DNA from: an uncultured Candidatus Saccharibacteria bacterium
Lineage (GTDB): Bacteria > Patescibacteriota > Saccharimonadia > Saccharimonadales > Saccharimonadaceae
Length of the DNA: 62,239 nt
Direction of reading: 5' to 3'
Assembly (NCBI GenBank): GCA_947087275.1
Contig: CAMUBZ010000004.1
Coordinates: forward strand, 1-62,239
The position numbers and the translations under genes are program-made. A model generated the notes under the pieces. That model searched no databases and was not told where the DNA came from. It saw only the letters and a list, made by a program, of their open reading frames with translations. Of the stretch, positions 1-62,239 are shown in pieces; the first letter of the stretch is position 1, and each line of letters opens with the position of its first letter.

Positions 1-50
1 TCGACACAAGGCTCTTCAGGCCTCTGCTCTACCAACTGAGCTACAGAACC
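1..50 (-). tRNA. tRNA-Phe (GAA), 3' part outside window
   Basis: On the minus strand the first 50 bases give a 5' acceptor strand GGTTCTG, a normal D arm (GCTC, AGTTGGTA, GAGC) and an anticodon arm whose 7-base loop CTGAAGA holds anticodon GAA. The stem GAGGC pairs with GCCTT. The T arm and 3' acceptor strand lie beyond position 1, so the gene is cut only by the window edge. Confidence 0.9.
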
Positions 51-114
51 ATACCTACATTATAGCACATCTCGCCCATAATGTAAGCCCCCAGTAGCCC
101 AAAACGGACAATTT

Positions 115-714
115 TTAGTCTTTTTTCTTGAAATACTCTTTGCCTAGGCCACAAAGTGGACAGATAAAATCATCTGGCACTTCGTCGCCATAATAAACAT
201 AGCCACAGGCCATACAGACCCAAGCCGTCTGGCCTTTTTCGGTCTTCACCTTGGTCAAGTCTTCTTTGTGCTCTTGATAATAAGCATAAGTCATTGGTTT
301 CTTGTCTTGCAAAACATCCGCCTCAATCATGCGCCCAATATAAATCGTATGCGTCTCGGCATCAATCGCATCCACTTTCTCGCAAACCATATACCCCAGC
401 GAGTCCTTGAGTACAGGTACACCCTCAACTTCGGTCGTCTCGCATTCAGTACATTTGTCGATATCTTTGGAAGACTTGAACCCGAAAGTCTCAATAACTT
501 TAGGGTCTACCTCCTCGCCCAATACGGACAGTGCAAACTTGTCGTTCTCACGGAGCAACTTATGTGAATGGTTGGTCTTGGCTACGGCTACCGTAATCAG
601 GGGTTGCTCACCCGCGCTCGCGCGCGAAACGGCATCCACGATACAGCCACCGCCCTGTGTGGTCAAAACATACACACCTTGAGTGATTTTACGGGTAATT
701 TTGGGATTCTTCAT
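115..714 (-). CDS. Flavin reductase-like protein with C-terminal rubredoxin domain
   Basis: 199 aa from the ATG at 714. That start has AGGA six bases upstream and is preferred over an upstream TTG at 741. The N-terminal ~155 residues match the flavin-reductase-like FMN-binding split barrel ([33 protein letters not shown]). The last ~35 residues are a rubredoxin knuckle pair (CMACGYVY and CPLCG), which would bind one Fe. Family knowledge: such fusions act as cytoplasmic electron-transfer flavoproteins (high-molecular-weight rubredoxin/NADH-rubredoxin oxidoreductase type), often in oxygen or peroxide detoxification. The physiological partner is not visible. It lies alone between two tRNA genes on the same strand. 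Confidence 0.88.
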
Positions 715-847
715 AATAATTCCTGTTCTAACGTTACGCAAAGTGATAACCAGAATAGCCTAGAATGGTATTTTCTCTTTCCGAAGCGCGCCTCATGGCG
801 AGCGATGGAAGAAAAATGCCAAGGTAGGGTATTGTGGTATCACGCAG

Positions 848-932
848 TGGTGCCCGAAATGGGACTTGAACCCATATGGATTTCTCCATTCGATTTTAAG
901 TCGAACGCGTATACCAATTCCGCCATTCGGGC
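848..932 (-). tRNA. tRNA-Leu (TAA) with encoded CCA
   Basis: The minus strand folds into a class II tRNA: acceptor GCCCGAA/TTCGGGC, D arm with GG, anticodon loop CTTAAAA (anticodon TAA), a long variable arm (TGGA...TCCA), T loop TTCAAGT, and ACCA encoded at the 3' end. The long variable arm and anticodon fit Leu. Confidence 0.95.
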
Positions 933-969
933 GCCATCACTGCTACTTTCATTATAGCACAGTTCAGAA

Positions 970-1098
970 TAAAAAAGAATCTGCCAGCTACCTGACAGAT
1001 TCTAAGACATATAGCACATTTGCGAACACCCGGTGCTACCGTTTATTTAATTTGTGGGACTACGGGCGGCTCTCAACGTCAGATTCGTCCGAGTTCCT
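970..1098 (-). ncRNA. Putative small structured RNA, family not recognised
   Basis: The minus strand has a promoter-like TTGACG at 1127-1132 and TAAAAT at 1105-1110 (16-bp spacer). About 130 nt later there is an intrinsic terminator: stem GAATCTG...CAGATTC (977-1002) followed by six T. Between them there is no ORF of note but there is a hairpin (CTCGGACG/CGTTGAG) and a CGGT-AGC-ACCG mini-hairpin. I could not match it to SRP RNA, tmRNA, 6S or RNase P. A segment GGTAGCACCGGG is only loosely T-box-like, and the next gene is not an aminoacyl-tRNA synthetase. Confidence 0.5.
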
Positions 1099-1221
1099 AC
1101 TTACATTTTATCATAACCACAAACCGCGTCAACCTTGATTTTTGTATAAAATCTGCATTAACTCCCAAAAGTTTTCCACAGAAGTAACAGAGGTGAAATG
1201 TAAAAACCGAACAAATAACCA

Positions 1222-1250
1222 TTGACTTTTTGCACCATCTGTGATACAAT
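1222..1250 (+). promoter_or_regulatory. Promoter of the Dsb-like operon
   Basis: TTGACT (1222-1227), 17-bp spacer ending TGTGA, TACAAT (1245-1250). It reads into the two-gene thiol-oxidoreductase operon. A second TATACT box at 1297-1302 sits only six bases before the chosen ATG but lacks a clear -35. Confidence 0.75.
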
Positions 1251-1308
1251 AGAATTATAACCACCAGAATTGTGTGGCAAGTCTAAGTTGTTGTGCTATA
1301 CTAATAAC

Positions 1309-1971
1309 ATGACAAGTGGAGGAAGACCCTGGCTACGCCGGTTTGAGCGTTGGCTAGATGAATGGAAAATCACCTTTTCGGGGATTGTTTTGGCGACCCG
1401 TGATGTTAAGTTTTTGTTGACTGTTGCGCTAACCTTCGTGATTTTTGGCACGCTCATGACGTTACTTTCGGGAAGTACAGCTGCCTTTAATTTATTTGGC
1501 GTGGCGGACTTTTGGGGCAAACTTCGAATTATTGGCGATGGCTTCTTGGGCCTTTTTGGCGTGAACCGCAATTTTTGGGACTGGGCGTTGACTTTCTTTG
1601 TGACGCTCCTACAAAGCCTTTTGATTGGTCTCGTCGTGCTGGTTTGGCGCCATAAGCGTCGTGATAAGAAATCCCAAGTCGTAGCCAAGGCCACTAATTC
1701 CGACAATGTACAGAGCGCCGGATTGGCGGCTGGTTTGGCTGTGCTGGGCACCGGTTGCCCCACCTGTGGCACCACACTGATTGCACCAATTATTGGCACG
1801 CTCTTTAGCACTAGCAGCTACACTCTTGCCAGTACGATTTCTGGGTTACTCACAGCGGCAGCAGTGATTATCGCACTCTTTTCGCTCAAACGCATTAGCA
1901 ATGACGCTTATGCGTTGCTGATTAGTGAACGTTATCAAAATAAGCATCAATCAGAAATGAAGGAGAAATAA
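1309..1971 (+). CDS. Multi-pass membrane protein with CPTC motif, likely DsbA partner
   Basis: 220 aa from the ATG at 1309. Four to five hydrophobic segments are visible, roughly residues 30-55, 75-100, 130-150 and 165-190. Its only two cysteines form a CPTC motif (GTGCPTCGTT, about residue 148) next to a membrane segment. The next gene, 3 bp downstream in the same operon, encodes a CPYC thioredoxin-fold protein. I infer that this membrane protein exchanges electrons with it in place of DsbB or VKOR. It lacks the four-cysteine arrangement of both families, so the role is a context-based guess. Confidence 0.6.
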   Translation: MTSGGRPWLRRFERWLDEWKITFSGIVLATRDVKFLLTVALTFVIFGTLMTLLSGSTAAFNLFGVADFWGKLRIIGDGFLGLFGVNRNFWDWALTFFVTLLQSLLIGLVVLVWRHKRRDKKSQVVAKATNSDNVQSAGLAAGLAVLGTGCPTCGTTLIAPIIGTLFSTSSYTLASTISGLLTAAAVIIALFSLKRISNDAYALLISERYQNKHQSEMKEK

Positions 1972-1974
1972 TCT

Positions 1975-2661
1975 ATGAAACAACTACGTACTATCGGAAT
2001 TATCGCCGTAATCGTCTTGCTGTTTGGCGTTGTGATTGCGAGTTTGTCCTCACGACCATCGGCGGGTGAGCAAGTCTGGAATGAGGCCACAACGGTTGGC
2101 AGTATGGATGCCAAAAATCACTATGTGATGTACACCGACATTATGTGCCCATATTGCGACTTTTTCTCACGCGTAGTAATGGATAACTGGGATAAGTTTA
2201 CGGCTTACCTCGAGGAAAATGATATTTTGTTTGAAATTCGGCTTACAGACTATCTTTATGAGGGCACAGGCAGCCAGTACTCGCGCGATTCTGCCGAAGC
2301 GGCCTATTGCGCGATGCGCGAAAATAAATTCTGGGATTTTTATCACGGCGCCCAAACCGCGTTGCTAGAAGATTACCATTCCAAGGGCATTGGCGACAGC
2401 AAGACTTCGCCCAGTATCAAAGATTTACCAGATGATTATTGGCTAGAGATTGGCCACGAGGCTGGCCTAGGCACAGATTTTGATAACTGTGTAGCCAACC
2501 ATGAAATGGCGAGTGAACTCGACAACAATACTCGTCGTGCTAATCAAGTTGCTCAAGGCTATCCTTATTTCAAGTTCAACAAGTTCACGACTGCTGGTTT
2601 TGATAGCAGCTGGGGCTGGGATTACGTCAAAATGTATCTCGACGCCGGGCTCAGTAAATAG
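1975..2661 (+). CDS. DsbA/DsbG-like thiol-disulfide oxidoreductase, membrane-anchored
   Basis: 228 aa. An N-terminal hydrophobic segment (residues 6-24) serves as signal or anchor, followed by a thioredoxin-fold domain with the active site MCPYCDFF (about residues 59-66) and an inserted helical region typical of the DsbA/Thioredoxin_4 group. It probably forms or isomerises disulfides in exported proteins; the window encodes several Cys-containing surface proteins. AGGAG precedes the ATG. It is co-transcribed with the CPTC membrane protein and ends at a bidirectional terminator shared with hisS. Confidence 0.85.
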   Translation: MKQLRTIGIIAVIVLLFGVVIASLSSRPSAGEQVWNEATTVGSMDAKNHYVMYTDIMCPYCDFFSRVVMDNWDKFTAYLEENDILFEIRLTDYLYEGTGSQYSRDSAEAAYCAMRENKFWDFYHGAQTALLEDYHSKGIGDSKTSPSIKDLPDDYWLEIGHEAGLGTDFDNCVANHEMASELDNNTRRANQVAQGYPYFKFNKFTTAGFDSSWGWDYVKMYLDAGLSK

Positions 2662-2678
2662 CCTACAAACAGGCTATT
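2657..2678. terminator. Bidirectional terminator between dsbA-like gene and hisS
   Basis: AATAGCCT - ACAAAC - AGGCTATT is a perfect 8-bp stem. It overlaps the ends of both convergent genes, which is compact 3'-end packing. Confidence 0.7.
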
Positions 2679-3963
2679 TCTCGATTTCGGCGCCAGTTTT
2701 TAGATTACGTAATTTGTAGTGGCCTGACGCTGCTTCGGTTTCACCAATCACGGCGGCGAACTGTGCTACTTTGCTGGCATATTTCATCTTGTCGCCGAGT
2801 TTTTTCTCAGTCAGGACCAAATCTACAGTTTTGCCTTCGGCTCGCAAATCTGTAGCGAACTTAGCGCAAGCCTGATACTCATTGCTAGAGATTGGCAATA
2901 AACACACGTCCACAGGCTTGCTCTCGCTAGCCTTGGCTAACCCAGCATCCACAAAGGCTGCAAACAAGCGTGTGAGGCCAATCGATCCGCCTACACCTGG
3001 CAGAGCCTGATCGGTATAGTGATTGGCTAAGTTTTCGTAGCGTCCGCCAGAGCAAATCGAGCCAAACTCGCGATAATCTGGCGCAATCGTTTCGAACACC
3101 GTGCCAGTATAATAATCCAACCCGCGCACAATCATCATATCAGCTATAACTTCCGTGGTGGCAGACAATTCTTGGACGGTCTTGAGCACAATATCCAATT
3201 CTTCCACCCCCTCCAAGAAGGTAGCATCTTGGCAACCCAGATCCCGTAATTTTGGTACAACTTCGGTGTAATCACCATGAATCTGCATAAATGTTGTAAT
3301 CTTTACAACATTTTCCGTACCCAGGCCTAAGTCTTGCAAGGCTTCAACGGTCTTTTCTGGCGGTACCTTTTCGGCGTGGTCGACGATATTAAAGATTTCG
3401 GCGGATAAATGGTTCAAATTTAGTGCTTGCAACAGGCCACTGAGTAATTTACGGTTGCTCACGCGCACTACAAAACTCGGCAACGGCAATACTTTGAGCG
3501 CATCTACCAAAGTTGCAATTACTTCGGCATCATACGCTACGGGCAGGGTATTCCAGCCGATCACATCCACGTCACACTGGTAGAATTCCCGAAATCGCCC
3601 CTTTTGCGCCCGTTCGCCCCGGAAGTTCCGGCCAATCTGCGTGACTTTAAAGGGGAAGGTCAAATCATTTGCGTGTTCCACCGTATAGCGCGCGAGTGGT
3701 ACGGTATGATCAAAACGCAGGGCTTGGTCGGCATCATTGGCGGTTTCGGCGGTTTTGACTACTTTATAAATCTGCTTCTCGGTGTCGCCGCCAGCTTTGG
3801 CAAGCAAAATCTCAGTGCGATCAATCGTGGGAGTCTCAATACTTTGGAACCCATGCTGTGCATAGGCTGCAGTAATGCCGGACTTGAGGCGGTTAAACTC
3901 GGCTTGCATGGCTGGCGTCAGCTCTTGCATACCACTGATGGGGGAAGTATTGAATTTTTTCAT
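2674..3963 (-). CDS. hisS: Histidine--tRNA ligase
   Basis: 429 aa, normal family length. Class II synthetase features are visible: RFDHTVPLARY, motif 2 FRGERAQKGRFREFYQ, the His-specific LDYYTGTVFE, GGRYENL, and motif 3 GVGGSIGLTRL. A C-terminal anticodon-binding domain follows (VCLLPISSNEY...). It charges tRNA-His in the cytoplasm. TATAAT lies nine bases before the ATG on the minus strand, so the mRNA has at most a few leader bases and no Shine-Dalgarno. Confidence 0.97.
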   Translation of the reverse strand: MKKFNTSPISGMQELTPAMQAEFNRLKSGITAAYAQHGFQSIETPTIDRTEILLAKAGGDTEKQIYKVVKTAETANDADQALRFDHTVPLARYTVEHANDLTFPFKVTQIGRNFRGERAQKGRFREFYQCDVDVIGWNTLPVAYDAEVIATLVDALKVLPLPSFVVRVSNRKLLSGLLQALNLNHLSAEIFNIVDHAEKVPPEKTVEALQDLGLGTENVVKITTFMQIHGDYTEVVPKLRDLGCQDATFLEGVEELDIVLKTVQELSATTEVIADMMIVRGLDYYTGTVFETIAPDYREFGSICSGGRYENLANHYTDQALPGVGGSIGLTRLFAAFVDAGLAKASESKPVDVCLLPISSNEYQACAKFATDLRAEGKTVDLVLTEKKLGDKMKYASKVAQFAAVIGETEAASGHYKLRNLKTGAEIEK

Positions 3964-3992
3964 AATAAATATATTATAGCACTAAATTGCGC

Positions 3993-5366
3993 TTAGCGCA
4001 CGTAGTGGTCAAAGATAAAGCGCACCAGGCCAAAGAGTAGCACAATGCCTAGAGCAATCAAAACAATTTGTGATGCGCTAATTCCATGGGATTGTCCTTG
4101 TTGTTCAGTATTTTTCGTGGTGCTACTGACTTCTGTTGCGGTTTCGCTCGTTATGATCTGAGAATTCATTGTATTCTCGGCTTCGACTTGCTCGCCCCAG
4201 ACTGTCGACTCGTCACCGTCAAGCGATTCAATCGGGTCAGTCTCAATGTTCATGCCACCGCCTACGGTATAGACCGTACTGCTGGCAGAGTTCTCTGTAT
4301 TGCTACTAACATTGGTGTTAGGCGTAGTTGGTGGCTGCTGAGTGTTCGTGATTGGCGCATCGTCTATGCTTCGCGCTTCAGCTACGGTAATCGGGATTTT
4401 GAGTGTTACTATATTTTCATCGCTATCCCCCACGGTATAGGCCAAGGTATATTGCCCCGCCCGGCTCAAATCCACTTCAGATTTTGTAATAATTTGCTCG
4501 GGTGCGTACACGCCGTCTTCACCGTCGCGCGCGCTCACTAATTTTGTAAAATCAACCTGGTCGCCCACGGTATAAGTTCGCTGGCCTTTGTAAGTAATCT
4601 CTGGCACGCCACCCCGCTGTAAGTGCTTAATAAACTCACGGTATGGCTCTTGATCGGCGCCCTTGAGGTTGCGATAAGCCAGAACAATGCGCGTTTTGTT
4701 TGCGACATCCAGATTTTTGTTATTCAGTACCGCATCGGATAATTGTGACTTATAAGTTTCAATCTGGCCGACGATATAATTTTTGAGTAAATTATACAAC
4801 GCCGTTTTGCCCTCGCTTTCGCTCCAAGTTGATTTGCGCAGGCCGTCAGTCATTACGACATAGCGTTCACTACTTCCACTCGGCATAAACGCCGTTGCCA
4901 AGGAATAATTCAGGTTGCTCAGCATCTGCACATTTGCCCCTTGCACATCAAGCATATACCCTTTGCCCAGTGAAACTGAGTAGGTTTTGGGCGCACTGGT
5001 AAATTTGATTTCCGTGCCTTGTGTGCTAGTTTGCTCACTTACAACTACTTGTCCGCTCGGATTTAGAATCTTGACTGCGGCATTAGAGCTCAAGGTCTCT
5101 GCTGTCACAGTGATTTTGGCCGAGCGAAAGTCGCTCGCAAAGACGAGTTCGTATGCTACCTTGCCAGACTTGCCTGGAATCCGCAAGGTCAGGGAATTAT
5201 TGTAAACTGGCGCCGGCCCCACGCCGATTTCTTGCGCGTGGCTCACGGTAGGCTGATGGTAAGCCATAATCTTTGCCCCAGCCACTACACCCAGTGCAAG
5301 TGTCACTAACAGCAACCCTAGCCGGAGTTTGTGTCGCATCAAATTGTCCCAAATCTCACCAATCAT
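3993..5366 (-). CDS. Surface protein with Ig-like domain and C-terminal membrane anchor
   Basis: 457 aa from the ATG at 5366, which lies 12 bases after a minus-strand TATAAT (5379-5384). The N-terminus carries a signal sequence (RLGLLLVTLALGVVAGAK), then an extracellular part of ~250 residues. Around residues 255-340 there is an Ig-like/DUF5011-type segment (YTVGDQVDFTKLVSARD...GQYTLAYTVGD). A Ser/Thr/Asn-rich linker and a final transmembrane helix (IVLIALGIVLLFGLV) with a short basic tail follow. There is no LPXTG motif, so anchoring is by the C-terminal helix. The function is unknown, presumably cell-surface. Confidence 0.75.
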   Translation of the reverse strand: MIGEIWDNLMRHKLRLGLLLVTLALGVVAGAKIMAYHQPTVSHAQEIGVGPAPVYNNSLTLRIPGKSGKVAYELVFASDFRSAKITVTAETLSSNAAVKILNPSGQVVVSEQTSTQGTEIKFTSAPKTYSVSLGKGYMLDVQGANVQMLSNLNYSLATAFMPSGSSERYVVMTDGLRKSTWSESEGKTALYNLLKNYIVGQIETYKSQLSDAVLNNKNLDVANKTRIVLAYRNLKGADQEPYREFIKHLQRGGVPEITYKGQRTYTVGDQVDFTKLVSARDGEDGVYAPEQIITKSEVDLSRAGQYTLAYTVGDSDENIVTLKIPITVAEARSIDDAPITNTQQPPTTPNTNVSSNTENSASSTVYTVGGGMNIETDPIESLDGDESTVWGEQVEAENTMNSQIITSETATEVSSTTKNTEQQGQSHGISASQIVLIALGIVLLFGLVRFIFDHYVR

Positions 5367-5468
5367 ATAATGCTTATAATTATACCACAGATTGCATAAA
5401 AATACAATAGTAAACTGGGGTAAAATGCTTTTCACGTTTTTGCTTAAATTTCTGCTATAATAATTATC

Positions 5469-5963
5469 ATGGCAAAGCAGAAGAAAGAAGACATTGTAGA
5501 TAAACTCGTGGCTTGGGGATGTAAACTGATTCATCTCGACAAGCATACCGCGGCCTTTCAGCAACTTGCTAAGTTTGTCATCGTGGGCGTCATCAACACC
5601 GCTATCAACTGGACGATTTTTGCTATCGCTTTGCATCTTTTGCCGATTCCAGATGAAGTTGCCAAATCGGTCGTCGCTAGTGCGATTGCTTTTGCTATTT
5701 CGACTATTTTCAATTTCTGGGCCAGTACCACTTGGGTCTTCAATACCACCAACAAAAAATCCCGCAAGCGCCTCTTTATTGAGTTTGCCGTTATGAATGG
5801 TATTGCCTTCTTGCTCTTTGACGAAGCAATGTTGGCCTGGCTCGTCTCAGCAAATTGGCATCCAATGATTGCTAAAGTCGCTACCACGGCCTGTGCTATG
5901 GTCTTCAACTTTATCACACGTAAGATGTTTCTCGAAGATCACTCTACGCGCAAAACATCTTAA
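5469..5963 (+). CDS. GtrA-like membrane protein
   Basis: 164 aa with four hydrophobic segments. It matches the GtrA family (FVIVGVINTAINWTIFAIALHLLP, FNFWASTTWVF, FNFITRKMF). Family members act with polyprenyl-phosphate sugar transfer in envelope polysaccharide or teichoic acid decoration. TATAAT (5456-5461) ends seven bases before the ATG, so the mRNA is predicted leaderless. Its 3' end overlaps the convergent ATP-grasp gene by 20 bp. Confidence 0.88.
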   Translation: MAKQKKEDIVDKLVAWGCKLIHLDKHTAAFQQLAKFVIVGVINTAINWTIFAIALHLLPIPDEVAKSVVASAIAFAISTIFNFWASTTWVFNTTNKKSRKRLFIEFAVMNGIAFLLFDEAMLAWLVSANWHPMIAKVATTACAMVFNFITRKMFLEDHSTRKTS

Positions 5964-6765
5964 GCACCGCGTCGCGGTAAATCGCTTTGACTTTCGCGTA
6001 ATCTTCTGGAAATTGCTCAAGATAGTGGGCGGTTGCTACGCCACTATTGATTTCGATAATTAGTAAATTATGACTCTCGGCGTCACGAATGATGTCTACG
6101 CTACAAAATCTTAGCCCAATCGCCCTTGCTGCACGTTGCGCTAGGCCCGTCAACTCCTGCCATAAATCCTCATCGTCCACACGGCTCACCGTTGCTCCTT
6201 GACTCAGATTAAACTTCCAATTATCATCCTGGCGGTTCTTCTGGTAGATTAGTCTCGCCTCACCATCTAGCATAATGACGCGGTACTCATGTGCAATATT
6301 ATAGAACGGGCACATACTGGCCGAAAAACTCTGCCAAAAGACTTCCTCCAATACGGCCGGAACTTGGTCGAGCGCCGTTACTAAACTCACTCCCATGCCA
6401 CATTGGCCAGCATTGGGCTTAATGACAATACGCTGATTGTGCTTTGCAAAATATTCCGCGATATATTCAGGAGTATTACGACCCTCCACAAACTCCCCCA
6501 CAGTGGAGTTTTGATAGAGCATTGCGTGCTCTATCACCGGCACAGCCTTCTGACGTAAAATCTCAAAAGTGACATATTTATCATCGGCTGCCATGCTAGA
6601 TGCCGCGGGGTTTAGATCGAACTTACCGTACCCTAGCACATGTCGCTCTTGGCCATCGCGTTGCATCACTGCCAGCCAATCTGACGATAGCCAAGTCAAG
6701 TCAATTTGATTTTCTTGGCAGATTTCCTCTAGAATCTGATGATACGATGAAGTTTTTCCTTGCAT
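5944..6765 (-). CDS. ATP-grasp ligase family protein
   Basis: 273 aa from the ATG at 6765, which lies seven bases after a minus-strand TATAAT (6773-6778), a leaderless arrangement. ORF extension upstream to 6831 is ignored. ATP-grasp features are VIKPNAGQCGMGVSLV (glycine-rich ATP loop) and a metal-binding end VDIIRD...LLIIEINSGVA. The closest groups by eye are RimK-like or glutathione-synthase-like amino-acid ligases; the substrate cannot be told. Convergent overlap with GtrA. Confidence 0.8.
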   Translation of the reverse strand: MQGKTSSYHQILEEICQENQIDLTWLSSDWLAVMQRDGQERHVLGYGKFDLNPAASSMAADDKYVTFEILRQKAVPVIEHAMLYQNSTVGEFVEGRNTPEYIAEYFAKHNQRIVIKPNAGQCGMGVSLVTALDQVPAVLEEVFWQSFSASMCPFYNIAHEYRVIMLDGEARLIYQKNRQDDNWKFNLSQGATVSRVDDEDLWQELTGLAQRAARAIGLRFCSVDIIRDAESHNLLIIEINSGVATAHYLEQFPEDYAKVKAIYRDAVLKMFCA

Positions 6766-6802
6766 AATCCTCATTATATCACGGTTTTCCATGTTGTAAC
6801 TA

Positions 6803-6831
6803 TTGACAAAATTGGGTATGTGTGCTATCAT
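6803..6831 (+). promoter_or_regulatory. Promoter of the G-tract gene
   Basis: TTGACA (6803-6808), 17-bp spacer ending TGTGTGC, TATCAT (6826-6831). It drives a ~140-nt leader with a strong hairpin (6891-6939). Confidence 0.75.
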
Positions 6832-6890
6832 GGAGGTATGGGATAGATTTATCCCTTTGCAGATTACCAGTGATAGTTAACTCTTTGGCC

Positions 6891-6939
6891 TTGAATGGCA
6901 TTGAGTGCGTCAGTTTTTGGCGCTTTCGATGCCATTCAA
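6891..6939 (+). promoter_or_regulatory. 5' leader hairpin
   Basis: TTGAATGGCAT pairs perfectly with ATGCCATTCAA across a 27-base loop region that has its own GTGC/GCGC pairing. There is no U tract, so it is not a terminator. It could stabilise the mRNA or control translation of the gene at 6976. Confidence 0.6.
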
Positions 6940-6975
6940 GCGATGGTAAAATAAACACCCCAAGGAGGAAAAGTT

Positions 6976-7200
6976 ATGTGTAAATTATTCAAGAACAGAG
7001 TTACGAAAGAAGATGTGAATGCTGTGGAAGCAAAGATTGATCAGGCCTGCAAACAGGTTCAGGTCAATGGCAGTATCTTGGCGAGAGTGTTGGATAAGTT
7101 GGCTCCTGAGAAAGCGCCGGATTTGGCGATACCTCAGAGAGAACTGAAAACTATGCGTCGCGAAGAGGCCCAGAACTTCTACGGGGGGGGGCGCACTTAA
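6976..7200 (+). pseudogene. N-terminal part of a gene split at a G9 tract (OFF or frameshifted)
   Basis: 74 aa read from ATG 6976 behind an excellent AAGGAGG. It is a helical, charged segment (residues 5-50 could form a coiled coil) that ends after nine consecutive G at GGGRT-stop. The same tract is continuous in another frame with the 171-aa ORF downstream, which has no Shine-Dalgarno of its own. Removing one G would give a single 254-aa protein. Product not recognised. Confidence 0.8.
7183..7191 (+). repeat. Homopolymeric G9 tract, candidate slippage site
   Basis: Nine G in a row inside a coding region, the longest such G run I noticed. Eight G would restore one ORF from 6976 to 7741. Poly-G tracts are classic phase-variation switches in small-genome host-associated bacteria. 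Confidence 0.85.
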
Positions 7201-7741
7201 CTGTGTTGAAACAATCACCAGTTTTATGTTACTTGTGACGTTGCCCGATGATAAGGAATTTCAGGTTAGGTTTGTCGTACCGAAATCTGTGCCGACCGAC
7301 GTGAGTGGTCAGGCAATAGATTTGACAGCCTTCCAGTCTTATCCGGAATTAATCGAGGGCGCCGGCCTGTATCATTTTGAGTGTACCCCCACCTTTCTGT
7401 TTGGTGATTTTTGGATGGAACAGGAAACAATCTATTTTCGTCCGAAGAATCCGCTGGAAGCCAAGCATATTTTCGTAAATCTCAACTGTCCTGTCGAAAC
7501 CGACCCGCTGCGGGCTTATGTCGCAGAGCATTCGATTGATCATCCCACCAAATGTACTGACAGTCCGTATTTTATTATGGATTTATCCTACAACGAAATG
7601 GAGTTCAATAGTGCGGTCGATGTTGGTTATCATCAGAAAGACTATCAGGACTTTCGGGCCAAGCGCCTGCGCGAGTTGCGTGCGGCTTGTCAGCAGCGCT
7701 ATCAGGAATACTATAGTGGTTCCGATAAAGTAACACAGTAA
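7190..7741 (+). pseudogene. C-terminal part of the G9-split gene, hypothetical
   Basis: Frame open from the G tract at 7190 to the stop at 7741; the first internal ATG is at 7226 and has no ribosome-binding site. The ~180 residues are hydrophilic with a beta-rich look (LVTLPDDKEFQVRFVVPKS, FRPKNPLEAKHIFVNLNC) and a charged C-terminal helix. No family recognised. It is followed by a good terminator at 7761-7786. Confidence 0.7.
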
Positions 7742-7760
7742 TTGCTATCACGATGAATCT

Positions 7761-7786
7761 AAACCCCGGCAGCAATGTCGGGGTTT
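7761..7786 (+). terminator. Intrinsic terminator
   Basis: AAACCCCG ... CGGGGTTT, 8-bp stem with a 10-nt loop, directly after the G9-split gene. Confidence 0.8.
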
Positions 7787-7789
7787 GGC

Positions 7790-7818
7790 TTGACATCTTC
7801 TTGCAAACCGCTTATACT
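7790..7818 (+). promoter_or_regulatory. Promoter for small membrane protein gene
   Basis: TTGACA (7790-7795), 17-bp spacer, TATACT (7813-7818). A second TATAAT lies at about 7834. Confidence 0.65.
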
Positions 7819-7856
7819 TTTATCAAATATTACTATAATATCAAAAGGAAAAAATA

Positions 7857-8119
7857 TGGCAAACAATACTAAAACTCCAAGAATTCCCGCAGAATATACT
7901 CCAATCTCGATGTGGGGCTACTTTGGCTACTCAATTTTATTCGCAATTCCAATCATCGGCTGGATCTTTGTAGTTATCTTTGCACTTACCGCCAGCAATC
8001 ATAACTTGCGCAACTTTGCGCGCTCACAATTCTGCCTCTTGATTATTTGGATTGTGTTGCTCCTAGTCAGCTGTTTCACCGGCCTGCTCGCATCCATGTT
8101 TAACGGCATAAAGATGTAG
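7857..8119 (+). CDS. Small two-helix membrane protein
   Basis: 87 aa from ATG 7857 (AAAGG upstream). It has two hydrophobic segments (about residues 22-47 and 60-83) around a conserved-looking polar loop SNHNLRNFARSQFCLL. The layout resembles uncharacterised small Gram-positive membrane proteins. Function unknown. Confidence 0.7.
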
Positions 8120-8168
8120 TCAAAATCCAGATTTGCTATATAATATATAGTATAACTTAGGAGATATT

Positions 8169-8744
8169 ATGCAGATTGCACTAATTATTATCGCCGCTAT
8201 CGTCTTGCTTTTGATCATTGTGATCTGGGCTACCTATAACGGTTTAGTCAAAACTAACGAGCGTGTCAATGAAGCATGGTCAGATATTACTGTCCAGCTC
8301 AAGTATCGTGCCGACCTCATTCCAAATGTCGTCGAGACTGTCAAGGGATATGCTAAGCACGAAAAGGGCGTCTTTGAAGAAGTGACCAAAGCACGCAACG
8401 CTAGCATGAACGCCAAGACCGTTGACGGCGCAGCCGAAGCTGAGCGCTCAATGCAGGGTGCCCTAGGGCGTCTCTTTGCGATTGCCGAGGCTTATCCTGA
8501 ACTCAAAGCCAATACCAACTTCCAACAGCTTCAGTTACAGTTACAAGACGTTGAGGATAAGATCCAAGCCGCTCGCCGTTTTTATAACGCTGGCGCCAAG
8601 GCCCTGAATACCAAACTTAAACTTTTCCCAACTAATTTGATTAACAAGCTGGTTGGTCACTTCAAAGAACGCGAATACTTTGAAGTTCCCGAAGCGGAAA
8701 AAGCCGCAATCGAGAAGGCTCCAGAAGTCAAATTCGATAACTAA
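8169..8744 (+). CDS. lemA: LemA family protein
   Basis: 191 aa with an N-terminal transmembrane helix (residues 3-24) and a long helical domain with LemA landmarks (YNGLVKTNERVNEAWSDITVQLKYRADLIPNVVETVKGYAKHE, RFYNAGAKALNTKL). LemA proteins are membrane-anchored and commonly encoded beside an HtpX-type protease, as here (8 bp downstream). TAGGAG precedes the ATG. Confidence 0.93.
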   Translation: MQIALIIIAAIVLLLIIVIWATYNGLVKTNERVNEAWSDITVQLKYRADLIPNVVETVKGYAKHEKGVFEEVTKARNASMNAKTVDGAAEAERSMQGALGRLFAIAEAYPELKANTNFQQLQLQLQDVEDKIQAARRFYNAGAKALNTKLKLFPTNLINKLVGHFKEREYFEVPEAEKAAIEKAPEVKFDN

Positions 8745-8752
8745 AGTATCCA

Positions 8753-9611
8753 ATGTATAAGCAAATTGCCGCCAACAAACGCAACACAGTCTTTATCATT
8801 ATTGGTTTTGTACTGTTTATTACTGCGATTGGGGCGGCTTTTGCTTACTTTGCTGATGATTGGTGGGTAACAGTTTGGGTACTGGTGATTGCGCTAATTT
8901 ATGCCGTTGTGCAATATTACGCTTCGAGTTCATTGGCTGTCGCCATGACTGGCGCCAAAGAAATCCAGAAACGCGATAATCCACGACTGTATAACACGGT
9001 TGAGAATTTGGCTCTTTCGGCTGGATTGCCGATGCCCAAGGTCTATATTATTGAAGATTCGGCGCCAAATGCTTTTGCGACTGGCCGCGATCCGGAGCAT
9101 GCTGTAGTAGCCGCCACCACTGGCCTGTTGGATATTATGGACAATAGGGAACTCACTGCCGTGATGGCGCACGAGTTGTCGCACGTCAAAAATTACGATA
9201 TTCGTGTGTCGATGATTACCTTTGGCCTAGTCTGCATCATTGGGTTTATTTCTGATTTGGGTGTGCGCATGATGTGGCTCACGAATGCACATGACGACGA
9301 AGATAACAGTCCGATTGGACTCATTGTGATTTTGCTCACCTCAATTTTGGCACCCATTGTGGCCTCAGTAGCCCAAATGGCAGTCTCGCGGGAGCGCGAA
9401 TATCTCGCCGACGCTTCAGCTGCACACCTGACACGCTATCCCGAAGGTATGATTTCTGCGCTCAAAAAGTTGGATACTCACGCTCAGCCAATGAAACATC
9501 AAAACCCCGCTACCGAAGCGCTTTTTATCAATAATCCACTCAAACGTGGGTTTATCAATAATCTCTTTAGCACCCACCCTTCCATCGAAAAACGTATCGA
9601 AAGGCTCGAGC

Positions 9612-9631
<20 letters not shown>
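8753..9631 (+). CDS. htpX: HtpX-like M48 zinc metalloprotease
   Basis: 292 aa. There are two N-terminal transmembrane helices (residues 12-32 and 37-52), the zinc site HELSH (VMAHELSHVKN, about residue 142), further helices, and the third ligand region EREYLADASA. It is a membrane-protein quality-control protease that cleaves damaged membrane proteins on the cytoplasmic side. It pairs with lemA upstream and its 3' end overlaps the next gene by 20 bp. Confidence 0.93.
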
Positions 9632-12679
<3,048 letters not shown>

Positions 12680-12687
12680 TATATACT

Positions 12688-14829
12688 ATGCCCAAGTTTG
12701 AATTAGTTTCCAAGTATCAGCCAACAGGAGACCAGCCTTTTGCGATTAAGCAGTTGACGGACGGTCTCAAGGCTGGCGTACGCGAACAAACTTTGCTCGG
12801 CGTTACTGGTTCGGGCAAGACTTTTACCATGGCAAATTTGATTCAAAATGTGCAGAAGCCGACGTTAATCTTGGCTCACAACAAAACTCTGGCTGCTCAA
12901 CTTTATTCTGAATTTCGGGAGTTCTTTCCCAAAAACGAAGTACATTACTTTGTTTCCTACTTCGATTACTATCAGCCCGAGGCGTATATTGCTAGCACTG
13001 ATACTTATATCGAAAAGGATTCTGCCATCAACGACGAAATCGACCGCTTGCGCCACGCCGCCACGGTGGCTTTGCTGACTCGCCCCGACACTATCGTTGT
13101 AGCATCAGTTTCGTGTATTTACGGTATTGGTTCGCCAGACCACTACACCGAGATGTCGCTGGCGCTCGTCAAAATTGACGGACAATGGCGCGTCTCTGGT
13201 GCGAGTAACTGGTGGACGAGCGATGCTGGCTCGCTTGCCTTATCAGAAGCGGAAGCCAGCCTAGAAGGTCGTGGCGAAATCCTCTTGCGCGACAATCAGG
13301 CGCTGCCGTCGCTGGTTAATTTTACAACTCAAGACGCTTCAACGCTGAGTCAACAAAACTTTATCAAATATCTTGTTGCTATGCAGTATCATCGTAATGA
13401 TCTAGCTTTTGAACGCGGTAACTTCCGTGTGATGGGCGATACTGTAGATCTGTTTCCGGCGAGCGGCGAGTGGGCGTTTCGCTTTGAATTTGGCTTTGAT
13501 ACACTTGAGACGGTGCGCATTATCGATCCGCTAACTGCCGAAACCCGCGAAAAGCCTGACCGTATCCACATCTTTCCAAACACCCACTATGCTACCCCCA
13601 AAGACCAACTCGACCGTGCTCTGGATGGGATTCAGGCTGAGTTTGACCAGCGTCTAGAATATTTTGAAAAACACGAGAAATTCCTCGAGGCTCAACGCCT
13701 AAGCCAGCGTACCAAATATGATATTGAAATGCTCAAAGAAACTGGTTTCGTGAAGGGGATTGAGAATTACTCGCGCCATCTAGATGGCCGCAAACCGGGC
13801 CAGCCGCCAGCTACGTTGATTGACTTTTTCCCCAAGGACTTTTTGTTGCTCGTCGATGAAAGTCATATGACGCTGCCGCAAGTGCGTGGTATGTACAATG
13901 GCGACCATGCACGCAAGATGACCTTGGTGGAGTATGGGTTCCGCCTGCCAAGTGCGTTGGATAATCGTCCTTTGACTTTTCCAGAATTCCAAAAGCATGT
14001 TAGTCAAGCGGTGTATGTTTCTGCGACGCCGGGACCTTATGAACTAGAAAATTCGCCTGAGCCAGCTGAGCAGGTGATTCGCCCCACGGGACTATTGGAT
14101 CCAGAAATTGAAGTGCGTAGTTCGGACGGGCAAATTGATAACTTGATGGAAGAAATCGACAAGCGTATCGCCAAAGGCCAGCGCACCTTGGTAACAACTC
14201 TGACTAAGCGCATGGCCGAAGATTTGACGGATTATCTCAAAGAGCGCGACGTTAAGGTGGCTTATATCCACTCTGATATTGATACTTTGGAACGAGGCGA
14301 CATCCTGCGAGATTTGCGTGCTGGAGTATATGATGTACTGGTTGGTATTAACCTCTTGCGTGAAGGTTTGGACTTGCCAGAAGTCTCACTTGTCGCCATT
14401 CTTGATGCCGACAAAGAAGGTTTTTTGCGGTCCGAGAGTGCGCTGATTCAGACGATTGGGCGCGCTGCTCGTCATGTGGATGGGCATGTGATTATGTATG
14501 CCGACACTATTACGGAAAGTATGGAAAAAGCGATTTCTGAGACTAACCGTCGTCGGGAGATTCAGCAACAATATAATATTGAGCATAATATTACGCCGCA
14601 TTCAGTGCAGAAAGAAATTTCTGCTGGACTACGCGCGATTATTCCAGAGAAAGAGGAAAAGGCCAGCCTTGACCTCAAGCGTATCCCGCAGGAAGAATTG
14701 CCTAGCCTAATCAAAGAATTGCGTTCGCAAATGCAACTTGCCGCCGCTAACCTTGATTTTGAGAAGGCCGCGATGCTACGTGACCAAATCCAAGAAATTG
14801 AGGAAACTAGCAAAAAAGGGAAGAAGTAG
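12688..14829 (+). CDS. uvrB: UvrABC system protein B
   Basis: 713 aa, longer than the usual ~660-680. Helicase motifs are [12 protein letters not shown] (Walker A), DESHM (motif II) and QTIGRAARH (motif VI), with a C-terminal UVR motif ([14 protein letters not shown]). It verifies damage in nucleotide excision repair and loads UvrC. An extra ~55 residues follow YGIGSPDHY (roughly 13170-13340) where most UvrB proteins have a short segment. TATAAT (12675-12680) lies seven bases before the ATG, so uvrB has its own leaderless promoter inside the end of ligA. Confidence 0.96.
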
Positions 14830-14847
14830 GTACTTAAGTTGTGGCTT

Positions 14848-15090
14848 TTATCCACTCTCCCACATACCTAATACAGTACTAAGGCAGCGGAGGGGGAAAG
14901 CGAGGTTGCGACCATCCGGGCCGTTCGACGAGTATGCCACTGAAGCACCAAAGGCTAGATTGTAAGAACTAGGAACGGCGGAGCCATTAGCGTGTGTAGA
15001 CGAACCTCGCGACGACCAACCGTAGCCACTAAGGCCAGCGTACCTCAAAGTACCAGCAGTATTTGGCAAGTAGACGAGCCCGCTGCGCAC
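14848..15090 (-). pseudogene. FISUMP-like C-terminal cassette 1 (class 1), no start
   Basis: Read on the minus strand from the 11-bp junction GTGCGCAGCGG (15080-15090). It encodes VRSG, a divergent interior with GYGWSSRGSS and SYNLAF motifs, then FPLRCLSTVLGM. The usual TAG is mutated to TGG, adding WESG before TAA at 14848. The 3' core runs through GGCAGCGG and CTAATACAGTACTAA on the plus strand. It resembles the C-terminal end of the FISUMP/C-type-lectin-like domain. No Shine-Dalgarno or start codon fits, so it is likely a silent cassette. It is convergent to uvrB. Confidence 0.75.
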
Positions 15091-15098
15091 GGGAAACC

Positions 15099-15122
15099 GG
15101 TACAAAAATGCAAAATTGTACC
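15099..15122. other. Hairpin upstream of cassette 1
   Basis: GGTACAA - 10-nt loop - TTGTACC, eight bases upstream of the cassette junction. It matches the pattern seen upstream of the other class 1 cassettes. Confidence 0.6.
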
Positions 15123-15272
15123 ACTTAGCTACGGATTCTAACAGGGACAAAAGGCAGATTATACTGGCACAAAAGTTAAAAAGTGTATCAGTATAATGCA
15201 TTCTAAAACTGGATTATTTTAGTGTTTTTATTCACTTGGTTATACATTTAATCTCTGTAACCCTAAAGTAAA
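15123..15272. other. Spacer between head-to-head cassettes
   Basis: AT-rich, no ORF. It contains isolated TATAAT-like boxes (for example around 15195 on plus and 15156 on minus) without convincing -35 partners. Confidence 0.4.
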
Positions 15273-15303
15273 AACTGAATAAATTTGCTCTTTTTATTCA
15301 GTT
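15273..15303. other. Hairpin upstream of cassette 2
   Basis: AACTGAATAAA pairs perfectly with TTTATTCAGTT (11 bp), three bases before the cassette junction at 15307. Confidence 0.7.
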
Positions 15304-15306
15304 GGC

Positions 15307-15510
15307 GTGCGCAGCGGAAATATTCGAGTATCTATCAGAACTGGGACTTTTAGGTATGCTAGTAACTTTGGCGAGTTTTGGTCAAGTAGAGGTGCGAGCG
15401 TGACAAATGCTCATTATTTCGAATTTACCGATATCACAATGAGACAAGCAGACGCTGCACGTGAACATGCTTTCCCCCTCCGCTGCCTTAGTACTGTATT
15501 AGGTATGTAG
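15307..15510 (+). pseudogene. FISUMP-like C-terminal cassette 2 (class 1), no start signal
   Basis: 67 residues from GTGCGCAGCGG: VRSGNIRV, interior with FGEFWSSRGASV, end AFPLRCLSTVLGM-stop. The 3' core CCGCTGCCTTAGTAC...GTATGTAGGAGTG is intact. It stands head-to-head with cassette 1. The GTG could act as a start but has no Shine-Dalgarno and sits behind a hairpin, so I treat it as an unexpressed C-terminal module. Confidence 0.75.
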
Positions 15511-15671
15511 GAGTGAGATGATAGAAAAGGAATAATTTGCAGGAGTCCCGTAAGTATGTTAAAATGGCAACAATCACCCCACGAAGGGAAAACTTGAGCG
15601 ATAACATGTTCACTTCCAGGGTAGTACCTGGAAAATGTGCATCGTTGTTTGCGGAAAAAAGGAGGAAAGTT

Positions 15672-16382
15672 ATGAGTTTTGTAAGAACATGTGGGAATGG
15701 TATCTTGATACAACTGGCAAAAGGAACGTTAAATTCCCCGGAAGATGCGGCTAATTTTTATAACTTGCCAGTATCACCACCGCAAAATGACTCAGAGAGG
15801 TTGCGGCTAATGGAAGTTGGTCCAGACTATGGTTTTGATGAAGGTGGTATTATCTATGAGTTTGCGTCACGCGATGTCCTGTTGAATAAGCAGGGTGAGC
15901 AACTTAATTGCCTTAATTCTATTGGGTGCCATGACTTATTGATGACCTATGATCACGAACGCTTTGGTAGAACAGACAAGATAATCCTATTGAGTAAAGT
16001 TGAAGTGTCCGATAAACTGGCGATAGTTAGCGTGACTCTTAACGCATGGTGTGCTCATTACATTTTGATTGTTGGGCACTATACCAGTGCACCAAAACCA
16101 AAGTTACCTTGGAAACTACGGCGAGGTGCCTCGTTTCATACCATAGCGGATATCCGGAATATCAAAACGCATCCGCATGCGCTGTATAGCAGTACGCAAT
16201 TCGTAGAATATACTATTTTACCGTTTAGTTTCCCCTATATGGGGACGAAATTGGTAAATGCAATCGAATGCTACCGTGCGCATCTGTTTGAGGAGTATTT
16301 ACGGGATAACTTTTTACTGCAAAGCGAAGTCGAATCGAAATATACTCAGATGCAGTCATACAATTTTGATACCGGCATGTAG
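15672..16382 (+). CDS. Orphan hypothetical protein between 29-bp direct repeats
   Basis: 236 aa from the ATG at 15672, which has AAGGAGG nine bases upstream and is preferred over ORF extension to 15537. No signal peptide or helix run; a mixed alpha/beta soluble protein (LIQLAKGTLNSPEDAANFY, IILLSKVEVSDKLAIVSVTLN). No family recognised. A promoter TTGCAG-17-TAAAAT (15537-15565) and a leader hairpin (CCAGG...CCTGG) lie upstream, and a terminator follows. The whole unit lies between two identical 29-bp copies of the cassette 3' core (15488-15516 and 16476-16504). Confidence 0.7.
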   Translation: MSFVRTCGNGILIQLAKGTLNSPEDAANFYNLPVSPPQNDSERLRLMEVGPDYGFDEGGIIYEFASRDVLLNKQGEQLNCLNSIGCHDLLMTYDHERFGRTDKIILLSKVEVSDKLAIVSVTLNAWCAHYILIVGHYTSAPKPKLPWKLRRGASFHTIADIRNIKTHPHALYSSTQFVEYTILPFSFPYMGTKLVNAIECYRAHLFEEYLRDNFLLQSEVESKYTQMQSYNFDTGM

Positions 16383-16412
16383 GCACTTCTGGTGAAGCGA
16401 TGTAATGGAAAC

Positions 16413-16440
16413 AGACCGACCTAGAACTGGGCCGGTCTTT
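16413..16440 (+). terminator. Intrinsic terminator of the orphan gene
   Basis: AGACCGACC ... GGGCCGGTCT stem followed by TTTTC. Confidence 0.75.
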
Positions 16441-16475
16441 TCTCGGCTCGGTACAGATCTAAACTCATCTTTACT

Positions 16476-16504
16476 TTAGTACTGTATTAGGTATGTAGGA
16501 GTGA
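16476..16504 (+). repeat. Solo copy of the cassette 3' core
   Basis: 29 bp identical to 15488-15516 (TTAGTACTG through TAGGAGTGA) without any cassette body before it. Together they make a direct repeat 988 bp apart around the gene at 15672. Confidence 0.85.
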
Positions 16505-16630
16505 TATGCAGTAAGCATTTCATCTCAAAAACTCTTTACATTTGAGAGAAAATTAGTTATCATATAAAGGTAGAGTTGGAGCTGGTTGATATTAGTGCTC
16601 TGACAAAATAATAAGATAAAAGGAGAAAGA

Positions 16631-17815
16631 ATGGCAGAATTTGACCGTTCCAAGCCACATATCAACGTCGGTACGATGGGCCACGTTGACCACGGTAAGA
16701 CTACTCTTACTGCTGCAATCACCAATGTGCTTGCAAAGAAACTTCCATCAGAAGTTAACAAAGCTGTTGCTTATGACCAAATCGATAACGCTCCAGAAGA
16801 AAAAGCTCGTGGTATTACCATCGCTACTTCTCACCAGGAGTATGAGTCTGACAATCGTCACTATGCGCACGTTGACATGCCAGGTCACGCCGACTACATC
16901 AAGAACATGATTACCGGTGCTGCTCAGGTTGACGGTGCTATTCTCGTAGTTGCCGCTAACGATGGTCCTTTGCCACAGACTCGTGAGCACGTCTTGCTTG
17001 CTCACCAGGTGAACGTGCCAAAGATTATCGTCTTCTTGAACAAGATGGACCTCGCTGATCCAGAACTCGTCGAACTCGTCGAGATGGATGTCCGTGATCT
17101 CTTGAACCAATATGGTTTCGATGGTGACAACACCCCAATCATCAAGGGTTCTGCTACCAAGGCTCTCGAAGGCGACGCTGCCAACGAAGATGCTATTATG
17201 GAACTCGTCAAGGCTATGGATGAATACTTTGATATTCCAGAACACGATCTTGACAAACCATTCTTGATGCCAATTGAAGACGTCTTCTCAATCAAAGGCC
17301 GTGGTACTGTTGCTACTGGTCGTATTGAGCAGGGTGTTGTTAAATTGAACGACGAAGTTGAAATCGTTGGTCTCAAAGACACTCAGAAGTCCGTCGTGAC
17401 CGGTATCGAGGCCTTCCACAAGACTCTCGATCAAGGTCAAGCTGGTGACAACGCTGGTCTCTTGCTCCGCGGTATTGAGCGCGAGCAAATCGAGCGCGGT
17501 CAGGTGATTGCTGCTCCAGGTAGCATCACTCCACACACCGAGTTTGAGGCTCAAGTTTACATCTTGAAGAAAGAGGAAGGTGGTCGCCACACTCCATTCT
17601 CCAAGGGTTACAAGCCACAGTTCTACTTCCGTACTACTGATGTAACTGGTGAAGTTGAACTTCCAGCTGACAAAGAAATCGTCATGCCTGGTGACACCGT
17701 CACCTTCAAGGTCAAGTTGCTCGCTCCAATCGCGATGAACAACAACGACCGCTTCGCTATCCGCGAAGGCGGCAAGACCGTCGGTTCTGGTGTTGTTACT
17801 TCTATCGTTAAATAG
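16631..17815 (+). CDS. tuf: Elongation factor Tu
   Basis: 394 aa, full length. G motifs are [17 protein letters not shown] and NKMD, with EF-Tu domains 2 and 3 complete. It delivers aminoacyl-tRNA to the ribosome. AGGAGAAAG precedes the ATG. Codon use is visibly more uniform than in its neighbours, as for highly expressed genes. It stands alone, not in a str operon. A possible promoter TTTACA-17-TATCAT lies near 16535-16565. Confidence 0.98.
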
Positions 17816-17828
17816 CAAGAAGGTGAGA

Positions 17829-17858
17829 GGAGAGAAAGAGAGTACTCTCTTTCTCTCC
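17829..17858. terminator. Perfect 30-bp palindrome after tuf
   Basis: Fifteen bases starting GGAGAGAAAGAG are followed directly by their exact complement. There is no T tract, so it may protect the tuf mRNA 3' end from exonucleases. A second hairpin (ATTTCTG...CAGAAAT) follows at about 17873-17899. Confidence 0.7.
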
Positions 17859-17911
17859 CGAGCCGACGCAGCTATTTCTGGCGCGTAGCGGCAGAAATGG
17901 GAGTCCAATCC

Positions 17912-17941
17912 AAAAAATCCCCCTTTGTCGGGGGATTTTTT
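17912..17941 (+). terminator. Intrinsic terminator after tuf
   Basis: AAAAAATCCCCC - TTTGTC - GGGGGATTTTTT. It lies immediately before the next gene's -10 box. Confidence 0.9.
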
Positions 17942-17957
17942 GTGGTATAATAGCCAA

Positions 17958-19067
17958 ATGAATCGACAAACCGCTATCGTTTGGACCAGTATTATTGGTA
18001 TTATTACCAATGTAGTTTTGGTTGGCTTCAAGATGTTTGTCGGCCTGCTGGCCGGTTCCATCGCAATTATTTTGGATGCAGTCAACAACCTCACTGACGT
18101 CTTATCGTCGGTGGTGACTATCATTGGTACCAAACTTGCCATGCGTTGCCCAGATGAGGGCCACCCCTATGGTCATGGTCGCATCGAATATCTAACCACA
18201 TTACTTGTGGGAGTAATTATCTTAGCAACTGGCATTATGGCAATGGTCGAGTCCATCCCCAAGATTATCCATCCCGAGTTAGCCGATTATTCTTGGGCTA
18301 CTATCGTCGTGGTGGTAGCGGCCATTATTGTCAAACTCTTGCTCGGCGGTTATGTGCGTCGTGCGGGCAAACGTTTCGCCTCGAGTAGCCTCATCGCCTC
18401 GGGGCTTGACGCCCTGTTTGACGCCGTACTGTCCTTTGCGACATTAGTTGGCATTATCGTAACTCTGATCTTTCAGATTAGTATTGATGGCATTCTGGGC
18501 GCTATTATCTCGCTATTTATTATCAAAACTAGTATTGAGATTCTCTCGGATGCCTCCAACGAAATCTTAGGTCGCACAGCGGATCGGGAATTGATGCGCA
18601 AGATTAAAGAACTGATTTGCACCTTCCCGGAAGTCAGTGGCGCTTACGACCTCATGTTACACAACTACGGTCCCACCGAGCTGATTGGTTCCGTCCAAAT
18701 CCAGGTCCCAGACCAGCTAACGGCCAAAGAAATTCACCGCCTCACACAAGAAATTGCGCACAAAATTTACGCCAAATATAATGTTAACCTAACAATTGGT
18801 ATCTATGCCGAAAACAGTGCCGAGCCGGCACATCGCGAAATCCGCGAACAGGTGCTGAATATCGTGAACCTTTATCCGGAAATCCGCCAAATGCACGGGC
18901 TTTATATTGACGACGAACGTCACTTAGTTACTTTTGACATTGTGATGCCCGTGCAATGCTCACGCAAGTCCGAAATCAAACAAAAAGTCGCCCGAGAACT
19001 TCGCCAATCTTTCCCTGATTACAAATCCTTGATTACGATTGACATTGACCTAGAAGATAACTACTAA
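17958..19067 (+). CDS. Cation diffusion facilitator transporter
   Basis: 369 aa from ATG 17958, which follows TATAAT (17946-17951) by six bases (leaderless). Six transmembrane helices carry CDF signatures (ILDAVNNLTDVLSS in TM2, HPYGHGRIEYL, SGLDALFDAVLS in TM5) and a C-terminal cytoplasmic dimerisation domain. It exports divalent metal (Zn, Mn or Fe) by proton exchange; the metal cannot be read from sequence. Confidence 0.92.
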   Translation: MNRQTAIVWTSIIGIITNVVLVGFKMFVGLLAGSIAIILDAVNNLTDVLSSVVTIIGTKLAMRCPDEGHPYGHGRIEYLTTLLVGVIILATGIMAMVESIPKIIHPELADYSWATIVVVVAAIIVKLLLGGYVRRAGKRFASSSLIASGLDALFDAVLSFATLVGIIVTLIFQISIDGILGAIISLFIIKTSIEILSDASNEILGRTADRELMRKIKELICTFPEVSGAYDLMLHNYGPTELIGSVQIQVPDQLTAKEIHRLTQEIAHKIYAKYNVNLTIGIYAENSAEPAHREIREQVLNIVNLYPEIRQMHGLYIDDERHLVTFDIVMPVQCSRKSEIKQKVARELRQSFPDYKSLITIDIDLEDNY

Positions 19068-19071
19068 ACTA

Positions 19072-19100
19072 TTGACAAAATATATAATCTGTGCTACAAT
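19072..19100 (+). promoter_or_regulatory. Promoter of orphan gene 19153
   Basis: TTGACA (19072-19077), 17-bp spacer ending TGTGC, TACAAT (19095-19100). Confidence 0.8.
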
Positions 19101-19152
19101 AGAAAGATAAGCAAGTTTTTGATGCTAAAAAATAGGACAGGGGGCTCAAAAA

Positions 19153-19506
19153 ATGAGTACATCAGTAACAGAAGACAGAACACAACGGCGTGGAGTGTCA
19201 GAAATGGTGAGGGCGGTTGAAGACGTATTCTGCGAGGGGCATAGCTATGAAGAGATTTGCTCATCTGTGCTGCTTCTCGTTCGAGAGGAGCTATCGGAAC
19301 ATTGGAGGGAGCTGACGGCTGAACAGCAGAGCACGCTGACGGATATTCAGCATCATATTGACTACTCGTTAGATAGATATAAGCGAGACCTTGACACGTT
19401 ACCGTCTGATGCCAGTATGACATTGCGAACCATGGCGGAGTATGGGGCGATACATCTAGCGCAGATTGAGGTTGTAGCAATATTTAAACATCATTGGCCC
19501 GACTGA
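19153..19506 (+). CDS. Small orphan hypothetical protein
   Basis: 117 aa, acidic and mostly helical with no membrane segment (VRAVEDVFCEGHSYEEICSSVLLLVREEL). A purine-rich AGGGGG lies about ten bases before the ATG. Own promoter and terminator. No family recognised. It is placed between the CDF transporter and rpsJ. Confidence 0.6.
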   Translation: MSTSVTEDRTQRRGVSEMVRAVEDVFCEGHSYEEICSSVLLLVREELSEHWRELTAEQQSTLTDIQHHIDYSLDRYKRDLDTLPSDASMTLRTMAEYGAIHLAQIEVVAIFKHHWPD

Positions 19507-19523
19507 CTTCTAAACCTAATCCG

Positions 19524-19552
19524 AGTGCTGCCAGAACATCGGCAGCACTTTT
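19524..19552 (+). terminator. Intrinsic terminator
   Basis: AGTGCTGCC - AGAACATC - GGCAGCACTTTT. Confidence 0.85.
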
Positions 19553-19555
19553 GCA

Positions 19556-19584
19556 TTGACAATTCTTTTATCAGATGATACAAT
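19556..19584 (+). promoter_or_regulatory. rpsJ promoter and structured leader
   Basis: TTGACA (19556-19561), 17-bp spacer, TACAAT (19579-19584). The ~80-nt leader can close with TGTTCCA/TGGAACA and an inner GGCT/AGCC stem, so it could be an r-protein autoregulatory site (inference). Confidence 0.75.
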
Positions 19585-19671
19585 CACCATATCAAGCTAA
19601 TCATGTGTTCCAAAAACTCATGGACGGCTCGTCTAGAAGCCATCTGAGGTTATGGAACAAGAAAGGAAACT

Positions 19672-19998
19672 ATGACCGAAGCCAAGAAAAGCGAAGGTTT
19701 AAAGATTCGTATCCGCCTCAAGGCATACGACCACCGCGTTATCGATCAGAGCGCAAAACAAATTGTTGACACCGCCATCCGGACTGGCGCCACCGTTTCT
19801 GGCCCAGTGCCTCTGCCTACCAAGCGTAGCACTTTTACTGTGGTGAAATCCCCACACGTCTACAAGACCGGTGGTGAAGCCTTTGAAATGAAGGTCCACA
19901 AGCGTTTGATCGACATCTCCAACGCTACCCCAAAGACGATTGATTCTTTGCAGAATCTTTCGCTGCCAGCCGGCGTTGACGCTGAGATTAAGATGTAA
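19672..19998 (+). CDS. rpsJ: 30S ribosomal protein uS10
   Basis: 108 aa. uS10 landmarks are [46 protein letters not shown], and [17 protein letters not shown]. It is part of the 30S head and an antitermination partner of NusB. It is detached from the usual S10 operon: no rplC follows. Confidence 0.97.
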
Positions 19999-20003
19999 TC
20001 TAC

Positions 20004-20125
20004 GAATAAGGCTATTTGCTATTTTTGAGTGGGTGCGCAGCCTACGGGCGAGCATGCAGCGCTCCATACCCGTAACGACGGGCTATGGCGACGCGTCACT
20101 CAAAAATAGAATTATGGCCTTATTC
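20004..20125. repeat. Large imperfect inverted repeat with branched loop
   Basis: GAATAAGGC (20004) and CTATTTTTGAGTG (20019) pair with CACTCAAAAATAG (20097) and GCCTTATTC (20117), giving 9 + 13 perfect pairs. The 65-nt loop holds another stem (CATACCCG/CGGGCTATG). The loop contains GTGCGCAGC (20033-20041), nine of the eleven bases of the cassette junction. It could be the rpsJ terminator, a small RNA or a mobile palindromic element. Confidence 0.6.
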
Positions 20126-20142
20126 CGTGTTATAATGGTTAT

Positions 20143-21414
20143 ATGACTGTGGTAATGCGGCTCAAAAAACGCTTTTATTTCGTTGCAGCGAGGTATTTCC
20201 GCTTTTTTGCTAATTTTGCTTTCAAGAGGTGGCATCCACGAGTAATCGCTGTGACTGGCTCAGCTGGCAAAACCACTATGCTACATATGGTGGAGTTCGA
20301 ACTAGGCGACCGCGCGCACTATTCGCATGACGCCAACTCCGCCTTTGGCATTGCTTTTGACCTTCTGGGCATGGATGGTATCCGTGGTTCCAAGTGGCGT
20401 TGGCTTAAACTGATTTTTCAGGCACCAGTGCGGGCATTATATTATAAAAGAACAGGAGAATTTTATGTGGTTGAAATCGACGGCGAGCGCCCGCGCGAGA
20501 CGGAATTTTTGGCTACTTGGTTGAAGCCCGAGGTGACGCTTTGGGTCTCTTTGGGGCTTAGTCACGCCGTGCAATTTGAACAAGAAGTCAAAGAAGGTAA
20601 GTTTGCTACGCTCGATGAAGCGATCGCGCACGAATTTGCTACTTTGCCTGCTAATACCACTCAGCAGGTTTACATTGACGCCGATAATGAACTGATGCGC
20701 ACCGCAACCAAAGGCATCCAGGCCAAGGTGACGGCCGTTAGTCGCAGCGAACTCAAGCGATATAATGTTTATCCGACGCGCACAGATTTTATCTTTGATT
20801 CTACGTCCTTTCATTTTGCTCAACCTCAGCCCAAAGACATTGCAATCCAACTTCTGATGCTCGAAAAATTGGTCGAATATCTTAAAATTCCCCTCAAAAC
20901 TGATTTATCTAGTATGCCCGTACCGCCTGGACGCAGCTCGTATTTCCAAGGCAAGGGTGGCCTCAATATTATCGACAGTAGCTATAACGCACACCTGATT
21001 AGCGTTGAGAGCATTCTGGAGATGGTCAAAAACCTCCATGCTGGGCATAAATGGTTGATTATTGGTGATATCGTCGATCAAGGCTCGCTTGAAGGCGAAG
21101 AACATCGCAAATTGGCTGATTTGATCGCTGCCGCTAAGCCCGAAATGGTTATTTTAGTGGGGCGACGCACCAAAGAATACACCGCTCCGCGGTTGAAAGA
21201 ACTTGGCGTTGAGACTCGTACTACGCTCGATCCGCATAAAGCCCTCAAATTTATCGAAAATAACACTTCTGGTGACGAGACTCTGATTTTTAAAGGGAGT
21301 CAATACCTCGAGTGGATTATTGAACAATTGCTAGAAAATCCTGAGGACGCCGCCAAGTTGCCTCGTCGCGAAAAGGCCGCCGTCAAGCGTCGTGCTAAGC
21401 GAGGTTTGGTATGA
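20143..21414 (+). CDS. Mur ligase family protein (MurF-like)
   Basis: 423 aa. P-loop VTGSAGKTTML (about residue 38), a central-domain segment IIDSSYNAHLIS that mirrors MurF's DSYNANP, and a C-terminal domain. The N-terminal UDP-binding domain of true MurF is missing or very short. Predicted to form an amide bond on a cell-wall precursor with ATP. TATAAT (20131-20136) ends six bases before ATG (leaderless). First gene of a cell-envelope operon; its TGA overlaps the next ATG. Confidence 0.8.
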   Translation: MTVVMRLKKRFYFVAARYFRFFANFAFKRWHPRVIAVTGSAGKTTMLHMVEFELGDRAHYSHDANSAFGIAFDLLGMDGIRGSKWRWLKLIFQAPVRALYYKRTGEFYVVEIDGERPRETEFLATWLKPEVTLWVSLGLSHAVQFEQEVKEGKFATLDEAIAHEFATLPANTTQQVYIDADNELMRTATKGIQAKVTAVSRSELKRYNVYPTRTDFIFDSTSFHFAQPQPKDIAIQLLMLEKLVEYLKIPLKTDLSSMPVPPGRSSYFQGKGGLNIIDSSYNAHLISVESILEMVKNLHAGHKWLIIGDIVDQGSLEGEEHRKLADLIAAAKPEMVILVGRRTKEYTAPRLKELGVETRTTLDPHKALKFIENNTSGDETLIFKGSQYLEWIIEQLLENPEDAAKLPRREKAAVKRRAKRGLV

Positions 21415-22733
21415 AAAAGCCCAAACTTTACATTATCCACGGCTGGACTTATACGACTGCCCCCTGGGCTCGCACGATTAGCTTGTTAGAGAAAAAGGGC
21501 ATCAAGGTTGAAATGCTGCACGTGCCTGGCCTCACGACGCCATCCAAAAAGGTTTGGACGATTGAGGATTACGTCAAATGGGCCGACCGCAATATTCCTA
21601 AAGGCTCAGTGGCTTTGGGACATAGCAATGGTGGTCGAATTTTACTCAATCTCTGCGCCGAAAAACCCGACAAACTCAAACATTTGATTTTGCTTGATGC
21701 TGCCGGTATTTATGAAATTTCCAATAAACGCGATGTGGTGCGCACGCTCTCCAAGAAGTTTGGTTTTCTCAAGAATATTCCCGGCTTAGCTAAGATTTGG
21801 CATAAACTCACTGGCTCCACGGATTATGCGCGTGCTCCGGAAAACATGAAAAAAACTTTGTCTAATATGCTTGAGTCCGATCGTAACCTCGACCTGAGCA
21901 AGGTTCTGGTGCCAACCTCGATTTTATGGGGGGCTGCTGATACAGTTACTCCTCCGCGGCAGGCCGAAATGATGCATACTAGAATTGTTAATAGTAGTTT
22001 AGAAATTTTTCCAGATTGGACACATGCACCTTATCTTTCGCATCCGGCAGATTTGGCCAAAGCGATTTATCAGGCTTATGTGCACCCACCAGAACTCAAA
22101 CTCCCTACCGTTGATAGCGCGACGGCAGTTTCGGCTGCTCTGGCTCTCAAAAAGGCTCCAGAACCCACACTTGAGGCCAAAAACCCGCAGAATTCAGTTG
22201 CGCCAGATGTGCCCACCAAGTTAGTTTTGCGTACAGGAGAAAAAATCACTGCTGGTATGGTGGTGTCCGATACTGACGCCGCAGCTGTCAAATATCGCCA
22301 CAAGTCTCCGGAAGTTCTTACGAAGGCGACGGACGCTGGTGAGGTATCGGCCTCAGCTAGCCTCAAGAAAGCCAAAACTGACAAAAAGCCCGATACTGAC
22401 GCCGCGGCCGCCTCAGCATCGGCGAGTTTACGTAAGGCTACGCAGAAAGTCAAGGCGCCAGAAATCGTCTCTAGCGCCAGTCTCTTGTCGAACAAGCGTG
22501 AAGCAAAGCCTAAGACCGAGAGCACTGGTCTCATGGCGGAACTCGACGAAAAATCAACCGAAAAAGTTGACTTTGTCCCGCTTGACCCCACCAAATCTCC
22601 CAGCCAGCCCTTGCCTGGCGCTATTACCTCGGCGTCTGTGCCTAAGGTAAGCCGCATCGAAAAAGCCAAACGTAAGGTCAAATCCGTCGCCAAGAAACCT
22701 AAGGGCAAAGTTAGCACAGGGAAGAAAGCATGA
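21411..22733 (+). CDS. Alpha/beta hydrolase with long Ala/Ser/Lys-rich tail
   Basis: 440 aa, ATGA overlap with the upstream gene. Residues 1-225 form an alpha/beta hydrolase: HGWTYTTAPW oxyanion region, nucleophile elbow GHSNGG, acid loop GAADTVTPP, catalytic His in DWTHAPYL. Residues ~235-440 are low-complexity with near-repeats (TDAGEVSASASLKKA, TDAAAASASASLRKA) and a very basic end. The tail has no counterpart in ordinary hydrolases and may bind the wall or nucleic acid. Substrate unknown. Confidence 0.78.
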   Translation: MKKPKLYIIHGWTYTTAPWARTISLLEKKGIKVEMLHVPGLTTPSKKVWTIEDYVKWADRNIPKGSVALGHSNGGRILLNLCAEKPDKLKHLILLDAAGIYEISNKRDVVRTLSKKFGFLKNIPGLAKIWHKLTGSTDYARAPENMKKTLSNMLESDRNLDLSKVLVPTSILWGAADTVTPPRQAEMMHTRIVNSSLEIFPDWTHAPYLSHPADLAKAIYQAYVHPPELKLPTVDSATAVSAALALKKAPEPTLEAKNPQNSVAPDVPTKLVLRTGEKITAGMVVSDTDAAAVKYRHKSPEVLTKATDAGEVSASASLKKAKTDKKPDTDAAAASASASLRKATQKVKAPEIVSSASLLSNKREAKPKTESTGLMAELDEKSTEKVDFVPLDPTKSPSQPLPGAITSASVPKVSRIEKAKRKVKSVAKKPKGKVSTGKKA

Positions 22734-23878
22734 TTTTTCTAGGTCAAGCCTCAAATTATCGCGGTGGGCGGGTGCTACGGCACCTGTTTGCGCGCGGAGG
22801 TGCCAAGGACAGCCAAGCGCTCCGGGCGGCTCTTGCCAAAGCATATAAAGTCGAAAAGTCTTCAAACTATGAGCCAGAAGAGCAAGTGGCACTATATCAC
22901 ACTGGTCGCTCCGCTCTTGCGGCCGCCATTATGGCGGTAACGCCCAAAGGTAGCCAAGTGATTATTCCAGGGCTAACTTGTATTGCTGTGGTTCGCGCCG
23001 TACGGGCGGCGGGTTGTGAGCCGGTTTTTGTTGATATCGATCCAGAAACTTTGCAATATGATTGGGCAGCATTGGAAAAGTGCCTTACAGAGGCTTCTGC
23101 AATGCCTCGCGCCATCGTAGTACAAAACACATTGGGGAGACCGCTCGATATAGTTAAATTGGAAAAGATTGCCAAGCGTCATCATTTAGAGATTATTGAA
23201 GATTTGGCACATTGTGCAGGCCGATTTTACGCCGACGGGCGTAAAATCGGCAGTGTTGGGGCGGCAACGGCCTTATCTTTTGGTAAGGGAAAGGCTATCG
23301 ACACGATTTCGGGTGGTGCTTTGGTGCTCCGAAGTGCCAAATATACCATGCCGTCGCCGCCCGTCTTCTGTGCCAAGCGCAGCGCTCGCTGGCGCGAGCG
23401 CTGGTATCCTGCGCTTGGCGCCACCATTCGCGCGGGTTATCACCTCAAACTCGGCAAAGTGTTGACCGCAATTTTTCTCAAACTCCACTGGATTGAGAAA
23501 TCTGCTGACGCCGAGTTGAATCTAGATGTAAAATTGACGGATTGGCAAGCCAAACTCGCCTTGCGTCAACTAGAATTACTGCCCAAGACTCCTTTGCGAG
23601 AGCATGCTTTTGTCAAAAATCGCGAGCAGTTTTTAGCAGAGTGTCGCGCGCGTGGATACTACTTGGACGAGATTTGGTATGATACACCGGTTTCACCTGT
23701 GCGTTACCAAAAAGAAGCCGCTTTTCCGAGCAAAGATTGTCCAGACACCGTCTGGGTGGCCAAGCATATTATCAACCTGCCAACTTGGTATCCCAAGGCC
23801 AAATTAGCCCCCGTGCGGGAAATTTTGGCAAAGCACTATATCGACTTGTCAAAATTACAGGAGAAGCAGGATGATTAA
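22730..23878 (+). CDS. DegT/DnrJ/EryC1-type aminotransferase
   Basis: 382 aa, ATGA overlap upstream and 8-bp overlap downstream. PLP-fold features: YHTGRSALAAAIMAV, IIPGLTCIAVVRAV, EDLAHCAGRFY, and the PLP lysine region SFGKGKAIDTISGGAL. These enzymes aminate sugar nucleotides or similar envelope precursors. Two strong inverted repeats lie within the coding sequence (23221-23250 and about 23372-23418). Confidence 0.82.
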   Translation: MIFLGQASNYRGGRVLRHLFARGGAKDSQALRAALAKAYKVEKSSNYEPEEQVALYHTGRSALAAAIMAVTPKGSQVIIPGLTCIAVVRAVRAAGCEPVFVDIDPETLQYDWAALEKCLTEASAMPRAIVVQNTLGRPLDIVKLEKIAKRHHLEIIEDLAHCAGRFYADGRKIGSVGAATALSFGKGKAIDTISGGALVLRSAKYTMPSPPVFCAKRSARWRERWYPALGATIRAGYHLKLGKVLTAIFLKLHWIEKSADAELNLDVKLTDWQAKLALRQLELLPKTPLREHAFVKNREQFLAECRARGYYLDEIWYDTPVSPVRYQKEAAFPSKDCPDTVWVAKHIINLPTWYPKAKLAPVREILAKHYIDLSKLQEKQDD

Positions 23879-24977
23879 GGTAGAATATCGTAATACATCA
23901 GGCAAAGACAAGCAGTGGCGGGAGTTGCAAATGACTTGGCAAAAGGTGCAACAGCAATATTCTGAGGCCAACTTTTTACAGTCACCAGCGTGGGGCAAGA
24001 TGAATAGTATTATTGGCCACAAAGTAATGGTTGATTGCGCCGGCTGGAATGCGCCGACTAAAGATGCTCAGGACAAGACTCAGAACGCGCCAGATGGGTC
24101 TAGTATTGATTTACAGGCTTATTGGTGTTTGATGATTGTGAAGAACGCCAAGCGCGGACGCTATCTTGAAGTTCCGGGCGGGCCTTTACTTGATTGGCAG
24201 GATGAAGCGGCAGTGCAGGCAGCCTTTGCCCGGCTCCACGCTATTGCCAAGCAAGAAGGCTGTGTGTTTATTCGTCTGCGTCCACAACTGCGCCGCGGAG
24301 CCGGGCAAGAATCATTATTGGCGGCGCAGGGCGCGAGCCCGGCGCCCATGCACTTGCACGCCGAACACACTGTGATACTAGATTTGACTAAATCGGCTGA
24401 CGATTTGCTCGCCGCCATGCGCCGCCAAACCCGGTACGAAGTGCGGCGCGCGGCCAAACTGGGCATCCAAGTTGAGTGGGCGAACAGTGAGGAAATCTTC
24501 CGTGAGTTTCATCAGGCGCAGGCCGTCACGGCCGCGCGCCAGCACTTCGTACCACCCGACCTCGACACGCTTCTCGCGGAGCGTACGGCTTTTGGCGACA
24601 ACGCGCGGATTTATATTGCGAAGACAACTGAGGACGAGCCAATTGCTTATGGCCTGATTCTGCTTGACGGCGCTGAGGCGGAATATTTTGAGGCCGCTTC
24701 CACCGATCTTAATCGTAAACTCCCTGGCTCTTATGCTTTACTTTGGCAGGTAATTCAAGATTTGCAGAAGCAAAAGATTCAGCGCTTTAACCTCTGGGGA
24801 ATTGCTCCAGCTGGTCAAAAAAATCACCGTTATGCCGGTGTTACAACCTTCAAAACTGGTTTTGGTGGCGAAATTGTCGAGTTTGTCCCCGCCCAAGATA
24901 TTGTCATCAAACGCGGTCGTTATCTGGTTAACTTGCTGATTGAGACTATTCGCAAGAAAAGACGCCATCTAGGATGA
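23871..24977 (+). CDS. FemAB/FemX-like peptidoglycan aminoacyltransferase
   Basis: 368 aa with two GNAT-like subdomains. Typical segments are NFLQSPAWGKM, VPGGPLLDW, RRQTRYEVRRAAKLGI, and NLWGIAPAGQKNHRYAGVTTFKTGFGGE. FemAB proteins add amino acids from aminoacyl-tRNA to lipid II to build interpeptide bridges. Last gene of the overlapping operon; a paralog follows. Confidence 0.9.
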   Translation: MIKVEYRNTSGKDKQWRELQMTWQKVQQQYSEANFLQSPAWGKMNSIIGHKVMVDCAGWNAPTKDAQDKTQNAPDGSSIDLQAYWCLMIVKNAKRGRYLEVPGGPLLDWQDEAAVQAAFARLHAIAKQEGCVFIRLRPQLRRGAGQESLLAAQGASPAPMHLHAEHTVILDLTKSADDLLAAMRRQTRYEVRRAAKLGIQVEWANSEEIFREFHQAQAVTAARQHFVPPDLDTLLAERTAFGDNARIYIAKTTEDEPIAYGLILLDGAEAEYFEAASTDLNRKLPGSYALLWQVIQDLQKQKIQRFNLWGIAPAGQKNHRYAGVTTFKTGFGGEIVEFVPAQDIVIKRGRYLVNLLIETIRKKRRHLG

Positions 24978-24989
24978 CCTTATCTTTCC

Positions 24990-25018
24990 ATTATACCACA
25001 CACTATGTAAAAAGTCAA
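24990..25018 (-). promoter_or_regulatory. Minus-strand promoter at the 3' end of femX-like gene
   Basis: On the minus strand TTGACT (25013-25018), 17-bp spacer ending TGTGTGG, TATAAT (24990-24995). It points into the antisense of the FemX-like gene; no minus-strand gene follows. Confidence 0.65.
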
Positions 25019-25036
25019 TAGAAAACGGAGAAATTC

Positions 25037-26062
25037 ATGAAATTCGAGCTAAAAACTGCCAAAAATCGTGCTAAGTGGGACGAATTTGTTACTAGTCACC
25101 CCGAAGCTAACTTTTTGCAATCCTGGGATTTTTATGAATTTCATCAGAGCCGTGGCAACGATGTAGTGCGTCGCATCGCCGTGGATGCCGAAGGGAATAT
25201 TATCGCCGCTTATGCTGGCGTGGTGGAGGCAGCTAAACGTGGTCGACATCTAGCCATTGCTGGTGGCCCGATCTTGGACTGGGGCAATCTGGAACTAGTC
25301 GAGGCGGTATTTCAAGATATGCGCAAGCAAGGGAAACAAGAAAATTGTGTTTTTGTGCGCGTACGCCCACAGTTGGAACGAAGCGAATCCAGCCTCAAAC
25401 TGATGCAACAACTCGGTGCCAGACCTGCTCCGATGTATCTTTCGGTAGAGTTTGCTGGCGTGCTTGACCTTACCAAGAGCGAAGATGAACTGCTCAAAAA
25501 TATGCGCCAACGTTTGCGTCGTGCCTTGCGCAAAGCCGAGAAAAATGGCATCACCGTGGAGAAAAGCACTAATCCCGAGGATATTCACGAATTTTATCAA
25601 ATTCAGATGGAGACCGCCGGGCGACACGGTTTTGTAGCCTTCTCGGAGGACTTTTTCTACAAACAATTTGCCGCCTTGGCCAAAAACGGCGAAGCCGTAC
25701 TCTATACCGCCAAATATCAAGGCGAGACTCTAGCGCAGAATTTCATGATTTTTTATGGTAACGAAGCGTCCTATCATTATGGTGTTAGTTCTGAACTCGG
25801 CACCAAACTCTCTGGTGCACCACTGCTACATATGGAAGCCATGCGTGATGCGCGCGAAAGGGGAATCAAGCGTTACAACTTTTGGGGTATTGTGGAAGAA
25901 GATGAAGTTCATCACCGTTTTTATGGTGTGTCGTGCTTTAAGCGTGGCTTTGGTGTGACCGAGCTCAAATACGTCCCCGCCCACGATCTCGTGCTCAAGC
26001 CGGGGAAGTATGTTCTCACTAAGTTGATTGAGGATGTGCGCAAGCGCGCACGCCACGTTTAA
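25037..26062 (+). CDS. FemAB/FemX-like peptidoglycan aminoacyltransferase, second copy
   Basis: 341 aa, clearly homologous to the preceding gene (NFLQSWDFYEFHQ, IAGGPILDWGN, NMRQRLRRALRKAEKNGI, FWGIVEEDEVHHRFYGVSCFKRGFG). ACGGAGAA precedes the ATG. Two copies suggest two steps of cross-bridge synthesis. The unusual tRNA-Gly at 54650 could be relevant to such a pathway, but that link is speculative. Confidence 0.9.
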   Translation: MKFELKTAKNRAKWDEFVTSHPEANFLQSWDFYEFHQSRGNDVVRRIAVDAEGNIIAAYAGVVEAAKRGRHLAIAGGPILDWGNLELVEAVFQDMRKQGKQENCVFVRVRPQLERSESSLKLMQQLGARPAPMYLSVEFAGVLDLTKSEDELLKNMRQRLRRALRKAEKNGITVEKSTNPEDIHEFYQIQMETAGRHGFVAFSEDFFYKQFAALAKNGEAVLYTAKYQGETLAQNFMIFYGNEASYHYGVSSELGTKLSGAPLLHMEAMRDARERGIKRYNFWGIVEEDEVHHRFYGVSCFKRGFGVTELKYVPAHDLVLKPGKYVLTKLIEDVRKRARHV

Positions 26063-26078
26063 CGATATCAATATACTA

Positions 26079-26107
26079 TTGACTTTTTTACAAACCTATG
26101 CTATCAT
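26079..26107 (+). promoter_or_regulatory. Promoter of lipoprotein gene
   Basis: TTGACT (26079-26084), 17-bp spacer ending TATGC, TATCAT (26102-26107). Confidence 0.75.
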
Positions 26108-26197
26108 AAGCACATGAAACTACTGATGGGGAGTTAGGTAGAGTATTTTTTGTACCTTAATATCCCCTTTCTCACGAAAAAAAGAAAGGAAAAAGAA

Positions 26198-27157
26198 ATG
26201 AAGAAATTGTTATTAGTCGCTTTGGTTACCTGCTTATTAACAGGATGTGGCAGTAAAGACGTTGAAGAACGCTTGTCTGCATTAGAAAATGAAGTTGCAA
26301 CGTTAAAAACAGAGAATGCCACTCTCTCTGCCAAGCCTGCAGAGATTGCAAACAACAATGAGGACGAGATCGCCTCCACGCCCACAGTGTATATCGACGA
26401 TTCAGATGCTACACCGGAACCCACTTCAACTTCAGACTCAAAACCATACGTTTACGATTGGGGTGAGTATCCGGACTTTGTTTATAATGACGATGTCGTG
26501 GATTACTACGTGAATTGGGACCGTGATAAGCTGACGGTCATTACTTTAGATGGCGTCGATGTTTATACGGGTGATGACACCCCGTCCAGTTCATGGAAGG
26601 TTGACGGTATTACGGAAGATAGCTACATGTGGTATTTTGACGAAGTTGAATCAAGGTGCTTACTGACGGAAAACGCAGTCGTTATGCTAAAAGACGATGG
26701 TGAAACCGAAGTCTTTTTAGATAATGTCGTTGGCTACGGTGGCTGGGATTGTCTAGTTACCGTCTATCAACTTCATGACGGCGTTCTGTCGATATATGAG
26801 CAGACAAGTAATTACACGATTAGCAAACTTACTGTCGCGACGGATGTAGCGGAGGTAGACGTATATCGACAGTTTCTTGGCGAGTTCATCTTCTTCCGTA
26901 AAAACGATGGCAGCGTTTATCACTTTGATCCGCATGACTGGGATGACGATGTTGAATGGGAAGATTGGAATTCTGAAAATTCAAATTGGGTACGCCTTCT
27001 CGCTGGTGATGATAGCGTCCTGAAGCCCCTGCGTGCAAATAGTTTGGAATACTATCGCACATGGCTTGAGGATTATAAGGAATGGTTCGATACAACAGAT
27101 GATCCCGATGCTCTTTATCCGTTACCTGCATTGCTTGCAGAGTTTTCTGTAAAATAA
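26198..27157 (+). CDS. Lipoprotein with coiled-coil segment, unknown function
   Basis: 319 aa from ATG 26198 (AAAGGAAAAAG upstream). Signal peptide with lipobox LLTGC (Cys about residue 16), then a heptad-rich stretch (VEERLSALENEVATLKTENATL), a Thr/Pro/Asp linker and an acidic, aromatic-rich domain (~210 residues, many Tyr/Trp/Asp). It probably faces outward as a lipid-anchored surface protein. No domain recognised in the C-terminal part. Confidence 0.75.
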   Translation: MKKLLLVALVTCLLTGCGSKDVEERLSALENEVATLKTENATLSAKPAEIANNNEDEIASTPTVYIDDSDATPEPTSTSDSKPYVYDWGEYPDFVYNDDVVDYYVNWDRDKLTVITLDGVDVYTGDDTPSSSWKVDGITEDSYMWYFDEVESRCLLTENAVVMLKDDGETEVFLDNVVGYGGWDCLVTVYQLHDGVLSIYEQTSNYTISKLTVATDVAEVDVYRQFLGEFIFFRKNDGSVYHFDPHDWDDDVEWEDWNSENSNWVRLLAGDDSVLKPLRANSLEYYRTWLEDYKEWFDTTDDPDALYPLPALLAEFSVK

Positions 27158-27191
27158 TAGTTTTGGCTTCGTTTCAAAAATTATCGGTTTT

Positions 27192-27216
27192 AGGTCGCCT
27201 CTGGCGGCCTTTCCGT
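27192..27216 (+). terminator. Intrinsic terminator of lipoprotein gene
   Basis: AGGTCGCC - TCT - GGCGGCCT stem with a T-rich tail. Confidence 0.6.
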
Positions 27217-27269
27217 TTTTCTAAAAAACAAAAAACTATGCTATAATTAGAGTAAATTTAGGAGGTTTT

Positions 27270-27896
27270 ATGGCGCACATCAAGCGTAAATATATTGATA
27301 GTCACTGGCTAGTATTCGTTTTTCAGGGTATCATTGCCTTTTTGTTTGGATGTCTCACCCTGTTTACATCCGACGAGACTTCGGCGGCGTTGGTCCCAAT
27401 CGTTGGTATTTCGATGCTGGCGCTTGCAATTGTCGAGTTTGCCAACTCGGTCTACCGCAGTTATAACCGCCAAGGGTGGCTAGTATCCACCGCTGTCGCC
27501 GTGTTTGATGCTGTCTTTGGTTTATTGTTACTTTTTGTTATGAACGAAGGTATGACTTGGCATTTGGTTTTGATGTCAATTTACACCTTGCTCCGCAGCG
27601 CCTTTGAGCTCGCGATTGCGTTCCGTACTACAGTTGATCCAACCGATCGCTTTATCTGGGCACTCTGTGGCGTCTGTGGTGTTATCTTTGGTATCGCTAT
27701 CTTCAACTCTGGCCATTTGGCTAATGTTGATTTTATGCGCTTCTTCGGTGCATATATGATGATTTTGGGCGTTTCTAGCCTGATCTATAGTGCACATAAC
27801 CGCGACCAGCAGCGCGAAGACCGTATCGCACGCTCCGAAGCCGCCAAAGCCGCCCGTTCCAAGGCAAACGCTCAGGCCGAAAAGTCAGAAAAATAG
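27270..27896 (+). CDS. HdeD/DUF308-like membrane protein
   Basis: 208 aa. Six hydrophobic segments in three similar pairs (WLVFVFQGIIAFLFGCLTL, WLVSTAVAVFDAVFGLLLL, FIWALCGVCGVIFGIAIF) as in the HdeD family. A charged Ala/Arg/Glu-rich C-terminal tail follows. TAGGAGG precedes the ATG. Function in this lineage unknown; HdeD relates to acid resistance in enterics. Confidence 0.75.
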   Translation: MAHIKRKYIDSHWLVFVFQGIIAFLFGCLTLFTSDETSAALVPIVGISMLALAIVEFANSVYRSYNRQGWLVSTAVAVFDAVFGLLLLFVMNEGMTWHLVLMSIYTLLRSAFELAIAFRTTVDPTDRFIWALCGVCGVIFGIAIFNSGHLANVDFMRFFGAYMMILGVSSLIYSAHNRDQQREDRIARSEAAKAARSKANAQAEKSEK

Positions 27897-27933
27897 GCAT
27901 AAATGCATAAAATATGGTATAATTAGGTCTATT

Positions 27934-28809
27934 ATGAAGTATCGTCAACCTACCAAAGCAATTATCACCGACGCCGGTTTTGCCAGTCGTTTTCTACCTA
28001 TCACTAAATCCATTCCTAAGGCTATGTTGCCTCTTGGCAACCGCCCAATTATGCAGTTAGTGGTCGAGGAATGTGCGGCTGCCGGCATTCAAGAAATTAT
28101 CATCGTTGCCACCCCAGAGGGCAAGGGCATCTATGAAGATTATTTCAACAATAATGTTAACCGCATCCGCAAGTTGTTACGTTCGCAGGGGAAATTAGAA
28201 CGCTACAACCCAGTTCAGGATGTCCTGGATCTTCCCAAAATTACCGTTATCGAACAAGACCCGTCTTATCCTTACGGAAACGGTTCTCCAATTGCTTCCG
28301 CCCGCAAATTTATCTGCGACGACGAAGCCTTTATCGTGGTTTATTCCGATGATGTGGTCTTTGGCAGTTCCGACGTCAAAACCTTGATGCGGTCTTACCA
28401 GCAGCACCCTGATGCCGCTGGTATTATTATTGCCCAGGAAATGCCACGCGAAGTTCTGAACAAATATGGTATTATCCAGCTCGCCGATGAGACGGCAATG
28501 ACTTTGCAAAATATCGTTGAGAAGCCTAAGGTCGAAGACGCACCGTCTAACCTCACCAGCTATGGTCGCTATCTGCTAACGCCCGATGTCTTCCAGTATC
28601 TGAACCCTAAGGAAACCGGTCTTGACGGTGAACTTTGGACGGTAGATGCTATCACCAAGATGGCCGTCGACAATAACGTCTATGTTGAAAAGACAGAGGG
28701 AGAGTGGCTCACTACTGGTGACCCCAAGAATTATTTCATGGCGCAACTCAAATATGCTATGGAGTATGAAGATTACGGCGACGAAGTCAAAGCCATATTG
28801 CAAAAATAA
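27934..28809 (+). CDS. galU: UTP--glucose-1-phosphate uridylyltransferase-like nucleotidyltransferase
   Basis: 291 aa, normal GalU length. KAIITDAGFASRFLPITKSIPKAMLPLGNRPIMQLVVEE aligns with the GalU start, and VVYSDDVVFG holds the metal-binding Asp. The canonical GLGTRF nucleotide loop reads GFASRF here, so the nucleotide specificity is less certain. It supplies UDP-sugar for the envelope. TATAAT (27918-27923) is ten bases from ATG, a very short leader. Confidence 0.85.
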   Translation: MKYRQPTKAIITDAGFASRFLPITKSIPKAMLPLGNRPIMQLVVEECAAAGIQEIIIVATPEGKGIYEDYFNNNVNRIRKLLRSQGKLERYNPVQDVLDLPKITVIEQDPSYPYGNGSPIASARKFICDDEAFIVVYSDDVVFGSSDVKTLMRSYQQHPDAAGIIIAQEMPREVLNKYGIIQLADETAMTLQNIVEKPKVEDAPSNLTSYGRYLLTPDVFQYLNPKETGLDGELWTVDAITKMAVDNNVYVEKTEGEWLTTGDPKNYFMAQLKYAMEYEDYGDEVKAILQK

Positions 28810-28832
28810 ATTAACTAAATTAGGAGGTAAAA

Positions 28833-29216
28833 ATGAACATAGCAGAATGGATTTTGGTAATCATGCTCGCGATTGCCCTGTTTATATTCTTGGTGGCTGG
28901 GATTGTCTTGGTTATCAAACTGATTAACTTGGCCAATGAAGCCAAAAAAATTGTCATCACAAGTCAGGGGATTGCCGAAAAGGCCGACGATATTGTGGAC
29001 AATGTCAAAGGGATGACGTCTGTTGGTGGAATTGTCAAAACTTTCGCTAACCACGTGGTTAGCGAACAAGAGCGCAAGTATGCAGCAGAGGACGCAGCAC
29101 GTGAGGCTGCTGAGCAGACTGCTCAGGCTGCGATTGTCGAAGCCGAGCGTGCGGAAAAGCAGGCCAAGCGCGCTAGTGCTACTGCACGTAGCGCTAGGAA
29201 AGCGGCGAAGAAGTAG
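28833..29216 (+). CDS. Membrane-anchored Ala-rich coiled-coil protein
   Basis: 127 aa, AGGAGG before ATG. One N-terminal transmembrane helix (residues 5-30), then a polar helix with DUF948-like spacing (AKKIVITSQGIAEKADDIVDNVKGM), then an Ala/Arg/Glu-rich coiled coil. Probably co-transcribed with galU-like. Function unknown. Confidence 0.7.
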   Translation: MNIAEWILVIMLAIALFIFLVAGIVLVIKLINLANEAKKIVITSQGIAEKADDIVDNVKGMTSVGGIVKTFANHVVSEQERKYAAEDAAREAAEQTAQAAIVEAERAEKQAKRASATARSARKAAKK

Positions 29217-29236
29217 GCCTAAAACCCAAGCAACAG

Positions 29237-29269
29237 AAAATCCACCTCAAAAAACTGGGGTGGATTTTT
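29237..29269 (+). terminator. Intrinsic terminator
   Basis: AAAATCCACC ... GGGTGGATTTTT stem, 11-nt loop. Confidence 0.85.
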
Positions 29270-29302
29270 CCATAAGGCACTTCTCTCCGAGAGAAGTGGA
29301 TA

Positions 29303-30066
29303 CTATTGTTCTGCCGGAACAGCAGTATCCAAAAGTTTTTGTAAGGAATGATATTCTGCCATTATCGGGCGCAGTCGTGATACTCTATAGGTCAGACGTT
29401 CCCAGCCCCCTTCTGTCAGAGCAAAAGGATACCAGTCAAAACCTACGTGCGTATCGTATAATATTGGCAACTTAACATAAACCTCGCCGTCCGAAAGTTC
29501 ATAATCCTGAACTTCTCCACGTAGCTCCTCACGAATAATCTTAAATATCGCTTCAAACTTGGGGTGTACTTTTTCTGCCTCTCGTAATGCTGCTTCCTCT
29601 CGTTTTCTGAGCTCTTCGGCTGCCGCAGTCCTACGTTCCTCAATTTTGCGTTCTGCTTTCGCTATTGCGTCTTCTGCCGCCGTAATTTGTGTGCAAATCT
29701 CGTCCAATAATTTCTGAGTATAGAAGCAAATAGTGATGGTTCCGGGAAAGCCTCTGGCGATATCTTTTCTGGCATTTTTATTGTTTCTCCAAATTGAGAA
29801 ACAAAACGCGCCAACAAGGCCGACTATGAAGCCAAGGCATAACGTGTATCTCTGAAAGACCACCGATACAATTATGGAAACAATGGCAAAGCCTACCATC
29901 CCATAAAGCGTAAACCGTTTGTCTTTGAGATATTCGTAGGAGATGCTTTGATAGAACTCATAGTCATCGCTACGGCAGAGTTGATCACAAAGCAAGTCAT
30001 ACTCATCATATTTTCTACCCAACTCCGTTACCTTTTCCCGAATTAACTCTTTTCTTTTCTTTTCAT
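29303..30066 (-). pseudogene. Membrane/coiled-coil protein gene, start put out of frame by AAAAG repeat
   Basis: The main frame encodes ~240 aa: polar N-terminus, two adjacent transmembrane helices (FTLYGMVGFAIVSIIVSVVF, LCLGFIVGLVGAFCF), a charged coiled coil (AIAKAERKIEERRTAAAEELRKREE) and a C-terminal globular part. The only ATG with a Shine-Dalgarno (GGAGG) is at 30066, but it is followed by three AAAAG units and hits TAA after seven codons. With two units the frame is restored and the start reads MKRKELIREKVTELG. A weak alternative is TTG at 30022. No family recognised. Confidence 0.7.
30049..30063 (-). repeat. Pentanucleotide repeat (AAAAG)x3 after the start codon
   Basis: Three CTTTT units on the plus strand directly inside the ATG of the gene at 29303-30066. 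Loss of one unit restores the frame, which makes it a candidate phase-variation switch. Confidence 0.75.
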
Positions 30067-30139
30067 ATCTATTCCTCCATATTAAGGTGTATTTAGCGCG
30101 TAAGGCCCGCTAGCGACCATAGGACTACCCTATACCTTT

Positions 30140-30168
30140 ATTGTATCACACAATATTAAAAAAGTCAA
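30140..30168 (-). promoter_or_regulatory. Promoter of the AAAAG-repeat gene
   Basis: Minus strand TTGACT (30163-30168), 17-bp spacer ending TGTGA, TACAAT (30140-30145). Confidence 0.8.
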
Positions 30169-30236
30169 TACCATTTACGCTTTTTGTGCAAAAATCAAGT
30201 TAAAATCCCCGAATTTTCTGTGTTATAATAGTATTT

Positions 30237-33200
30237 ATGACGGAGGTAACTAAAGATTCTGAACCACTCAAGCCGAGTGACTTTGTTCATCTGCACAACC
30301 ACACCCATTATTCTCTGCTCGACGGCCTGACCAAGATCCCAGAGCTGGTAGATTTTGTCAAAGAGCAGGGCATGGAGGCTGTGGCGGTGACCGACCACGG
30401 TACGATGAGCGGCCTAGTTGAACTCTACAAAACTTGCAATGACGCCGGCATCAAGCCAATTCTTGGACTTGAGGCTTATGTGGCGGCGCGACGTATGGAA
30501 GACCACGATCCGGCGCACGACAAACAGCGGTTCCATATTACTCTGCTCGCGATGAACAATCAGGGATTTGAGAATCTCTGCCATTTGATGTCCGAAGCCG
30601 AAATCCATGGGCGCTACTATAAACCACGTATTGACCATGCCATCATGGAGAAGTTTAGTGAAGGTATTATCTGTCTGAGTGGCTGTGCTGGCTCCGAGAT
30701 TTCCGAAGCGATTCGCGCTAATGATCTCAAACGCGCTCGGGAGTTGATTGACTGGTACCATAATCTCTATGGTGACCGCTTTTATCTGGAGATGCAGGAT
30801 CACGGTCATCCTGAGTCGCCTACGCACTGGGACGTGCAGAACCAAATCAACCAGCAACTGATGAAGTTCCATGATGAGACTGGCATCCCACTGGTGGTGA
30901 CCTGTGATGCACACTATTTACGCCACGACCAGCAAGACACACACGAAGTTTTGCTTTGCGTAGGCACGGCATCCAACCTCTCAAATCCTAACCGCATGAC
31001 CTTGAAGGATTTTGAGTTGCACGTCATTCCGCCCAGCGAAATCATTGCCCGGTGGGAAAAGACTTGTCCTGAGGCCGTTCGGAACTCGCGCCGTATTGCC
31101 GACCGCTGCAATGTTGACTTGCAACTCGGGCGCATTTTGATTCCGAAGTTTCCGGTGCCAGAGGGCGAAGACGAGAAGTCTTATCTGGACAAATTAGTCT
31201 TCCAAGGGTTGGTATATCGCTATGCGGGCAAAGAGTTGGCGGACACGGTCGACCTAACAGTGGAAGAATGCCGCAAAATGCTAGAGGAAGTCGACAAATC
31301 TCCTGAGCGCGAAGCCGAAAAGATGAAAATCCTGCCCCGTATCGACTATGAGCTGAGCGTGGTAGACAAGATGGGCTACAACGGCTACTTCTTAATCGTG
31401 CAAGACTTTATCAACTGGGGCAAAAGTCAACGTATCGTCTTTGGTCCGGGGCGTGGCTCGGCGGCTGGTAGTATTCTCGCCTATGCTCTGCGTATTACCG
31501 AACTTGACCCGCTCAAGTATGATTTGCTCTTTGAGCGCTTCCTTAATCCAGACCGTATCTCTATGCCGGATATTGATACCGATATTCAGGATACGCGTCG
31601 TGACGAAGTTATTGAATATTGTACGCGCAAGTATGGTGAAGGGCGCGTGTCCAACATTGCTACTTTTGGTAAGATGATGGCCAAGAACGCCGTGCGTGAC
31701 GTGGCGCGCGTGCTAGAGGTGCCATATGCTGAGGCCGACCGTCTTGCCAAGATTGTGCCTGATCCAGTACAGGGCCACCACGTTCACCTTGCTAGTGCCA
31801 TCAAAGATGTTCCCGATCTCAAACACGAGTACGAAACCAACCCAGTTTCCAAGGAAGTTTTGGATTTTGCCAGTCAGCTTGAGGGGACTATCCGCAATCA
31901 CGGTGTGCATGCCTGTGGTGTGATTATTGCTCCAGATGAGCTGGAAAAATTCCTCCCTCTTGAAGTTTCGGCCAAGGGGCCAATTGCTGCCCAATTCCCA
32001 ATGGGTCAGGTAGAAGAACTCGGCTTGCTCAAGATGGACTTTTTGGGGCTGAGCAACCTTTCGGTGATTAACAACGCTTTGCGTATGATTCGCAAGGTGT
32101 ATCATAACGATATTGATTTGACGCGTTTGCCACTCGACGACGAAAAAACTTTCCAATTACTGCAACGTGCCGAGACAACCGGCGTCTTCCAGCTGGAATC
32201 CGCGGGTATGAAGCGCTATTTGCGTGACCTCAAGGCAAGTCGATTTGAGGATATCATCGCTATGGTGGCCCTTTATCGCCCGGGCCCAATGCAGTTTATC
32301 GACAGTTTCATTCGGCGCAAACACGGCGAAGAGCCAATCACTTATCTCCACCCAGGTCTTGAGAACGCCCTCAAGGATACCTATGGAATTATGATTTATC
32401 AAGAGCAGTTCATGAACATCTCACGCGAGTGGTGTGGTTTTACCGGTGGCCAGGCCGATACTTTGCGTAAAGCCGTAGGTAAGAAGAAAGTCGACCTCAT
32501 GAACAAGGTGAAGCCGCAGTTTATTGAGGGCGCAATCAAGGTTGGTGGCGCCACCAAGGAAATTGCCGAAACTTTCTGGAATCAGCTCCTCGAATTTGCG
32601 AACTACTGTTTTAACAAATCCCACGCTGCGTGCTATGGCTTGGTGGCATACTGGACGGCTTACCTCAAGGCTCACTATCCTGACGCCTTCATGGCGGCTT
32701 TGATGACCGCTGATATGCGTTGGACCGACCGTTTGGCTATCGAGATTACCGAGTGTAAGCGTATGGGGCTCAAAGTGTTAGGACCAGATATTAACGAATC
32801 TTATGGCGATTTTGGTATCGTAGGTGGCGAGGGCACAATCCGCTTTGGTCTTTCTGGTATTAAGAATATGGGTAAATCGCTCGTGGAAGAATTTGTGATT
32901 CCAGAGCGTGACAAAAATGGGCCGTTCGCTAGCGTGTGCGATTTTTCGGCTCGGGTCAATTCTACCAAGTTTAACAAGAAGTCTTGGGAAGCTGCTATCA
33001 AGACTGGTGCCTTTGACCGCTTTGGTGACCGAAGCGATTTGCTCTTTAACCTTGAAGCGATTCAGGCATATGGCGCCAAGCGTCAAAAAGATGCTGCGAG
33101 CGGCCAGACAGATCTCTTTGGGGCGATGGGCGATGCTGGTGCAGTGCCAGAACCCGAAATTAAGACTGCGCCCACCAAATACCCCGAAAAGGAACGCCTG

Positions 33201-33986
33201 CTCTGGGAACGTGATCTGATGGGCCTCTATATTTCTAGCCATCCGCTCGATCGTTATGAAACCTATTTTGCCGAGCAGACCCACCCTTATGAACTCGTCA
33301 CGGCCGAGAACGACGGTAAGCAGCTGAGTATTGGTGGCATTATTAGCGCTGTGCGCACGATTTTGACCAAGAGCGGCACCAAGATGGCCTTCGTCAAGTT
33401 GGAAAACAAGATTGCCGAGCAAGAAGTAATTATCTTCCCAAATCTTTACGAAGAAGTTGGCGGTAAACTTGAACAGGATAACGTCATCAAAGTTACCGGT
33501 CGGGTGAATGCTAAAGATAAAGACGGCAACGTTTCTTCGGAAGTAAAAATTATTGCTGATTCTGTAGAAGTTATTCCTGATACGGTTTTGGATAGTTACC
33601 AAGCAACAGGCCAAAAACTGCCAGTGCCCAAAGCAGCGGCCCCACGCCAAGCACGCCGTAGTCGTGCTACGAGCGTTGGCGGTGGCTATCGTAGTAGCGC
33701 CCCTGCCCCCGTAGTTGACGATACCCCTCGGGCGCCGATTACGCCGCCACGGGACACGCGTGGAGAAAAACTCTATGTTTTGGTGGAGGACCCCAATAAT
33801 ACTGACACACTAAGCGAAATCCGCCACCTTTGTGAACTTAATCCTGGTGTGCAAGAAATCATTATGGTCTTAAAAGACGAAAACGGCAAACGTCCACTTA
33901 AATTGCCATTCAAAGTTGACGTTACCGATGAGCTTACCAAGCCATTGTCTGACTTGCTCGGGGCAAGTTGCGTTAAAGTGCAATAA
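30237..33986 (+). CDS. dnaE: DNA polymerase III subunit alpha
   Basis: 1249 aa. N-terminal PHP domain (FVHLHNHTHYSLLDG), palm catalytic motif MPDIDTDIQD (about residue 447), fingers GRGSAAGS, HhH region, OB domain (LSIGGIISAVRTILTKSGTKMAFVKLEN) and a C-terminal Arg/Pro/Ala linker plus terminal domain. It is the replicative polymerase. TATAAT (30224-30229) ends seven bases before ATG, so the mRNA is leaderless; an ACGGAGGT lies just inside the coding start. Confidence 0.97.
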   Translation: MTEVTKDSEPLKPSDFVHLHNHTHYSLLDGLTKIPELVDFVKEQGMEAVAVTDHGTMSGLVELYKTCNDAGIKPILGLEAYVAARRMEDHDPAHDKQRFHITLLAMNNQGFENLCHLMSEAEIHGRYYKPRIDHAIMEKFSEGIICLSGCAGSEISEAIRANDLKRARELIDWYHNLYGDRFYLEMQDHGHPESPTHWDVQNQINQQLMKFHDETGIPLVVTCDAHYLRHDQQDTHEVLLCVGTASNLSNPNRMTLKDFELHVIPPSEIIARWEKTCPEAVRNSRRIADRCNVDLQLGRILIPKFPVPEGEDEKSYLDKLVFQGLVYRYAGKELADTVDLTVEECRKMLEEVDKSPEREAEKMKILPRIDYELSVVDKMGYNGYFLIVQDFINWGKSQRIVFGPGRGSAAGSILAYALRITELDPLKYDLLFERFLNPDRISMPDIDTDIQDTRRDEVIEYCTRKYGEGRVSNIATFGKMMAKNAVRDVARVLEVPYAEADRLAKIVPDPVQGHHVHLASAIKDVPDLKHEYETNPVSKEVLDFASQLEGTIRNHGVHACGVIIAPDELEKFLPLEVSAKGPIAAQFPMGQVEELGLLKMDFLGLSNLSVINNALRMIRKVYHNDIDLTRLPLDDEKTFQLLQRAETTGVFQLESAGMKRYLRDLKASRFEDIIAMVALYRPGPMQFIDSFIRRKHGEEPITYLHPGLENALKDTYGIMIYQEQFMNISREWCGFTGGQADTLRKAVGKKKVDLMNKVKPQFIEGAIKVGGATKEIAETFWNQLLEFANYCFNKSHAACYGLVAYWTAYLKAHYPDAFMAALMTADMRWTDRLAIEITECKRMGLKVLGPDINESYGDFGIVGGEGTIRFGLSGIKNMGKSLVEEFVIPERDKNGPFASVCDFSARVNSTKFNKKSWEAAIKTGAFDRFGDRSDLLFNLEAIQAYGAKRQKDAASGQTDLFGAMGDAGAVPEPEIKTAPTKYPEKERLLWERDLMGLYISSHPLDRYETYFAEQTHPYELVTAENDGKQLSIGGIISAVRTILTKSGTKMAFVKLENKIAEQEVIIFPNLYEEVGGKLEQDNVIKVTGRVNAKDKDGNVSSEVKIIADSVEVIPDTVLDSYQATGQKLPVPKAAAPRQARRSRATSVGGGYRSSAPAPVVDDTPRAPITPPRDTRGEKLYVLVEDPNNTDTLSEIRHLCELNPGVQEIIMVLKDENGKRPLKLPFKVDVTDELTKPLSDLLGASCVKVQ

Positions 33987-33989
33987 AAT

Positions 33990-34031
33990 AGGGAACGGCT
34001 TAAGCCGTTCCCTAACAATAACGTTATTGTT
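33990..34031. terminator. dnaE terminator: two adjacent perfect palindromes
   Basis: A 24-bp palindrome (AGGGAACGGCTT and its complement, 33990-34013) abuts an 18-bp palindrome AACAATAACGTTATTGTT (34014-34031). It serves both the dnaE end and the convergent operon. Confidence 0.75.
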
Positions 34032-34068
34032 GCCTTGTAGACCAACAATTGCTTTACATTTTGTGTGA

Positions 34069-35019
34069 TTACGCTTTTTCGGTTAGCTTTAAAGTATGCT
34101 CCAAATTCTCCATCTTCAAATTCGTTCGATAGAAATCTTTCAATGAGCATCCCGCTCGGCCTCCACCGGCGCAGGCGCATGCACACGCGCAACTAACGCA
34201 GGCGCAGCTACTCCGGACACAACTACTTGTATGAATATAGGTTGTACTCCGTCCACCAAATCCGCTACGACTATTATATCCGTCATCACTGGCTGCCCAG
34301 ATGATAAGTAATATTACCACTATAATTATGATAACGACGATAACAATCATAGTGCCAGAAATTCCACTATCACCTTCTTGGTATTGTTCATCGGGATTAG
34401 TATCAAATGCATCTAGGTTATATTTTACGGACGCATTTAGCCTTTCATTCATATCGAGGCTACTTTCCCAAATTAGATATCCGTCTTCAGTTTTGGGCGC
34501 ATTGCTTTCGATGATGTTACTATCGTTCCACCGTATTCGGATGTGATTAACTTCAATTTCTTCAAACCATCCCGGAGTAAAAGAATAGCGACATAAATGC
34601 TTATCCTCTTCAATGGCGTACATATATGATTGATGGATTGAATAGCTGAATTTTACAGTTTCGCCGGCAGAGTATTGACGCTTAAAATCAATACGAATAT
34701 AAGAGCCACCATTCTCTGACATATACTTAATTGACTTAATATTATCGGTCAAAGCGGTAATCTGATCAACATGACTGTTTGGGCATCCAATTTTCACCCA
34801 TTCCAACGGCCCTTCACTGGTGCTGTCTAACACCAGCCATTCAATGTCATAATGAATGTCCATCGTACCGTCGGGGCGCATGTTAACAGTGATATCGTAG
34901 TCTTCGATTTCATCCAGAGGTTTAGGCTTAGCATAAACTGTTAGGCTCATCACGCTAATAATTATCATAATTGCCAAGCAAGATATACTCCATACCAAAC
35001 TTCTATGTTGTTTTTTCAT
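34069..35019 (-). CDS. DUF2207-like membrane protein with Cys-rich C-terminal tail
   Basis: 316 aa from the ATG at 35019 (AGGAAGA upstream). Signal/anchor helix (VWSISCLAIMIIISVMSLTVYA), an extracellular beta domain like the N-terminus of DUF2207 (YDITVNMRPDGTMDIHYDIEWLV), a second helix (MIVIVVIIIIVVILLIIW), then a tail with nine Cys in alternating CxC spacing (SCACVSCACACACAGG) and AGCS. It is encoded 14 bp downstream of a radical SAM/SPASM-like enzyme in one operon. I infer that the Cys-rich tail may be the enzyme's substrate. Confidence 0.75.
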   Translation of the reverse strand: MKKQHRSLVWSISCLAIMIIISVMSLTVYAKPKPLDEIEDYDITVNMRPDGTMDIHYDIEWLVLDSTSEGPLEWVKIGCPNSHVDQITALTDNIKSIKYMSENGGSYIRIDFKRQYSAGETVKFSYSIHQSYMYAIEEDKHLCRYSFTPGWFEEIEVNHIRIRWNDSNIIESNAPKTEDGYLIWESSLDMNERLNASVKYNLDAFDTNPDEQYQEGDSGISGTMIVIVVIIIIVVILLIIWAASDDGYNSRSGFGGRSTTYIHTSSCVRSSCACVSCACACACAGGGRAGCSLKDFYRTNLKMENLEHTLKLTEKA

Positions 35020-35033
35020 TCTTCCTGACCCCC

Positions 35034-36392
35034 TTACTTTCTGAGTGGACAGACGCCAGCCATCTGGCTTGATTCTGCCCGTATTGCCGTACATCGCTCC
35101 GAATTCCAAATTTCATCCCAAGGCTGCTCTAATATTGCTCCTAAATCCGAGCCCGTACTTAGCCAGCTCTGACAGGGAACTACTTTACCGTCAGGCGTAA
35201 TTGCCATATTGCTTAAACAAGCTCCGCAGGTGGGTACGTTAAGTCTCAATGCTACCAAATCCTGCTCCGCTACCCAACCGGGCGATGTAAAACTGATTTC
35301 CATATGTTGTTCGGCACAGAAATCGGTTGCTTCTCTCAAGATTCGCAACAGGGCGTCACTAGAGAGTTGCGTTTTCTGCGAATTATCTGAACAAGCATTC
35401 CCGGTGACGATTAAACCGGAACAAGTTACATACTGTACTCCCAAAATGCTCAGCATCTTTAACGTTGCGATATAATCACTGTTCAGTGTACATAGGGGAG
35501 TATTGATACTGACACTTAATCCGGCCTGTATGGCGTTCTTGATTCCATCCAGTGTCTTTTGAAAATTTTTTGCACCTACCAACTGATTATGTGTTTCCTC
35601 ATCGGAGGAATAAAACGTAATCTGGATACTGTCCAAGCTGGCATCGTATAAGCGTTGGCAGAGTTGCGGTGTTAAAAGTACACCGTTAGTGTTCAATCTG
35701 GTTACAAACCATTGCGCATAGTTGACCAATTCCACCAAATCATCACGCATGGTCGGTTCTCCGCCCGTGAATGTCACCTGCGGTATACCAACCATACGGC
35801 AACGGTCTAGAATTGCTTTCCACTCGTCTGTCGACAGCTCCTTAGCTTCTGCTAGACTCTGACCGGCCGCATAACAGTGTAAACATTTCTGGTTACAATG
35901 CCAGTTACCCTGCTTCGTCATCGCGCTCACCATTAAATCCATGCGATGTGGCGCTTTCATAAATGGTGCATATTCTCCAAGCGACATATACCCAATTTCC
36001 ATACTAGGCTTACGCCGGTATGCCACATCACACAAGACGTTAACGATACTCCATAGGTCTTTGCGCAGACATTTTGCGCTGGTCTTAGGATACACTGCAC
36101 GCACATTAGTAATCGTTTTTTGTACGATTTGCTCTAACTGCGCGTCAGTCACCTCTGCTCCGGCAAAAACATTGACTTGCTCGATGAACTCATTCAATAA
36201 TACTGCCCATGCAAAATTAATCGGTAGGATATCCTGCCCATTCAATATAACCACGCTGGGTGCACCGTCTTCGGTGATTTTTGGTGGAATTAGATGGATG
36301 CGTACTACGCCCGGACCATACGGGTTCAGGGTGGTATGCGCCACGCCGGTCATCCTGGATTGATACTGTAATTCTTTCGGTGTCATTTTCAT
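35034..36392 (-). CDS. Radical SAM enzyme with SPASM-like C-terminus
   Basis: 452 aa. The radical SAM cluster motif CNQKCLHCY is at about residue 166, with TFTGGEPTMRDD for SAM binding. The C-terminal region CGACLSNMAITPDGKVVPCQSW...C...C is SPASM-like for auxiliary clusters. The ~150-residue N-terminal part may contain a peptide-recognition domain, not proven. SPASM enzymes typically modify peptides. First gene of an operon with the Cys-rich membrane protein. ATG at 36392 has GGAG ten bases upstream. Confidence 0.88.
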   Translation of the reverse strand: MKMTPKELQYQSRMTGVAHTTLNPYGPGVVRIHLIPPKITEDGAPSVVILNGQDILPINFAWAVLLNEFIEQVNVFAGAEVTDAQLEQIVQKTITNVRAVYPKTSAKCLRKDLWSIVNVLCDVAYRRKPSMEIGYMSLGEYAPFMKAPHRMDLMVSAMTKQGNWHCNQKCLHCYAAGQSLAEAKELSTDEWKAILDRCRMVGIPQVTFTGGEPTMRDDLVELVNYAQWFVTRLNTNGVLLTPQLCQRLYDASLDSIQITFYSSDEETHNQLVGAKNFQKTLDGIKNAIQAGLSVSINTPLCTLNSDYIATLKMLSILGVQYVTCSGLIVTGNACSDNSQKTQLSSDALLRILREATDFCAEQHMEISFTSPGWVAEQDLVALRLNVPTCGACLSNMAITPDGKVVPCQSWLSTGSDLGAILEQPWDEIWNSERCTAIRAESSQMAGVCPLRK

Positions 36393-36453
36393 ACTTTCAC
36401 CACTCCAATCTGTAAATTTTTTCTAGACCCTCAAAAAACAGGTCTCTACCACC

Positions 36454-36482
36454 ATTATAGCACACAACTGCAAAAAAGTCAA
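36454..36482 (-). promoter_or_regulatory. Promoter of the radical SAM operon
   Basis: Minus strand TTGACT (36477-36482), 17-bp spacer ending TGTGTGC, TATAAT (36454-36459). A leader hairpin AGACC...GGTCT follows. Confidence 0.85.
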
Positions 36483-36498
36483 GAACATAAGGCAATCT

Positions 36499-36527
36499 TT
36501 GACATCCGTAACCCTTTTTGATAAGAT
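36499..36527 (+). promoter_or_regulatory. Promoter of racemase-like gene
   Basis: TTGACA (36499-36504), 17-bp spacer, TAAGAT (36522-36527). It is divergent from the radical SAM promoter only 16 bp away. A leader hairpin GTGGGGATATC/GATATCTCCAC spans about 36546-36583. Confidence 0.75.
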
Positions 36528-36601
36528 GAAACCATCAAATATCAGTGGGGATATCGTACCTTGTTTTTGAGATATCTCCACGCATAGGAAGGTGGGATGC
36601 T

Positions 36602-37369
36602 ATGAGTATAGCAGAATGTTTTAATGCGGTGGCGGGTAAACGTTTGGCAGTGGTAGGCTTCTTGAGTAAGGAGGGAGCAAAAGATTATGATTACCGTGGC
36701 GGGCTGGAATTTAATTCTTTACGCACTGAGCGAACGCGTGAGTTCCTGGCAAAAGAGGAGTGTACACTGGAAAATCTGGAACGCCTGCGCGCAGCGCTGC
36801 AGGCTGACATTGCCACTCTGCAATGTCAGTATCCTTGGGCCAATTGTTTGGCTATTGCCACTCCGGGGCTGGAACTTTTGACCAATGAAGAACTTGAATC
36901 TCTAAAGCTGGAGTTTTTCAGCCAGATACAAGTTTTGACAGATTGCTGTGTAGAACGGAAATTTACGCGAGTTGGTTTGCTGGGCACGACGTGGGATGTT
37001 TGCTCTAGTAGCCCGTTATTTGTGGCTTTGAAGCAGCAGGGGATTGAACCCTTAGTCCTTGATGTAAGTTACCATGCGCCTGTGACGGCCTGTGCAGCTG
37101 GTGCATTGCACAATTATATCCAACATCAGGGGCGCATGCTAAGTGCGGACGAATATTGCGTTGAAGCAGTAGGGCAAATGATTCATGCAGCCTGTGGCAC
37201 AATGCAGGCACTGGTGATTTGCAACCCAGAACTACGGCCGCTCATGAGCTTATTAAGGTCTAAGCGCAAGCAAGTTTTTGCCAGAACTACAATTATTGAT
37301 TTGCCGGGACTTTACTGGGACTTTCTCTCCAAACAATTATCTCAAAGCCAAGAAAAATCCCCCAGCTAA
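36602..37369 (+). CDS. Asp/Glu racemase superfamily-like protein
   Basis: 255 aa from ATG 36602 (AGGAAGGTGGG upstream). Residues ~130-170 (FTRVGLLGTTWDVCSSSPLFVALKQQGIEPLVLD) look like the second half of aspartate/glutamate racemases, and ALVICNPELRPLM parallels the second catalytic Cys region. The first Cys-Asn-Thr motif appears replaced (LAIATPGLELL), so activity is doubtful. Divergent from the radical SAM operon. Confidence 0.5.
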   Translation: MSIAECFNAVAGKRLAVVGFLSKEGAKDYDYRGGLEFNSLRTERTREFLAKEECTLENLERLRAALQADIATLQCQYPWANCLAIATPGLELLTNEELESLKLEFFSQIQVLTDCCVERKFTRVGLLGTTWDVCSSSPLFVALKQQGIEPLVLDVSYHAPVTACAAGALHNYIQHQGRMLSADEYCVEAVGQMIHAACGTMQALVICNPELRPLMSLLRSKRKQVFARTTIIDLPGLYWDFLSKQLSQSQEKSPS

Positions 37370-37386
37370 TATCAGTGGGGGATTTT
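37353..37386. terminator. Bidirectional terminator
   Basis: AAAAATCCCCC ... GGGGGATTTT with T tracts on both strands. It ends the racemase-like gene and anything transcribed leftwards past eno. Confidence 0.85.
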
Positions 37387-37403
37387 GACTACCCTATCTC
37401 TCC

Positions 37404-37432
37404 ATTATATCACACAAGTTAAAACTTGTCAA
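37404..37432 (-). promoter_or_regulatory. Minus-strand promoter just downstream of eno
   Basis: TTGACA (37427-37432), 17-bp spacer ending TGTGTGA, TATAAT (37404-37409). Only a ~45-nt stretch separates it from the terminator at 37353, so it would make a very short RNA or antisense transcript. Confidence 0.65.
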
Positions 37433-37443
37433 TATTTTTTGTA

Positions 37444-38718
37444 CTAAAAGTTGAATTTTAGCGCTGGGTCTTCCTCGGAAATTCGCATCAGCTCGTTATA
37501 TTTGGCAATGCGTTCCGAACGTGAGAGGGAACCAGTCTTGATTTGCCCTGTACCCAAGCCCACGGCGAGATGCGCAATCGAGGTATCCTCAGTTTCGCCT
37601 GAACGGTGCGACATCACAGTGCGGAAACCAGCCTTCTTCGCCATCAGCACGGCGTTGATTGTCTCGGTTACTGAGCCGATCTGGTTAGGTTTAATCAGAA
37701 TTGCGTTAGCAGCCTTTTCTGCGATACCGCGTTCCAGCAACTTGGTATTGGTGACAAAAAGGTCGTCACCTACAATCTGAATCTTATCTCCTAAGCGTTC
37801 AGTCATTAATTTCCAGCCTTCCCAGTCACCTTCATCCAAACCATCTTCAATCGAAATCACTGGATAGTTATCTACCACCCACTCATACCAGCTCACCATA
37901 TCTTCAGAAGTTTTCCAAGCGCCGTCAGTCTTGAGCTCATAATGGTCGTGGTTCCAGAACTCCGAGGCCGCAACATCAAGCCCCATGGCAATATCTGTGC
38001 CAGGGCGGTACCCAGCGGCTTCAATCGCCTCTGTAATGCACTCCAATGGCTCATTATTACCTTCGCGCACTTTTGGCCCATAGCCACCTTCATCGCCTAC
38101 GGTGACAGGATAGCCACGACCTTTTAGGACCTTTTTTAGTTCATGGAAGACTTCTGCTCCCATCCGGACCGCTTCGGCCATCGTGCCTGCGCCTTTTGGA
38201 ATAATCATGTACTCCTGAAAATCGGTACACCAATCCGCATGGCAACCACCGTTCATCACGTTCATCATTGGCATTGGCAAACACATCTCAGGTGTAGTGC
38301 CAGCAATCGCGGCAATATATTGGTAAAACGGCAAATCCTGGGCCATGGCCATGGCTTTGGCGGTCGCCAAGGATACCGCCAAAATCGCATTGGCGCCTAG
38401 TTTCTCTTTGTTCTCGGTGCCGTCAAGTTCCAACATCAGTTGGTCAACTTTTGCCTGATCGGCTACGTTGCCCACCAGTAAATCATGAATGTCGTGATTG
38501 ACATTCCAGACGGCTTTGGACACGCCTTTACCGCCATAATATTTTGGATCATTGTCGCGTAATTCCAGCGCTTCACCCGTACCGGTTGATGCGCCTGAAG
38601 GCACGATTGCCCGACCCATGTCGCCAGAAGCCAAGATCACATCGGCTTCTACCGTTGGGTTGCCACGGCTGTCTAAAAGTTGCCGGGCTTTAATATCTTG
38701 AATTGTATATTTATCCAT
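37444..38718 (-). CDS. eno: Enolase
   Basis: 424 aa, full length. Landmarks: [31 protein letters not shown], catalytic Glu/Lys segments ([43 protein letters not shown]). It converts 2-phosphoglycerate to phosphoenolpyruvate. ATG 38718 follows a minus-strand TATAAT by six bases (leaderless), preferred over TTG at 38724. Confidence 0.98.
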
Positions 38719-38800
38719 AACCAAATTATAGCATAAAAAACTTTTGCTTACGGCAGACTTTTTGTGTTACAATAGTAACAAAGCTTAAGCAAGGAGAGTC

Positions 38801-40027
38801 ATGGATCAAGATCCTACGACTGTAAATCAGGAAACGACCCCAAAGGTCACTCATGAGGTAGACAGTAACTATACCAAGCATGATATCAAAATATCGTCCG
38901 AGAAAAAGCGCACTGGGCTGATTGTTGGTATTGTGGTGGCTGTGCTATTGGCGCTATGTGGCGGTTTGATCCTATGGTTCTACCTCTGGTATAGTAATCC
39001 CGATCAAGTAGCGTACGATGCGATGACGCACTTGATTGAGGCCGAAAACGTCGGGATAGAAGGCGGTATCTCGATTATCAATCCTGATGAAGACAGCGCA
39101 CTAAAGATGTTGTCGATTGCGTTTGATGCATCATCCAATAATTTGCCAAGCAGTACTGCAGCCAAGATTATGTTTATCTTTGATGCTGACAAAGTCGAGG
39201 GTGATCCGCAGATTTTGATCGAAGTCAAGAATATCGTGATGCGAGACGGCGTTATATACTTGCAAATTGGCGGAATTATGGACTCAATCAACTCCTTAGA
39301 GATTGACGATGATACGCGCGCTAGCATGGAATACTTCTTGAACACGCTGGAGGCCATCGATAACGAATGGTGGCAAATTTCTATCCCAGATTTGCTTGAG
39401 ACGATGGAGTTGCCCGCCCAGCAGAATGATGCCCTGACTGGCATGTATCGCTGCGCAATGCAAGCCATCAACAGTGATATGTCTGGCGAAATTGCAACAA
39501 TCTACAAACAAAACCAATTTGTTGAGGTCAAATCGAGCAAACAACTTGCGCCCGATGTCGAAGATGTTGTTGACGCCCTCGAGGCTGGTCATAAGGCATA
39601 TGAACTCACTATCAACAAAGACAAAATGGCGAGTTTTGTGAATCGCCTGCCCGAGACGCAAACAGCCAACGACTTCTTTGCTTGCTACAATGATGTCGCC
39701 AAGCAATACGGCGGCGAGCGTTTGAGTACTAACGATTTTGACGAGATCTCGGCTGAGGACGTCGAATGGCCTGATAGCGAGCATCTGCGGGTATTCCTTG
39801 AGATTTCCCAGTTTGAGCACCGACTGCGCAGCGTGAATATCTTTACTTATGATGACGACGGTCAGACTACTGGTGGCGGTATCGTGGTGTTCAAATATGA
39901 CACTGTAACGGTGAATCCGCCCGAGAGTTATCGCCCGATTACTGAGTTATTTGATGAACTCTCCGAAATGTTTAGTCAAATGTTTATGGTGCCAATAGAA
40001 GAGAATGAGGAAGAATTATGGGATTAG
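38801..40027 (+). CDS. Membrane-anchored extracellular protein, unknown function
   Basis: 408 aa, GGAGAG before ATG. Cytoplasmic N-terminus of ~38 residues, one transmembrane helix (LIVGIVVAVLLALCGGLILWFYLWY), then a ~340-residue extracytoplasmic domain rich in Asp/Glu with alternating strands. Resembles uncharacterised CPR surface proteins. Overlaps the ftsA-like gene by 10 bp, so the two are co-translated. Promoter TTGCTT-18-TACAAT, divergent from eno. Confidence 0.65.
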   Translation: MDQDPTTVNQETTPKVTHEVDSNYTKHDIKISSEKKRTGLIVGIVVAVLLALCGGLILWFYLWYSNPDQVAYDAMTHLIEAENVGIEGGISIINPDEDSALKMLSIAFDASSNNLPSSTAAKIMFIFDADKVEGDPQILIEVKNIVMRDGVIYLQIGGIMDSINSLEIDDDTRASMEYFLNTLEAIDNEWWQISIPDLLETMELPAQQNDALTGMYRCAMQAINSDMSGEIATIYKQNQFVEVKSSKQLAPDVEDVVDALEAGHKAYELTINKDKMASFVNRLPETQTANDFFACYNDVAKQYGGERLSTNDFDEISAEDVEWPDSEHLRVFLEISQFEHRLRSVNIFTYDDDGQTTGGGIVVFKYDTVTVNPPESYRPITELFDELSEMFSQMFMVPIEENEEELWD

Positions 40028-41418
40028 GGAAGATGCAAATTTTGAAAAAGGCCAAGACCGCTGCTAGTGCTAAAGTGGCGCAAGTAGGCAAGGCTGTCAA
40101 AACCAAAAAACCAGACACCGAGAATAGCGCGAAGGCGGATGAACTCGCCCAAATTTACGATGAACAAAAGGCCGCAATGCAAGGTGATTCTGATGACACT
40201 ATCCTGGCGCTTGATATTGGTACAGAGAATGTCAAAGCGGTGATTGCGCGGCAGAATGAATCAGGTGGTCTGGATATCATTGGCATTGGAAAGGCGCGGC
40301 AGGGTGCATCCAATATGTATGCCGGAGCGATTGCCGACATTCCAGCCGTAGTTGATGTTTGTGAAAAGGCTCTGAGTCAGGCCGAGAAGATGTCTGGCAC
40401 CACCAGTAAGTTGACCGTGGTCGGCATTGCGGGGGAACTCATTAAGGGCAACACATCTACCGTGCGCTACCGACGCAAGAGTGGCAACAAGCCGTTGTCG
40501 GAGCAAGAAATGGCCTTGATTATCAAACGCGTGCAAGATCGTGCTGGTGAGCAGGCACGTCAAGCCATCGCCGACGAGACCAATAACCCCGACGTAGAAG
40601 TGCGCTTGATTAACTCTGCGATTGTCAGTATTAGTATCGATGGTTACAAGATTTCTAACCCAATTGGTTTCAAGGGCACTGATGTCGTCATCCAGTTTTA
40701 TACTGCCTTTGCCCCATTGGTGCACATTTCTGCCATCGAGAAAGTCTGCGCCGAGCTGAGCCTAGATTTATTAGCCGTGGCCGTAGAGCCCTTTGCAGTA
40801 TGTCGTGCCTGTTTGGGCGATGATTTGGACAGTAATTTCTCTGGTATCGTCATGGACATTGGTGGTGGTACGACTGATATTGCCGTTGTGGATGACGGCG
40901 GTGTTGAGGGGACCAAGATGTTCGGCATTGGTGGGCGGAGTTTCACGCACCAAATTGCTGAGACGCTGGATGTCGATTTTGAGACCGCTGAGAAGTATAA
41001 GCTTGCAATCAAGAATCCTGCCAAGGTGCCGGCCGATATCAAGGATAAGATGTTGATCGCAATTCGGCGCAACTTGGCCGTTTGGCTCTCGGGCGTGGAG
41101 ATTACACTCGAAGAATTTAATTTGACCGATATGCTCCCCAACAAAATCTTGCTTTGTGGGGGCGGCGCGGGTTTAAATGAATTGCAAGACGTTCTTGCGA
41201 CGACTGACTGGTTCAAGGAATTACCATTCGCGCGCCGCCCCATCGTGCATTTGGTTGAGTCTGCCGACATTCCTGGCATCACCAATACCACGGACGCTGT
41301 GTTAGATTATTCTTATGTCACCGCCCTCGGCCTGCTTCGCGTGGCCCTTGACACCTTGGCTGGTGTGCCAGAAGAATCTGGCCTTCGCGCCAAACTCGCC
41401 AAGTTATTGCAAAATTAA
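40018..41418 (+). CDS. ftsA: FtsA/PilM-like actin-fold protein
   Basis: 466 aa. After a ~60-residue charged extension comes the actin fold: phosphate-1 ALDIGTENVKAVI, an SHS2-type 1C subdomain, phosphate-2 VMDIGGGTTDIAVVDDG, and adenosine motif LLCGGGAGL. FtsA tethers FtsZ to the membrane; PilM is the close relative in type IV pili. No ftsZ or pil genes are adjacent, so the cell-division role is probable but not certain. Confidence 0.82.
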   Translation: MGLGKMQILKKAKTAASAKVAQVGKAVKTKKPDTENSAKADELAQIYDEQKAAMQGDSDDTILALDIGTENVKAVIARQNESGGLDIIGIGKARQGASNMYAGAIADIPAVVDVCEKALSQAEKMSGTTSKLTVVGIAGELIKGNTSTVRYRRKSGNKPLSEQEMALIIKRVQDRAGEQARQAIADETNNPDVEVRLINSAIVSISIDGYKISNPIGFKGTDVVIQFYTAFAPLVHISAIEKVCAELSLDLLAVAVEPFAVCRACLGDDLDSNFSGIVMDIGGGTTDIAVVDDGGVEGTKMFGIGGRSFTHQIAETLDVDFETAEKYKLAIKNPAKVPADIKDKMLIAIRRNLAVWLSGVEITLEEFNLTDMLPNKILLCGGGAGLNELQDVLATTDWFKELPFARRPIVHLVESADIPGITNTTDAVLDYSYVTALGLLRVALDTLAGVPEESGLRAKLAKLLQN

Positions 41419-41438
41419 GCCAAAACCCGCCCTATATA

Positions 41439-41467
41439 TTGACAAAATTGTAAATCCGTGATACAAT
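41439..41467 (+). promoter_or_regulatory. Promoter of orphan gene 41573
   Basis: TTGACA (41439-41444), 17-bp spacer, TACAAT (41462-41467). Leader hairpin CAGATAC...GGTATCTG near 41518-41538. Confidence 0.8.
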
Positions 41468-41572
41468 GAAGAAAGGAGATGAGTTTACTCTCCTGTAATT
41501 TGATAATCTGACTATCTCAGATACGATTTTGGTATCTGTTAACTAATCAACATGCATCAAGGGGGTGGAATA

Positions 41573-41974
41573 ATGTGGATAATTTATGCAGGTTGTGCCG
41601 CGATGATGATTTTTTGCTATGTAATGGCGTTCAAAAACCTCATTGTAGCGGCAAAAGTTTTAAGAAAGACACTTCCGTATAAACTAATACTTCTTCGAGC
41701 AAGTGAAGAAGTATTAATGGGAATGATGTTCTTTATCTGTGGAGTACTAATCTCTGTTCTTAAACCCAAACCGTTTGGTTTCTCGGTTTTCGAAACGACG
41801 ATTGCGTTCCTAGCTTTAGGGGTTTTATGTTTAGATGCGTGGTTTATGCATCTGTGTCAAAAACGCAAAATGTTACGTGCAGAGTTTGATCCGTACCGCA
41901 AAATACGTATGCAGAGTTGTGCTAGCCTAGCAGTGGCGCTTCTTCTGCTCAATTTTATTTATGCTTGCGTATGA
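41573..41974 (+). CDS. Small orphan four-helix membrane protein
   Basis: 133 aa from ATG 41573 behind AAGGGGGTGG. Four hydrophobic stretches separated by short basic loops. No family recognised. Own promoter and terminator; it lies beside the cassette pair 42161-42700. Confidence 0.65.
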   Translation: MWIIYAGCAAMMIFCYVMAFKNLIVAAKVLRKTLPYKLILLRASEEVLMGMMFFICGVLISVLKPKPFGFSVFETTIAFLALGVLCLDAWFMHLCQKRKMLRAEFDPYRKIRMQSCASLAVALLLLNFIYACV

Positions 41975-41987
41975 ATTGATTAGTTAT

Positions 41988-42010
41988 ACCGCTGGCCAGT
42001 TCGGCCAGCG
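41988..42010 (+). terminator. Hairpin after orphan gene 41573
   Basis: CCGCTGGCC ... GGCCAGCGG, 9-bp GC-rich stem, no clear T tract. Confidence 0.6.
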
Positions 42011-42160
42011 GACAATCACGATTGCCTTGAGATACTTAGATTAGTCTATTTGTAGTTGATAGCCTTCGACCAGGTGTAGGCAATGGTTGTGTCCTACAAT
42101 AATAATCTTTAACAACCGATGCATAAAACCGTACCAGTTGTTACATATCTCCACCCACTC

Positions 42161-42367
42161 CTACATACCTAATACAGTACTAAGGCAGCGGAGGGGGAAA
42201 GCGTCGTAACGATAGTAAGTATACGATGGAGTAATTGTGGTGAGAAAGTTTAGATTGTATGCATTAGCCGCTGATGCATACGAACGAGAAGACCAATAGT
42301 GGCTAATTGCTTGGCCACCGCCAAACGTTCCAGAAGCAACACTTGGGTTGATATATCCGCTGCGCAC
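42161..42367 (-). pseudogene. FISUMP-like C-terminal cassette 3 (class 1)
   Basis: Minus strand from GTGCGCAGCGG (42357-42367): VRSGYINPS, then HYWSSRSYASAANAYNLNF, ending AFPLRCLSTVLGM-TAG at 42161. It has the canonical WSSR and AYNLNF of FISUMP-like domains. No start signal; a terminator-like hairpin (42371-42404) is directly upstream. Confidence 0.8.
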
Positions 42368-42370
42368 GAA

Positions 42371-42404
42371 AGACCCTAGCGCTTTTGATTTTTCGCTAGG
42401 GTCT
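42371..42404. other. Hairpin upstream of cassette 3
   Basis: AGACCCTAGCG pairs with CGCTAGGGTCT (11 bp), followed by TTTC and the cassette junction on the minus strand. Confidence 0.7.
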
Positions 42405-42438
42405 GGTCGCATGAATAACAGAGGTAGAGCTAAAATTA

Positions 42439-42468
42439 TACCTTAGCGGTTTTTAAAATTCGCTAAGG
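42439..42468. other. Hairpin upstream of cassette 4
   Basis: ACCTTAGCG pairs with CGCTAAGGT (9 bp), 28 bases before the junction. The stem is similar in sequence to the cassette 3 hairpin. Confidence 0.65.
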
Positions 42469-42496
42469 TCGCATAATATTGAAGCAAGCAATGTTC

Positions 42497-42700
42497 GTGC
42501 GCAGCGGGAATATCCGTACCGACTGGGGTATTATAGAAGCACCTGCTAGCGACGGCGGAATCGTTGCATCGCGTGCTGCTAATGCTGGGTATAGGTATAA
42601 TTTATCTATATATAGTAATGTTATTTCTCCATCTAACGGCCCTTCTTACCGCCTGCACGCTTTCCCCCTCCGCTGCCTTAGTACTGTATTAGGTATGTAG
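42497..42700 (+). pseudogene. FISUMP-like C-terminal cassette 4 (class 1)
   Basis: Plus strand: VRSGNIRTDWGI, divergent interior (IVASRAANAGYRYNLSIY, SPSNGPSYRL), end AFPLRCLSTVLGM-TAG. The WSSR motif is reduced to VASR. The 3' core ends GTATGTAGGTGTG. It is head-to-head with cassette 3, 129 bp apart. An upstream ATG (42491) gives only two extra residues and has no Shine-Dalgarno. Confidence 0.78.
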
Positions 42701-42803
42701 GTGTGGGGGTAAAAGAAAATATAAAACATCACACTTGTGCTTGCTAATTTCATTCAACTTACTCTACGCTTTCTGTAGAGCACGAAGATAGGTTCTGAGT
42801 TGG

Positions 42804-43481
42804 TTAGATCTTCTTCACCTCAACAAACTTCCCCGATTCCAGCCCGTCCAAATGATATGGGCCAAAATCTGTGCGATGTAGACCTACCACTGTATAGCCC
42901 AGCGCGCCAAACGTGCGCCGAATTTGACGGTTGCGCCCCTCAGTCATCGTCACCCGCCAAGTCTTGCGGCTGTCGTCCAATCGTTCCAGCCCCAGTTGCG
43001 AGCGACCATCGGGTAACTCTACCCCAAAATCCGCAATCATCTGCTGGTGCAGTGGCTCGAGTGCTCGGTCCAACTTTACCTCATAAATCTTGGTTTTGAC
43101 AAACTTTGGATGCGTCATTTTGAAGGCAAAATCGCCATCATTAGTCAGTAAAATCAGACCAGAGGAATCTTTATCTAACCGCCCTACGGTTTTGAGCTCA
43201 CGATATTTTTCTGGTAACAGTTCGTATAGGGTAGGGAACTCTCCCTGACGCTTGCGTGAACAAACGTATCCGGCAGGCTTATTGAGCGCAAGATAAGTAT
43301 ACCCCTCAAGAAAGGGGACTATGCTTCCATTATAGCACACCTTGTTATTTTTGTCAATACGGGCACCCAAAATTGCCGGATTTTCGTCCACCAACACCTT
43401 GCCAGCAGCAATCAAATCATCCGCTTCGCGCCGGGAAATCCCCAAACTTTCCGCTAAGAATTTGTTCAGACGTATCGGCAT
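42804..43481 (-). CDS. RsuA/RluB-family pseudouridine synthase
   Basis: 225 aa. N-terminal S4 domain (IRLNKFLAESLGISRREADDLIAAGKVLVD), catalytic Asp in GRLDKDSSGLILLTNDG, and C-terminal GRNRQIRRTFGALGY typical of RluB/RsuA. It modifies 16S or 23S rRNA. ATG at 43481; an adjacent GTG at 43484 is possible. A perfect minus-strand promoter is embedded in the coding region (43329-43357). Confidence 0.92.
   Translation of the reverse strand: MPIRLNKFLAESLGISRREADDLIAAGKVLVDENPAILGARIDKNNKVCYNGSIVPFLEGYTYLALNKPAGYVCSRKRQGEFPTLYELLPEKYRELKTVGRLDKDSSGLILLTNDGDFAFKMTHPKFVKTKIYEVKLDRALEPLHQQMIADFGVELPDGRSQLGLERLDDSRKTWRVTMTEGRNRQIRRTFGALGYTVVGLHRTDFGPYHLDGLESGKFVEVKKI
43329..43357 (-). promoter_or_regulatory. 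Promoter inside the pseudouridine synthase gene
   Basis: TTGACA (43352-43357), 17-bp spacer ending TGTGC, TATAAT (43329-43334): the best consensus in the window, within codons ~42-52. It would yield a transcript lacking the S4 domain. Confidence 0.6.
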
Positions 43482-43487
43482 CACAAC

Positions 43488-44045
43488 CTACGCCTGAGGT
43501 GGCATACTATTCTGGTCCAGGCTGCCCAAAGTTGGCGCTGGTGCAGGCTGCTGAGGAGTGTCGGCCACAGTTGTATCGTTACGCGGAATATTCAAGACTG
43601 GGTCTGGATTTGGCGCTACCGCAACTGGCGCGGGGTCATTGGCGGGAGTCACTGGAGAAATCGTGCCGTCCGCAGCGCGGTCACCCAGCACCTCGTGCAC
43701 GACATTCACTACATCTTCAATCCCTACCTGAGACTTTACTAAATAACGATCAGCTCCCAAGTTTTCGCCGCGTTCACGTTGGTCTTCAGATGAAAGCGCC
43801 GTCATCATGATCACCTTAATATCTTTGGTTTCGGGCGTGCTGCGCAGGATATCAAGCATATCAAAGCCAGAAATCTTGGGCATCATCACGTCCGAAATCA
43901 CCAAATCTGGTCGCTCACGCACTGCCACGGCCAAAGCCTCTTCACCGTCACCAGCAGATACAATGGTGTATCCCTCGGCGGTCAGACGAATGCTGTAGAT
44001 TTCGCGAAGGCTGTTGTCGTCTTCGACTAACATGATTTTGCTCAT
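43488..44045 (-). CDS. Response regulator receiver protein without DNA-binding domain
   Basis: 185 aa. Receiver domain with acidic pocket VEDD, phosphoacceptor Asp in LVISDVMMPKISG, Thr/Lys switch MTALS and YLVKS. The last ~60 residues are Pro/Ala/Asn-rich and disordered. It is an output by protein interaction, CheY-like. Its ATG overlaps the TAA of the kinase gene (TAAATG), so the pair is one operon. Confidence 0.9.
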   Translation of the reverse strand: MSKIMLVEDDNSLREIYSIRLTAEGYTIVSAGDGEEALAVAVRERPDLVISDVMMPKISGFDMLDILRSTPETKDIKVIMMTALSSEDQRERGENLGADRYLVKSQVGIEDVVNVVHEVLGDRAADGTISPVTPANDPAPVAVAPNPDPVLNIPRNDTTVADTPQQPAPAPTLGSLDQNSMPPQA

Positions 44046-45548
44046 TTAAGCGGCTCCTTGATTTGGGTTAATTTGACTTGGTTGATTTTGCTGGTTAACG
44101 ATGGGTTGAGGTTGCGCTGTCGGTATCGGCTGGGGCTGAGCGGGTTGTGGTACTACTGGTGCAGGCTGGGCTGGCTGTTGCGCGACTGGAGCTGGTTGAG
44201 CCGGCTGTGGTGGCGCAGATGACTGCGGAACCGGCGAGGATATGACAGGAGAAGGTGATGATGCCGATAGTGAAGCCTGACTAACTGCTACCGGCTGAGA
44301 AACAGAGGATGACAAACCATGCGTCCCGTCTTTCTGCTGCAACTGCGCTTGCTCATTCTGATAGGCAATCAACCGCCGCTGATATTCTGCCGGCGTCAGC
44401 CTCGGCAAACTCACATAGAACGTTGAGCCGTCACCAAAGGCGCTTTCTACCCACACGCGGCCATCCATGGCTTCAACACGCTGTTTCACCAAGTAAAGCC
44501 CCAAGCCCGTACCGCCAATCTGGCGTGTTTGGGAATTATCCACTCGATAAAACTTTTGGAAGATATGCCCAGCATCCTCGGGCGAAACACCAATCCCAGT
44601 ATCTGTCACATTAATCAATACCTTATCACCATCACCCCGGGCATTCACCCAAATTTCGCCTCCGTCTGGCGTATATTTAATCGCATTCTCAATCAAGTTG
44701 TCCAAAATTTCGCGTAAGAAATCCAAATCCACCGCTGCATAAACCAACTGGTCAATCTGTTTGTCACCCGTCACTGGACCGGTCGTGCCAAAACTGTATT
44801 TCAGGTGCTTGGCTCGCATGTCATTCTCGCGCGCGCCTACCATCTGACGTACCACTGAAACAATCTCTACTGGCACCGCATGTACCTTCAGCCGGCCATC
44901 ATCCAACTTGGTCACATCAAGCAAATCTTTAAACAACCGTCCCAAATGCTGGCTGGACGAATGGGCTGCTTCTAGATATTGCCGGGCACGGTCGTCAATC
45001 GTGGCAGTGCTAGGATTGAGCGCTAGCCCCAAATACCCCTCAATACTTGCCACCGGCGTGCGCATCTCATGGCTGGCTGTGGAGATAAATTCACTTTGTT
45101 TTTCCTCTTCCTCCAACTCTTTGGTGATGTCGCGGAAGGTGATAATCTTATTGGACTTGGGGCCACCCGTAGGAGTAACCGTTAGCGAAATTGCTGCTCG
45201 CCGCTCGCTCTGCACCGAAATCAGAACATAGTCCCGCAGCGTCATAGCCTGGTTAGTTTGCACCGCCTGCGCTAGTTTGCTTTGGTCTGGTGGCACCGCG
45301 GCGCCATTCGTGGTCTCGAGCCGGAGGACGGTCTTATAATCTAGCCCAATCATATTGGACGGGCTACCATAACCTACCATGGTCGCCGCCGCCGGATTAG
45401 CAAACTTGATAATACCAGCATCATCAATCAGTAACACACCATCCGTAATACTGTTTAACGTCAATTCTGCCAAAGCCGAATAATTAGCAATATCAGCGGC
45501 CGCCACAGGCATCGACACTTTTGGTTTTTTACTTTTGAACAAACTCAT
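44046..45548 (-). CDS. Soluble PAS histidine kinase
   Basis: 500 aa. PAS domain (LNSITDGVLLIDDAGIIKFANPAAATMVGYG), HisKA with SASHEMRTPVASIEG-type H box (reads TASHEMRTP), HATPase with N box NLIENAIKYTPDGG, G1 DTGIGV and G2 GGTGLGLYLVK. There is no transmembrane helix, so it senses a cytoplasmic signal. The final ~110 residues are Pro/Gln/Ala-rich. TAAAAT lies seven bases before ATG (leaderless), back-to-back with the next promoter. Confidence 0.93.
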   Translation of the reverse strand: MSLFKSKKPKVSMPVAAADIANYSALAELTLNSITDGVLLIDDAGIIKFANPAAATMVGYGSPSNMIGLDYKTVLRLETTNGAAVPPDQSKLAQAVQTNQAMTLRDYVLISVQSERRAAISLTVTPTGGPKSNKIITFRDITKELEEEEKQSEFISTASHEMRTPVASIEGYLGLALNPSTATIDDRARQYLEAAHSSSQHLGRLFKDLLDVTKLDDGRLKVHAVPVEIVSVVRQMVGARENDMRAKHLKYSFGTTGPVTGDKQIDQLVYAAVDLDFLREILDNLIENAIKYTPDGGEIWVNARGDGDKVLINVTDTGIGVSPEDAGHIFQKFYRVDNSQTRQIGGTGLGLYLVKQRVEAMDGRVWVESAFGDGSTFYVSLPRLTPAEYQRRLIAYQNEQAQLQQKDGTHGLSSSVSQPVAVSQASLSASSPSPVISSPVPQSSAPPQPAQPAPVAQQPAQPAPVVPQPAQPQPIPTAQPQPIVNQQNQPSQINPNQGAA

Positions 45549-45597
45549 TATGTTTATTTTAACACAAGCGCACGAAAATGTGCTATATTTAATACAT

Positions 45598-47343
45598 ATG
45601 AATAAGGAAGTTATTTATTTGGAGCCGGAGGATGACATCACCGACATCTTATCCAAACTCCAGCGGGCTGAACAAAAAGTCGTGGCCTTAGTGCCCCCCA
45701 AAAAAGCCACTATGCTTCGTAGTGCGGTGAATATGAAGTTAGTAGCAAAAGCCGCCAAAGAGTGTAAGAAAGTTGCTGTGATTGTAACTGCGGATCCAGC
45801 AATTTCCAAGATGGCCATGATGGCGCAAATTCCAGTCGCCAAAACTTTGCAAAGTCGCCCGGTGGTGCCAACCAAAGAGAGCCTAGAAGCTGCGCAAGCT
45901 GACGAACAGGTCATTGATGAAGATTTGGCCGATGTGACAGACAAAGCTGAACTTGACAGCCTTAAACATAAGGCTGATGCGCCCGGAAAGGGCCCTGAGA
46001 GCGCTGCTGAGGCCCGCAAGGATAAAAGCGCTAATACTATCGAGTTAGACGAAGAAGGCCTTGAAAACGGCTCCAAAAAGGCTTCTGAGAAGGCCAAGAA
46101 GGGCACGGACGGCAAAAAGGTGCCAGATATCGCACGTTACCGCAAATGGATCATTGCTGGCGTCGTGGCGGCCCTAGTGCTGATTGTTTTTGGGGTTTGG
46201 GCTTTTGTTTTTGCCCCTGCTGCCGAGATTGTGGTGGCCATGAGTACTTCCTCCTCTAACTTCTCTGAAGAAATCCGCTTCACCTCTGACCAGAGTGCCG
46301 AGAATGTCGAAGAAGGCATTTTGTATGCCCACAAAGAGACTTTTGAGCCTGAGTATACCGAAGATTTTGAGGCCACCGGCAAAGAAGACCGGGGTGAAAA
46401 GGCTACGGGCACCGTCGCGTTGGCGATGCGTTTTACACCTCAAGCTGATGCTGCAACCACGGTCGGTCTTGGCAAAGGCACGAAGTTGACTGCTACGACC
46501 GCCGACGGCAAGGCCGTTACCTATACCCTCGATGAAGACTTGACAACTGATTGGAGTGGCGAAAGCACAGCCGATTTAACCGCTGATGGCTGGAAATGCA
46601 GTGGTGTTTCTAGTACAACTTGTACTAAGTCTGCGAGCGCCAAGGTGACCGCCACGGCAGCAGGTGAGGATTATAACATCGGCGCTGGCCGCACCTGGAA
46701 CCCCATTACTGACGATGACGAAACCATCACAATTAGCAATTCCGGTGCCTTTACTGGCGGTACTTCCCGCGAAGTAACCACTGTCACTCAGTCCAACCTC
46801 GATAGCGCCAAAGAACGCATCCTCGCTAGCCATGCTTCTGAGGGTAAATCATTACTCATGGATCAGGTAAAATCTGATGACGTCGTAGTCATTGAATCTA
46901 GTTTTGCTTCTGAGGCTGGCGATGTCAAATCGACTCCTGCAGTAGGCGCCGAAGTCGACGAAAACGCCAAGCCCGAAATCACCGTCAAGGCAATTTACTC
47001 AGTCTATACTCTCGACAAAACCAAAGTTGAAGAGTTCATCAAGGCCAAGATGCAGGTTGCGGATGATCAGCGGATTTACTCCATTGGTGACCCTTATGTA
47101 GAACGTTTTACCAACCTCGATGAGACCGCTCGCCTAAAAACTGTAGTCAAGACTGGCCCAACCGTCACCGAAGAGACTATCATGGAGAAATCCAAGGGTC
47201 GCAAGATTGGCGAAGTTCAATCCTTGCTTCGATCCATCAATGGTGTCAGTTCTGTAGAAATCACCCCATCTTACTTCTGGGTGAACTCGGTACCAAATGA
47301 CCCCAACAAAGTCACAATTGAGCTAACGGTGGAGGATAATTAA
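45598..47343 (+). CDS. Single-pass membrane protein, large extracellular part, unknown function
   Basis: 581 aa from ATG 45598, eight bases after TATATT (leaderless). The cytoplasmic N-terminal ~190 residues include an alpha/beta segment (VALVPPKKATMLRSAVNMKLVAKAAKE) and a charged linker. A transmembrane helix at ~194-217 and ~360 Thr/Ser/Asp-rich extracellular residues follow (KATGTVALAMRF, LGKGTKLTATTADGKAVTYTLDEDL), recalling baseplate-J/Ig-like repeats of CPR surface proteins. Stops 2 bp before ruvX-mltG. Confidence 0.65.
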   Translation: MNKEVIYLEPEDDITDILSKLQRAEQKVVALVPPKKATMLRSAVNMKLVAKAAKECKKVAVIVTADPAISKMAMMAQIPVAKTLQSRPVVPTKESLEAAQADEQVIDEDLADVTDKAELDSLKHKADAPGKGPESAAEARKDKSANTIELDEEGLENGSKKASEKAKKGTDGKKVPDIARYRKWIIAGVVAALVLIVFGVWAFVFAPAAEIVVAMSTSSSNFSEEIRFTSDQSAENVEEGILYAHKETFEPEYTEDFEATGKEDRGEKATGTVALAMRFTPQADAATTVGLGKGTKLTATTADGKAVTYTLDEDLTTDWSGESTADLTADGWKCSGVSSTTCTKSASAKVTATAAGEDYNIGAGRTWNPITDDDETITISNSGAFTGGTSREVTTVTQSNLDSAKERILASHASEGKSLLMDQVKSDDVVVIESSFASEAGDVKSTPAVGAEVDENAKPEITVKAIYSVYTLDKTKVEEFIKAKMQVADDQRIYSIGDPYVERFTNLDETARLKTVVKTGPTVTEETIMEKSKGRKIGEVQSLLRSINGVSSVEITPSYFWVNSVPNDPNKVTIELTVEDN

Positions 47344-47345
47344 AG

Positions 47346-48899
47346 ATGAAGTTAATCGCCTTAGATGTTGGCACAAAACGCATTGGGGTGGCTAAGGCCG
47401 ATTCCGCCGTTCGGATTGCCGTACCTTACCCTGCCGTCGAAGTTGAAGACGGCGCCGAATTTCAAAAAATTGCCTCACTCGCCCGGGCTTGGGATATCAA
47501 TAGTTTTGTTCTCGGATTGCCTCGCAATAGCCAAGGGGAAGAGACCGAGCAAAGTCGCTATGTGCGCAAGTTCGCCAAAGAGCTCAAGCAAGCCATCCCG
47601 GATGCCAAAATTTGCTTCCAGGACGAGAGTTTGACCTCTGTTGAGGCCGAAAAACGCCTCAAAAACCGCAAAAAAGGTTATAAAAAAGGCGATATTGACT
47701 CTGAGGCGGCAACGATTATTTTGCAAGATTTCCTCGAGAAACACACTGGCAAGCCCACCACTAAGGCTGCCGCTGCTAGGCATCAGTCAGTCAAAGCCGC
47801 CAAGCCACACAAGTTGCTCATGGCCCTATTTATCGTAATTATCTTGCTTGCTGGAGCGGCTGCTGGGGCGTACTATTTCTATGATTATAACTTGCAACCT
47901 GTCTTTACAGAGGTGGATTGCGATGATTCCGAAAACTCTACGGTGGCTGCTTGCAAGCCCGTACTCTTTAGTATTGAATCGGGCGCCGGGGTGAATGATG
48001 TGGCGGTTGACCTCAAAAATGCCGGTCTAATCCGTAATTCAATCGTATTTCAGATATATTATCGCCTCAATTACAGCGATTACACCATCAAAACCGGGGA
48101 TTACGAACTCACCAAAGCCATGTCCATGGAGCAGATCATTAACCTGATTGTGGACGGCAAAGGCGGTGATGTTTTTACCTTGACTTTCAATCCTGGCGAA
48201 ACTGTGCGCGATTTGAAGGCCAAACTAGCCAAAGTGGGGTATGACGGCGCTTCGATTGACGAAGCCCTTTCTCAGGCCTATGAGGGGTCTTATAACTGGA
48301 TTTTTGAGGGAAAGCCCGAAGATGCTGGTCTTGAGGGCTATCTTTATGGCGAAACCTATGAATTTTATCAGTCGGACACCGTAGAGACCATTATCGAGCG
48401 TATGCTAACAGAGATGGCGGACGTGATTGAGGAGAATGACCTCAAAGCAAAATTTGAGGCTCAGGGGCTAAATCTCTATCAGGGCATCACTTTGGCCTCA
48501 ATTGTGCAGAAAGAGGCCAATAACGCAGCTGATCAGGCTAAAGTGGCGCAAGTGTTCTATAATCGTCTCGCTCAGGGGATGAGCCTTGGTAGCGATGTTA
48601 CCACCCAATATGCGGTAGATTTGGTTGACCCAGATCGGCAAATTTACACCAATAATGCAGAAGCCTTACAGATTGACTCCCCCTATAATACTCGGTTGTA
48701 TGCTGGCTTGCCTTACGGCCCGATTTCTAACCCTGGCGCACAGGCGCTCAAAGCCACCGCTACCCCTGATGGCGAGGCCTCAAACTACTTATTCTTCTTG
48801 ACAGGAGACGATGGTATGATGTATTATAGTGATACAGAGGCTGGGCATAACCAAAATATTCAGAATCATTGCCAAGAACTCTGTAATGTTGCTTTGTAG
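47346..48899 (+). CDS. Fusion of Holliday-junction resolvase YqgF/RuvX with MltG lytic transglycosylase
   Basis: 517 aa in one uninterrupted frame. Residues 1-140 are a complete RuvX/YqgF domain with its acidic residues (ALDVGTKRIGVAKAD, QDESLTSVEAE, DIDSEAATIILQDFL). A linker and one transmembrane helix (MALFIVIILLAGAAAGAYYF, ~160-180) lead to a YceG/MltG domain with catalytic Glu in ASIVQKEANN and GLPYGPISNPG. The topology is consistent: nuclease inside, glycan-chain terminator outside. In other bacteria the two are often neighbouring genes; a fusion is unusual. Confidence 0.9.
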   Translation: MKLIALDVGTKRIGVAKADSAVRIAVPYPAVEVEDGAEFQKIASLARAWDINSFVLGLPRNSQGEETEQSRYVRKFAKELKQAIPDAKICFQDESLTSVEAEKRLKNRKKGYKKGDIDSEAATIILQDFLEKHTGKPTTKAAAARHQSVKAAKPHKLLMALFIVIILLAGAAAGAYYFYDYNLQPVFTEVDCDDSENSTVAACKPVLFSIESGAGVNDVAVDLKNAGLIRNSIVFQIYYRLNYSDYTIKTGDYELTKAMSMEQIINLIVDGKGGDVFTLTFNPGETVRDLKAKLAKVGYDGASIDEALSQAYEGSYNWIFEGKPEDAGLEGYLYGETYEFYQSDTVETIIERMLTEMADVIEENDLKAKFEAQGLNLYQGITLASIVQKEANNAADQAKVAQVFYNRLAQGMSLGSDVTTQYAVDLVDPDRQIYTNNAEALQIDSPYNTRLYAGLPYGPISNPGAQALKATATPDGEASNYLFFLTGDDGMMYYSDTEAGHNQNIQNHCQELCNVAL

Positions 48900-48942
48900 G
48901 TGATCGCAATGGTCTCCGGGCAGGGTGATATTCGATTTTATT

Positions 48943-51415
<2,473 letters not shown>

Positions 51416-51451
51416 AATCTTGTCAAAACTGCGACTTTAGCATAAATAGTA

Positions 51452-51480
51452 TTGACAAATAACGAAACTTGTGCTACAAT
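51452..51480 (+). promoter_or_regulatory. Promoter of secreted acidic protein gene
   Basis: TTGACA (51452-51457), 17-bp spacer ending TTGTGC, TACAAT (51475-51480). Leader hairpin GTAGG...CCTAC near 51487-51508. Confidence 0.82.
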
Positions 51481-51577
51481 GGAAAGGTAGGGCAATTTTA
51501 GGCCTACATATACCTTAAAAAGAGTTTAGGACAGCAATATCGTCCAGACTGCAAAAATTTTCAACGGAGGAAAAGAA

Positions 51578-52414
51578 ATGAAGAAAAAGTTTTTAGCAGT
51601 AACAATGGCAGTTGCATTATCGTCTTTGGTAATGAGTATTCCGGCACAGGCGCGTGAGCTGAAAAGGAATCCCGTGGTGCCACCTTTAGCCACAAAGAAT
51701 GTTTTTCAAAATGATGACCAGAGTTGCGATGATGACGATGATAGCGACCAGTATGATATTGGCGCTGGCGAGAATATCTGTGATGATGACCCTTTGGCGG
51801 CTGGATTCCATACTGATTTCTACCTCACAACCCTTGGCGACCATCCTGATATCCGTACCCGCACTATGAACCTTGACACTGAGTATAAGGCTCATGTGCC
51901 GCTCTATTGGATAGGCGAAGAAGGTCAGGATTTAGAGAATGTACGCGTTAAGGTTGGGTACTACTCTGTCAATCAGTACAAGGCATACTTTATCGTCTAT
52001 GTCGAGGCAGATGGTATAGACCCCGTTCAACGCGAATATGAAATCGCAGTAACCAAGGGGTCCGAAGGTGTCATTCCTCCCGATACTACGTTTGACGATC
52101 AAATGTCCGATAAAGAGGATTATTTTTATACTCTGGAACGGACCAGCATCGCTAAGCTGTACAACAGTGGCTATTTGAACGGAGCGCAGGTTAATCACAA
52201 AGACCTGTTGCAGCGGGACGGCATCTTGATTGGATATGATGATCAGGATGGTTTGATGCCTAGTGGCGAAGCATATGGGTGCGAGTTAGTCTTTAAGGTA
52301 CAACTTGTAGAGATTGACTCCATTGAGTATCTCAAGAATTTCCCTGTGCCCACTGATATTCCTGAGGAGTGCAATACTCTGCCCACCAACTACGAAGTAT
52401 GTAGCATTGAATAG
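51578..52414 (+). CDS. Secreted Asp-rich protein, unknown function
   Basis: 278 aa, ACGGAGGAAAAG before ATG. Signal peptide (FLAVTMAVALSSLVMSIPAQA, cleavage near residue 26), then an Asp-rich stretch (DDQSCDDDDDSDQYD) that could bind Ca2+, then ~200 residues of mixed polar sequence with four further Cys. No transmembrane anchor. No family recognised. Stand-alone with own promoter and terminator. Confidence 0.72.
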   Translation: MKKKFLAVTMAVALSSLVMSIPAQARELKRNPVVPPLATKNVFQNDDQSCDDDDDSDQYDIGAGENICDDDPLAAGFHTDFYLTTLGDHPDIRTRTMNLDTEYKAHVPLYWIGEEGQDLENVRVKVGYYSVNQYKAYFIVYVEADGIDPVQREYEIAVTKGSEGVIPPDTTFDDQMSDKEDYFYTLERTSIAKLYNSGYLNGAQVNHKDLLQRDGILIGYDDQDGLMPSGEAYGCELVFKVQLVEIDSIEYLKNFPVPTDIPEECNTLPTNYEVCSIE

Positions 52415-52437
52415 TAGTCCTAAGCATAAAAACATCT

Positions 52438-52465
52438 AGAGGTGCACTGTGGTGTGCCTCTTTTT
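52438..52465 (+). terminator. Intrinsic terminator
   Basis: AGAGGTGCAC - TGTG - GTGTGCCTCT (10 bp with two wobbles) followed by TTTT. Confidence 0.85.
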
Positions 52466-52493
52466 GCTAATAGTTCGAAATATCATATTAAAA

Positions 52494-52522
52494 TTGACTT
52501 TTGCAACAATGTGTGCTATAAT
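52494..52522 (+). promoter_or_regulatory. Promoter of orphan gene 52667
   Basis: TTGACT (52494-52499), 17-bp spacer ending TGTGTGC, TATAAT (52517-52522). Leader hairpin AGGAC...GTCCT follows. Confidence 0.82.
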
Positions 52523-52666
52523 GAAAACATAGGACGCTTTGTTTCTATGTCCTTTGCTAAAATTCTAGCCTTTTTGAACTGTTTTGGTTGCCAAGTTTGC
52601 GTAGTTTAGCTAGTATAGATAAACTCGTGATGCAGCAACTAAAACATGAACAAGGAGGCAGAAAAA

Positions 52667-53224
52667 ATGACCGAGAAAGAAGTAAAAACAATGACCGACG
52701 GAGCACCGGCAAACATCAGACCTTATGTGCAGGTTTTGCCCATAACTTACGGACTGATTGTGAAAGCGACCACCACTGATGATGAGCGTCAGTTGCAGTG
52801 CATCCAGCAGGTGCACGATATCCTGCGGTGTACACCCAGTCAGAAGGTTGGTAACTTGATCCCGGATATCTTCTTGAATGAGGATACACAGAAGTACCAG
52901 TATATGAATGGAAATCTGGTTCCGGGTTATCGGTTTGAGGTTGGGCAGGACTCACATCCGGTTCCGGGAGATGATCCTACACTGCGTCTGAGCGAACAGG
53001 AGACATATCTTCACCGTATTACTATCCCTGCTATTTCCAGAATGGTCTGTGAGCAGCTGGACGCCGAGCCTACTACAACATTGGAGGCTCAGAGCCCGGA
53101 GACTCTGCGGGCATTGTTGGAGGTTTGCTCATGGGCGGTACAGTTTGACCATCCGGAAACTATTGAACGACGTGACGCGGTGCGGGAACACTTGCAGGCA
53201 ATTCGGTCCACATGTAAGGTGTAG
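52667..53224 (+). CDS. Orphan hypothetical protein
   Basis: 185 aa from ATG 52667 (AAGGAGG 11 bases upstream), preferred over 52646. Soluble, helical, with a Pro-rich middle (VPGYRFEVGQDSHPVPGDDP). No signal peptide. No family recognised. The terminator 53241-53266 separates it from cassette 5. Confidence 0.65.
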   Translation: MTEKEVKTMTDGAPANIRPYVQVLPITYGLIVKATTTDDERQLQCIQQVHDILRCTPSQKVGNLIPDIFLNEDTQKYQYMNGNLVPGYRFEVGQDSHPVPGDDPTLRLSEQETYLHRITIPAISRMVCEQLDAEPTTTLEAQSPETLRALLEVCSWAVQFDHPETIERRDAVREHLQAIRSTCKV

Positions 53225-53240
53225 CCTAGGCTACAGTAAA

Positions 53241-53270
53241 GACCAGGACAGAATATCGTCCTGGTCGATT
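53241..53270 (+). terminator. Intrinsic terminator
   Basis: GACCAGGAC - AGAATATC - GTCCTGGTC then GATTTT. A 14-bp palindrome GTAGCCTAGGCTAC lies just before it at 53221-53234. Confidence 0.8.
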
Positions 53271-53275
53271 TTACT

Positions 53276-53522
53276 CTATGAGAAAAGATCGGCACCCGCC
53301 GCGGTATAATCCAGGCAGCGGAGGGGGAGACCGATGTAACGTTCGTTCGGGCCATTCGACGGGTTGACAGTTGAGGCATTAAAGTTGAGGTTGTAAGCGC
53401 TAGGAATGGCCGAGCCATTAGCGTGGGTAGATGAACCTCGCGACGACCAATCGTAGCCGTTGATGCCAGCGTTCCTAAAAGTACCAGCAGTTACGGTCGG
53501 GTCAATGTTCCCGCTGCGCACG
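53276..53522 (-). pseudogene. FISUMP-like C-terminal cassette 5 (class 2)
   Basis: Minus strand from GTGCGCAGCGG (53512-53522): VRSGNIDPTVTAGTF, GYDWSSRGSSTHANGSA, AYNLNFNAS, NPSNGPNERY, then LPLRCLDYTAAGADLFS-stop. The end after PLRCL differs from class 1 and instead matches cassette 7. Its middle is very close to cassette 1 (WSSRGSSTHANGSA), suggesting gene conversion between classes. Confidence 0.8.
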
Positions 53523-53755
53523 GGACTGCACAGACAAGGGCGACCCGAATGGACCGACACGCATCCGGTCGTAGGCAGAGAAGTTCATTTTGTTAGTGCT
53601 TGGCCGTGACCAAGACCATGCCCGCCCTTCATCATTCTTTTTGTAATCTAAAGGAGAACTTCACGATCTTTTACGGAAGACCTCTAGTGAGCGCAGGAGT
53701 GAACTGGGGCTACTTTCGGGCTCCATGGACAACTTATCCACGTCCTAATTTTAAC
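53286..53755 (-). repeat. Class 2 element, copy A (~470 bp)
   Basis: Shares both ends with 61594-62057: AGATCGGCACCCGCCGCGG at the cassette 3' end, and at the other end GAACTTCACGATCTTT, GGAGTGAACT, CCATGGA and TCCACGTC with TAATTTTA. The interior between the ends differs. Contains cassette 5. Confidence 0.75.
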
Positions 53756-53795
53756 ATAATTTGGTTGTCAAAACCGGCCGAAACCGTTAACACTA

Positions 53796-53824
53796 TTGAC
53801 AATATTTACAATCTATGCTACAAT
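53796..53824 (+). promoter_or_regulatory. Promoter of orphan gene 53903
   Basis: TTGACA (53796-53801), 17-bp spacer ending TATGC, TACAAT (53819-53824). Confidence 0.82.
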
Positions 53825-53836
53825 GAAAAGAGGAGG

Positions 53837-53878
53837 ATAGCACATTGCATAATTAGATTCCTAGAATGTGCTATTTTT
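53837..53878 (+). promoter_or_regulatory. Terminator-like hairpin in the 5' leader (attenuator candidate)
   Basis: ATAGCACATT pairs perfectly with AATGTGCTAT (10 bp) followed by five T, between the promoter and the ORF. Most transcripts should stop here after ~48 nt unless something prevents it. Confidence 0.7.
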
Positions 53879-53902
53879 GGCTTCACGGAGGAGGGCAAAT
53901 GC

Positions 53903-54226
53903 ATGAAGAAGCAAAAATTGAAGCAGTATCTCAGAGAGGTGGGATGTAGTATTGAGTCGCATAGCCAAGGCGAAACGTTCCAAGAAGTTGGAAATTTTAT
54001 TCTCGGCAAGTGGAAGAACACGACTTTCGTTGTTGAAGCGGTAGCTGATGGCATTATCTTGCGGGTGAAGCGTGAGGCGGAATGGAGTGTATCTGCTGCG
54101 CCCTGTCGTGCCTGCTCACGCTTTATGGGGCTTGAGGTTCCTTCAGAGGTCGTCACTCATGACTGGGCTTATCCAACCGAACGGAAATTTGTTTGGCAAA
54201 CAAGATCTACAGAACCTCAGGAATAA
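53903..54226 (+). CDS. Small orphan protein with CxxC, hypothetical
   Basis: 107 aa from ATG 53903 (GGAGGAGGG upstream). Basic helical start (MKKQKLKQYLREVG), a beta-like middle (TFVVEAVADGIILRVKREAEWS) and APCRACSRF. No family recognised. Preceded by a leader terminator and followed by a terminator. Confidence 0.6.
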   Translation: MKKQKLKQYLREVGCSIESHSQGETFQEVGNFILGKWKNTTFVVEAVADGIILRVKREAEWSVSAAPCRACSRFMGLEVPSEVVTHDWAYPTERKFVWQTRSTEPQE

Positions 54227-54277
54227 AGGTAGTGGCACCTAAACGCAAGGTAAAGATTTGTATTTTAGGCCCTAAAA

Positions 54278-54304
54278 TATGCTCGGAAATTGCTTCCGAG
54301 CATA
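54278..54304 (+). terminator. Intrinsic terminator
   Basis: TATGCTCGGA ... TCCGAGCATA (10 bp) then ACTTTTT. Confidence 0.85.
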
Positions 54305-54321
54305 ACTTTTTATCTTGCTCC

Positions 54322-54474
54322 AAAGAAAACTGGCTCCGAAGAGCCAGCCCTCACGCTGATGCGCGCCCACCCTGGGGCACATTGGTTTGTTTTAATCCGC
54401 TGTTTTTGTTTTTTGTTAAAGTCTCCACACTCCACTAAACGTATCAGTGGAACCCCTGTGAAGCGTACCAGCTT
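54322..54474 (-). ncRNA. Putative structured small RNA, family not recognised
   Basis: The minus strand has TTGACA (54504-54509), 17-bp spacer, TATTAT (54481-54486). About 130 nt later a UUCG-capped terminator CTGGCTC-TTCG-GAGCCAG (54330-54347) is followed by TTTTCTTT. The body folds into a 5' hairpin (CTTCACA/TGTGGAG outer, TCCACT/AGTGGA inner), an A-rich single strand and a GC-rich hairpin. No ORF. I could not match SRP, 6S, tmRNA or RNase P. Confidence 0.55.
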
Positions 54475-54520
54475 ATACTTATAATAAGCCTAAGTATTAT
54501 TACTGTCAAGAGAAAAGCAA

Positions 54521-54547
54521 AAACTGTTGTAAAAAGCACAACAGTTT
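54521..54547. terminator. Hairpin in the 54.2-54.65 kb gap
   Basis: AAACTGTTGT - AAAAAGC - ACAACAGTTT, perfect 10-bp stem upstream of the minus-strand RNA promoter. No gene in this gap besides the RNA. Confidence 0.55.
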
Positions 54548-54609
54548 ATTAAAAATGAAAGATGCGCGGTGATTTTTACGCTAAGAGCGCCTCCTTGCGT
54601 GGGAAGGGG

Positions 54610-54639
54610 TTGACTCTTAGGCGAATGGTGTGCTACAAT
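54610..54639 (+). promoter_or_regulatory. tRNA-Gly promoter
   Basis: TTGACT (54610-54615), 18-bp spacer ending TGTGC, TACAAT (54634-54639), 10 bp before the tRNA 5' end. Confidence 0.8.
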
Positions 54640-54649
54640 AGAGGTACTT

Positions 54650-54726
54650 GCGAATGTAGCTCAGTTGTTTAGAGCGCTTCCTTGCCAAGGAAGAGGTCGA
54701 GAGTTAGAGTCTCTTCATTCGCACCA
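54650..54726 (+). tRNA. tRNA-Gly (GCC) with U19-A56 in place of G19-C56
   Basis: Acceptor GCGAATG/CATTCGC with encoded ACCA, anticodon stem CTTCC/GGAAG with loop TTGCCAA (GCC), T stem GAGAG/CTCTT. The D loop reads AGTTGTTTA (G18-U19) and the T loop TTAGAGT (A56). The universal G19-C56 tertiary pair is therefore replaced by a matching U-A. The 49-65 pair is G-U. A terminator follows. Confidence 0.9.
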
Positions 54727-54741
54727 AGTTGAATTCTATGA

Positions 54742-54774
54742 AGATGGATGAGCCGCAGGTTTGTCCATCTTTTT
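54742..54774 (+). terminator. tRNA-Gly terminator
   Basis: AGATGGA ... TCCATCT followed by TTTT. Confidence 0.8.
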
Positions 54775-54836
54775 GTATCTGTAAATTATGCTATACTTAT
54801 CATAAGTAGCATAACTATGGGAGAGGAGCGTTGGGG

Positions 54837-55610
54837 GTGAATAAAAAGTTGATTTTCGGAGGAGCGGCAGTTTTATTGCTGAGTGTTTTCTTAATCAGGT
54901 GGATAATCTACGACTCGGCGTCAGTCGAGCAAAACGCATCTGCGACGATTGAGGAGACAGACAGTAGCCCCATAGTGGACGACTCAAAGATAGAGGGTAT
55001 TGAATTTGATGTTCAAGAAAAAGAGGATAGTAATGGCAATAAGATATTTATTTCAGTCATCAGGGAAGAAATCGATTTAGAGCAATACGCTGTCGACTAT
55101 TACAATAAGTTCTTTCATGATGATGCCGAAGTGCATGGTGTGATGATAAAATTGCCAGATGGTAATACTAGCACCAGAATCGCCGTCGAAGACGGAAAAA
55201 TAAGGGTTACGACACATGCATACTTTGGATCTGAAGAACGTATTCTCAATCGATTATTTCATGGTCAAAAGTTGCATGATGTATATGTTGATGTTGAAAC
55301 TGGTGCTATTGAAGTTATTGCTGATACCAATACTAATCTGCAACCTCAAAGTACGGCAGAGACCGAAGATGAAATCGAGACTGTAGTCGTGCAACCTCAG
55401 CAACCTACTACCACTAGCGGGCAAAGCCAACAGCAGGCTCCTCAACCCACAGTTACGCCAACCGAGCCTGAAGATAATTCGCAACTACCACTCAAGGCGA
55501 CTTGCTATGATGGCACAGTGCAGTACCAAGACCATCCTTCTCTCCCTAACTATCAAGGTATGTGTTCTGGTCATGGTGGGATATACCAGAGGCATGGACG
55601 GGTTCCATAA
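54837..55610 (+). CDS. Membrane-anchored protein with C-terminal DUF3761-like motif
   Basis: 257 aa from GTG 54837 (GAGAGGAG nine bases upstream); TTG 54831 is possible. N-terminal helix (LIFGGAAVLLLSVFLIRWIIY), an acidic extracellular domain, a Gln/Pro/Thr linker, then ATCYDGTVQYQDH...GMCSGHGGIYQRHG, the two-Cys CSGHGG motif of DUF3761. Function unknown; surface-exposed. Confidence 0.75.
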   Translation: MNKKLIFGGAAVLLLSVFLIRWIIYDSASVEQNASATIEETDSSPIVDDSKIEGIEFDVQEKEDSNGNKIFISVIREEIDLEQYAVDYYNKFFHDDAEVHGVMIKLPDGNTSTRIAVEDGKIRVTTHAYFGSEERILNRLFHGQKLHDVYVDVETGAIEVIADTNTNLQPQSTAETEDEIETVVVQPQQPTTTSGQSQQQAPQPTVTPTEPEDNSQLPLKATCYDGTVQYQDHPSLPNYQGMCSGHGGIYQRHGRVP

Positions 55611-55737
55611 AAGCACACACTTGCTTAGTTTGACAAAAATGAATTTTTGTAGTTGTATAATAACAAGCCTATCAAAAAGGCCTAGTTGGTGGCGTACTAA
55701 ACGGCATAAGAATCTTACGAGTACAGGAGGTAGAAGT

Positions 55738-55896
55738 ATGCAGAAGAAATTTGATTATCGTGACACGGAAAGTTTGCGGCAATATTTGGACCCACAAGGA
55801 AGAATAAAACCGCGTCAAAAGACTAAACTAACGGCCAAAGAACATCGACAAATGACGACGGCAGTGAAGCGTGCAAGACATCTGGCCATGCTATAA
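55738..55896 (+). CDS. rpsR: 30S ribosomal protein bS18, unusually short
   Basis: 52 aa from ATG 55738 (CAGGAGG upstream). FDYRDTESLRQYLDPQGRIKPRQKTKLTAKEHRQMTTAVKRARHLAML matches bS18 from its conserved DYKD segment to the RARHLA end. The ~20 residues that usually precede it are missing. Usually co-transcribed with rpsF and ssb; here alone with its own TATAAT (55656-55661) and a short leader. Confidence 0.93.
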   Translation: MQKKFDYRDTESLRQYLDPQGRIKPRQKTKLTAKEHRQMTTAVKRARHLAML

Positions 55897-55907
55897 CTCT
55901 TAAGCAC

Positions 55908-55938
55908 AAGGCTGACCGTAAGGTTAGCCTTTTTTGCC
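55908..55938 (+). terminator. rpsR terminator
   Basis: AAGGCTGACC - GTAA - GGTTAGCCTT then TTTT. Confidence 0.88.
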
Positions 55939-55945
55939 ATCATTC

Positions 55946-56155
55946 CTACATACCTAATACAGTACTAAGGCAGCGGAGGGGGAGGCCGAGTAAGCGATTA
56001 CTATTGTCTAATGGATAAACTGCACTAGCATAGAAGGTGAAAAAGTATGCGAGCGTCATCGACGAGGCTGCTCGCGAAGACCACCAGTGGCCATTTTGAC
56101 CAACATATCTGAGCGTGCCAGCAGCATTAGCTAGATTAAAGTGCCCGCTGCGCAC
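55946..56155 (-). pseudogene. FISUMP-like C-terminal cassette 6 (class 1)
   Basis: Minus strand from GTGCGCAGCGG (56145-56155): VRSGHFNLANAAGTLRYVG, GHWWSSRAAS, ASAVYPLDNSNRLLG, then LPLRCLSTVLGM-TAG at 55946. Preceded by a perfect 11-bp hairpin (56168-56192) and convergent with rpsR. Confidence 0.8.
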
Positions 56156-56167
56156 GGAAAAGTAAAT

Positions 56168-56192
56168 GAACTTGTACAGCATGTACAAGTTC
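56168..56192. other. Hairpin upstream of cassette 6
   Basis: GAACTTGTACA - GCA - TGTACAAGTTC, 11 perfect pairs, 12 bases upstream of the junction. Confidence 0.75.
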
Positions 56193-56290
56193 AACTTATT
56201 TCTACCTCTGTTTTGTAATATGATTATGTAGTTTTATCATGCTTGTGCTTGGTAAATTTTCTTGATTTATGCTAGTCTGGAGGAATGATA

Positions 56291-56665
56291 ATGCAAAAAG
56301 GTAGAATTGTTATTCCGGGTGGCGTGGCACCATGGCCGCATGAAATGCGAGTGGCGAGGATATTAGCGAGTTTAGGCTACATAGTAGAATTTATTCCCAA
56401 AAGCAATATTAAGACAGCAGATATTTTATTAAACGGGGTAGAGTTTGAGATAAAATCTCCGTTGAGTAATAAATCAAACTCCTTAGAACATGTATTAAAG
56501 AAAGCCCTCCGTCAATCACCCAATATCATATTTGATACATCTCGCATACAAGAAGTCAACGATATCAAAATTAAAAATTTCTTGGCTCATCAGGTTCAAC
56601 AGCGAAAACAAATAAAGCGCATACGACTTATTATGAAGTCTGGAGAGGTCGTTGACATCAAATAG
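56291..56665 (+). CDS. CdiA C-terminal tRNase-like/PD-(D/E)XK nuclease-fold protein
   Basis: 124 aa from ATG 56291 (GGAGG seven bases upstream; ATG 56285 is too close). PWPHEMRVARILASLGYIVEFIP followed by TADILLNGVEFEIKSP carries the D...ExK arrangement of the CdiA_C_tRNase/contact-toxin nuclease group. NIIFDTSRI also fits. No immunity gene, delivery domain or signal peptide is adjacent. It sits between cassette 6 and the cassette scar. Confidence 0.65.
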   Translation: MQKGRIVIPGGVAPWPHEMRVARILASLGYIVEFIPKSNIKTADILLNGVEFEIKSPLSNKSNSLEHVLKKALRQSPNIIFDTSRIQEVNDIKIKNFLAHQVQQRKQIKRIRLIMKSGEVVDIK

Positions 56666-56680
56666 TAGCTTTGCTATAAT
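56652..56680 (+). promoter_or_regulatory. Promoter of a ~50-nt RNA
   Basis: TTGACA (56652-56657), 17-bp spacer, TATAAT (56675-56680), overlapping the last codons of the nuclease-like gene. Confidence 0.75.
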
Positions 56681-56686
56681 AAAAAT

Positions 56687-56737
56687 ATTGAAGTTCTTGC
56701 ACGGCGCCGAAGGTACCTATCGCAGGGGCTTCTTTTT
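56687..56737 (+). ncRNA. Very short promoter-to-terminator RNA
   Basis: From the predicted start (~56687) the RNA consists almost only of a hairpin GAAGTTCTTGC/GCAGGGGCTTC (11 pairs, several G-U) and a T5 tail ending at 56737. The next base begins GTGCGCAGCGG. Confidence 0.5.
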
Positions 56738-56761
56738 GTGCGCAGCGGGTATGTAGGAGTG
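56738..56761 (+). repeat. Collapsed cassette scar
   Basis: GTGCGCAGCGG (junction, 56738-56748) is joined directly to GTATGTAGGAGTG (class 1 end, 56749-56761) with no cassette body. It looks like a precise deletion or an empty site. Confidence 0.85.
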
Positions 56762-56769
56762 CTATTGTC

Positions 56770-56798
56770 TTGACTTTTATAGGCGTCTGTGTTACAAT
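56770..56798 (+). promoter_or_regulatory. trmD promoter
   Basis: TTGACT (56770-56775), 17-bp spacer ending TGTGT, TACAAT (56793-56798), ten bases before ATG. Confidence 0.82.
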
Positions 56799-56808
56799 AA
56801 CAGTAATT

Positions 56809-57714
56809 ATGCCAAAAATCAAGTTCACCATTATTACGCTTTTTCCAGAGGCTTTGCAGCCTTATCTGGATAGTTCTATGCTGTTTAAGGCGCAAAAACA
56901 GGGAATTATCGAGATTGACTATGTGAATTTACGCGATTTTGGTCTCGGTCCGCATAAGTCAGTGGACGATACGCCGTATGGCGGTGGTGACGGGATGCTC
57001 TTGCGCTGTGAGCCTGTGTTTGCTGCGATTGAGAGTATCAAACAAAATTCTCCCGAGGCGGAAGTGATTTTGCCGACTCCAGTAGGGGTGACTTGGAATC
57101 AGGCTTTGGCTCGGCAATTTGCCGGTATTGAGACAGCTAACAACGAAAACTTAGCAGAAATGGCCAGAGAACGCTCCTTGGCACATACGGATGATGCTGT
57201 TAGAGCTGGACAATATTCTACTATGAGACCATCCGCAGCCAGTCGACAAAACTCGAAGATTTTGTCGACACGTGGCGAGGAAGAGGCGGCTTCCGCCCAT
57301 AACGATGGGCCGGAAGAACGCCGTGTCGTGCAGGAGAATATTGACCAGATGTTAACGGGCTCGCAACAATTGCGCCATTACATCATTCTCTGCCCACATT
57401 ACGAGGGTTACGACGAGCGCATTATGACCATTGTCGATCATCCAATTTCGCTAGGAAATTATGTTCTCACTGGCGGGGAATTACCAGCGCTGATTATCAT
57501 TGACAGTGTGACACGACTTTTGCCAGGAGTATTAGGGGGAGAAACGTCGGCCACGATTGAAAGTTTTTCTTGTGGCGACAATTTGGAATATCCGCAATAT
57601 ACTAAGCCGGCGGACTTCAGAGGTCTCAAAGTGCCAGAAGTGCTGATGTCGGGTAACCACGGGGCTATTGCCAAGTGGCGCGCTGAGCATAGCAATAAAC
57701 AGATCAAATCGTGA
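56809..57714 (+). CDS. trmD: tRNA (guanine37-N1)-methyltransferase with palindromic insertion
   Basis: 301 aa, longer than the usual ~240. TrmD hallmarks: ITLFPEALQPYLDSS, DDTPYGGGDGMLL, HYEGYDERI, ISLGNYVLTGGELPALIIIDSVTRLLPGVL. Methylates G37 of tRNAs with SAM. Between ARQFAG and LRHYIIL there are ~70 extra residues (about 57126-57345) of unusual composition containing two strong inverted repeats. The knot motif GRYEG reads PHYEG. Short-leader promoter. Confidence 0.95.
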   Translation: MPKIKFTIITLFPEALQPYLDSSMLFKAQKQGIIEIDYVNLRDFGLGPHKSVDDTPYGGGDGMLLRCEPVFAAIESIKQNSPEAEVILPTPVGVTWNQALARQFAGIETANNENLAEMARERSLAHTDDAVRAGQYSTMRPSAASRQNSKILSTRGEEEAASAHNDGPEERRVVQENIDQMLTGSQQLRHYIILCPHYEGYDERIMTIVDHPISLGNYVLTGGELPALIIIDSVTRLLPGVLGGETSATIESFSCGDNLEYPQYTKPADFRGLKVPEVLMSGNHGAIAKWRAEHSNKQIKS

Positions 57715-57727
57715 TATAATAAAAACC

Positions 57728-59488
57728 ATGAAAACACAAGCACAAAATCTTTGGCAACGTATTTATAGCATGCTGACGCGACGACAAAAACGCAACTTTG
57801 TTGTGATTTTGATAATTATGCTAATTTCTGCCGGATTAGGCCAACTTCTGCCCGTAGCAATTGGTAGTCTGACAAATGATATCTTGGGACAAGACAGGCT
57901 TGCTTTTTCTAATATAATCCCATTTTTATTCTTTATCCTAGTGGTCGTAGTGGCCAATGAAATTCTCAAGATAATTCGTAGGTTACTTGTAGAAGACACT
58001 AGCACAAGTTACGAAAAAACTGCGCGTTCTAAGGCAATTAGTGCATTACTGCATGCTCCGCTTGATTTTTTCCGGAAAAATATGGTTGGCAATATCCACG
58101 GGCGACTTAATCGTAGCCTTGAAGGCGTGGTGAAACTTATCAAATTACTTTTTATGGATTTTGCGCCAGCCGTTTTTAGTGGTATTGCCGCGGTCATTGT
58201 AATTTTTTCACAGCTTCCAGCACAGTTGGCATTTATGATGCTGCTCGTTGTGCCTATTGGGGTTGCCATTGTTTTGCGCCAAATCTCGACGCAAAAAGGT
58301 ATTCGTGTGCGCTTAATGGAAGAAAAGTCCAATATGGACGGAGCAATGGTGGAGCTAATTAACGGGATTGAAGTTATACGTATTACAAATAATGTTGGTA
58401 TAGAAGTTCATCGATTTGATGTGCAATCAGAAGATTTGCGCCGTGAAGAAATGGCACACCATAAGTCAATGGCATTCTATGACTGTCTCAAATTCGTTAA
58501 TGAGGCGATTTTTACCGTACTAGTAATTGGTGTATCTGCATATCTCGCCAGCGAGCACATGATTAGCGTCGGTGCTGTTTTGACCTCGTATTTATGTTTC
58601 ACGCAGCTGACTACGCCACTGCACGAATTGCATCGTATTCTGGATGAGCTATCGGAGGCTTCAGTTCTGGCAGCAAATTATTTTGAAATTATCGATATTC
58701 CGGAAGATTTTTCCTACAAACTGATATCTGCACCAGAACCCTTAATATCAAACAGGGCTTTTATCGACATTAGTGACTTAAGTTTTTCTTACTCTAATGG
58801 CGATACTATTATCAAAAAATTAAACTTGCAAATTAACGAGGGAGATTTTGTTGGGTTAGTTGGCCCATCAGGGTGTGGCAAATCGTCGCTAATCAAAGTA
58901 CTAACACGGCTCGAGGACTACCAGGAGGGAGAAGTTGCTATCGACGGTTCTAATTTGCGAGATTTATCACGAGAAGATATCTCCAACTTGATAGCCCTCG
59001 TCCCACAGACTCCTTTCTTGATTGCGGCGTCAATCCGTGACAATATTTGTTATGGCGTGCATCGCGAAGTGAGTGATGCCGAGGTAGCCGATGCTGCACG
59101 CCGGGCAAATATCAGTGATTTTATCGAGAGTCTTCCTGACCAGTATGATACAATTTTAGCAGAATCTGGCAGTAATCTATCTGGTGGTCAGCGTCAAAGA
59201 ATTGCAATCGCACGCGTATTTCTACGCAAACCAAGGATTTTGATTCTGGACGAGGCGACTAGCGCGTTGGACAATACGTCTGAGCGTTATATTCAGAGTG
59301 AGATAGAAAAGCTACGTCGAGAAAGTAATACGACCATTATCTCAATTGCGCACCGGCTTTCTACTCTAGAGAATTGTGATACAATTGTTGTCTTTAGTAA
59401 TGGCAAAATCGCACAACAAGGCAAGTTCAATGCTTTGCGTGATGTAGGGGGGATTTTTCGTGACATGTATCTTGGCAAGTTGCGTTAA
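57728..59488 (+). CDS. ABC exporter, fused permease and ATPase
   Basis: 586 aa from ATG 57728, seven bases after TATAAT (57715-57720). Six-helix permease (residues ~20-310), then the nucleotide-binding domain: Walker A GPSGCGKSS, Q loop, signature LSGGQRQR, Walker B ILILDEATSALD, H loop IAHR. Homodimeric exporter of lipid, drug or peptide; substrate unknown. Confidence 0.93.
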   Translation: MKTQAQNLWQRIYSMLTRRQKRNFVVILIIMLISAGLGQLLPVAIGSLTNDILGQDRLAFSNIIPFLFFILVVVVANEILKIIRRLLVEDTSTSYEKTARSKAISALLHAPLDFFRKNMVGNIHGRLNRSLEGVVKLIKLLFMDFAPAVFSGIAAVIVIFSQLPAQLAFMMLLVVPIGVAIVLRQISTQKGIRVRLMEEKSNMDGAMVELINGIEVIRITNNVGIEVHRFDVQSEDLRREEMAHHKSMAFYDCLKFVNEAIFTVLVIGVSAYLASEHMISVGAVLTSYLCFTQLTTPLHELHRILDELSEASVLAANYFEIIDIPEDFSYKLISAPEPLISNRAFIDISDLSFSYSNGDTIIKKLNLQINEGDFVGLVGPSGCGKSSLIKVLTRLEDYQEGEVAIDGSNLRDLSREDISNLIALVPQTPFLIAASIRDNICYGVHREVSDAEVADAARRANISDFIESLPDQYDTILAESGSNLSGGQRQRIAIARVFLRKPRILILDEATSALDNTSERYIQSEIEKLRRESNTTIISIAHRLSTLENCDTIVVFSNGKIAQQGKFNALRDVGGIFRDMYLGKLR

Positions 59489-59511
59489 TCTCAGCGTGCT
59501 ATAATATCTCT

Positions 59512-61593
59512 ATGGATTTGTCCGCGGGAATTGAAACGGTCAAGGGCGTTGGCCCCAAGACCGCAGAAATATTGAAGCGCGTCAACCTGCGTACTGTGGG
59601 TGATTTGCTTTATTGTTTACCCCGCGTTTATGAGAACTATCAAACCACGGTCAATATCGAGGATCTGCGCCCGGGCAAGGTGATTATTCGTGGCAAAATT
59701 AGCGATTTGCACGTTGTACGCACCAGTCGCAAGCGCCTGACGCTGACGCAGGGGGTAATTCGTGATGAAACTGGAGCGGTGCGCACGGTTTGGTTTAATC
59801 AACCCTATCGCGCGAAACAATTTGATGAGAAGCGCGAGTACTATTTTACTGGCAAATATGAGCTCAAAAGCGGGCGCTACCAACTCACCTCGCCCTCGGC
59901 CACCTTGGTGCAAGATGTCAATAATGGTACGGCAGCCACTTTTCAACCGATTTATTCCGCCAAAAGCGCCATCAAACCGCAAATGTTCCATAAATTGCTG
60001 GAAAATCTCCGGCCAGAGTTTGCCAAAATCCCAGATTTATTGCCATTTACGGATGGAAAACCGCTTTTTGTAAAACCGCGGGCGCGGGCTGAGGCGCTCT
60101 ATAATTCGCATTTTCCGGAAACTCCCGATGATGCCGAAAAGGGACGGGACTATCTGGCCTACGAGGAGCTATTTGAGTTAATCTTGGCCGCTAAGCTCAA
60201 TAAGCAGGAGAATCAGCGGCTCAGGGCGGAATCGCTCAAATTTAACGCTAAATTTACTCAGGCTGTAGTCAAACATTTGCCGTTTGCGCTCACTGGGGCG
60301 CAGCGCCGAGCAACTTGGGAAATTCTGCAAGATTTGGAGAAAAATGTGCCGATGAACCGCCTTTTGCAAGGTGATGTGGGTTCCGGTAAGACGATTGTGG
60401 CAGCACTGGCAGCCGCTCAGGCCACCCTAAATGGCCACCAGACGGCCCTTTTGGCGCCTACCGCTATCCTAGCCACCCAACATTTTGAAAGCCTCCAGAC
60501 GTTGTTTGCGGGGCTCCAGAAGGCATTTTTGCGCGAATTTGGCAAGAAAATTCGCTTACCGCGCATTGCTTTACTCACTGGTGCCACCAAGAATAAGCGT
60601 ATGCTGAAGACCGCGATTAAGGCGGGCCAAATTGACCTAATTATTGGTACACACGCCCTAATTACTGATGATACTGGATTCAAGTCGCTCGCTTTTTGTA
60701 TCATTGACGAGCAGCATCGTTTTGGCGTGGGGCAGCGGCAAAAATTGCTTCTCAAATCCCCCGACAACACCGCGCCGCACCTCTTAGCAATGACTGCCAC
60801 CCCAATTCCGCGCTCTTTGCAGCTAACTTTGTTTGGCGACCTTGATGTCTCGATTTTGAATGAGCTACCGCCGGGACGACAGCCAATTACCACCAAAATT
60901 TTGGCTGAGACTGAGCAACGCGACGAACTTTATCCCAAAATGCGCGAACTTTTGGCCAAGAAGCAACAGATTTATTGGATTTGTCAGGTGATTGAAGAGA
61001 AAAACTCGGGTACGGCTACGCCTGTCAAGAAGCAAGTGAAGAAGTTGCAAAATTTGTTTCCGCAGGTGAAAGTGGATATGTTGCACGGCAAAATGAAGCC
61101 CGAAGAGAAGGATGCGATTATGGCGCGGTTTGCAGCGAATCGGATTCAGATTTTGGTGTCAACTACAGTAGTGGAGGTGGGCGTGAACGTGCCCAATGCC
61201 AATATGATCGTGATTCAGGATGCGGAAAATTACGGTTTGGCGCAGTTGCACCAGTTGCGTGGGCGCGTAGGGCGCGGTGATCAGCCCGCGAGCTGTTTTC
61301 TCTTGACTACTGGCGAAGGGCGACCATCCAAACGTTTGCGTGAGATGGAAAAATCTACCGACGGGTTTTATCTGGCGGAGGTCGATTTGAAGATTCGTGG
61401 CCCAGGAGAGATTTATGGTTCGCAGCAACATGGTGAGCTTAATCTGCAAGTAGCCAACTTGAATGATACGACTTTGATGGCGCAGGCTAGTCATCATGCC
61501 GGGAATTTCGCCAAAGACCCGGCTGCACTCAAGGATTATCCTGAGCTATCTAGCAGGATTAAGAAATATCAGCAACTCACGACATTGAATTAA
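59512..61593 (+). CDS. recG: ATP-dependent DNA helicase RecG
   Basis: 693 aa. N-terminal wedge/OB domain (VKGVGPKTAEILKRVNLRTVGDLLYCLPRVYENY), Walker A GDVGSGKT, DEQH box in IIDEQHRFGVGQR, TATPIPRSLQLT, C-terminal helicase and TRG motif. Remodels stalled forks. TATAAT (59500-59505) is six bases before ATG (leaderless). The stop codon overlaps the stop of cassette 7 on the other strand. Confidence 0.96.
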   Translation: MDLSAGIETVKGVGPKTAEILKRVNLRTVGDLLYCLPRVYENYQTTVNIEDLRPGKVIIRGKISDLHVVRTSRKRLTLTQGVIRDETGAVRTVWFNQPYRAKQFDEKREYYFTGKYELKSGRYQLTSPSATLVQDVNNGTAATFQPIYSAKSAIKPQMFHKLLENLRPEFAKIPDLLPFTDGKPLFVKPRARAEALYNSHFPETPDDAEKGRDYLAYEELFELILAAKLNKQENQRLRAESLKFNAKFTQAVVKHLPFALTGAQRRATWEILQDLEKNVPMNRLLQGDVGSGKTIVAALAAAQATLNGHQTALLAPTAILATQHFESLQTLFAGLQKAFLREFGKKIRLPRIALLTGATKNKRMLKTAIKAGQIDLIIGTHALITDDTGFKSLAFCIIDEQHRFGVGQRQKLLLKSPDNTAPHLLAMTATPIPRSLQLTLFGDLDVSILNELPPGRQPITTKILAETEQRDELYPKMRELLAKKQQIYWICQVIEEKNSGTATPVKKQVKKLQNLFPQVKVDMLHGKMKPEEKDAIMARFAANRIQILVSTTVVEVGVNVPNANMIVIQDAENYGLAQLHQLRGRVGRGDQPASCFLLTTGEGRPSKRLREMEKSTDGFYLAEVDLKIRGPGEIYGSQQHGELNLQVANLNDTTLMAQASHHAGNFAKDPAALKDYPELSSRIKKYQQLTTLN

Positions 61594-61814
61594 AGATCGG
61601 CACCCGCCGCGGCATAATCAAGGCAGCGGAGGGGGAAACCGTACCAACGGTTATTCAGGTTGGACGGGTTCATCGCGGTATTGAATTCGAGGTTGTACGC
61701 GGTAGCCGAGGTGCTAGAAGTATAAGCACCTGCCCGCGACGACCAGTAGTCAGCATTGTGGCCAGCGTTCCTCAGGACACCAGCAGTCGGTAACTCAAAG
61801 TAGCCGCTGCGCAC
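61590..61814 (-). pseudogene. FISUMP-like C-terminal cassette 7 (class 2)
   Basis: Minus strand from GTGCGCAGCGG (61804-61814): VRSGYFELPTAGVLRNAG, ADYWSSRAGAYTS, TAYNLEFNTAMNPSN, then FPLRCLDYAAAGADL-TAA. Its stop shares bases with the recG stop. In-frame sequence continues upstream to 61859 without a Shine-Dalgarno. Confidence 0.8.
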
Positions 61815-62057
61815 GAATGCGAGCCAAAGCCGAATCATACACCTCGTGAAACAGCCCAAAAACTCTTGCGGCGATAGAAGTTCGCTTACTACTTATTGAC
61901 CATAGCCAATAATAATATCTAGCCTCACCATAAATATCTTTATTATTCTAGAGGGGAACTTCACGATCTTTGATAACGAGAGCCGCCGGCAAGCGGAGGA
62001 GTGAACTCTGGCTGCCCTTAGCGCCCATGGAGATATATCCACGTCTTAATTTTAGCA
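61594..62057 (-). repeat. Class 2 element, copy B (~464 bp)
   Basis: Same conserved ends and nearly the same length as 53286-53755, with a different interior. Contains cassette 7. The stretch 61815-61945 holds no gene. Confidence 0.75.
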
Positions 62058-62078
62058 CTCATATTCACTCCTAAATAG

Positions 62079-62143
62079 CCAGGTGACTAACGTCACCTGG
62101 TATGAACGTCGATTCGGAAAGAACCGAGTTTACTCGGTTCTTT
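62079..62143. terminator. Two perfect hairpins before cassette 8
   Basis: CCAGGTGAC-TAAC-GTCACCTGG (62079-62100) and a 12-bp stem AAAGAACCGAGT/ACTCGGTTCTTT (62118-62143) with T tract on the plus strand. The second lies 11 bp past the stop of cassette 8. Confidence 0.75.
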
Positions 62144-62153
62144 CTCTCATCTC

Positions 62154-62239
62154 CTACATACCTAATACAGTACTAAGGCAGCGAAGGGGGAAGCCGACGT
62201 AACGGTAGCCGTAGAAGTTTGATGGTCCAACTGCACTAG
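62154..62239 (-). pseudogene. FISUMP-like C-terminal cassette 8 (class 1), cut by window edge
   Basis: Only the 3' end is inside the window: SAVGPSNFYGYRYVG, FPLRCLSTVLGM-TAG. The class 1 3' core is intact apart from GCAGCGA in place of GCAGCGG. Confidence 0.8.

Follow-up and report, generated by a model that had tools for sequence, protein, structure and literature searches.

The 24 bp at positions 56738-56761 (forward strand) of the 62,239-nucleotide stretch of Candidatus Saccharibacteria DNA analysed here (the window) are, with a probability of roughly 0.8, the footprint of a variable-repeat (VR) cassette of a diversity-generating retroelement (DGR) that was deleted across a short direct repeat, and not the product of site-specific recombination. 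The sequence, GTGCGCAGCGGGTATGTAGGAGTG, is present as the sequence-only reading described it, with 0 matches expected from 100 dinucleotide shuffles, and occurs as a single exact copy in the whole 829-kb genome (G000). It consists of a cassette start, GTGCGCAGCGG, fused directly to a cassette tail, GTATGTAGGAGTG. The fusion is confirmed, and both borders are genuine genome-wide repeats: the start has 80 copies in the genome against 1 for its reversed control, and the tail TAGTACTGTATTAGGTATGTAG has 76 copies at up to three mismatches against 0. The GGG said to be shared by the two borders at the fusion point had to be corrected to GG (start AGCGG, tail TTAGGTATG), the third G being the usual next base of the cassette (GCGGG in 52 of 67 cassettes).

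Table 1. Features of the window that bear on the scar (positions are those of the window; C and a number denote contigs)
Feature	Position	Strand	Remark
Scar (emptied VR cassette), junction of start border and tail end	56738-56761	+	Filled orthologue in the sister species (G130), C7:34950-35175
Start border GTGCGCAGCGG, encoding VRSG, 5' limit of the TR/VR homology	56738-56748	+	80 genome copies; common to VRs and TRs
Tail remnant GTATGTAGGAGTG, stands 3' of the VR in intact copies	56749-56761	+	76 genome tails; flank alignment
Intact partner VR, 69 aa, VRSGHFNL...LPLRCLSTVLGM, inverted relative to scar	55941-56155	-	
CdiA_C-family (PF18451) nuclease-like gene, 126 aa, in VR-pair spacer	56285-56665	+	E 4.8e-12; further VR pairs hold similar genes
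Terminator-like hairpin and TTTTT, between nuclease gene and scar	56690-56737	+	-18.6 kcal/mol, z -2.1
trmD promoter-like site TTGACT, 17 bp, TACAAT, directly 3' of scar	56770-56798	+	Read from sequence
trmD, anchor of the orthologous comparison	56809-57714	+	81-83% identical DNA in the sister species
Second emptied site in the window: isolated tail ahead of tuf that has lost its VR and start	16478-16503 (region 16454-16503)	+	Filled in the sister species, C7:98
Inverted VR pair	14857-15515	14857-15090 -, 15307-15515 +	
Inverted VR pair	42156-42705	42156-42367 -, 42497-42705 +	
VR cassette cut by contig end	62149-62239	-	Last 55 nt also at start of contig C2
TR RNA locus: leader 53648-53741, TR 53521-53312, end CGATCTTT at 53284	53284-53741	-	96 bits
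TR RNA locus: leader 61948-62042, TR 61814-61622	61592-62042	-	95.6 bits

The borders belong to a large set of about 68-70 VR cassettes, mostly gene-less and dispersed through the genome, each with about 65-76 codons between the borders (VRSG...WSSR...AY.L.F...FPLRCLSTVLGM). Most stand in inverted pairs with their starts facing each other. Nearly all carry a GC-rich, IMH-like 3' end, CCCCCTCCGCTGCC, and at a subset of loci the tail is followed by inverted repeats in the form of hairpins with compensating stem changes. At 62104-62077 (reverse strand) and at 11 further loci a terminator-like hairpin after the tail is followed by a second hairpin ending in another TATGTAGGAG. Among the VRs not cut by contig ends none was seen at the 3' end of a coding target gene, in-frame ORFs upstream of the start reaching at most 63 aa in this genome and 78 aa in the sister species. 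The cassettes alone matched no Pfam and no NCBIfam family, and Rfam gave only tRNAs on the stretches searched. The assembly break at the window end (62239) is caused by the repeat; the start of contig C2 and the ends of C3 and C10 also break inside VRs with the common 55 nt. Two full-length PF09603 genes are intact and lack start DNA, and a third stops at the end of contig C13, near the expected start of its variable region; an expressed VR target may be hidden in contig gaps.

A second cassette class lacks the tail. Its members have a conserved 5' leader, promoter-like and structured, and a 3' end, GGTGCCGATCTTT, in which CGATCTTT could base-pair with the leader segment AAAGATCG. These are template repeats (TRs), and their variable positions are AAC/AAT codons. 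Twelve leader RNAs were found in the genome, 11 of them with identified TRs, and the leader covariance model gave 12 copies here, 10 in the sister species and as many as 22 in further genomes of the genus. A leader copy adjoins a reverse transcriptase (RT) gene in the relatives G042, G096 and G013, and in G096 leader RNA and a TR for the same protein segment come directly after the RT. The RT of the genome studied here (C1:1027-2172) is 79% identical to that G096 RT and matches Pfam RVT_1 (E 6.8e-9), its best NCBIfam match being a group II RT far below the cut-off. A search with PF00078 (RVT_1) had found no RT in this genome, suggesting an RT-less relic; since the G096 protein as query found one, the miss was a sensitivity problem. 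The sister species carries the same RT; a further, 502-aa RT on its contig C8 was set aside as a different RT, by eye unlike the DGR family. A gene of roughly 330 aa (331 aa) precedes the RT in G000, G130, G145, G042, G096 and G013, and may encode an accessory protein (Avd or similar), although Pfam and NCBIfam have no family that matches the protein of G000. The association of an RT with a template repeat, by which DGRs are recognized, is found here, and the system is a DGR in Candidatus Saccharibacteria in which the cassettes with tail are the VRs and the second class the TRs.

A pairwise comparison of TRs and VRs gave an ambiguous picture of the mutagenesis signature, since most VRs depart from all TRs at non-adenine bases as well; the adenine signal came from a column-wise test in this genome and from the VRs of the sister species. 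At sites where the TRs agree on an A, the VRs match it in 42% of cases at codon position 1 and in 58% at position 2; for the other bases the figures are 83% and 81% (p 1e-5 and 7e-5). In the sister species a few VRs are near-pristine copies, and one of them (C3:53807) mismatches its template at 14 of 36 adenines versus 8 of 141 other bases. The cassettes are apparently rewritten by a mutation system based on reverse transcriptase. Most VRs of the genome studied here differ at 20-30% of non-adenine sites, and even the best still has 17.5% non-adenine mismatches. Besides adenine mutagenesis, drift, recombination between VRs or outdated templates must contribute. Some VRs are identical at separate loci and must therefore also be copied without mutation. 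Third codon positions vary at conserved VR residues, which points to constraint on the encoded protein.

The scar was compared with the sister species, in which the DNA flanking the scar sites is about 84% identical. The search for filled alleles that the sequence-only reading proposed across strains was run on this species, and upstream of trmD the site holds an intact unit: the start at 34950 of contig C7, a VR and a tail (to about 35175), followed by the trmD promoter, with 200 bp between the end of the start and the tail bases kept in the window. The orthologues of all three scar sites described here, and of the lone tail at 16478, likewise carry an intact VR. The earlier suggestion of a precise deletion is supported by these observations, and the scar is to be regarded as an emptied site rather than a waiting acceptor because the orthologous places are filled by intact units. 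The sister species has about 68 VRs (about 69 start sites) with a slightly different tail, GTATTAGACATG. In its genome, compact pairs at C9:8324-8361 and about nine other places have a centre of 14-16 bp between the facing starts, forming a start-start palindrome. At 16 orthologous VR sites the downstream flanks are on average 84% identical, whereas the VR interiors are 55.1% identical, as are random VR pairs (55.1 +/- 4.1%); two orthologous TRs are 87% identical. The VR sites are stable and their contents turn over. Beyond this species pair, the tail family was not found in the 59 other genomes of the genus searched, except for one match with three mismatches. None of 29 trmD loci of other species has the neighbouring nuclease gene upstream of trmD, and no homologues of the window's upstream genes were found upstream of trmD in 29 other genomes of the genus, where only trmD and recG are common.

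The event is not confined to one locus. A second fusion with the same junction stands at C2:113840, where GTGCGCAGTGG is joined to GTATGTAGGAAAC. A loose search of about 235 kb of the genome (start with up to three mismatches, tail with up to two, gap of up to three bases) found exactly these two places, and none on three shuffles. A decayed third candidate, at C11:32646, is a degenerate form that joins GTGCGCAGTGG to GAATATAGAAAAT at the same kind of position. Each of the three is one half of a VR pair whose other half is intact. At C3:60622-60690 (L064:7623-7690) a VR start is preceded by an inverted piece of tail, ACCTAATACAGT followed by GCGCAGCGG, as if two borders had recombined in inverted orientation.

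How the cassette was lost can be proposed in some detail. We infer that the direction of change was loss, and that the ancestral site upstream of trmD read GTGCGCAGCGG-VR-CCGCTGCCTTAGTACTGTATTAGGTATGTAGGAGTG, as do many intergenic sites and the orthologue in the sister species. About 200 bp would have been lost between a direct repeat at the VR start and the GGTATGT of the tail, leaving exactly GTGCGCAGCGGGTATGTAGG... at the site. This repeat would have been the two bases GG, or all seven of GGTATGT in case the lost VR opened with TATGT like 2 of the 68 present VRs. A VR beginning GGGTATGT (2 of 68; 12 of 68 begin GGTAT) provides a 7-bp direct repeat flanking the VR body. The 7-bp version is hypothetical, and homology of GG only would make two identical junctions less expected. 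Loss between direct repeats gives exactly the junction that is seen at the two independent sites, and the nearby inverted 7-mers GCAGCGG and CCGCTGC could aid slippage by folding the VR out. Another possible source of the right half of the scar is the second TATGTAGGAG, which some loci have beyond the tail hairpins. GGTATGT occurs in 62 of 68 tails of this genome versus none of 68 in the sister species, and the scar counts (two to three versus none) are too small to prove a dependence on tail sequence. The loss would also have removed the GC-rich segment CCCCCTCCGCTGCC, where cDNA integration begins in DGR targets, and with this 3' end gone the site should be a dead target that can no longer be rewritten.

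One alternative to this deletion is site-specific excision, with the cassette released by a recombinase, or by the DGR machinery itself, when start and tail are united at a fixed GG. This could account for the identical junction at two loci, the terminal inverted repeats GCAGCGG/CCGCTGC with a conserved tail, and the nuclease-like gene in the spacer. It is nevertheless unlikely, since emptied sites are rare (two to three scars against about 68 intact VRs, and none found among about 69 start sites in the sister species) and since the emptied site at 16478 has another junction, CTTTACTT joined to TAGTACTG. The retained tail is also not part of the TR/VR homology. In E. coli, DGRs prefer targets that are co-directional with replication, the proposed reason being an exposed lagging-strand template (PMC12875486). 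Short cDNAs could therefore in principle cause deletions. An aberrant homing event, in which a truncated DGR cDNA annealed to start and tail and replaced the VR by nothing, would be of this kind. The tail is absent from the TR, however, so that the cDNA would have no homology to it, and this reading is less probable than excision.

Slightly less credit is due to the reading that there is no fusion at all, only a truncated cassette beginning VRSG-YVGV that is tail-like by chance. Such resemblance does arise: a match to the scar with up to three mismatches at C10:22467 proved to be an intact cassette (VRSGVVGVNDG...) whose start, GGGGTCGTAGGAGTG, resembles the tail by chance. At the scar itself, however, 13 of 13 tail bases match, and 10 at C2:113840, with zero matches in shuffles, and the DNA downstream of the scar aligns to the sequence 3' of the tail in the sister species. 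The least probable alternative is the empty acceptor proposed from the sequence alone, in which the 24 bp are older than the cassette and cassettes insert between the halves. The start border and tail end are indeed intact in the scar, but the orthologous positions are filled, start and tail otherwise occur with cassettes, and no lineage was seen to carry the 24-mer without having cassettes. Nor is the scar conserved in relatives; among 282 loci compared, only the two places in this genome carry its pattern. The claim that the scar marks the borders of the recombining unit holds for the left side, where GTGCGCAGCGG is the edge of TR/VR homology. It does not hold for the right side, because the homology ends at ...CCGCTGCCTTA, 12 bp before the retained GTATGTAGGAGTG. 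The scar is evidence that a cassette slot can die, and on the left it coincides with the border of the rewritten unit.

The gene beside the scar was rightly described as nuclease-like, being of the CdiA_C family (PF18451). Four more VR pairs of the genome have relatives in their spacer, on the start side; relatives also occur at VR loci of the sister species, and they adjoin RT or TR in G145, G024 and G096. PF18451 or similar small genes were located at C2:84088-84447, C11:32710-33096, C2:109061-109315 and C3:53409-53642 of this genome and at the further loci L242:3865-4233, L191:646-996 and L180:3275-3544, in a survey that covered mainly VR and RT loci. A DGR-associated nuclease is a possible role for these genes, and the link is a lead rather than a result. 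In the same neighbourhood, TrmD carries an in-frame insert (57189-57370), part of which (57213-57341) matches dispersed places in G130 (91% at C16:4459), G024 and G145, and which resembles a repeat element inserted in a coding gene. Between trmD and recG stands an ABC-transporter-like gene (57729-59488) that is absent there in the sister species.

Deletion across short repeats (microhomology) is a well-known process that includes the nearly precise excision of palindromic inserts. The proposed loss would resemble it in lying between short direct repeats, in being assisted by inverted repeats and in leaving one repeat copy. The scar itself is an ordinary deletion, and it is the form of the surrounding DGR, with its large set of gene-less paired targets, that is unusual; a limited search of the open-access literature returned no description of such a set. 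Templates and an RT explain the data better than integron gene cassettes, with their attC sites and integron integrase, would. As in the DGR of Bordetella phage BPP-1 and in the DGR clade restricted to Patescibacteria (Roux et al. 2021, PMC8144416), there is an RT gene, structured template-repeat RNAs and adenine-biased VRs at NNY codons. The GC-rich 3' ends of the VRs, behind which many loci have inverted repeats, also recall BPP-1, in which the homing target needs the IMH and a hairpin/inverted repeat 3' of the GC-rich end (PMC3240598). Unlike in these DGRs, a single genome of 0.83 Mb holds about 12 template RNAs and about 68 VRs. The VRs are intergenic, have no upstream gene and are for the most part arranged as inverted pairs, and most of them depart from all known TRs at 20-30% of the non-adenine positions.

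One may tentatively speculate that the DGR, instead of acting on the end of one gene, keeps rewriting a genome-wide gene-less library of about 70 cassettes in inverted pairs, that the pairs are served by a CdiA_C-type nuclease encoded between some of them, possibly the missing target-nicking enzyme of DGRs, that an expressed surface protein draws on the library by recombination, and that the scars are dead slots. As a candidate for a missing DGR component, the nuclease-like genes beside the RT and within VR pairs are testable. Antigenic variation from silent cassettes is established for pilS/pilE of Neisseria and vlsE of Borrelia. The present system shares with these the many gene-less, in-frame C-terminal cassettes with conserved borders and the occurrence of identical cassettes at separate loci. 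It differs in that its cassettes are dispersed and accompanied by templates and an RT, and in that no expression locus with start and tail borders was identified, one full-length gene of the fold ending at a contig end. If the VRs are indeed a donor library, retroelement hypermutation and silent-cassette antigenic variation, normally found apart, would be combined in this genome.
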